Shown here one piece after another: positions 1 to 34,022 of a DNA stretch of 34,022 nucleotides. Each line of letters opens with the position of its first letter. Position 1 is the first letter of the stretch. A program made the position numbers and the translations under genes. The notes beneath the pieces were generated by a model. It did no database searches. It had not been told where the DNA came from and saw only the letters and a list, made by a program, of their open reading frames with translations. The DNA comes from an archaeon (GTDB taxonomy: Archaea > Nanobdellota > Nanobdellia > WJKC01), in assembly GCA_014729335.1 (NCBI GenBank), contig WJKC01000057.1, forward strand, positions 1-34,022. The letters run 5' to 3'.

Positions 1-867
1 CCCGGGCTTGCCAAAACACTCAGCCTTGAACCGGCTTCTAAGCTTAAGGAAGAACTCAACCGCCCACGGAATGAATAGTATTAAAGCAAACTTCTCAACA
101 TTACTGACAATAGCCACCACAGCAATAACCGCTCCAGTAGTGAAGTTAACACTGTCGCCCGGGAACACCCTGGCAGGGAACCAGTTGTAATTAAGCAGCG
201 CGAATAAAGCAAAAGAGTAACTAATAGCTATGATGCTGCCAACCAGGCTGTTATTAAGAAAAGCATAGACCCCCAGGCTCAGCGTGGCAATGGCTCCCAT
301 TAAGACCTCCACGCCGTTAATACCTCCAAGCATGTTAGTGGCGTTAGCCGCGCCGGTTATGGCTATGGGGATTAATAATAAAATGTAGATAATGCCGAAG
401 TCAACCGCGCCTATTAACGGCAGGGCCATGGTTGTTGAACCAGCCCTCACAGCCATTAAAGGAATAGCCGCTGGCAAAGGTAGTAACGGGAAGACCCACT
501 GGCTGAAGCCCATCCGCTTGTACTTCTTAGCCCCTTCACGCTTCTTGTTCTTCTTAATCAAGGAGGTCATGTCCTCCAGCAAGCCGTTAAGCATTATCAT
601 GAAGATGCTGGTGGTGGCTGCGAATAATGTTATTAAGCCGGAGGTGTCATCATAGAGGAATACTTTAAGGAACACGAAGGTCAAGCACCCGCCTAGGAAC
701 CCGAACAGGACTGATGGACCAGATGTATCAACCACCCGGGTCTTCTTTTTTTTATTAACGTCGTAACCAACTAGTCCTTCAAGCTTAAATAACCTTATCA
801 CCCGCGGGGTGACCAGGTAGGTTGTGATGAACGCAATGACCGGGATTATCACTAATTCAAAAGTCAT
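1..867 (-). CDS. UDP-GlcNAc-1-phosphate transferase, MraY/DPAGT1(ALG7)-like glycosyltransferase family 4, C-terminus cut by the window edge
   Basis: Reverse-strand translation from ATG at 867 (MTFELVIIPVIAFITTYLVTPRVIRLFKLEGLVGYDVNK...) is open to base 1. Multi-TM, with NATNMLGGINGVE and FPGDSVNF motifs typical of DPAGT1-like enzymes. Not in the ORF track because it has no stop in the window. Confidence 0.85.
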   Translation of the reverse strand, partial: MTFELVIIPVIAFITTYLVTPRVIRLFKLEGLVGYDVNKKKKTRVVDTSGPSVLFGFLGGCLTFVFLKVFLYDDTSGLITLFAATTSIFMIMLNGLLEDMTSLIKKNKKREGAKKYKRMGFSQWVFPLLPLPAAIPLMAVRAGSTTMALPLIGAVDFGIIYILLLIPIAITGAANATNMLGGINGVEVLMGAIATLSLGVYAFLNNSLVGSIIAISYSFALFALLNYNWFPARVFPGDSVNFTTGAVIAVVAIVSNVEKFALILFIPWAVEFFLKLRSRFKAECFGKPG

Positions 868-904
868 TATATAATAGGTAGAGATTATTCTTTCTTTTAA
901 GCAT

Positions 905-3544
905 TTACCATGCAGGCGACCCGTTATCAACCCATTCCTCAAGCACGTCGTAGTCTATCCTGTAAATCTTAATATCAGTTGGGTCCCGCTGGTAAAGGAT
1001 TCCCTCCATCTTTAAAGGAGTCGGCGAGTTATAAACCAGTTCAAACCCCGGGATTGAACTATTAACCAGGTATAACTGGGTCATGAACCGGTTCTTAAGG
1101 TTTGATGGTATATGAATAACCCCGCCTGACACGAATTCAATGCATGAAGGCAGAGAGTTTGAGAAGTTAAAGGTTGTGCAGCCCTCATTCTGCTGGCATA
1201 AACAATTATACGGCAGGACCACGTTCTCGCCAGTATAAACATTGTATAATACTCCTAGTGGCTGGCCAAAATCCTGCTCCTCGTTCATTGGTATTAAGAC
1301 GTTAACAACGTAGCTCTGCTCCGAAGGGAATAACAAGTCATCAATCACCAAGTCCTCGCCCACTTGTCCCGGACCAGTTGCTTGGTCAAAGACTAATATT
1401 GTGCTGAAGTTCTCCGGCTGGTAAAAAGTGTTCTCTATCCGCTGCTTGAAAACAAAAGGCGAGTAATAACCAGGCCTGCCTCCAATATTAGCCATCTGGA
1501 CGTACTTAAGCACGTCGTCATCAACCACTAATAAGTAATTAGGCCGCTGCCCTGTCTCGTTGTTCTTAAAGTAGTCAAGCGAGTGGTAGACCTCTGTGAT
1601 ATTGTAACCACTGAAGGTCCTGCCGCCAATAATCTCATCCCAGTCAACCCGGTAGTTGCCGCCGTCAACAGTGGTTGCCCGCTCACCCATTGCCTGAACC
1701 CAGTAACCGTAATCCCACCAGTGGGTGAAGACTGCTCCAGGGTCAGTGTTATTCCTAACCCATGCCAGGGACGCGTCCCAGTCATCAGTGAGGCTGGGCC
1801 AGTAACTAAGGGCTGTTGCTGAGACAGTGATGAAGCCCCAGTAAATGACTAGTCCGGCTATTAAGTATGGGATGTTAGAGTAAACTTTGTCACCACTCCA
1901 TTTCTTAATCAGGTTAGATGCGCGGGTTATAGCGTAAGCCCCTATTAATACAAATATAGGGGTGCTGGCAAAGATTATCCTAACAGCTCCCCGGGTTGCT
2001 ATGATGCTGAGAGCGAACCATGATAATAGTAATAACTTGCCGGGCGTGACTTCACGCCAAGCCTTGCTCTTAGGATGGGACAGGAAGAACCCCGCCATCA
2101 CCAAGCCCAGCAGGGGCAGCGTGTATAAGTAAGTGCTTTCAAAAAAAGCGTTAACAGCGTAGTAAGACTGGTCATTGATGAACTTGCTGAACATGAAGAA
2201 GAACATGAAAACCGTGAAAGCAGTTATCAGGATTATTGACTTCTTCTTAAATTTACGCAGCACTTCATGAAGTAATAATATTGAGCCGGTGATGAATAAC
2301 GGGATGAACCACCTTAAACGCTGCCACCAGTCAACCCCCCGCTGAGGGTCATAGGAGTAAGGAGCTTGGTTCTCAGTGACTGAGACGCAGAAAGGGCAGG
2401 TGCCGAATGGGTGTATTATTGTCTCAATTATCTGGTTAGTCTTACCCACGAGGTCAAACAAACCTGTTAATTGAACGACTGGCATGGCAACTGCCAGGGC
2501 AACCGCTAGTATTAACCCAAAGTAGTAACTGTCAGGCCACTTTTTCCCCCCTCGTTTATTAATGTATAATTCATAGACCAGTACTTTAAGCAGCACCACC
2601 CCAGCAGTTAGGGTTGGTATGAGGAATAAGTCACGCCTAATCAGTGTCGGGAAACCGCCATACCTAAGGGTCAGGGTCGCATTCATTATCATCATCGGAG
2701 CGTACCAGCAGAAGAAGGTGATTATGTTCTTATTAGTCAGGCGGTTCATCAAGGTTAGTATCAGGAAGGTTAAGCCGATGCTGATGAATAAGAAGTTAGC
2801 CCCGCCCCAGCTAAGACCTGACATGCCCGCTAGTAACCCTGCTATTAAACCATGGATTAATACTTTTTTCAGTTTCTTAGCTTTAAATGACTTTACTAGG
2901 AAGAATATCATGCTGAACCAGAATATCATTGCCATATTTTCCTTGTCAGAGAAGCCGGCAATGGTCCTGAAAAGGAATGACGGCGCGAATGCCAGGAAAG
3001 CGGTTGCTATGATTGCTGTCTTCTTGTTGAATAACTCCTTAACCATTAAGTAGAAGAATGACATGCTTATGACGAACGCGACCACTGGGTAGATGATAGA
3101 GTAATCCATTAATTCCCCGCCAAATAAAGGGCTGAAGATTAAGTACAAGCCCGCCACAAAGTAAGTGCCGGCTTGATGCTCTCTGAAAATGAGGAATCCG
3201 TCAGGGAAGTACCTTAACTCGTCAACCTCCGGGATATAACCATTCTCCAATAACATTTCAGTGTACCGGTGGAAGCCGTAAGGGTCCAACCCCAGCAACC
3301 TGCCCTTATAATTAGGGATGCTGAGCGTCCGGACCCAGGCACCTATTAGTATGATGCTGATGACCCCAGCGTAGAATAGAATCTTCTTATTATCTTTAAG
3401 AAAATTAATAGCGTCAGTGAAGTCTATTTCATCCTCGTCAGCCGGTTCCTCACTGGCTGCTCCTTTCTTAGGCGTCAGCCACTTCTTGACTTTCTGACCT
3501 ATCTCTTTAAAGTTAATCTCTATCTCGTCATCATCTTTTGCCAA
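905..3544 (-). CDS. aglB: AglB/STT3 oligosaccharyltransferase
   Basis: 879 aa, about 13 TM segments, WWDYGYW catalytic motif, LDPYGF acidic loop motif near the N-terminus, soluble C-terminal domain; adjacent to the GlcNAc-1-P transferase. Confidence 0.93.
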   Translation of the reverse strand: MAKDDDEIEINFKEIGQKVKKWLTPKKGAASEEPADEDEIDFTDAINFLKDNKKILFYAGVISIILIGAWVRTLSIPNYKGRLLGLDPYGFHRYTEMLLENGYIPEVDELRYFPDGFLIFREHQAGTYFVAGLYLIFSPLFGGELMDYSIIYPVVAFVISMSFFYLMVKELFNKKTAIIATAFLAFAPSFLFRTIAGFSDKENMAMIFWFSMIFFLVKSFKAKKLKKVLIHGLIAGLLAGMSGLSWGGANFLFISIGLTFLILTLMNRLTNKNIITFFCWYAPMMIMNATLTLRYGGFPTLIRRDLFLIPTLTAGVVLLKVLVYELYINKRGGKKWPDSYYFGLILAVALAVAMPVVQLTGLFDLVGKTNQIIETIIHPFGTCPFCVSVTENQAPYSYDPQRGVDWWQRLRWFIPLFITGSILLLHEVLRKFKKKSIILITAFTVFMFFFMFSKFINDQSYYAVNAFFESTYLYTLPLLGLVMAGFFLSHPKSKAWREVTPGKLLLLSWFALSIIATRGAVRIIFASTPIFVLIGAYAITRASNLIKKWSGDKVYSNIPYLIAGLVIYWGFITVSATALSYWPSLTDDWDASLAWVRNNTDPGAVFTHWWDYGYWVQAMGERATTVDGGNYRVDWDEIIGGRTFSGYNITEVYHSLDYFKNNETGQRPNYLLVVDDDVLKYVQMANIGGRPGYYSPFVFKQRIENTFYQPENFSTILVFDQATGPGQVGEDLVIDDLLFPSEQSYVVNVLIPMNEEQDFGQPLGVLYNVYTGENVVLPYNCLCQQNEGCTTFNFSNSLPSCIEFVSGGVIHIPSNLKNRFMTQLYLVNSSIPGFELVYNSPTPLKMEGILYQRDPTDIKIYRIDYDVLEEWVDNGSPAW

Positions 3545-3551
3545 ATTTTTT

Positions 3552-4379
3552 TCATCCTCCTAGTGAAATAAATACCTCTATTAACCCGCTGATTATTAAG
3601 GTAACGCTAGCGAGTATAATCAGGTCTATTGAGTCAAGCAACACTTCTTTAAATTTCTTACTTCTAGGCTTATACCTGATTACTGCAGCGCTGATTATTC
3701 CCCCGGCAATGCCTGCCATGAAATAAGCAATAATCTCTGGCACGCCGTGAATCAAGTACTGGCCGAACCCTATCGGAATAGCGTGGAAGTACGAGAGAGC
3801 GTTCTGAATATTTGAGGTGATGACGTTGCCAATAGCTGTTCCAAGTACGCTGGCGTTCCAGGCAATGATGAATATTGCCCCAGCACCGTATAACAAGCTG
3901 AATAACAGGCAGAAGAATAATACTTTGAAGTTATTAGCTAGTATTATCTTCAAGTAAGTTGTTTGTATATAACCCCCTTGTATGCCCGAGTTGATATTGT
4001 TTATAGTGTTAATCTGGCTTGAGAACACCCTGGCTTTGATTTCAGGCGGCAGCACCAGGTACCAAGTGGTGAATGATAATAATAAGCCAAAGAACAAGAA
4101 GAAAACCACTCCAAGCACGTCCTTATGATTGCCGATTAATGGGAACTCTTTTTTTGAGAAGTCCTCGCCACCCTCCATTTTTAATACGTTAACCAGAATT
4201 GGGATGCAAGCCATGGTGGTTAAGAATACAACGCTTATTGAGGGGTTGTCAGGGAACACCCAGAGACTTAGTGCTATGCCGGCGCTTGATGACAACAAGC
4301 CCATTAGGAACATCTTCCAGCTTTTTTCACGGACCTCTGACGGGCTGAGTATTGATTCAAACACCATTGCCTGGTTCAA
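3552..4379 (-). CDS. SpoIIM-family (stage II sporulation protein M-like) membrane protein
   Basis: 275 aa, multi-TM, with NASVLGTAIG and HGVPEIIAYFMAGIAGG motifs characteristic of SpoIIM/DUF95. Confidence 0.75.
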   Translation of the reverse strand: MNQAMVFESILSPSEVREKSWKMFLMGLLSSSAGIALSLWVFPDNPSISVVFLTTMACIPILVNVLKMEGGEDFSKKEFPLIGNHKDVLGVVFFLFFGLLLSFTTWYLVLPPEIKARVFSSQINTINNINSGIQGGYIQTTYLKIILANNFKVLFFCLLFSLLYGAGAIFIIAWNASVLGTAIGNVITSNIQNALSYFHAIPIGFGQYLIHGVPEIIAYFMAGIAGGIISAAVIRYKPRSKKFKEVLLDSIDLIILASVTLIISGLIEVFISLGG

Positions 4380-5406
4380 GCCTCCTGCTCCTGCCCTGGA
4401 ATCCCTCGCCTGTCTCCTTGGTCTTGATTAAACCCTGTTTTTCTAAACGGTTGATGTACCGCCTGAAACTCCTGATGCTTAGCTTGCCACCGTGCTTTTC
4501 CTTGTACTTCTTGTAAGCGTCGCCGCTGATTATTCCTTTATTATTCTTTATTATCTTAACTATCTTCTCCTCATGACTGTTTAGTTTCTTTGGCAGCGAG
4601 TCAGTCATCTTACCTAACACTTCATTAACATGTTTTAACAGTATCTTGCGGCTGGCGTCTTGTTCAGCCCGCCTGCCCGCTTCTAATAAGATGGTTATTG
4701 CCCGCCTGACATCAGTCTCTGAGTTAATGCTTACCTCGTGTATCACTTTATCACTGACCACTCCCTGCCTAAAGGCTTGTTCAGCCCGCCTCTTAATAAT
4801 GTTCTTCATCTCCCTGGTGGTGTAAGGCTTGAACTCTAAGTTGTTAAGGTTTAACCGCGAAATCAGCCTCGGCTCTAAGTAAGTCTTGTACTTAGGGTTG
4901 TTGGTTACTAGTAATACGCTGACGCTGTCTAGTTTTAATAATGAGTATATTATGTTAACGTCCTTGACTTTATCCACCTCATCAAGGCATATGACCACGC
5001 CCTTGTCTCTTAATTTTTTGAAAGCATTGCTTATTATCTCGTCAGTCGGCACGCCTTTAGGAGGGTATAGCATCCCTGTCTTGCGGGCTATTTCCAAAGC
5101 CATTGTATGGGTTGTCTGGTTCTCCCAGCAGTTAATATAGATTGGCACCACCTCGTTGCCGCTTGCCTCTTTCAGCTCCTGGAAAACGAACCGGGCGCTC
5201 GCTGTCTTACCTAACCCTGGCATGCCGTAGATGAACACGTTGCTGCCCCGACGTTTATGGAATAATGGTTTCAGGTAGTCAGCGATTATCTTAATCTCCT
5301 TATCTCTTTCAGGCATCTTGTAAGGGATGAATTTATAGTCAAGAATACTTTCATCCTTGAATATTGTCTCGTCATCCATTAGTATGTCCTTGAACAAGTC
5401 CCCCAT
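4357..5406 (-). CDS. cdc6: Orc1/Cdc6 replication initiator (AAA+ ATPase with C-terminal winged helix)
   Basis: Walker A GMPGLGKTAS, Walker B ICLDEVDKV, sensor region LLVTNNPKY, TDVRRAI sensor-2-like motif, basic C-terminal wHTH. Confidence 0.9.
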   Translation of the reverse strand: MGDLFKDILMDDETIFKDESILDYKFIPYKMPERDKEIKIIADYLKPLFHKRRGSNVFIYGMPGLGKTASARFVFQELKEASGNEVVPIYINCWENQTTHTMALEIARKTGMLYPPKGVPTDEIISNAFKKLRDKGVVICLDEVDKVKDVNIIYSLLKLDSVSVLLVTNNPKYKTYLEPRLISRLNLNNLEFKPYTTREMKNIIKRRAEQAFRQGVVSDKVIHEVSINSETDVRRAITILLEAGRRAEQDASRKILLKHVNEVLGKMTDSLPKKLNSHEEKIVKIIKNNKGIISGDAYKKYKEKHGGKLSIRSFRRYINRLEKQGLIKTKETGEGFQGRSRRLEPGNGV

Positions 5407-5411
5407 GTTTT

Positions 5412-5633
5412 TTATCGGACGCGACGAGTCTTATTAAAGGTTCCGTTAATGATTCTCTTGTCAAGGGTTTCAAACCTTAGAACTTGGTTGAATAAGTTGT
5501 CTTGTTCCTTCCGAGGTTCTTTAATGGTTATTCTATACTTTGGTGTTGACTCCTTGATACATAATTCTTTCTTAGCATAGTTTTTATAATGCTTTGCCGG
5601 CGGCATTGACCAGTTAATATACCCCTTCTTCAT
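5412..5633 (-). CDS. Hypothetical basic protein, 73 aa
   Basis: Complete ORF in tight series with cdc6; no recognised family. Confidence 0.5.
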   Translation of the reverse strand: MKKGYINWSMPPAKHYKNYAKKELCIKESTPKYRITIKEPRKEQDNLFNQVLRFETLDKRIINGTFNKTRRVR

Positions 5634-5720
5634 TTAGTCACTTTTTACTGATGAGAGTTTTATAATATTTATTGTGGGTTGAAACATATTTAAATTAGTT
5701 GAAGCCTTCTAGATTACTTA

Positions 5721-6722
5721 ATGGGTGTTGATTTAAAGGACCTGGTGCCTAGAAGTAATGTTTCAATTGATGATTTGGAAGGCAAGAAACTAGGCGTTGA
5801 CGCTTTTAACTGGCTTTATCAGTTCTTGTCAATTATCCGCCAGCGAGACGGCACGCCGCTGAAGGATTCTAAGGGCAGGGTTACCAGTCACTTAACCGGC
5901 TTGTTTTACCGCACTGCTAAACTATTAGAGGCGGGAGTTAAGCTCTGCTACGTCTTTGACGGCAAGCCGCCTGAGTTTAAGAAAGTCACTGCCTCCAGGG
6001 TCAAGCGCCGGAAAAAAGCCCGGAAAGCTTATGAAAAAGCTAAAGCAGCTGGTGATTATGAAAAAGCTTATTCTAAAGCCATGCAGTCATCACGACTAAC
6101 TAGTCAGATGGTGATTGACGCTAAGAAGTTACTGGAAGCGTTCGGCTTGCCAGTAATCCAGGCGCCCAGTGAGGGCGAGGCTCAGGCAGCTTTCATGACT
6201 TTAAAAGGTGATTTATACGCTGCAGCAACCCAGGATTACGACGCGGTCTTGTTCGGCGCGCCAAGGGTTATCCGAAACCTTAATATCACTGGCAGGCGCC
6301 GCAGGGGAAATGCTTACGTTTCAGTCAGCCCTGAACTGGTATTGTTTGATGAGGTTCTTAAAGAGACATCTTTATCTCATGAAGAGTTAGTGACTCTGGC
6401 AGTTCTTATCGGCACTGACTACAACCCGGGCGGGGTTAAGGGCATTGGACCTAAGAGGGGTTTGAAGCTGGTGAAGGAGCACGGAGTTGACGCTTGGAAA
6501 GAGGTTAACTGGGACTGGGATATCAACCCCCCTGACATAATTGGCTTCTTCATGAACCCGCCGGTATTAAGTGATTACGAGTTATCCTGGAGAGCGCCTG
6601 ACAAGGATAAGATTATTAAATTATTAGTTGATGATTATGAGTTCAGCAGAGATAGGATTAGCAGCACTCTTAAGAAGGTGATGAAGGCTGCTGGTCAAGC
6701 TGGTTTAGGAGAGTTTTTATAA
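5721..6722 (+). CDS. fen: Flap endonuclease 1
   Basis: 333 aa; MGVDLKDLVP, GKKLGVDAFNWLYQFL, YVFDGKPPEFK, APSEGEAQAAFM, ATQDYDAVLFG, LIGTDYNPGGVKGIGPKRGLKLV. Confidence 0.97.
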   Translation: MGVDLKDLVPRSNVSIDDLEGKKLGVDAFNWLYQFLSIIRQRDGTPLKDSKGRVTSHLTGLFYRTAKLLEAGVKLCYVFDGKPPEFKKVTASRVKRRKKARKAYEKAKAAGDYEKAYSKAMQSSRLTSQMVIDAKKLLEAFGLPVIQAPSEGEAQAAFMTLKGDLYAAATQDYDAVLFGAPRVIRNLNITGRRRRGNAYVSVSPELVLFDEVLKETSLSHEELVTLAVLIGTDYNPGGVKGIGPKRGLKLVKEHGVDAWKEVNWDWDINPPDIIGFFMNPPVLSDYELSWRAPDKDKIIKLLVDDYEFSRDRISSTLKKVMKAAGQAGLGEFL

Positions 6723-6728
6723 AGCGTT

Positions 6729-7544
6729 ATGGAGCTTAAAGAGTTAATTAAGAACCCTGGAGAGTTAAGGGAGTTGATTAAACAAGGAATTGTTGACCCT
6801 GCTGATGTTAGGAGGGAGGTCTGTGATATTAAGCGTCACGAGCCGTTGGATGAATTAATCAATGGTTTGATAAAGGATTTAAACCCTGTTCCTTGTTTTG
6901 ACTATGATGGTGATGAAGTGATTAAGAGCTTGGAAGCTGATGCTGCCGGGACTGACAAGCATTATAAAGCAATGATTCACAACGAAGTACTAAGTTATAC
7001 TAAAAAACGTGATAAGGGTGTTAAGCAAGCAGTGAATACCAACCTTATATGGTACATCTTAGCTGAACGGCTGGGTCATTTTTGTTTGAAAAAAGCGCCC
7101 ACTGACTTCTTAGGAAAGATAGCTGCTTATTCTGTTTATCTAACCAGCAGGCGAGTCGGCGCAGGCGTGACCTGGGACGACCTCGGTGATAGAATTAATT
7201 TAAAAACCAGCACTTTAAGGGATTATTCTAAGACTGTTATGAAGAAATTATTAGGCGCTAAGTTTCACTTGTTTTGGGATAGGAGTTTCTTGTTTAAACA
7301 GGACTACAAGAAGTTACTGGACGACCTTGATGTTCCTTACTCTAAGATTGGTTCACTTCTTAGTGTTGATTGCTCAGAACTAACTGTTAAGCAGTTAAAT
7401 AAGATAAACGGGTTGGAGCACTCAATCTCTTCTTACAGTGATGCCAGGGGTTATGGTTACCAAGGCTTCCTTAAATCAAGGTATTATGATAAGTTAATGA
7501 ATCAACTAACCACCAACAATTTTTTTGAAAAAGAGCCTTGCTAG
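6729..7544 (+). CDS. Conserved hypothetical; possible cyclin-fold/HTH (TFIIB-like) protein
   Basis: 271 aa; segment IAAYSVYLTSRRVGAGVTWDDLGDRINLKTSTLRDYSKTVMKKL resembles a TFB cyclin repeat with terminal HTH. Starts 7 nt after fen stop. Confidence 0.6.
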   Translation: MELKELIKNPGELRELIKQGIVDPADVRREVCDIKRHEPLDELINGLIKDLNPVPCFDYDGDEVIKSLEADAAGTDKHYKAMIHNEVLSYTKKRDKGVKQAVNTNLIWYILAERLGHFCLKKAPTDFLGKIAAYSVYLTSRRVGAGVTWDDLGDRINLKTSTLRDYSKTVMKKLLGAKFHLFWDRSFLFKQDYKKLLDDLDVPYSKIGSLLSVDCSELTVKQLNKINGLEHSISSYSDARGYGYQGFLKSRYYDKLMNQLTTNNFFEKEPC

Positions 7545-7582
7545 GCTTAACTCTTTTATACTGTTAAAGTTTTAGTATTAAT

Positions 7583-7852
7583 ATGAGATTGCATGCTTAC
7601 GTGTCAGGCGTTGTTCAAGGAGTCTTTTTCCGGAAGAACACTAAGGAGCAGGCTAATCGCTTAGGGCTTAAGGGCTGGGTTAAAAATCTTAGTGACGGCA
7701 GGGTTGAAGTAGTGGCTGAAGGTGAGGAGAGTAAGTTAAAAGAATTATTAGAATGGATTCATCAAGGACCGCCGAGCGCCAGTGTTACTGGTGTTGAGTC
7801 TGAGTGGCTTGAATCAACCCGCGAGTTTAAAGGTTTTAGAATACTTTATTAA
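7583..7852 (+). CDS. acyP: Acylphosphatase
   Basis: 89 aa; VSGVVQGVFFRKNTKEQANRLGLKGWVKNLSDGRVEVVAEG is the acylphosphatase signature with catalytic Arg and Asn. Confidence 0.95.
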   Translation: MRLHAYVSGVVQGVFFRKNTKEQANRLGLKGWVKNLSDGRVEVVAEGEESKLKELLEWIHQGPPSASVTGVESEWLESTREFKGFRILY

Positions 7853-7876
7853 AGCAAGACTTATTAGAATTTTTTG

Positions 7877-8290
7877 ATGAATGTTCAATCTTTTATTAAA
7901 AAGTATGACGAACCATCACTCTTTAAGGAGTTATTAAAGAAGGGAGCTGAGTTCAGCGTTGATGAAATATCTGTTAAATGCGATGCTGGCAGCTTGGTCA
8001 AGGTCAAGCTTAAACCATTAATCAAGGATTATGCTACTAAGGGTATAATAAACCTTAACTGCCCTAAAAGCAAGAAGTTAAAGTTTAGCCTGAAGGAATT
8101 ATTCAACTCGATTAGTGAAGGCGGGTTTAAATTAGAGACCTGTCCTCTCTGCAACCAGAGACTGCTCCTTTTTAAAATCAAGGTAAGAGGTTTAAGTATC
8201 TCTTATCATAAGATTCATGGTTTATTCGAGCACCCTGAAAAAGTTGCAGGTGACGCTGATATTAAGAAGTTACTTACTTCTTTTTCTTAA
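7877..8290 (+). CDS. Hypothetical protein with a CPLC motif
   Basis: About 137 aa ORF; TTG at 7874 or ATG at 7877; single CPLC motif near the C-terminus. Confidence 0.55.
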   Translation: MNVQSFIKKYDEPSLFKELLKKGAEFSVDEISVKCDAGSLVKVKLKPLIKDYATKGIINLNCPKSKKLKFSLKELFNSISEGGFKLETCPLCNQRLLLFKIKVRGLSISYHKIHGLFEHPEKVAGDADIKKLLTSFS

Positions 8291-8942
8291 AGAAGTTCTT
8301 AGCAGGCCCTTCCTTTATTGCCCAGCCAAAACCGATGCCGATAGCGAGGCTTAAGCCGAGGCTGATGCCCAGGACAATGAATTTGAACGAGTCCTCAAGC
8401 AGGCTGGTATTTGTTAAACCAAACTTTGGCAGCGCCATTACCAGGGCGAAGAACATGATGACCCCGTAGATTAACTCGCTGGCCCCTTCATTAAAAGGCA
8501 GCTCCATCTTACTAACCTTTTTGCGAATAAAGTCAGCGAATAATAAGCCGAGGATTATTATGCCAGCGCCGATTGATAACTCAGGCACCGCTTTTATCAA
8601 GGTGTCAAACATCTCTGATAAGAATATTAACCCAGCCCTGACCGAGGCTTCTTTAAGGAATATTATTAGTATATAATACTTAACTATTAAGCTGGCAGTA
8701 TTAGCAATATTAATATTATAAAGTGATTCTTTAAGCTTTGACTTCTTAATCCAGTCATCAACTTTTGAAGCAATTAATAACTTCTTGATTACGAACTCGC
8801 TTATCTTAGCCACGAACCAGCCGAATACTAGTATCAGCAACGCGGCAATGATTCTAGGCACGCCCAATATTATTGCAGTGCTCGTCTCCTGCAACACTTG
8901 GGCTGGCAGTTCAATTATTGAATAGAAAGTCTCATTAGCCAT
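8274..8942 (-). CDS. Mechanosensitive-channel-like TM-helix repeat membrane protein (MscS N-terminal TM_helix type)
   Basis: From internal ATG 8942 (MANETFYSIIELPAQVLQ...) 4 TM segments with IIAALLILVFGWFVAKI and IGAGIIILGLLFADFIRK repeats. The longer ORF start at 9050 would overlap the divergent DUF357 gene. Confidence 0.7.
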   Translation of the reverse strand: MANETFYSIIELPAQVLQETSTAIILGVPRIIAALLILVFGWFVAKISEFVIKKLLIASKVDDWIKKSKLKESLYNINIANTASLIVKYYILIIFLKEASVRAGLIFLSEMFDTLIKAVPELSIGAGIIILGLLFADFIRKKVSKMELPFNEGASELIYGVIMFFALVMALPKFGLTNTSLLEDSFKFIVLGISLGLSLAIGIGFGWAIKEGPAKNFFKKKK

Positions 8943-8979
8943 TAATATTAATAAAATAAAGGTTTCTTTTAAATATATT

Positions 8980-9246
8980 ATGAGGCTTGAAGAACAAGTG
9001 GTTAAGGAGCGTGAAAGAGCCATTCTAGCGTTTAAGGAGCTAAAAGTCAATGACTTACCGGGCGCTAGGGACTTGTACGAGCTGGCTAAAGCGTACTATG
9101 ACGACGCCCTGCACTTCTATGATAAAGAAAAACTGTTGGAGGCTTTTGAGTTATTCGCCTATGTCTGGGGCTTGCTGGACGCCGGCGCCCGATTAGGCTT
9201 GTTTGACCCCGGTGCTGCGCGGCGACACTACAAGATTGAACAATAA
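8980..9246 (+). CDS. DUF357 family protein
   Basis: 88 aa helical protein; YELAKAYYDDALHFYDKEKLLEAFELFAYVWGLLDAGARLGLF matches the archaeal DUF357 pattern. Confidence 0.85.
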   Translation: MRLEEQVVKERERAILAFKELKVNDLPGARDLYELAKAYYDDALHFYDKEKLLEAFELFAYVWGLLDAGARLGLFDPGAARRHYKIEQ

Positions 9247-9260
9247 CTTTTTAAATCATT
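9241..9260. repeat. Direct repeat A, copy 1 (caataactttttaaatcatt)
   Basis: Exact 20-nt match to 9306-9325; includes the stop codon of the DUF357 gene and a TATA-like CTTTTTAAA. Confidence 0.95.
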
Positions 9261-9305
9261 CAAAGGGGCTGTCGCCCCTCTTGACTCCTCTTCTATTTTT
9301 TTTAT
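9261..9305. repeat. 45-nt hairpin element A between direct repeats (caaaggggctgtcgcccctcttgactcctc...)
   Basis: AGGGGC-TGTC-GCCCCT hairpin followed by CTTGACTCCTCTT; similar to the element at 14019-14062. Confidence 0.8.
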
Positions 9306-9325
9306 CAATAACTTTTTAAATCATT
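9306..9325 (+). promoter_or_regulatory. Direct repeat A, copy 2; TATA/BRE-like promoter of the zinc-ribbon/aEF1B genes
   Basis: CTTTTTAAA lies about 25-35 nt upstream of ATG 9346, the spacing of an archaeal leaderless promoter; exact 20-nt copy of 9241-9260. Confidence 0.65.
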
Positions 9326-9345
9326 GAGCGTTCTCTTCTCTGTTA

Positions 9346-9504
9346 ATGAGCGAGAATTGCATCTCATGCAGTAAGAATATTAGTTCAATTGACAACAGCG
9401 TTATCTTTGACTGCCCTGAGTGCGGCGAGGCAATTGTTAGGTGCGGCGAGTGCCGGCGCCAAGGAATTAATTATAAATGCAAGTGCGGTTTCAAGGGGTG
9501 GTGA
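9346..9504 (+). CDS. Small zinc-ribbon protein, HVO_2753-like
   Basis: 52 aa MSENCISCSKNISSIDNSVIFDCPECGEAIVRCGECRRQGINYKCKCGFKGW; four CxxC-type knuckles; directly upstream of aEF1B as commonly seen in archaea. Too short for the ORF track. Confidence 0.88.
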   Translation: MSENCISCSKNISSIDNSVIFDCPECGEAIVRCGECRRQGINYKCKCGFKGW

Positions 9505-9507
9505 GGG

Positions 9508-9771
9508 TTGTCCAACGTTATCATGACCATTAGGGTAATGCCAAAAGGTTTAGAAGTGAATCTTGACAAGTTAAAGAAAAAGATTATTGAAAAATTAAAA
9601 GAAGTTGTTGAAGGAGAAGTTGGCTTTAAAAAACAACCAATCGCTTTCGGCCTTAACGCTCTTGACTTAACACTAATAGTGCCAGAGGACAAGGGGTCAC
9701 TGGTTGAAGAGACATTATCAGGTATAAAGGGCGTCCAGACAGTGAATGTTCAGAGCGTCAGCCTAGTCTAA
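9508..9771 (+). CDS. ef1b: Elongation factor 1-beta (aEF1B)
   Basis: 87 aa, TTG start; VIMTIRVMPKGLEVNLDKLKKKI...PIAFGLNALDLTLIVPEDKG. Confidence 0.93.
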   Translation: MSNVIMTIRVMPKGLEVNLDKLKKKIIEKLKEVVEGEVGFKKQPIAFGLNALDLTLIVPEDKGSLVEETLSGIKGVQTVNVQSVSLV

Positions 9772-10129
9772 GAATAACTGCTTTACTATCAGGGAATATT
9801 CCCTCCTTCTTGCAGATTTTTTTAAAACCATAATCTTCCAGCATCCCTATCCGCTCCTCATCACCCTCCTTCTCAATAACTGCTAGCGGTTCCCCTGCCC
9901 GCCTGATTATTGACTTTAGTATCAGTGAGTGCTCTGGCCTGAGATGCCAGTGGGTTAACTCATTAATACCAGCTAACCGTCTGACTATGACAAAGCCCTT
10001 AACCCCGTTATCCTCAACAACAATGGTTGTTAAAGCATTCTTTAAAACTGTTTCAAGCACGTTCCGGCTGACACCGCTTAAAGCGCTGATAACTGTTAAG
10101 TCACCAGTCCTGAGCTCGCGCGTTATCAT
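9758..10129 (-). CDS. Small GNAT-like acetyltransferase-fold protein (tentative)
   Basis: 123 aa; TTIVVEDNGVKGFVIVRRLAGINELTHWHLRPEH...MLEDYGFKKI resembles GNAT motifs, weakly. Confidence 0.5.
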   Translation of the reverse strand: MITRELRTGDLTVISALSGVSRNVLETVLKNALTTIVVEDNGVKGFVIVRRLAGINELTHWHLRPEHSLILKSIIRRAGEPLAVIEKEGDEERIGMLEDYGFKKICKKEGIFPDSKAVILRLG

Positions 10130-10165
10130 AAATACTTATAACCGCGAAGAGGTTATAAATTATTC

Positions 10166-11062
10166 GTGTTAAAACGAGTGGTGAGGGATATTGAGACCTT
10201 GAAGATTCAAGGCGCATCTAACGTGGCGCGCGCCGGTCTGAAAGCACTGGACCACGTTGTGAGGCGGTCAATGGCTGATTCAAAAAAGGAGTTAGTTAAA
10301 GAGTTAAAAGCTGCCAGCAAGAAACTGGTTAACGCCCGGGAGACCGAGCCAATGCTCCGGAACGCTGTCAGGTACATCTTTTGGAAGGTTGCTGATATTA
10401 GTGTTGATAATTATAAAGCCAAGACCCGTGAGATAATTAACGGGTTATACGGCACGGTTAATGACGCTAAGAAGAAAGTGTTTGAGATAGGGGCTAACGT
10501 TATCAAGGACAGCGACCGAGTCTTAACTCACTGTCATTCGAGCAGCGTCATGGGCATTATCAAAGCAGCCAAGCCCCGAGAGGTTATCTGCACTGAGTCA
10601 AGACCCAAGTACCAAGGCAGGCTGACTGCTAAGGAGCTAGTGAAGAAGGGTATTAAGACCACCATGATTGTTGACAGCTCAGTGGCTAATCACGTCAGGA
10701 GTGTTGACGCGGTACTGATTGGCTGCGACGCCATCACCCCTAACAAGGTGATTAATAAGATTGGCTCTTACGGTATTAGCCTCTTATGCGAGAAGTACGA
10801 TGTCCCATTATACGTCTGCTCCACAAGTTATAAGTTTGACCCTGAATCAATTATTGGCAAGGGAGTGGTGGTTGAGCAGCGAAGCCCCAAGGAGGTCTGG
10901 CGCTTCCCGCCCAAGGGCTTGAAGATTCTAAACCCTGCTTTTGACTTTGTTGACTATGATAACATTTATTCCTTCATTAACGAGCTGGGATTATTCAGCC
11001 CTGACTCGCTTTTCATCACGTTGAAGGATAGTTATGAATGGATGTTTGAGAAGGTCAGGTAA
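10166..11062 (+). CDS. Ribose-1,5-bisphosphate isomerase (eIF2B-related)
   Basis: 298 aa; DIETLKIQGASNVARAGLKAL, LTHCHSSSVMGIIKAA, CTESRPKYQGRLTAKEL, DAVLIGCDAITPNKVINKIGSYGISLLC. Confidence 0.9.
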   Translation: MLKRVVRDIETLKIQGASNVARAGLKALDHVVRRSMADSKKELVKELKAASKKLVNARETEPMLRNAVRYIFWKVADISVDNYKAKTREIINGLYGTVNDAKKKVFEIGANVIKDSDRVLTHCHSSSVMGIIKAAKPREVICTESRPKYQGRLTAKELVKKGIKTTMIVDSSVANHVRSVDAVLIGCDAITPNKVINKIGSYGISLLCEKYDVPLYVCSTSYKFDPESIIGKGVVVEQRSPKEVWRFPPKGLKILNPAFDFVDYDNIYSFINELGLFSPDSLFITLKDSYEWMFEKVR

Positions 11063-11095
11063 AGATTATTAAGCATTCATTCTATCCTTTTACTC

Positions 11096-12583
11096 ATGCG
11101 TTTCAAGGTTAAGAAACTAAACATTTCCGGCGGCAGCCACTTAATAGTGGTTATGAACGAGGTGACTGCCGGGCTGGAGGGCGTCCACGCAAGCAGCAGG
11201 GTTAAGTTATCTAATCATAAGAAGAGCATTATCAGCGTTGTTGACATAGCTGACAAGGAAGTGTTAGGGAGGTACGAGCTCGGATTATTCGACGAGGTGG
11301 TTGAAGCCCTTGGGGTTAAAGCCGGCGACGAGATAGAGGTTAACCCCGTGTCCCAGCCCCCGAGCGTTAATTACATTAAGAAGAAGCTTGACGGCTTAGA
11401 ATTAAGGCCTAACGAGATTAAGGAGATTATCGGCGACGTGGTTAGCAATGAATTATCACAAGTTGAGATGAGCGCGTTCGTCACCGCCACTTACACCCGC
11501 GAGTTAACAATGGATGAGACTTACCACTTAACCAAGAGCGTTATTGAGACAGGTCACAAGGTTAGTTTTGGCAAAGGGATTATTGCTGACAAGCACTGCG
11601 TTGGCGGCATCTCAGGCAACCGGACCACCCTTATCATTATACCAATCATTGCCAGTCTTGGTTTAAAGATTCCTAAGACCAGCAGCCGAAGCATCACCAG
11701 CCCGGCTGGCACGGCTGACACCATGGAAGTGTTAGCCCCTGTCGAGTTGTCATTAAAAAAGATTAAGAAGGTGGTTAAGAAAGCAGGCGGCTGTGTTGTC
11801 TGGGGCGGGGCTATGAACCTGGCAGCAGCTGATGACAAGCTTATCAGCGTCCGCCACCCATTAGCTCTTGACCCGTTGGGTTTAATGCTTGCCAGCATAA
11901 TGGCTAAGAAGAAAGCAGCTGGCAGCACTCACGTCATAATTGATATACCATTGGGCAAGGGAGCTAAGACTAAGAGTATTGGCGAGGCCAAGTACCTGGG
12001 CAGGCAGTTTGAAGAGCTTGGTCAGCGACTAGGTATGAAGATTAAGGTCTTAATAACTGACGGCAACAAGCCTATTGGCAAGGGCATTGGACCGGTTTTA
12101 GAGGCTCGTGACGTGTTATGGATACTTGAGCGCGACTCCAGGGGGCCGGTTGACCTTCGTGAGAAGAGTTTGTACCTGGCAGGCGAGTTGTTGGAGTTAA
12201 CCGGTAAGGCTAACCCTGGCGAGGGTCTGGGCATGGCTACCCGGGCGCTTGACAGCGGCGCGGCTTTAAAGAAGTTTAAGGAGATTATCAAGCTTCAAGG
12301 AGGCAAGCCTGTCTCGCCTGATAAGTTAGAACCAGGCAAGCACTCGTTTGAAGTGAAGGCGCCTAGGGGCGGTATTATTAGGTTAATTAATGATGACTTG
12401 ATTTCAAGGATTGCCCGCAGGGCTGGGGCGCCGGTTGATAAAGGCGCCGGCATCTATTTGTATAAGAACGTTGATGACTACGTTGAGAAAGAGGGCGTGG
12501 TGATGACCATCTACGCTGAGAATAAGCGTTTGCTTAAAGAAGCCAGCAAGTTAGTGTCAGAGGACTTATTTAAGATTAAGTAG
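11096..12583 (+). CDS. AMP phosphorylase
   Basis: 495 aa; KGIIADKHCVGGISGNRTTLIIIPIIASLG, KTSSRSITSPAGTADTMEVLAPV; archaeal N-terminal extension typical of AMP phosphorylase rather than bacterial DeoA. Confidence 0.93.
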   Translation: MRFKVKKLNISGGSHLIVVMNEVTAGLEGVHASSRVKLSNHKKSIISVVDIADKEVLGRYELGLFDEVVEALGVKAGDEIEVNPVSQPPSVNYIKKKLDGLELRPNEIKEIIGDVVSNELSQVEMSAFVTATYTRELTMDETYHLTKSVIETGHKVSFGKGIIADKHCVGGISGNRTTLIIIPIIASLGLKIPKTSSRSITSPAGTADTMEVLAPVELSLKKIKKVVKKAGGCVVWGGAMNLAAADDKLISVRHPLALDPLGLMLASIMAKKKAAGSTHVIIDIPLGKGAKTKSIGEAKYLGRQFEELGQRLGMKIKVLITDGNKPIGKGIGPVLEARDVLWILERDSRGPVDLREKSLYLAGELLELTGKANPGEGLGMATRALDSGAALKKFKEIIKLQGGKPVSPDKLEPGKHSFEVKAPRGGIIRLINDDLISRIARRAGAPVDKGAGIYLYKNVDDYVEKEGVVMTIYAENKRLLKEASKLVSEDLFKIK

Positions 12584-12988
12584 GAAGTCCATGACTTTTT
12601 GATGCAGTGAAGTTGCAAAGTAATCTTTTACTTCCTCAGGCTTAACCCATTTAATCTCAGTGAACTTCTCACCAGCCCTCTCCTCACCACTAGTTGCTGT
12701 GCAGTAATAATAGATTGATAAGAACTCCCTTTTCTCAGGGTAAGTCTTGGCAAACACTATCTTATCAACCCTTACTTCCAGCCCAGTCTTCTTTTTAATC
12801 TCTAGTTTCAAGTAGTCTTCCACTTCTTGTTCATAGCCTGGCCTGCCCCCGGGAAAACACCAAGTTAATTCTTTTATGTAAGGGTCTTTTTCCCGCCTGC
12901 CAATAAGCACCTTCTTAGTCTCAGGGTTATAGATTATCCCTAAAGCATTAACAAGGAATACTCCTCTGTTAAATTCACTCCAGTTCAT
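12566..12988 (-). CDS. Nudix-fold protein with degenerate Nudix box
   Basis: 140 aa; ALGIIYNPETKKVLIGRREKDPYIKELTWCFPGGRPGYEQEVEDYLKLEIKKKTGLEV; convergent 18-nt overlap with AMP phosphorylase. Confidence 0.83.
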   Translation of the reverse strand: MNWSEFNRGVFLVNALGIIYNPETKKVLIGRREKDPYIKELTWCFPGGRPGYEQEVEDYLKLEIKKKTGLEVRVDKIVFAKTYPEKREFLSIYYYCTATSGEERAGEKFTEIKWVKPEEVKDYFATSLHQKVMDFLLNLK

Positions 12989-13042
12989 TAATTAATTATA
13001 AGCAGGTAAACTTTTTAAATGGTTATTAATTTTCTGTTTCTC

Positions 13043-13297
13043 ATGGGTCGGATTAGGACTGTGGAGATCAGGAGCATAACTGATAAAATATTAGGTAAAT
13101 ACAGCTTGGATTCATTCTCTGACAAGTTCAGGGATAACAAGGAGCGGCTTAAGTCACTAGCCGAGGAGTTCCCGAGCAAGAAGGTTCTTAACCGGGTGGC
13201 CGGCAATATCACCCGATTGTTTAAAGATAAGCGCGCTGAGATGAAAGAATTATTAGAAGGCGGTCCTCAAGAGATTGAAGATGAATCTTTATCCTAA
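13043..13297 (+). CDS. rps17e: Ribosomal protein S17e
   Basis: From internal ATG 13043: MGRIRTVEIRSITDKILGKYSLDSFSDKFRDNKERLKSLAEEFPSKKVLNRVAGNITRLFK. Confidence 0.88.
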   Translation: MGRIRTVEIRSITDKILGKYSLDSFSDKFRDNKERLKSLAEEFPSKKVLNRVAGNITRLFKDKRAEMKELLEGGPQEIEDESLS

Positions 13298-13407
13298 CAC
13301 TCGCTGAATGGTTTGTCCTAAAACTTATAAACACTGCTTGTTATTACTGAAAACATGACTAGCTATCAACGTGATGGTCCCTGGTAGAATAGTTAGTCTT
13401 ACTAAGA

Positions 13408-13620
13408 GTGATTTACCCTGGTTTTATTCTTAACTGCCTAGTTGACTTTATCGGCTCCACTCAGTACCGGGCTGTTAAGGAGATTTCAAGAAGACACGAC
13501 CTTGCAACTTCAACTATTAAGTACGTTTTTCGTAAACTAGTAGCTCAGGGTTTAATTTTTTATGACAGCGCCATCACGTTCACTCTTAAAGGAATGAGGG
13601 AGGTGTTATGTGATGAGTGA
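13408..13620 (+). CDS. Small winged-helix DNA-binding protein
   Basis: 70 aa, GTG start; RAVKEISRRHDLATSTIKYVFRKLVAQGLIFYDSAITFTLKGMREVL is a wHTH pattern; overlaps the next ORF. Confidence 0.6.
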   Translation: MIYPGFILNCLVDFIGSTQYRAVKEISRRHDLATSTIKYVFRKLVAQGLIFYDSAITFTLKGMREVLCDE

Positions 13621-13993
13621 AGAAGTTGCTGAGTTCCTGAAAGAGTTCTACCCCGGTCTTTATGGTAAGATGGCTTCAGAGGCTTTTATCAGAGAACCAG
13701 CTAAGTATAATACAAAGGTCTTAGGCAGGCAAGTGGTTAAGGGAGTTATGTGCTATGAGGATACCAGCTTCAACGATGTTAGTATCAAGTTATTAGCAGG
13801 CGACTTGCAGTCTCTCAGGCGGTTAATTGAGCCGGTGAAGCCCTGCCGGTTGTCAATCAAGGTGCCTGAGTCATTAAGTGATTACGTTAATAACTTATCA
13901 ACTATTGGCTTTAAATTAATTGCTAAGGATTACAGTAACAGCCTGAACGAATATTTATTAGTGCTGAGCTACTCAGGTGATACTCATGGCTGA
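13613..13993 (+). CDS. Hypothetical protein, about 126 aa
   Basis: ORF with GTG 13610 or ATG 13613; overlaps both the preceding wHTH ORF and the ATG at 13986 of the trpS 5' copy. Confidence 0.6.
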   Translation: MSEEVAEFLKEFYPGLYGKMASEAFIREPAKYNTKVLGRQVVKGVMCYEDTSFNDVSIKLLAGDLQSLRRLIEPVKPCRLSIKVPESLSDYVNNLSTIGFKLIAKDYSNSLNEYLLVLSYSGDTHG

Positions 13994-14018
13994 TAATGTT
14001 ATTGACGCTTTTGGCACC
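13986..14018 (+). repeat. Direct repeat B, copy 1: duplicated trpS 5' end (atggctgataatgttattgacgcttttggcacc)
   Basis: 25-nt exact match (13994-14018 versus 14074-14098), and the start-codon portion RTGRCTGA is also shared allowing for a 3-nt ggg indel. Confidence 0.9.
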
Positions 14019-14062
14019 GAAGGGGCTTTGCCCCTCTCGACACCCCTTAGAGGTGGTGTTAA
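14019..14062. repeat. 44-nt hairpin element B (gaaggggctttgcccctctcgacaccccttagaggtggtgttaa)
   Basis: AGGGGC-TTT-GCCCCT hairpin 14021-14035, followed by a second stem ACACCCCT-tag-AGGTGGTGT; similar to element A. Confidence 0.8.
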
Positions 14063-15136
14063 GTGACTGAGGGTAATGTTATTGACGCTTTTGGCACCAG
14101 CGAGATTCGTGATTATGACAAGTTATTCAGGGAGTTCGGGGTTGAGGACTTCACCAAGCTGGATGCGCCTGACCCATTAACTACCATGCGGCGCGGCATA
14201 GTGTTCGGCCACCGGGATTTGAAGCCGGTGTTAAAAGCCATGAAGAAAGGAGAGAAGTTCGCGGTTATGAGCGGCATCAAGCCGTCTAATTACTTTCATA
14301 TTGGGTCTAAGATGGTGGTTGACGAGATAGTTTATTTTCAGAATCACGGCGGCTTAGTTTATTACACCTTTGCTGATGTTGAGACACTCGCTGATAACGG
14401 CTTATCATTCAAGGAGTCAAGAGAGTACGCCAGGGACAACCTATTAGACTTAGCTGCTCTTGGTCTTGACCTGGATAAGGCTAAGATCTACCTGCAGTCA
14501 GAGGAGCCGACAGTCCTGAAACAAGCTCACGTCTACGCCCGTAACGTTACTAATAACATGCTAGAGGCAATCTACGGCGAGCACCCTGTGAGGATTTACA
14601 TGGCAGTCCTTGTGCAAGTAGCTGACATACTATTACCCCAATTGGAGCACGGACCAATGCCTGTGGTGGTGCCAGTGGGTTTTGACCAGGACCCTCACAT
14701 AAGATTGACGCGCGACATCGCAAGGAAGCATAAGTTAATGCCGCCTGCTTCAACTTATCATAAGTTCATCTGCTCATTACTAGGAGTGGAGAGGAAGATG
14801 AGCAAACGGGAGCCTCAGGGAGTGATATACCTTAACGAGGACCCTAAAAAAGCTCGTAAGAAGATAATGAAGTACGCTTACAGCGGGGGCAAGCCGACTG
14901 TTGAAGAGCACCGGGAAAAAGGCGGCGACCCAAGCGTTGACGTTTCATACCAGTACCTCACTTACTTGATGAGTGATGATGAGAAGTTGAAGAAGATACG
15001 GAGGGATTATGAGAGAGGTGACTTACTCAGCGGCGACTTGAAAAAGATACTGGCAGACCATGTTGAGGAGTTCTTAATAAACCATCAGAAGAAGCGTGAG
15101 AAGGCAGGGAAGAAGGTTGATAAAATACTAGCTTAG
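14063..15136 (+). CDS. trpS: Tryptophanyl-tRNA synthetase, archaeal type
   Basis: 357 aa, GTG start; FHIG (HIGH) motif, KMSKREP (KMSKS) motif, GFDQDPHIRLTRDIA. Confidence 0.95.
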   Translation: MTEGNVIDAFGTSEIRDYDKLFREFGVEDFTKLDAPDPLTTMRRGIVFGHRDLKPVLKAMKKGEKFAVMSGIKPSNYFHIGSKMVVDEIVYFQNHGGLVYYTFADVETLADNGLSFKESREYARDNLLDLAALGLDLDKAKIYLQSEEPTVLKQAHVYARNVTNNMLEAIYGEHPVRIYMAVLVQVADILLPQLEHGPMPVVVPVGFDQDPHIRLTRDIARKHKLMPPASTYHKFICSLLGVERKMSKREPQGVIYLNEDPKKARKKIMKYAYSGGKPTVEEHREKGGDPSVDVSYQYLTYLMSDDEKLKKIRRDYERGDLLSGDLKKILADHVEEFLINHQKKREKAGKKVDKILA

Positions 15137-16303
15137 TATCTTATCTCTTATTTTTTCAACACTCCGTCTTAATTTATCCTCTTTAACCCCCAGGGTGTTC
15201 TCACCGCCGCGTATCACTTCCTTTCCTTTAACGTAGACGCTTTTAATTGCGTTAACATTCATTAATTTAGCTAGCAACTCGCTCACGGTCTTGAAAGGCT
15301 TTAACTCTTTTAAATCTATTAGTGAGAAGCTCGCATCCATTCCCGGCGCTAACTGCTGATGCGTCAGGCAGTAGGCTTGTTCAATAGTGATGCCTGTCTT
15401 CTTATGAGACTCCCACGCCTCTTTTAACACCGAGGCGCTAGGGTTCCATGCAAAGATGTCAGTTCCAATCCTGACTTGGACATTATTCCTTAACATGTCT
15501 TTTATTGGAGCCTGATTGCCTGTTATTGAGTGGTTGCTCGTGGGGCAGTGAAGCACTGGCACGTCGTGCCGGCTTAGTCTTAGAACATCCTTTGAGTCAG
15601 CGTAGGTGCAGTGAGCTAGCCTTACGTCATGGTCCAGCATCCCAATATCATGTAAGTACTCAATAGTCCGCTTGCCGGTTAATTCCTTCATGTGCCTTAC
15701 CTCTTCCATTGTCTCGCAAGCGTGCATGTGGATTGGCAGTTCATGCTCCCTGGCAAACGCGAGCCCGTCCCTCATTAACTGAGGCGTGCACTCATACTCG
15801 TTAGCCAGTCCTAGTATTATCCTCTTTCCGTACTCCTTCTTTAGTTTTAATGTCTTGTTTAATTGTTTCTTAGGGTTGCCTGCCTCTTTATGAGCGTCCT
15901 TGACTGCTATGCACTCAGTATAACTCATCCCTGTTTTTTTAAAGGCTTTAATCACCGGCTCAGGGTCCATGTCCATCGCGTCCACGTGAGTCACCCCGTT
16001 CTTCAGGTACTCAAGGCAGGCTAGCATTGATGACTTGTAAGCATCACTCTTTGTTCTCTTCTTATGCATCTTGAAGCCAATTGAGTCAAAATAGTCATAT
16101 TTATTCATGCCAAGAGCTGTCCCCTTCATCAGCCTGCTTGCCAGGTGGGCGTGGGCGTTTCTTAAGCCCGGCACTAATAATAAGCCTGAACCGTTAAACC
16201 CGCTTGTTAAACCCTTTTTAATGTAAAGGATTTTATCCTCAAAGTATAAGTCCCGCTTAACTAGTCTGCCTTTAACTAGTAGTGTTAGGTTGTTGATTAT
16301 CAT
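15128..16303 (-). CDS. Metal-dependent amidohydrolase (TRZ/ATZ, MtaD/SsnA/guanine deaminase-like)
   Basis: 391 aa; NAHAHL metal motif, PIHMHACET, LAHCTY, VLHCPTSN, RIGTDIFAWN. Confidence 0.88.
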   Translation of the reverse strand: MIINNLTLLVKGRLVKRDLYFEDKILYIKKGLTSGFNGSGLLLVPGLRNAHAHLASRLMKGTALGMNKYDYFDSIGFKMHKKRTKSDAYKSSMLACLEYLKNGVTHVDAMDMDPEPVIKAFKKTGMSYTECIAVKDAHKEAGNPKKQLNKTLKLKKEYGKRIILGLANEYECTPQLMRDGLAFAREHELPIHMHACETMEEVRHMKELTGKRTIEYLHDIGMLDHDVRLAHCTYADSKDVLRLSRHDVPVLHCPTSNHSITGNQAPIKDMLRNNVQVRIGTDIFAWNPSASVLKEAWESHKKTGITIEQAYCLTHQQLAPGMDASFSLIDLKELKPFKTVSELLAKLMNVNAIKSVYVKGKEVIRGGENTLGVKEDKLRRSVEKIRDKILS

Positions 16304-16345
16304 TTCTTAGTAATGTTTTTAACGCTGCTAGTCCTTATTAGAGTT

Positions 16346-16579
16346 ATGAAGTTAAAGGACTTCTGCCTCTGGGCTAAGACGCCTGGAATGCAGGTTAACA
16401 TGTCAGTGTTATTAATGGTTATATCCTTCTCAGGTTTTATTTACACTTACTACGCGTCTCTTTACTGGCCCTTAACCCTTTCATCGCCGATAATGGGCAC
16501 TTTCCTAGCACTAGGATTATTCTACCTTGGCTATACCTTAATCCTGTCTTACTTCATGATAAAGAATTATTATTTTTGA
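16346..16579 (+). CDS. Small membrane protein
   Basis: 77 aa from ATG 16346 (MKLKDFCLWAKTPGMQ...), two TM segments. Confidence 0.5.
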   Translation: MKLKDFCLWAKTPGMQVNMSVLLMVISFSGFIYTYYASLYWPLTLSSPIMGTFLALGLFYLGYTLILSYFMIKNYYF

Positions 16580-16791
16580 ATAACGTAGGACTCGCCTTGA
16601 TGGTAGTACTTAATCTCTCTGATTTTATTATTGCTGATGATAGTGAATTCATCAGGCACCCGGCTGATTAAGTAGTGTTTTGGGCTGAAAAAATCCCTCT
16701 CAACCCCTTTGAACTCAACTTTCCCCTCTATTTCAAGTATAACATTATCTAAACCCTTGAAATCATCCTTTTTAAGAGTGATGTTATTCAT
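16570..16791 (-). CDS. Hypothetical protein, 73 aa
   Basis: Complete ORF just downstream of nucS on the same strand. Confidence 0.5.
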   Translation of the reverse strand: MNNITLKKDDFKGLDNVILEIEGKVEFKGVERDFFSPKHYLISRVPDEFTIISNNKIREIKYYHQGESYVIQK

Positions 16792-16804
16792 ATTAGATGA
16801 TTAA

Positions 16805-17572
16805 TTAGGAGTTGCTCTTTAAGTACTTTTTTAGTTTTTGCTGCCGGCTCTTATCAACTATATTTCTGTTTGGCGGCTCCACACGAGCAAACTTGTAACC
16901 CCAGTCCTTTAGCATTCCCTCAGCGTTCTTGCTCATGCCAGGAGCCGCGATGTAGCCAACAACTTTTTTTACTCCTTTAACTTTTTTTATTTTCTCAACG
17001 TACCGCCTTAGCTGCTGCACTGCGTTCAACCCGGCGGTCACTCGCTTGCACTCAATTATTACCAGTGTTCCCTTGCCGTTATGACCCATCACGTCAATGA
17101 ACCCGTACTTTGTCTGCTCTTCAAGACTCACCGGCTTGAAGTCATCACTGATAAGGTACGGCTTCTCATAAATCATTCGAGCCATATCAGCCTCGCTCCC
17201 AACAATTGACACCTCCTCAGCATCGCTTAGCTCGGCTGAGACTAACAGGTTAACTTTTGAGATGTTAATCATCATGTGCTCGCGAGGGTTAATGGATTCA
17301 GCAGTGATTACTAACGCGTCACCAGTTTTGAATTTAATACTCGCCCCTTCCTTAATCCAGTTAATAGGGTTCCTGCCAGTGGGCTTATGAACCAGCAGGG
17401 TATTGTCCTGCTTGATTGTCACTACGCGCTCACCCCGCTCCAGTTTAGAGTAAGCCCTTCCCTCGTACTTGACCATGCACTCGCAGTACAAAGTGATTAA
17501 TTCCCGGCGCCTTAACGCGTGCTCTAACACGTTCTTGGCTGTTTCAAAATCAGGTTCAACATGACTTCTCAT
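16805..17572 (-). CDS. nucS: Endonuclease NucS/EndoMS
   Basis: 255 aa; LITLYCECMVKYEGRAYSKLERGERVVTIKQDNTLLVHKPTGRNPINW and nuclease motif GFIDVMGHNGKGTLVIIECKR. Confidence 0.95.
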   Translation of the reverse strand: MRSHVEPDFETAKNVLEHALRRRELITLYCECMVKYEGRAYSKLERGERVVTIKQDNTLLVHKPTGRNPINWIKEGASIKFKTGDALVITAESINPREHMMINISKVNLLVSAELSDAEEVSIVGSEADMARMIYEKPYLISDDFKPVSLEEQTKYGFIDVMGHNGKGTLVIIECKRVTAGLNAVQQLRRYVEKIKKVKGVKKVVGYIAAPGMSKNAEGMLKDWGYKFARVEPPNRNIVDKSRQQKLKKYLKSNS

Positions 17573-17586
17573 ATTAAGGTTAAATT

Positions 17587-17606
17587 ATTATTAACTTGTT
17601 AATAAT
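17587..17606. promoter_or_regulatory. Perfect inverted repeat attattaac-tt-gttaataat upstream of nucS
   Basis: 9-nt arms, 2-nt spacer, 15 nt upstream of the nucS ATG; operator-like, function unknown. Confidence 0.4.
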
Positions 17607-17767
17607 TCTTCTTCAAAACAGGAACCCTTTATTTCCTCTGGAGTTGTTCTGGAAGGCTTTTCTGAGCCTCCTAAAAAGGTTTAATTATTTTCAATATAGA
17701 AAAGAATTGAGTGTTTTTGTTTCCTTTAGAAACCTTTATTAACTCTTATTGGCAATTAATCTTTGAT

Positions 17768-18154
17768 ATGAGTGAGTTTGGTATTGGTTTTCATCATGAG
17801 CTGCCTTTAACAGATAATGACCTTGTTTACTGGCTGGCTGAGGATGAGAAGTTATACTTTGCCCGTCGAAGTGATTATAATAGCACTGTTAAGGAGGTAT
17901 TAGTTAATGATTTGAGGGCTGATATGATTAACTTGTCACGCTTGCTTGTGAAGCCTGAGCTGGAGTTTAAGTTAAGAACAACAAATGAACTGGTTGGTTT
18001 TAGAAAGGCTAATAGCATTACTTACATGATTTTTGAAGGGGCGAGGGAGTTCTCTGCTGATAATATTCATTACTCTCTTGGCATCTTTAAGGGTTATTAT
18101 GAATTGTACTTTAAGGGTGATTATAAGAGTGATATATTGCCTCTTGTTAAGTGA
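17768..18154 (+). CDS. Hypothetical protein, about 128 aa
   Basis: ORF MSEFGIGFHHELPLTDNDLVYWLAEDEK...; ORF-track start 17711 would extend into the intergenic region. Confidence 0.5.
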   Translation: MSEFGIGFHHELPLTDNDLVYWLAEDEKLYFARRSDYNSTVKEVLVNDLRADMINLSRLLVKPELEFKLRTTNELVGFRKANSITYMIFEGAREFSADNIHYSLGIFKGYYELYFKGDYKSDILPLVK

Positions 18155-21017
18155 TTAGTATTCCAGGCTTGCCAGGCATGGCTTGCCCTGCTTTCTTTTC
18201 CTTTGAGTTCTCCGCGTCTATTACCTCCATCTTGGCTCCGAACTCTTTTTCAAGGTAGTCCTTTGTCTGCACTATTGTCTCCAGCTCCCGGCTCTTTTCT
18301 ATTATTGTTTTTGGAATCCTTGACACGTCCTTGACTAGTGATTTTATTATCCTGGTTGCTTCCTTGCCGTGCTCCTTGACTGTCTTAACCTTCATTACTT
18401 CTTTGATTAACTTCTTGAAGTCTCGCTTGTTCTTTGACTTAACCACTTTTTTTATCAGCTCGTACTTCCAGTCATGGCTGATGAATAATGTAATCTTCCT
18501 CGGCTCTTTCTTAACCAGTTCAACTACCTCGTTGATATCGCTTATTAGGTTAATGATTATTTTTTCATAATTCTCTATTCCGGGCTTAATCATTGACTTC
18601 TTAATCTTTGGGTATTTTTTTAGCGACACGAACTCTTTGCTTCCTAGCTCCTCGTTTATCTCCTCGCATAAGTGGGGGATTATCGGCTCCAGGGCTATTA
18701 TCCATTTTGGAATAATGGTTCTTAAAACCGAATTGTAGTCTTTTACCGAGACCCTGTTGCGGTAGTAGTTAACCTCGTTTAGGAATTTGAAGAATATGTT
18801 AACAGCGTAGGCGCGGACCTCCATTTCTTCTCCCTGCTTCTTAGCATCTTTTAGCCTTGAGTAGAACCTTGAAACAATCCATTTGTCAATGTAGTCAAGC
18901 TTCTTCTTCGGCTTTGCCTTGGACGCTGCCATGCATAAGTTATAGAAGCTTTTGAGTTTATTCTTTACACTGGCGACTTCTTTTTCACGCCAGTCAGCTT
19001 GGGTGTCAATTTCGGTTGAACTGGTAACGTATAATCGGTAAAGGTCGGCTGAGTACTTCCTTGGGATGTCAATTAATGGTATAACGTTGCCTCTTGACTT
19101 GCTCATCTTAACCCCTTCTCTGCCGGTTAAGAACTCGTTAAAAGTCATTGCTTTTGGCCAGTGTTTCTTAGGGAAGATTAGGACGTGGTGCATGATGAAG
19201 AATATTAAGTGGTTGCCGATGTGGCCTGGTGCTGTGTGTCGCTGGTCATTAGGGTACCAGTAAGTGAATGACTCGCGCATTTTTTTTAAGACATTGACAG
19301 GCACCTTTGTCTTTTTTGCTAAAGACTTAACCCCTCCTTTTCCTAGGTAGACATAGTCAAATAATTCAGGGGTTAACTGTTTGGGTTTCACTTTATGTTT
19401 TCTTATTAGGTGGGCGATGGTGTAGAAGCTCATGTAGATTGTTGAGTCGCTCAGGCTCTCAATCATCCATTGTTTGTCAAACGGGAAGTGGGTGCCTAAT
19501 CCTCTTCTGCGCGCGCAGGGTCGCTTCTCAAGCCAGTCAAGCACGTCAAGGAACTGCTTGCGGTACTTCTCAGGGTAAATCCTCATAGAGGTCAGCAATC
19601 CATGCGCGTCTTTTTTCCACTTCTTGCTCGTGTAGTCAATGAACCACTGGTTGTTCAGCACAGCGATTATTACTTTGCCTCCGCAACGGCACTCGGCTTT
19701 GCGCGTGGTCTCGTAAAAGGTTAGTGCTTTGTCATCTTTTTTCAGCTTGTTTATCACTTGGTCTTTTATCTCTTTGATTCTTAACCCGCTGAACTCGCCG
19801 CACTTGTCATTAAGAACGCCTTTGTAGTACTCGTCCTTGTACACCTTCTTGGTTGCCTGCTCTATTAAGTCCTTGTCAGCCAGGCGCTTAACACCTAACT
19901 CCTTGCAGGCTTTAATTGCAGGCGCCTTGTCATAACCCTCTATGTCAATGATTGTCACCGGCTTTATTGATTTTACTTCTTTGGCTTTTAAGCCGTACTT
20001 TTTAATTTTCTGCTCACTCCCCTGCAGGTCTTTTAACCCTATGTAGTCCAGCGGGGCGTGAGCAGGCACTGAATATACTATTCCTGAGGCGGTGTCAGGG
20101 TCAACGAACTCGCCTGGCAGTACTGCCACGTTAGTGCCTATTGGCGTGTCAACGTGTTTGCCAATTAACTCCTTGCCAACGAATTCACTAATTTTTTTAA
20201 TGCCTTTTAGCTGGTACTCTGCTTTATCATAAGCCTCAGCGCTCATGATTAGTGTTTCATCCTTGTACTCTGCTTTAATATAAGTCTCGTCAGGGTTAAC
20301 CCATAAGTTGGTGATGCCGTAGATTGTCTCAGGTCTCAGGCTTGAGCCGATTAAGTATTCATCATCTAGTTTGAATTTTATTGCGGTGAATTCATTAATC
20401 TTTACTTTATCAGTGTCACCGTCCTTGATGTCATCCTCGCCAACCGCGTTCTCACAGTTAACGCAATAAGTGACTGGGTGGTCGCCTTTGGTGATGGCTT
20501 TCTTTTTCATTAACTTCTCGTACTGCCACTCGATGAACTTGTTATAGATTGGCTCGCCAGTATTGAACTTCATGCGCCAGTCAATGCTTAACCCGATGCT
20601 GTTAAAGTCATTGCTTATGACGCTGGCAAAATAGTCAGCCACGTTCTGCGGCTTGGTGAATGACTTTATTATCTTATCAACCTTTTTCTTGTTTGACTCG
20701 TATAATGAGACATAGTCATGGAATAGTTTAGTATATTTTTTATCCTTGTTTTTTATCCGCTCGCTGATAGCTAGTATCGGCGTGCCTGATATGTGGAAAG
20801 CCATTGGCCATAAGACGTTGTAGCCCATTTTCCGCTTGAACCTGGCAACGAAGTCAGCCACGCAGTAAGTCCTGCCGTGGCCCACGTGTAATGGCCCTGA
20901 AGTATAGGGGTAGGGCACGGTGAAGAAGAACTTCTTGCCTTTGCCAGTGCCTGGCTGGAATACTTTATTCTGTCTCCACTTGCTCTGCCATTTTTGCTCT
21001 ATTTTCTGCAGATTCAT
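18147..21017 (-). CDS. leuS: Leucyl-tRNA synthetase, archaeal/eukaryotic type
   Basis: 956 aa; FTVPYPYTSGPLHVGHGRTY, CP1 editing domain, GVKMSKSRGNVI. Confidence 0.96.
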   Translation of the reverse strand: MNLQKIEQKWQSKWRQNKVFQPGTGKGKKFFFTVPYPYTSGPLHVGHGRTYCVADFVARFKRKMGYNVLWPMAFHISGTPILAISERIKNKDKKYTKLFHDYVSLYESNKKKVDKIIKSFTKPQNVADYFASVISNDFNSIGLSIDWRMKFNTGEPIYNKFIEWQYEKLMKKKAITKGDHPVTYCVNCENAVGEDDIKDGDTDKVKINEFTAIKFKLDDEYLIGSSLRPETIYGITNLWVNPDETYIKAEYKDETLIMSAEAYDKAEYQLKGIKKISEFVGKELIGKHVDTPIGTNVAVLPGEFVDPDTASGIVYSVPAHAPLDYIGLKDLQGSEQKIKKYGLKAKEVKSIKPVTIIDIEGYDKAPAIKACKELGVKRLADKDLIEQATKKVYKDEYYKGVLNDKCGEFSGLRIKEIKDQVINKLKKDDKALTFYETTRKAECRCGGKVIIAVLNNQWFIDYTSKKWKKDAHGLLTSMRIYPEKYRKQFLDVLDWLEKRPCARRRGLGTHFPFDKQWMIESLSDSTIYMSFYTIAHLIRKHKVKPKQLTPELFDYVYLGKGGVKSLAKKTKVPVNVLKKMRESFTYWYPNDQRHTAPGHIGNHLIFFIMHHVLIFPKKHWPKAMTFNEFLTGREGVKMSKSRGNVIPLIDIPRKYSADLYRLYVTSSTEIDTQADWREKEVASVKNKLKSFYNLCMAASKAKPKKKLDYIDKWIVSRFYSRLKDAKKQGEEMEVRAYAVNIFFKFLNEVNYYRNRVSVKDYNSVLRTIIPKWIIALEPIIPHLCEEINEELGSKEFVSLKKYPKIKKSMIKPGIENYEKIIINLISDINEVVELVKKEPRKITLFISHDWKYELIKKVVKSKNKRDFKKLIKEVMKVKTVKEHGKEATRIIKSLVKDVSRIPKTIIEKSRELETIVQTKDYLEKEFGAKMEVIDAENSKEKKAGQAMPGKPGILIT

Positions 21018-21250
21018 TATTTAACCTCAATCCCTGCTTTATTTATTATTTTTTCTAAATCATTAAAACTGCTTATTATTCCAATCATCTTAGCAGTAGT
21101 GCTTTCATCTTTTCCTATGCGGGGGTACTGGTATACCTCTTTGTTTTTGATTACGTAGGCATTAGCTGTTAGTTTCAGCACGTACGTTTCTGCAGGGTCC
21201 ATTTTCTCCGGCAGTTTTTCATAATCAAGGTGTATTGCGTTGAATGCCAT
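21017..21250 (-). CDS. Hypothetical protein, 77 aa
   Basis: ORF abutting the leuS start. Confidence 0.5.
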   Translation of the reverse strand: MAFNAIHLDYEKLPEKMDPAETYVLKLTANAYVIKNKEVYQYPRIGKDESTTAKMIGIISSFNDLEKIINKAGIEVK

Positions 21251-21254
21251 AAGA

Positions 21255-21620
21255 TTAGTGAACCCTTTTTATACTCCATTCAATTTTTTCTTTTTTCTTA
21301 ATCATCTTTGTTATCTGTTTCTCCAGGAAAATCTCAGAGTCAGTGAAAGGCACTTTGAAGTTATTATTTCTCTCCCAGAAATAAGCAGGGTTATTATCAA
21401 CGCACTTGAATACTATGTAACTGCCTATTGTCTCAGCACTTATTCTTGGATTATAATCCTTAACCCTTATGATTCCATTGTAATCAACGTCTTTTTCATA
21501 ACACTTTATGATGTCCTGTATCATTTCTTTATGGTTTTGATAGAATTTCATCCAGGGCTTGTTAGGCTTGCTTGTATGATTAGGTATTTCATATACAGTT
21601 TTGCTTGTAGTTATCACCAT
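21255..21620 (-). CDS. Hypothetical protein, about 121 aa
   Basis: MVITTSKTVYEIPNHTSKPNKPWMKFY...; preferred over the antisense ORF 21240-21626 because of strand continuity with leuS and normal composition. Confidence 0.5.
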   Translation of the reverse strand: MVITTSKTVYEIPNHTSKPNKPWMKFYQNHKEMIQDIIKCYEKDVDYNGIIRVKDYNPRISAETIGSYIVFKCVDNNPAYFWERNNNFKVPFTDSEIFLEKQITKMIKKKEKIEWSIKRVH

Positions 21621-21771
21621 GACTAATTCACCTCCAGTAATCAATTTTTTTTTTTTAAATAGAAGTGAAGCTAGTGAATTTATTACTGCAACCGCAACAA
21701 TAAACTTAGCTTCATTATTTTACCCTTAAAAGACAATTCTTTTATAAACCTTTTCATTAAGTATTTCTGGA

Positions 21772-22959
21772 ATGGCTTTTAGTTTTATGCAGTTCTTGAA
21801 TGAGCGGATTGTTCATTTTAAGAAGATGGTTCCTTTATCAATCACCTTTTTTATTTACCTGCTGGGCTGGGGTTTTGTTTCGCCAATATTTAATATCAGG
21901 GTTAATGACGTGACCGGCTCTTTATCACTTTCAGGTATTATTTTTTCATTAGTTGGGTTGGTTGGTGTGTTCTCTGACCCCTTGGTGGGTTTGTTCTGTG
22001 ATCGGTATAATATTAAGAAGATGATACAGTTTAGCCTAGTCCTTTACTCAATCGTCTTCCTTATGTATTCAATAGCTGGTTCTTTTGAGTTCCTGTTCAT
22101 CACTAGGTTAATGCACGCTTTTGCCTTGTCGCTGCTTTGGACTAGCGGCTGGACTCTTACAAGGAGGTTAACTAAGGGCAGGTACGCTCAGGAGGAGATT
22201 AGTGCTTGGTCAAGTGTTCAGAACATGGCTTACATTCTGGGGCCGATCATTGGCGGTTTGATAATAACTATTTATTCTTGGCAGAGTGTTTTCTATCTTG
22301 GGTCTGTTTTTTCAATAATTAGTTTATTATATTTCACCTTTAAGGTTAAGATGCCGGTTAACCATAATTCCTGCCCTAAGACTTTCAAGGAGCAGTGGCA
22401 TAGTTTCTTTAAGGACCCTTCAGTGGCTTATAGGCTGATAGCTCTTAACCTTGTTTTATTCATTGCTTCAACATCTTTTTATTCATTCCTGCCAATACAC
22501 TTGGTTGACACGGGCGTTAGTATTGAGGGTGTGGCAATAATACTGGCTTTATCAACTACTGTTCCTTACATCTTGTTCCCAATAGTTATTGGCGTGGTGG
22601 CTGATAATTACGGCCGCAAGATACCAACGCTTTTTGGATTATTATTCATGGCACTGGGTTTGATATTCTTCACATGGATTAACACTTTCACTCAGTTCCT
22701 TTTCTACACCTTTGTTATCTATACTGGTGTAGTGTTTATTCAGATGAGTATTAACGCTGAATTAAATGATATGGTTTCAGAAAAAGAGGTTGGTGGTTTC
22801 ACTGGGATTTTTGAAGGATTTAAGGATTTTGGGATACTAATTGGTCCATTAGTTGTGGGTTTCATTTCAGCAGTCACTAGCATCACTTTTTCATTCTTAA
22901 TCCTAGGAGCGGTATGCACTTGTTCAATAATAGTTTTAAAAGGCTTTAAGAACTTCTAG
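21772..22959 (+). CDS. Major facilitator superfamily transporter
   Basis: 395 aa, 12 TM pattern; GVFSDPLVGLFCDRYNIKK and GVVADNYGRKIPTLFG loop motifs. Confidence 0.88.
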   Translation: MAFSFMQFLNERIVHFKKMVPLSITFFIYLLGWGFVSPIFNIRVNDVTGSLSLSGIIFSLVGLVGVFSDPLVGLFCDRYNIKKMIQFSLVLYSIVFLMYSIAGSFEFLFITRLMHAFALSLLWTSGWTLTRRLTKGRYAQEEISAWSSVQNMAYILGPIIGGLIITIYSWQSVFYLGSVFSIISLLYFTFKVKMPVNHNSCPKTFKEQWHSFFKDPSVAYRLIALNLVLFIASTSFYSFLPIHLVDTGVSIEGVAIILALSTTVPYILFPIVIGVVADNYGRKIPTLFGLLFMALGLIFFTWINTFTQFLFYTFVIYTGVVFIQMSINAELNDMVSEKEVGGFTGIFEGFKDFGILIGPLVVGFISAVTSITFSFLILGAVCTCSIIVLKGFKNF

Positions 22960-22999
22960 TAAGTATTAAAAACAGGTTAATGCTTTTTTTTATCTTAAA

Positions 23000-23074
23000 G
23001 GGCCCGTAGCCTAGTCTGGATAGGGCGACAGGCTTCTAACCTGTAGGTCGGGGGTTCAAATCCCCCCGGGCTCA
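23000..23074 (+). tRNA. tRNA-Arg(TCT)
   Basis: GGGCCCG/CGGGCTC acceptor, ACAGG-CTTCTAA-CCTGT anticodon arm, GGGGGTTCAAATCCCCC T-arm, discriminator A. Confidence 0.93.
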
Positions 23075-23090
23075 TACCTGAACTGCGGGG

Positions 23091-23107
23091 GGGGGACTTC
23101 GTCCCCC
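23091..23107. terminator. GC-rich hairpin GGGGGAC-TTC-GTCCCCC followed by TTTTGATTTTC
   Basis: 7-bp stem with 3-nt loop and T-rich tail between tRNA-Arg and nre; resembles the hairpin elements A and B but no flanking direct repeat seen. Confidence 0.5.
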
Positions 23108-23172
23108 TTTTGATTTTCATTCATTATTGATAATGTAAAAGTTCTTTGGATAATCAGCTGTTGATGATAGTG

Positions 23173-24351
23173 TTATATGAATTTTTGCAGTATTGTTTGT
23201 TTCTCTCTTATTAGTTTGCTTTTTCTGAGGTCAAAACCTGTTAGTCTTTCAGTATAGGTCCGGGCTTGTTCATAATTGTTGAATTTTTTACTGTTCTGCA
23301 GTGCTTTCCTCACTGCTTCCCGCACGACCCAGACTCCTAGCGGCATGTAGTAGTCCTTTGTTATCTGCCTGATGACTAGGGCGCTGGCTTGAAGGTTGTT
23401 GGACGCGAGCCATTCAGTGATTGGCAGCCTGCTCGCGTAGTAGCCGCCCCCTGTGTTCTCAGCGTATTTTTTCCGACCGTTGAATTGTTCGTAATCAGTC
23501 ATTACTTGTGTTTCATTGCTGCTGAACACTGCCCCGGGCATCCACATCTCGATTAACTCGTAGCTCCAGAACCGGGGCATTAATAGGATTGTGAAGATGT
23601 TGCCAAAGTACTTGCCGTGGAATACCTGGTAGTAATCAATCACCTCGTTGTTTTTTAGTTTTTTAATATAATTCTTTCCAAGCGTGTCGTCAGTGGCTGT
23701 GATTGACCACCGCGTGGGTACTAGTTTTCGGTTTTTATCAACGCCTAGTGTGCCCGCGCTTAGGATGCTGCTTATCTCGTACTCTTCGAGTTCTTTTTGT
23801 TTTAGTATTATCATTGCCTCGCCTGCTTTTAAGTCAGTGTCGTAGTGTACTTTCTGGACCGCTTTTTTTATGCGCGGGTGGTCGTTGACTCTTAACTCTT
23901 TGACCTCGGCTGCTGGGCCGTAGGGTTGTGAGTGGATGTTGTAGTTGACTAATATTTTTGGCGCTTTTTTTAGTGATACATCAATGCTTAAGGGCTTGCT
24001 TGAGAGGGCTGATGACTGGACGTACTCGTTGAATCCTTTAACTTCTTTGATTTTAACCTTGTTCCTTGAGTTAACCAGGCTTGAACGGTAAGTCATGACG
24101 TCAATGATTGATGATTTATTATTAACCCACTCCCTGGGTCCTTTATTAGTTGTTGACTCGTGGGGTGAGAGCAGCCCGGCGTACACTTTTGGGTAGCCGT
24201 GCCAGCCGATGAACACGCCCGCTGTCTCTGATTTGAATTCTTTTTTTGGTTTAAGGGATTTCTTAATGTCTAGTTTAGCCAGCACCGGGCATCTTGGCAG
24301 CCCGCATTTTAGTCTGCCTTTGCATTTAACGCAGTCAAATCCTATCTTCAT
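23173..24351 (-). CDS. nre: Nre family DNA repair protein (DUF650/DUF651)
   Basis: 392 aa; N-terminal CVKCKGRLKCGLPRCPV, VFIGWHGYPKVYAGLLSPHE, TRWSITATDD, MPLGVWVVREAVRKAL. Confidence 0.9.
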   Translation of the reverse strand: MKIGFDCVKCKGRLKCGLPRCPVLAKLDIKKSLKPKKEFKSETAGVFIGWHGYPKVYAGLLSPHESTTNKGPREWVNNKSSIIDVMTYRSSLVNSRNKVKIKEVKGFNEYVQSSALSSKPLSIDVSLKKAPKILVNYNIHSQPYGPAAEVKELRVNDHPRIKKAVQKVHYDTDLKAGEAMIILKQKELEEYEISSILSAGTLGVDKNRKLVPTRWSITATDDTLGKNYIKKLKNNEVIDYYQVFHGKYFGNIFTILLMPRFWSYELIEMWMPGAVFSSNETQVMTDYEQFNGRKKYAENTGGGYYASRLPITEWLASNNLQASALVIRQITKDYYMPLGVWVVREAVRKALQNSKKFNNYEQARTYTERLTGFDLRKSKLIREKQTILQKFI

Positions 24352-24444
24352 TAATATTAGATTGATTGTTGGGTGTATATAATACTAAGGGTTGGTTGTC
24401 CTTTAATACCCAATACTCTTAAATACTCATTGTACCTTAGAAAA

Positions 24445-24453
24445 CTTTATAAG
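24445..24453 (+). promoter_or_regulatory. TATA-box-like element (CTTTATAAG)
   Basis: 26 nt upstream of ATG 24479, leaderless spacing. Confidence 0.55.
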
Positions 24454-24478
24454 TGGTCGTGGAGGGATTTGTTTTATC

Positions 24479-24589
24479 ATGAGTGACGAGCTTGAGTTAA
24501 TAGAGGATGTTTCTGAGGATGATTCTGTTTACTCGCTTGAGGAAGAGGATGATGAGACGACTGAGACTATTAGGGCTTATATTGGTTGA
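24479..24589 (+). CDS. Very acidic 36-aa small protein
   Basis: MSDELELIEDVSEDDSVYSLEEEDDETTETIRAYIG; good promoter spacing; too short for the ORF track. Confidence 0.55.
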   Translation: MSDELELIEDVSEDDSVYSLEEEDDETTETIRAYIG

Positions 24590-24598
24590 ATAGATTAC

Positions 24599-24608
24599 TT
24601 TATAAAAT
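24599..24608 (+). promoter_or_regulatory. TATA-box-like element for tRNA-Trp (TTTATAAAAT)
   Basis: About 26-35 nt upstream of the tRNA 5' end. Confidence 0.55.
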
Positions 24609-24633
24609 ACTATCACTATTTATTTTTTATAGC

Positions 24634-24757
24634 GGGGTCATAGTCTAGTCTGGCAGGACAACCGGCTCCAGACGATTCTTCGTATTGGAGCGCTGATTCA
24701 ATAATTTGGAGATGACGAAGATACCGGTTAACCGGGGTTCGAATCCCTGTGACCCCA
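24634..24757 (+). tRNA. tRNA-Trp(CCA) with 51-nt intron (about 24672-24722, 1-nt sliding ambiguity)
   Basis: GGGGTCA/TGACCCC acceptor, ACCGG...CCGGT anticodon stem, loop CTCCAG|A with anticodon CCA, T-arm CCGGGGTTCGAATCCCTG; exons sum to 73 nt. Confidence 0.92.
24672..24722 (+). ncRNA. tRNA-Trp intron containing a box C/D-like half-module (D' CTGA 24693-24696, C'-like GAGATGA 24709-24715)
   Basis: Guide 24685-24691 UUGGAGC pairs with exon 24665-24671 GCUCCAG; the fifth nt upstream of CTGA (G24688) pairs with C34. Confidence 0.6.
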
Positions 24758-24771
24758 TTTCACTGGGTGCC
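24746..24771. repeat. Direct repeat C, copy 1 (cctgtgaccccatttcactgggtgcc), includes tRNA-Trp 3' acceptor strand
   Basis: Exact 26-nt match to 24794-24819. Confidence 0.95.
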
Positions 24772-24793
24772 AAGAGTTCTCTTCTTTTGAGCA

Positions 24794-24819
24794 CCTGTGA
24801 CCCCATTTCACTGGGTGCC
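24794..24819. repeat. Direct repeat C, copy 2
   Basis: Exact 26-nt match to 24746-24771, with 22 nt between copies (aagagttctcttcttttgagca). Confidence 0.95.
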
Positions 24820-24933
24820 GGGGGAGGGGTCTTTCTGAGGACTTAAGCATGGATAGACAGTTTTATACATTCTAGTAATATATGATTTAGATAACCAAAA
24901 CCTTTTTAAATTAGGCGTTAGAAAGAACTGTTG

Positions 24934-27120
24934 ATGAATTTGAAGAACCGGTTTGTTGGAGGAGTGATTCTTTCATTAATAATGCTTGGAGCGGCTAGTG
25001 CGGGCTACCAGGACTACGAGGTTGACTGGATGGTGCTGCCTGGAACTATTTATGAGAACACTGATGTGACAATATTTGGTTATATTAGTATTGATGATTT
25101 GGGAGGGATACTGCCAATTAACAACTTTACTCTGCGGGTCATGGAGGGCTCAACTGTTAAGAAGCAGTTGAAGCTGACTGACACGGCTCTTAGTTATGTT
25201 AATGATTATGATAATGATGAGTTATTGCTTGATGGTTTCTTTTACACTAAGATGAGTGATTTGGATGAAGGCGTCTACTCTGCGATAATTTCAATCGGGG
25301 GCGAGGACGTTGATTATCAGAGTTTTGAGGTTAATAGCGGCGAGTCTAACCTCTCAGCCAATCTTATCACAATCACGACTAATAATGGTCCAGTCATAGA
25401 CCTTGATTATACTGGCGGTACACCAATTGTTAACGCGGAACTATACCTTTATGGCAGGGAGAACTTTGACAACCCTACAGTAGTGTCTGCTTCAGGAATA
25501 ACTAACGGCACTACTTATCATGTTGACGAGGTTAGTGGTTTTGAGTTAAGTGATTATGTTGATGATAACCAGGTTTATGGGTTTGTTGTTTACGGCGTCA
25601 CTAGTGATGGTAATCCTTCTGAACCAGAGATTATTGTTAAGAACACTGGTTTTAAGGATATAGTATATGATGCTGGCGCTTCACTTGAGACTAAGGCTTT
25701 GAAAAAGGGAAAGGCTGAGTCATTATCCTTATCTATTGAGAATAACGGTTCTTTACTAACTAGTTATGAGGTTGGCTTGAGCGGTTCATTAAGTGATTAC
25801 GCCTCAGTTGATGATGGTTTTGAGTTAATGCCTGGTGATTTAGTGACTAAGAGTTTAATCATTGACTTGCCGCGGAGCCATGTTCCGTTAACCGGTAACT
25901 TAACTGTTACTTTAACTGCTGGTGGTTCAGTGGTTGATGAGCAGACTTACTTTATGAATTTATCAGCAGCTGACCCGATTCATAGTGTTAGTGTTAATAG
26001 TGTTACTTTCTCAGAGGATTATTACTTTGAAGGAGAGTATGTTAAGGGTAATATTTCAATAACTAATGACGGCGACTACACGGAGTACGTTGATGTTAAG
26101 TATTATTTTAATAATCAGGCAGTTGGCAAGACTAACCAGGTTAGTCTAGCTAGGGGTGAAACAAAGAATATCACTATCTTTTCACAGGCAGGGTCTGAGT
26201 CAACGCTTGTTGTCACTGCCACTAATGGTAACTTGGATTATGTTGAATCATTTGATGTTAATATTGTTAATAAGGATTATGAGTTCAACTTCTACTTGGA
26301 GGATAGTGAGATTATATCACAGAACGCTGTTACTGAGACTGCTGAGTTAGTGATTGAGAACACGGGTAATGTTGATGACGTCTTCTTGGTGACTAGTGGT
26401 TATGGCAATGTTGAGTTAAATAATAGCGGTAAGAATACAATCTCTGTTATTGTTCCGCCTGAAGAGTCAGTGGTTATAGACGCTGAGGTTAATATTCCTT
26501 CGGATGAATTAATGGTTAATTCAACTTTCACTGTTTGTTCTCAGATGGGTAATGAGTGCAGTGAAGCTGACCTGTTAATCAGTATTTTCAGGTCTGCTGA
26601 TGATATTCAGGGCTCTGAGAGCGTGGTTAATATATCTGAGACTTCCTTAACAGGTGATACTGAGGAGGGTGTTATTTACTCTTTTGATGTGACTAATAAC
26701 AGGCTTATTTCAAAGAATTATGAGGTTGTTTATGAGACAAACGCTACTGGTTTAGAGTTTAGTGTTTACCCCGGGGTTAATTTCACAGTCCAGCCAGGAG
26801 AGACTCAGAAGGTTTTCCTTTATGCTACTCCGAGCGAGGCTGGAGATTATGACATTAATTACATAATTAAGGAGGAGGGCGTTGAACTGGCAAGCGGTGA
26901 TTTGGAGTTAAACGCTGGTTCAAGTGTGGATGGGATTACAGGTTTCGCAGTGGCTGCGGGGGGAGTTCTTGGAGTCGCTGGCTTAGTTGTGCTCGTCTTG
27001 TTTATTTATTTTTATTTTATTAGGCAGCCGTCTAGCACTGATGATGACTTCAAGCCGGTTGAGGTTAAGAAGGCAGACTTAACTAAGCCTGCAACTAAAA
27101 ATGATGATAAGTACTGGTAA
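24934..27120 (+). CDS. Surface protein with signal peptide, Ig-like/CARDB-type repeats and C-terminal TM anchor
   Basis: About 728 aa; N-terminal hydrophobic signal; repeats such as LVIENTGNVDDVFLVTSGYG and FDVTNNRLISKNYEVVYETN; C-terminal VAGLVVLVLFIYFYFIR. Confidence 0.75.
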   Translation: MNLKNRFVGGVILSLIMLGAASAGYQDYEVDWMVLPGTIYENTDVTIFGYISIDDLGGILPINNFTLRVMEGSTVKKQLKLTDTALSYVNDYDNDELLLDGFFYTKMSDLDEGVYSAIISIGGEDVDYQSFEVNSGESNLSANLITITTNNGPVIDLDYTGGTPIVNAELYLYGRENFDNPTVVSASGITNGTTYHVDEVSGFELSDYVDDNQVYGFVVYGVTSDGNPSEPEIIVKNTGFKDIVYDAGASLETKALKKGKAESLSLSIENNGSLLTSYEVGLSGSLSDYASVDDGFELMPGDLVTKSLIIDLPRSHVPLTGNLTVTLTAGGSVVDEQTYFMNLSAADPIHSVSVNSVTFSEDYYFEGEYVKGNISITNDGDYTEYVDVKYYFNNQAVGKTNQVSLARGETKNITIFSQAGSESTLVVTATNGNLDYVESFDVNIVNKDYEFNFYLEDSEIISQNAVTETAELVIENTGNVDDVFLVTSGYGNVELNNSGKNTISVIVPPEESVVIDAEVNIPSDELMVNSTFTVCSQMGNECSEADLLISIFRSADDIQGSESVVNISETSLTGDTEEGVIYSFDVTNNRLISKNYEVVYETNATGLEFSVYPGVNFTVQPGETQKVFLYATPSEAGDYDINYIIKEEGVELASGDLELNAGSSVDGITGFAVAAGGVLGVAGLVVLVLFIYFYFIRQPSSTDDDFKPVEVKKADLTKPATKNDDKYW

Positions 27121-28819
27121 AGTATTATCCCTGTTTTCATTATTAATATTATTAAGTGGTGCTAGGGGTTTAGAGGCTTGTCAGTGCAGCACGGTTACTA
27201 CTGAGTTATACTTCACTAATGATGAGTCAACTGTTCAGCACTATACTCTTCAGAAGAGCGGGCTGGCTAGTACTTGGTCAACTCTTACTCCTTCAACTTT
27301 CACTCTTGACCCTGGCGAGACAAAACTAGTGGTTGTTTTCTTAAGGGTTGGCTGCAGTGTTGAAGAGGGTGTTTATGACTTGGTTGTTAAAGCCGTGTCA
27401 GAGGATGGCTTGATTTCAGAGTCAGTTAGTTTTGAGGTTAGTTCTTGCAGGTCAGTTGCTGTTAAACCTGAAATTGAGCCTGTTGCTTGTGTTAATCAGG
27501 GGTTATTAATGCCTTTAAACATCAGTAATGATGGTGATTACTCTGAGAGTGTTAATTTAACATCTTCTAGTGGCAATCTTAGTATTAGTTCATTAACTCT
27601 TGATAGCGGTGACTCTCAGCTGGTTAATCTTAGTCTTGTTCCAAGAGAGGTTGGTTTAAACCCTGTTATCATCACTGCTTCCTGGTCTGGTGGTGACAGC
27701 AGGTCGGTGATTAGTGTTAACACTACTGAGTGCTCTGCCTTTACTGCTTCTTTATCTAATGGTTATGTTAATCTTTGTGAGAGTGATGAGGTGGTTGTTA
27801 AGTTGACTGTTACTAATGACGAGGAGGGTAAGCGTTTCTTTTTTAACTCTTCTTCTTTGCTTTTTGACTTGCTGTCAAACACTTACCTTGAGCCTAATGA
27901 GGTGATGGTTGAGGACTTGGTTGTTTATAGCAGCTGTGAGTCAGGTGTTAGCGAGCCAGTGATTAGGGTTTGGGCTGAGGGCGCCGGCGTTGTTGAACTC
28001 CCTTTAGTGCTTAATGTTAAGGGCTGCTACCTGCCTATAGTTGTTGCCCGCACGCAGAGTGACTTGGCTTGTGCTTGTGAAGAACTTGTTTATTACTTTG
28101 ATGTTTATAACCCTGGTTTTAAAGAGATGATTTACGCTGTTACTTCCAGCGCTGGTTCAGTTTATCATGATGGTGTGAGAGTTGATAGCATTACCCTTGA
28201 CCCTGATGAGTCAATTACGCTGTCAGTTAATCACTCTGTTCCCTGCGGTTACTCTGGCAGTCTTAATTTATCCTTGACCGCGACCTCTATTAGTGCTTGC
28301 AGTAAGACTTCAACCAGTATGGTTAAGTTAATGGTTGATTCCTGGACTGACTGCCAGGCGGTTAGTCTTCAGGCCCAGCCCGTTGTTAGTGGTTTTAATG
28401 AGTCGCCTTTCACAGTGCCTGTTAATGTTAGGAATATTGGTGTCAGGCCCACTAGTTATAACTTGGTGGTTACTGGTTCAGCTATGAGCAACTTGCTGGG
28501 TGTTAGTAAGAGTTTTGTCACTCTTAACCCTGGTGAGAGCGAGGTTGTTGAGTTAACTCTTGACCCTGAACGGATTACAGGCAGTTTCATTAGTGTCCAG
28601 GCTTTTAGTACGGATAACTTGGCTAGTGATTCTGCAGTTATTAACTTCGGCGAATCCTTTCTTAGTGATTACGATTTTTATTTCTTGTTAATCCCGTCTG
28701 CAGTTACCGTATTATTGATTATCTTGTTGGTTAGAAGTAATCTTTTTAATAAAAGCGGTGGTAGTATTAATTCTAGTGGCAAGGAAATCAAAATCAAGAA
28801 AGCAGAAAGGAAAAAGTAA
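27101..28819 (+). CDS. Cysteine-patterned Ig-like repeat surface protein with signal peptide and C-terminal TM
   Basis: 572 aa; signal LSLFSLLILLSGARGLEA, regularly spaced Cys in beta-rich repeats, C-terminal FLLIPSAVTVLLIILLV plus basic tail; 20-nt overlap with upstream ORF. Confidence 0.75.
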   Translation: MMISTGKVLSLFSLLILLSGARGLEACQCSTVTTELYFTNDESTVQHYTLQKSGLASTWSTLTPSTFTLDPGETKLVVVFLRVGCSVEEGVYDLVVKAVSEDGLISESVSFEVSSCRSVAVKPEIEPVACVNQGLLMPLNISNDGDYSESVNLTSSSGNLSISSLTLDSGDSQLVNLSLVPREVGLNPVIITASWSGGDSRSVISVNTTECSAFTASLSNGYVNLCESDEVVVKLTVTNDEEGKRFFFNSSSLLFDLLSNTYLEPNEVMVEDLVVYSSCESGVSEPVIRVWAEGAGVVELPLVLNVKGCYLPIVVARTQSDLACACEELVYYFDVYNPGFKEMIYAVTSSAGSVYHDGVRVDSITLDPDESITLSVNHSVPCGYSGSLNLSLTATSISACSKTSTSMVKLMVDSWTDCQAVSLQAQPVVSGFNESPFTVPVNVRNIGVRPTSYNLVVTGSAMSNLLGVSKSFVTLNPGESEVVELTLDPERITGSFISVQAFSTDNLASDSAVINFGESFLSDYDFYFLLIPSAVTVLLIILLVRSNLFNKSGGSINSSGKEIKIKKAERKK

Positions 28820-29336
28820 GTGGCTTAAGGGCTGGCTTCAGCATGATAAGGTTGTTGTTATGGGTGACTTGAGCAGGCTCCAGTCGCTTCGTGATAAGGG
28901 TTTTTTTGGTTCTATTATTAATGATAAGCTTGAGTTGTCTCTTTGCGAGGCTCTTTACTTGATGGAGCGGGGGAAACTGCATGTGAGTGACAAGCGGGCT
29001 CTTTCTTTGAAGGGTTTTATTAAGCGGGCTAAGAAGGTTGACTCTCGTTTCTGGACTCGTTTCAAGGTCTACTCTGATATCCGCTCTAAGGGTTATATCA
29101 CCCGGGCGGCTCTTAAGTTCGGCGCTGACTTCAGTGTTTATGATAAGGGCACTGTGCCCGGGCGTCATCATAGTAAGTGGTTGTTATTTGCTGTGAGTGC
29201 TGATGAGTCTTTTAATTGGCGTGAGTTATCAGCTATGAACCGGGTGGCTCATAGTGTTAAGAAGGACTTGTTGGTTGGAGTGCTTGACTCAGAGGGTGAT
29301 GTTACTTATTATAGTACTAATTGGATTAAGCCTTAG
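28776..29336 (+). CDS. endA: tRNA-splicing endonuclease
   Basis: FKVYSDIRSKGYITRAALKFGADFSVYDKGTVPGRHHSKWLLFAVSADESFNWRELSAMNRVAHSVKKDLLVGVLDSEGDVTYY; start ambiguous (ATG 28758 or GTG 28776). Confidence 0.93.
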   Translation: MARKSKSRKQKGKSKWLKGWLQHDKVVVMGDLSRLQSLRDKGFFGSIINDKLELSLCEALYLMERGKLHVSDKRALSLKGFIKRAKKVDSRFWTRFKVYSDIRSKGYITRAALKFGADFSVYDKGTVPGRHHSKWLLFAVSADESFNWRELSAMNRVAHSVKKDLLVGVLDSEGDVTYYSTNWIKP

Positions 29337-30007
29337 CGGTTCCATAAGTCGTCTAAGTTTAGACATAGCTTGGCTAGTTTCCCTAGGGTGTAGAACGGCG
29401 CTCCCTCATGGCTGAAGTAGTAAGTGTTTTTCTCATTGAAGTGTCTTATTTTGAAGCTGTTCTTAACATTGTAAGCCTCGCTGCCGCTGAAAGCAAAGTT
29501 ATTTTCCAGCAGTGCTAGTTGTAAGTCTTTTATTGGATGGATTCTCTCAAGGCTCTTCCTGACCGAGAGGTAAGTGTTTATTAGTGTCTGGGGTATCACT
29601 GTTTCATAACCAGCTATTATCTTGTTTAGTTTTATCAGCCACTGCGATTGCTTGATGCTGTCTTTATCATAGAATACTGGTGTATTATTGATTAACTCGT
29701 CTATTAACTCGTGTTTTTTTAACAAGCCCTTGTTAACTTTCTTTTTTTTAACTCTTAGCTCTGAGTATTTGTCCATGATTTTTCTCTGGGTGAATAAGAG
29801 GTTTATTTTCTCAGCATCCCAGTCCATTTTTAATAATCCTTTCAGGTTTGTCAGGATGATGGTTTTCTCAGGCAGGTTGACTGAGTGATAGTAACTGCTT
29901 ACTCTTGTTTTGTCAAGCAGTACTGAGTAGTGGAGGGTGTCAAACTTGTTGTTGATAACGTTGTTTTTTACTTTTGGCACTGGCACTTCGATAATTAATA
30001 GGTTCAT
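29333..30007 (-). CDS. Hypothetical protein, 224 aa
   Basis: Complete ORF, no recognised family; convergent with endA. Confidence 0.55.
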   Translation of the reverse strand: MNLLIIEVPVPKVKNNVINNKFDTLHYSVLLDKTRVSSYYHSVNLPEKTIILTNLKGLLKMDWDAEKINLLFTQRKIMDKYSELRVKKKKVNKGLLKKHELIDELINNTPVFYDKDSIKQSQWLIKLNKIIAGYETVIPQTLINTYLSVRKSLERIHPIKDLQLALLENNFAFSGSEAYNVKNSFKIRHFNEKNTYYFSHEGAPFYTLGKLAKLCLNLDDLWNR

Positions 30008-30040
30008 TTGGTTAAGTATAGTGTTTTTGTTTTTAAAATA

Positions 30041-30382
30041 CTATTCTTCTTTTTTAGCTTCTTCAATATCTCTTTCCAGGAACCATAGGATGTTTGATAA
30101 TTGTCTTATCTCTTTTAATTCTTTTAGACCTGAGTAAAAGGTGTATATTAGTACTATTATCCCGCTGATTATTGATATCAATCCTGCTATGTGGAAGAAG
30201 TCGTATGGGGTTTCGGTTAAGCCTATGAATGCTATGCCGAATAGTATTATTGTGGTGCCGGTCCTGATGCTTGCCATCAGCGTCCGTTGGTAAGCAAGCC
30301 TTGTCCTCTTGTTTGCTAGTTTTGTCTGCTGCTCTGCTAGTTCTAGTCTTATTTTTTCTTTTTTCTTGTCATTCTTAGCCAT
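30041..30382 (-). CDS. DUF202 (YidH-like) small membrane protein
   Basis: 113 aa; LANKRTRLAYQRTLMASIRTGTTIILFGIAF is the DUF202 pattern. Confidence 0.82.
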   Translation of the reverse strand: MAKNDKKKEKIRLELAEQQTKLANKRTRLAYQRTLMASIRTGTTIILFGIAFIGLTETPYDFFHIAGLISIISGIIVLIYTFYSGLKELKEIRQLSNILWFLERDIEEAKKEE

Positions 30383-30390
30383 TATTTAAA

Positions 30391-31059
30391 TTAATCATCC
30401 GCGCTTTTTAATAGTTTTAGCAGTTCTTTTAAATTGTTTATTTTATAGTCTGGTTCTGGCCCTTTTATGTTCTTATAGGGTCCTTTCATTAATTGGGCGC
30501 TTTTAATACCTGTTTTATTAGCTGCTTTTATGTCGCTGTCCGGCCGGTCGCCTATTAGCAACGCGTTTGTTGTTTTGAATTTTTTCAGTATTTTTTTTAT
30601 AGCTGTCTCTTTTGACTCTTCGTCACTTACTATCCACACGTTATTTTTGAAATAGGGGTATAAGCCCAGCCTGTTAATCTTGTCCCATTGCTTTTTTTCC
30701 TTGCCTTTGGTTAGGATGCATGTGTTGTGTTTTTTCTTTAATTTTTTCAGAACCCTTGTTGTTTCTGAGTAGGGTTTCATTAATTCCTGTTTTGTAGTGT
30801 TGTATTTGGTGACGCCCGCGGTGATGATTGCTAGTTGTTCCCTGCGGCTTAGGTTTGTCATCCTCTTGACTGTCAGGTCAAAGTGTTGATTGTAGTTTGA
30901 GCCTTTTTCTTTGATGACCTTGTTTAGTTCTTTTCTTATTTCTTCGTAAGTGCCTGGCAAGCCGCGTTTCATCATTGCCTTGACAGCTGCTTCCCGGCAC
31001 TGTATTACCTGCTCGTGAGTGGGGTATAAAGTGTTGTCCAGGTCAAATATTAGCAGCAT
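30391..31059 (-). CDS. HAD-superfamily hydrolase
   Basis: 222 aa; LIFDLDNTLYPT motif I, CILTKGKEKKQ motif II/III region, LLIGDRPDSDIKAANKTGI motif IV. Confidence 0.88.
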   Translation of the reverse strand: MLLIFDLDNTLYPTHEQVIQCREAAVKAMMKRGLPGTYEEIRKELNKVIKEKGSNYNQHFDLTVKRMTNLSRREQLAIITAGVTKYNTTKQELMKPYSETTRVLKKLKKKHNTCILTKGKEKKQWDKINRLGLYPYFKNNVWIVSDEESKETAIKKILKKFKTTNALLIGDRPDSDIKAANKTGIKSAQLMKGPYKNIKGPEPDYKINNLKELLKLLKSADD

Positions 31060-31140
31060 ATTAGTGTGTAGTTGTTTGTTTTTTTTATTTTTGTGTTTTT
31101 CATTACTTTTTTATATACTAAATTGTTCTTTTATTGTTTA

Positions 31141-32304
31141 ATGAAGCTTAAAAAAAGCTTGGAGAGATTTCATGATGAGAATCGTTATTTTATCCCGCTG
31201 CTATTTATAGCGTTTATCTTAATGGTTACTGGCGCTTTTTACTCTGGACCCGTGATTCTTAATTTTGACGTGTTATTTGAACACCCGTTATTATTTCAGG
31301 GCGACGCTGTTATCCAGGCGGTTACTCTTAGGCCTGACTGGACTTTCAGTATTGAGGTCTTGTCTAATAAGGATATTAGCTTGTCAGTTTTTAATCTTGG
31401 AGGCGAGCTGGTTGCCCGCTCTAATACCCGTTTTCTTGAGTTCTCGCCGGGTTTCTTGGATTTGTATTTTGTACAAGTTCATGGCACTGATTATGCTATT
31501 TTTGATTTTAATTACACTAAGAGGGGCATGGCTCCTTACCCTACTCCTTACTTGTTCTTTGCTAGTGGTTTATTATTATTTCTGGGCGTAATGGTTTATT
31601 ACTTGCTTGAGCCTTGGGGTTTTAAGTTTAAACGGAAGCTGGAGCGGCTTGACGCCGTGTTCTACCCGGTTGTTTTTTTAATGTCGTCGATTATTTTATG
31701 GGTTTTTAGGGATTCTTTGATATGGTTTATGCCTAAGTCTTTGTTAAATTATGTTTTGATGATTATTTTTTCATTAGTGGTTATTGCTGCTTGTTCTTTT
31801 GTTATTAGCGCTTTATTCAGGGGTGATAAGTTGTTTATGAAGAGCAAGAAGTATAAGAAGTTCTTTAAGGTTTTCTTCGGCTTCTTGTTGGCTTACGCAT
31901 TGGTTTTCTTAACTGTGCTGCTTGATTATAGTGGTCTTAGCAGCCAGGTCGGCTTGTTAGTTAAACTGGCTGTTCTTGGTTTTTTAATCCTTTTTTATGT
32001 TAAGTTTAATGAGCGGACTGCTTTGCTTATTTACTTATTCACGTGGTTGACTAGTGAGTTAATTAAATTGTTGGCTTACTCTATCGGCGTGCCAGTGGTT
32101 TTTGACACGTTCTTAACCAACCCGTCTCCTGTTGGTATGATTCCTTTATTGTTTGTTCTTGAGGGTTTCATGGTGTTGGCTGTTTACTTCCTGGTTAAGG
32201 GCTATTTTGCTAAGAACAGGGCTAAGGCTGTTTCTTACGGCTTGTATGCTAGTATTTTTGTTCAGGCTTTTATGCAGGTTTTCTCTGGCAGCAGTTTGAT
32301 TTAG
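31141..32304 (+). CDS. Polytopic membrane protein with an extracytoplasmic beta-rich domain near the N-terminus
   Basis: 387 aa from ATG 31141; TM1, then about 90 aa soluble region, then about 7 TM segments; no recognised family. Confidence 0.6.
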   Translation: MKLKKSLERFHDENRYFIPLLFIAFILMVTGAFYSGPVILNFDVLFEHPLLFQGDAVIQAVTLRPDWTFSIEVLSNKDISLSVFNLGGELVARSNTRFLEFSPGFLDLYFVQVHGTDYAIFDFNYTKRGMAPYPTPYLFFASGLLLFLGVMVYYLLEPWGFKFKRKLERLDAVFYPVVFLMSSIILWVFRDSLIWFMPKSLLNYVLMIIFSLVVIAACSFVISALFRGDKLFMKSKKYKKFFKVFFGFLLAYALVFLTVLLDYSGLSSQVGLLVKLAVLGFLILFYVKFNERTALLIYLFTWLTSELIKLLAYSIGVPVVFDTFLTNPSPVGMIPLLFVLEGFMVLAVYFLVKGYFAKNRAKAVSYGLYASIFVQAFMQVFSGSSLI

Positions 32305-32342
32305 GAGAACTCTAATAAATGTCTAATTACTATTTTTGTTTT

Positions 32343-34016
32343 ATGAGGATTAGTGTTGTTTTATTGTTTTTTTTATGCCTTTCCCCTGTATTTGCTTCTC
32401 AGTGCAGCACCGCGTTGGTTGGGGTGATGGAGACGCCTGATGGTTTTGAGGGAGTTCTTGCTAACCTTACTGTTAGCATGGCTCCTGGTTCTGGCAAGGT
32501 GTGGGTTGATACCATGCCGCTTACTAAGGTTGAGACTCAGGTCAGCGCCCGGATGGCTCGTGATGTTGCATGTGAGTTGTTGAGTGTTAATTGTTCAAGC
32601 ATTGATTTTTATTATTTGATGAGAAGTGATTATATAATGGTTGGCGGTCCTAGTGCTGGCGCGCCAATGGCTGTTTGCACCATGGCTTTACTGCTTAATA
32701 AGTCATTGGACCCTGGGGTTGTGATGACTGGCACTATTAACCCTGATGGTAGTGTCGGGCCTGTTGGCAGTATTGATGCTAAGGCGCGCGCCTTGACTGG
32801 TTATGATACCTTATTAGTTCCTGAGGGTTCTTTTTTTAACGAGTCTGATGTTTATGGTGTTGAGTTGGTTAATGTTGCTGATGTTCTGGAGGCTTTTTCT
32901 TATTATACTGGTTATGACGTGGTTTTCACTAATGTTTCTAGTGAGGAGTTGGTTAGTGCTGATTACCTTGACTTGATGCAGTTGATGAGTGATGACTTAA
33001 TCAGCGTTGCTGGCGATTACTTGAACGGCTCGGTTGCCGGCTCTTTGCTTAATGAGTCTCGTGATTTCTATGGTAATGCTAGTTATTATAGTGCTGCCAG
33101 CCTTGCTGTTAGGTCGTTAATTAATTCCATTTATGATAGTAATCTTTACCTGCTTAATGAGTCTCCTGAGAGCATTAATGACTTGTTAGTTAATGTTAGC
33201 AGCAGGGTTGATGAGTTTAAGCAGTCTTTTATTAATGATTTGCTTATTGACCACTTGTACGACCTTGAGGGTTTTGCAATAACCATGGACCGGGTTAGCG
33301 AGGCTGAGGACATGATTGCTGAGGGGCTTAACTCGTCTGATGCCGGGGAGGCGTTGTTTCTTTACTCTTTTGCTGAGACTCGTTTAATCACTGCTTATCA
33401 ATGGTCTTTTATTCTTGATTATTTCTCGTCTGATAAAGTGGTTGATTTTGACCTGGCTGTTATTAAGCCTTTAATTATTGAGCGCTTGGAGGCTGCTCGC
33501 AACGCTATTACTTATGCTAAGACTATAGTCGGTCCTGAATACCTTGCTGGGGCTGAGGACCATTTGAATAACGCTGTTAATTCTTATAACCGCGATGGGT
33601 TTATCTACGCTTTATTTGAGTCTTTGAAGGCCCGGGCTGAGGCTAACTTGTTGATGGAGTTAAGGGGTCTTGATGATCTTTCTGATAGGATTGCTTTTAA
33701 GCGTGACTCAGCTGAGCGCGCGGTTAGTAAGTCCATGAGCCGGGGTTACCTGCCTTTGCTGGCTCTTTCTTACTTGGAGTACTCTATGGCTTTTGAGGAT
33801 GACCCTTTTCAGGAGTTAATCTTCTTGGCTTATGCTAAGGAGTTTGCTAGTCTTGGCTCGTCAATTAATGAGTTTGTTAAGTATTCTCGTGATAGTTATT
33901 CTGTTCCTTATCAGGTTACCAGGCAGTTTGATTATGGTTTGTTGAGGCAGGGTTTATTGGTTATTCTTGGCTTTGTCCTTGGCTTGGTGGCTGCTCTGTC
34001 AGGCGTAGGCGGGTAA
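32343..34016 (+). CDS. Secreted/membrane-anchored Lon-type (S16) serine protease without AAA+ domain
   Basis: Signal peptide ISVVLLFFLCLSPVFASQ; catalytic Ser motif VGGPSAGAPMAVC; catalytic Lys region GPVGSIDAKARAL; C-terminal TM LLVILGFVLGLVAAL. ORF-track start 32319 also possible. Confidence 0.82.
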   Translation: MRISVVLLFFLCLSPVFASQCSTALVGVMETPDGFEGVLANLTVSMAPGSGKVWVDTMPLTKVETQVSARMARDVACELLSVNCSSIDFYYLMRSDYIMVGGPSAGAPMAVCTMALLLNKSLDPGVVMTGTINPDGSVGPVGSIDAKARALTGYDTLLVPEGSFFNESDVYGVELVNVADVLEAFSYYTGYDVVFTNVSSEELVSADYLDLMQLMSDDLISVAGDYLNGSVAGSLLNESRDFYGNASYYSAASLAVRSLINSIYDSNLYLLNESPESINDLLVNVSSRVDEFKQSFINDLLIDHLYDLEGFAITMDRVSEAEDMIAEGLNSSDAGEALFLYSFAETRLITAYQWSFILDYFSSDKVVDFDLAVIKPLIIERLEAARNAITYAKTIVGPEYLAGAEDHLNNAVNSYNRDGFIYALFESLKARAEANLLMELRGLDDLSDRIAFKRDSAERAVSKSMSRGYLPLLALSYLEYSMAFEDDPFQELIFLAYAKEFASLGSSINEFVKYSRDSYSVPYQVTRQFDYGLLRQGLLVILGFVLGLVAALSGVGG

Positions 34017-34022
34017 TTAGAA

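What the first reader, a model, noticed from the sequence alone, without database searches (positions are those of the whole stretch)
9241..9325. Hairpin element A bounded by a 20-nt direct repeat duplicates a promoter
Exact 20-nt repeats (caataactttttaaatcatt) flank a 45-nt insert that begins with an AGGGGC-TGTC-GCCCCT hairpin and CTTGACTCCTCTT. The repeat covers the DUF357 stop codon and the TATA-like box of the zinc-ribbon/aEF1B genes, so the promoter exists twice. The long direct repeats plus an insert whose sequence is shared with locus B (14019-14062) suggest a mobile or copied mini-element with a long target duplication. No transposase is visible. Variable-length long duplications would fit target-primed reverse transcription or a repair-mediated duplication better than a classic IS, but this is speculative.
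Basis: partly seen in the sequence, partly recalled or inferred. Interest (0 to 1): 0.72.

Follow-up and report, generated by a model that had tools for sequence, protein, structure and literature searches.

The report
Copied hairpin inserts with long duplications
A roughly 30-letter hairpin has been copied into about 20 places of this small archaeal genome, usually duplicating 18 to 66 letters of the target as it landed, and in a related genome hairpins of the same design also form the start of tRNA introns, which may show how archaeal tRNA introns move.

Summary
At 9241-9325 an exact 20-nt direct repeat flanks a 45-nt insert that starts with a GC-rich hairpin. The insert is one of 21 copies in this 847-kb archaeal genome. 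Fourteen of the 21 copies lie between direct repeats of 18-66 nt (exact or decayed), and in 13 of the 14 the left repeat stops exactly at the outermost base pair of the stem (chance about 1e-27). The stem foot covaries around a bulged pyrimidine and is followed by ACWCC. The other end is variable. An empty site exists for locus B in the closest relative, G001, and partly for A.

G001 carries a different hairpin with the same architecture. Three copies sit in non-tRNA sites with 19-39 nt repeats; others form the 5' end of T-loop and anticodon-loop tRNA introns. The machinery is unknown. Most likely a hairpin-ended RNA or single-stranded DNA is captured at staggered breaks, a possible trace of how archaeal tRNA introns transpose.

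The parts
9241..9260 (+). Left copy of the 20-nt target duplication (DUF357 last codon + stop, TATA-like box)
9261..9283 (+). Hairpin of element A: foot CAA (9261-9263), stem AGGGGC, loop TGTC, GCCCCT, bulged C 9280, foot TTG (9281-9283)
9284..9288 (+). Conserved ACWCC motif directly after the stem (ACTCC here)
9289..9305 (+). Variable T-rich tail of the insert; largely not shared between copies
9306..9325 (+). Right copy of the target duplication, with the TATA-like box in position for the zinc-ribbon gene
8980..9246 (+). DUF357 gene whose stop codon lies in the left repeat
   Evidence: PF04010
9346..9504 (+). Zinc-ribbon ORF (52 aa) read from the right-hand promoter copy
   Evidence: ortholog in G001
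9508..9771 (+). aEF1B (EF1_GNE)
   Evidence: PF00736
13975..14018 (+). Locus B, left target duplication (exact over 13994-14018; diverged upstream part with the old start codon)
14018..14044 (+). Locus B element: foot CGA, AGGGGC-TTT-GCCCCT, bulged C, TCG, ACACC (first C shared with the repeat)
14051..14098 (+). Locus B, right target duplication, carrying the ribosome-binding site and new GTG start of the tryptophanyl-tRNA synthetase gene
   Evidence: empty site in G001 L264
14063..15136 (+). TrpRS-type class I aminoacyl-tRNA synthetase gene whose start was duplicated by the insertion
   Evidence: PF00579
24746..24819 (+). Same architecture with another hairpin: 26-nt repeat (last 12 nt of tRNA-Trp + 14 nt) around a 22-nt insert AAGAGTTCTCTTCTTTTGAGCA (24772-24793)

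Best explanation
The feature is one copy of a family of very short, hairpin-led mobile inserts. A unit made of a covarying hairpin plus ACWCC, about 27-31 nt, is copied from existing members and inserted at a staggered break. Filling in the 18-66-nt overhangs gives the direct repeats. The first inserted base is the outermost base of the hairpin (shown). The other junction is variable and often carries a T/A-rich filler of 0-28 nt (shown). The long duplication regenerates the stop, promoter or start that the insertion would otherwise break, so gene-junction insertions survive (shown for A and B by sequence; selection is inferred). The same design serves as the 5' end of tRNA introns in the sister genus (shown). 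The element therefore works like a mobile archaeal tRNA intron that also lands outside tRNA genes (inferred). The mobile intermediate is probably a hairpin-ended small RNA or single-stranded DNA, used by host or unidentified enzymes (inferred, not shown).
For: Copies: 11 exact-pattern hits against 0 in the reversed control; 23 CM hits; only single hits in 3 of 284 other genomes of the class. Repeats: 14 of 21, with 13 starting exactly at the stem foot, P about 1e-27. Structure: foot pairs C-G, A-U, G-C, U-A and a conserved bulge; the foot is also paired in 10 of 10 bulged copies from other archaea and bacteria where the search did not constrain it. Empty sites: TrpRS start in G001; single promoter before zinc ribbon-aEF1B in G001; tRNA-Ala end in Methanoculleus MH98A versus UBA208. 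Same architecture with other hairpins: G001 repeats of 39, 36 and 19 nt starting exactly at CAAC; G055 L021; Burarchaeum L112. tRNA link: T-loop and anticodon-loop introns start with the same hairpin; removing 48-62 nt restores tRNA-Ser and three tRNA-Leu calls; 4 of 21 copies lie within 60 nt of a tRNA, a zone of 1.3% of the sampled sequence.
Against: Seven of 21 copies show no repeat. No enzyme was identified. In G000 itself no copy of this hairpin is inside a tRNA as an intron, so the intron link rests on G001 and G055. The right parts of the G001 introns can be explained by splice-motif pairing as well as by a decayed duplication. Tails do not trace to flanks of other copies. Some repeat-flanked inserts in G000 have no hairpin at the boundary (L172), so part of the duplication process may be general. 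The genome is a MAG, 85% complete.
Confidence: 0.62

Rival explanations
1. Retroposition: a small hairpin RNA is inserted by target-primed reverse transcription, like a SINE, giving one fixed end, one variable end and variable target duplications.
For: One junction fixed at the stem base, the other variable and T-rich; variable duplications; structure conserved as if recognised as RNA.
Against: No RVT_1 domain in G000, G001, G034 or G061; only G055 has two. The A/T-rich tail is not one common tail. Up to 15% of G000 is missing.
Confidence: 0.15
2. Repair or replication template switching: at staggered or collapsed forks the nascent strand copies a hairpin from elsewhere and returns upstream, leaving a templated insert flanked by a duplication. 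No dedicated machinery.
For: Similar repeat-insert-repeat events with unrelated inserts exist in the same genome; tRNA genes are frequent targets; fillers at one junction.
Against: It does not explain why inserts begin at exactly the stem base in 13 of 14 cases, why structure is conserved across copies, or why sister genera each have their own expanded hairpin. Tails do not match flanks of other copies.
Confidence: 0.25
3. Miniature DNA transposon moved in trans by a transposase that makes long variable duplications, as known for IS1634/IS1549-type elements (own knowledge).
For: Multi-copy, non-coding, long variable duplications.
Against: No terminal inverted repeats bounding the insert; right end not conserved; Y1 transposases absent. 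DDE transposases were not searched.
Confidence: 0.12
4. Functional regulatory hairpins (terminators or RNA-processing signals) whose flanking repeats are incidental tandem duplications.
For: Copies lie in gene junctions; structure is conserved; T-rich tails could help termination.
Against: Orientation to neighbouring genes is mixed; repeats abut the hairpin base far beyond chance; the G001 ortholog lacks the hairpin at B.
Confidence: 0.06

Closest known systems
Transposed archaeal tRNA introns (Thermoproteales; Fujishima et al. 2010, as reviewed in PMC4033280 and PMC4090602)
   Same: Near-identical short introns in many different tRNAs of one genome; here the G001 hairpin sits in T-loop and anticodon-loop introns.
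   Different: Here related hairpins also sit outside tRNA genes with 18-66 nt duplications; in G000 the family is wholly outside tRNA coding parts. No insertion footprint was found described for transposed tRNA introns in the papers read.
Intron gain by integrase elements in Caldiarchaeum tRNA-Thr (PMC3293823)
   Same: tRNA fragment duplicated next to the intact tRNA.
   Different: There a 1.9-kb element with a recombinase gene; here 22-60 nt with no gene.
Direct repeats at intron borders (Rogers and Bendich 2025, PMC11782384)
   Same: Proposes that introns, including archaeal ones, enter at breaks and leave direct repeats.
   Different: Repeats there are 4-30 bp and imperfect and the elements are existing introns; here long, often perfect repeats with empty sites.
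REP/REPIN elements with RAYT (Y1) transposases (PMC3116915; mechanism from own knowledge)
   Same: Tiny intergenic hairpins, bulge in stem, many copies.
   Different: No Y1 transposase in G000; REP movement is not known to leave long target duplications (own knowledge).
IS1634/IS1549-type insertion sequences (IS1634 is treated in PMC2266710; long variable duplications from own knowledge)
   Same: Long, variable target duplications.
   Different: Those are kb-size elements with inverted repeats and a transposase.
Eukaryotic introners (own knowledge)
   Same: Short element whose target duplication can supply part of the splice context.
   Different: DNA transposon-derived and spliceosomal; here archaeal, splice-endonuclease type.

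Membership tests
Archaeal tRNA intron | Lies inside a tRNA gene; its removal restores the tRNA | tested here: not met
   Not met for A, B or any G000 copy of this hairpin; met for the G001 family: removal restores tRNA-Ser/Leu
Archaeal tRNA intron | Bulge-helix-bulge splice motif at the junctions | tested here: inconclusive
   Inspection of G001 T-loop introns suggests TTC/GAA and AACC/GGTT pairings; not modelled for G000 copies
SINE-like retroposon (TPRT) | Reverse transcriptase available | tested here: not met
   No PF00078 in G000, G001, G034, G061; genomes incomplete
SINE-like retroposon (TPRT) | Variable-length target duplications and one precise end | tested here: met
   18-66 nt, left end at stem base
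REP/RAYT element | Y1 (RAYT) transposase in the genome | tested here: not met
   No PF01797 in G000
REP/RAYT element | Intergenic short palindrome in many copies | tested here: met
Cas1/casposase-type integration | Cas1 present; constant duplication length | tested here: not met
   No PF01867; duplications 18-66 nt
MITE / IS1634-type DNA transposon | Terminal inverted repeats at both insert ends | tested here: not met
   Right end not conserved, tails differ
MITE / IS1634-type DNA transposon | Related DDE transposase in the genome | not tested
   DDE families were not searched

The most novel reading that the evidence does not exclude
A previously undescribed class of mobile element in archaea: hairpin-led inserts of 27-60 nt that move by a gene-less route, make 18-66-nt target duplications, and are the source of tRNA introns ('archaeal introners'), with each lineage amplifying its own hairpin.
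Probability: 0.38. Interest if true: 0.92.

Novelty: new variant of a known kind. Interest (0 to 1): 0.78.

Why it matters
How archaeal tRNA introns move from gene to gene is stated to be unknown (PMC4090602), and reviewers asked for 'snapshots' of insertion events (PMC4033280). Here the same hairpin design is seen in tRNA introns and, in the same genome, as inserts in non-tRNA sites with target duplications. That gives a footprint (hairpin base = junction, long staggered duplication) that can be searched genome-wide and tested in culture. It also shows how a gene-dense small genome tolerates insertions: the duplication rebuilds the broken stop, promoter or start.

Tried and rejected
Rfam: only tRNAs in the window. 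Reverse transcriptase, Y1 transposase and Cas1 as drivers: none found in G000. Tails as copied flanks of donor sites: no significant sharing except three copies (C6:18441, C62:88, C19:356) that share a GATGCYGGGAGC extension and have no repeats; A and C6:2387 look alike by eye (ACTCC-Y-CTTCT...T8) but were not significant in that test. Terminator or regulator role: gene orientation mixed. Paper search for the sequences themselves gave nothing relevant. Viral contig scans failed three times, the machine gave no answer, so a viral carrier is untested. An automatic 'helix at insert start' test misses copies whose first base is shared with the repeat (B) or that have an internal mismatch (G001), so it understates the pattern.

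Full report
OBSERVATION. The insert at 9261-9305 starts with CAA-AGGGGC-TGTC-GCCCCT-C-TTG followed by ACTCC and a T-rich tail. The single-strand fold is -13.9 kcal/mol with a one-base bulge.

A FAMILY IN THE GENOME. The window is contig 54 of an 846,825-bp, 85%-complete archaeal MAG; its DPANN affiliation is inferred from size and relatives. Pattern AGGGGCTN{1,4}GCCCCT: 11 hits, 0 for the reversed control. A looser pattern added seven sites. A covariance model built from ten copies gives 23 hits, about 21 independent sites. Among 285 genomes of the class (the window's own included), only G001 (same family), G034 and G186 have single hits, so the expansion is lineage-specific.

STRUCTURE. Six foot types occur and nearly all pair: CAA/TTG, CGA/TCG, CGA/TTG (with a G-U), AGA/TCT, GGA/TCC, TGA/TCA; C62:11095 adds GAA/TTC. 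The outermost pair takes all four Watson-Crick forms. The covariation score exceeds all 500 shuffles and all slid controls. Stem length also varies with pairing kept (GGG to GGGGGG; GAGG/CCTC in C38:2608). A bulged C or T separates foot and stem, and ACWCC or AAACC follows. The same bulged hairpin with a paired foot appears in Methanocellales, Micrarchaeota, Burarchaeum, another DPANN archaeon, Methanoculleus and a few bacteria; there the search pattern did not constrain the 5' foot, yet 10 of 10 pair.

FLANKING REPEATS. Fourteen of 21 copies have direct repeats of 18-66 nt, perfect or decayed. In 13 the left repeat ends on the base immediately before the foot, in one 1 nt earlier. Random positions in the same genome reach that repeat score in 3.6% of cases, and with the boundary within 1 nt in 0.5%. 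The right junction is variable: the insert ends right after ACACC (C31:3812) or carries up to about 28 nt of mostly A/T-rich filler. Fillers are largely not shared.

EMPTY SITES. At B the G001 ortholog (72% identity) reads GTGGTGATTACTAATGACTGATAATGTAATTAATCC, MTDNVINPFGAS, without hairpin or duplication. Joining the G000 flanks gives MADNVIDAFGTSEIRDY in frame. The G000 gene now starts from the right copy. At A the zinc ribbon-aEF1B pair in G001 has one promoter and no duplication, though an extra gene lies between DUF357 and the zinc ribbon there, so only the right half is comparable. In Methanoculleus UBA208 an extra element plus a 32-nt duplicate of the tRNA-Ala 3' end is present; MH98A has the single tRNA.

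THE tRNA LINK. G001 has its own family, CAAC-C-CTTTT-loop-AAAAG-C-GTTG-ACGG, with 14 good copies. Three sit between repeats of 39, 36 and 19 nt and start exactly at CAAC. Six others start exactly after GGTTCAAA(A) in the T-loop of tRNA genes. Removing 48-62 nt makes ARAGORN recognise tRNA-Ser(CGA) and tRNA-Leu(AAG, TAG, CAA); two of the six were not recovered by this automatic splice. Two more copies lie at the anticodon-loop intron of tRNA-Pro. One (C5:70270) follows nt 12 of a tRNA whose first 12 nt are duplicated, and G000 C15:1022 has the same placement with a related hairpin and a 17-nt repeat. G055/G061 carry a third hairpin in T-loops (L014, L015) and at a 22-nt repeat site (L021), again starting at the stem base. 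In G000, three tRNAs (Trp in the window, Ala, Ile) have their last 12-13 nt plus 3-14 nt duplicated around short inserts, and 4 of 21 copies lie within 60 nt of a tRNA against 1.3% of sequence (P about 1.5e-4).

MECHANISM. Shown: multi-copy, structured, one precise junction at the stem base, one variable junction, long variable duplication, empty sites, and shared hairpins between tRNA introns and non-tRNA sites in G001 and G055. Inferred: insertion at staggered breaks with overhang fill-in; a hairpin-ended RNA or ssDNA as intermediate; selection favouring insertions whose duplication rebuilds the interrupted gene part. Not found: reverse transcriptase, Y1 transposase, Cas1 in G000. The scan also shows repeat-insert-repeat events without the hairpin, so a general break-repair component is plausible.

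PLACE AMONG KNOWN THINGS. tRNA intron transposition in Thermoproteales is known but its mechanism is stated to be unknown (PMC4090602; PMC4033280). Integrase-driven intron gain (PMC3293823) involves a gene-bearing element. A 2025 survey reports 4-30-bp repeats at intron borders and proposes break-linked insertion (PMC11782384), in line with this finding but without a mobile hairpin outside the genes. I therefore rate the finding a new variant of a known kind (transposing archaeal intron-like elements), with the possibility that it is a class of its own.

LIMITS. MAG data, one close relative, no expression or strain data, viral scan unavailable, DDE transposases not searched. G000's own hairpin is not seen as an intron. 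The covariance model was built from copies in the same set, so the copy count leans on it, but the reversed-pattern control is independent.

Noticed in passing
window 24634-24819: tRNA-Trp with an intron, followed by a 26-nt duplication of its 3' end around a 22-nt insert beginning AAGAG-TT-CTCTT; tRNA-Ala in L159 (2417-2569) has the same 12-13 nt + 13-14 nt geometry.
   Followed up: partly
window 23000-23110: tRNA-Arg is followed about 14 nt downstream by another GC hairpin (GGGGGGGACTTCGTCCCCC); repeats not examined.
   Followed up: no
L158:12673-12857 and L166:1-102: Tandem arrays of element plus repeat (88-bp and 51-bp units) sit at contig ends in G000 and probably break the assembly; the real arrays may be longer.
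   Followed up: partly
L168:197-318 (G000 contig 1): A 24-nt repeat flanks a 74-nt insert with a different stem (CTTTCTCTTT..AAAGAGAAAG) but the same AGA/C-TCT foot and ACTCC motif, so the element grammar may be wider than the GGGGC stem.
   Followed up: partly
L053-L155 (MAG JAUYDN01, Dehalococcoidia): More than 60 copies of a longer repeat containing TTGAGAGGGGC..GCCCCTCTCAA CTCCC, often at contig ends; no flanking duplications seen.
   Followed up: partly
L052:6300-6560 (Selenomonadaceae): About 36-nt imperfect direct repeats flank two hairpins, the first (GTACTTTCTTTG..CAAAGAAAGTAC) starting at the repeat end: the architecture may also exist in bacteria.
   Followed up: partly
L144:540-860 (Ktedonobacter racemifer): Three tandem 91-bp units each containing an AGAGGGGC..GCCCCTCTT hairpin.
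   Followed up: no
L238:13719-14585 (G010): Regular 28-29-nt repeats with 38-40-nt spacers, looks like a CRISPR array.
   Followed up: no
L159:1909-2079 (G000): tRNA-Lys with a 96-nt anticodon-loop intron rich in hairpins.
   Followed up: no
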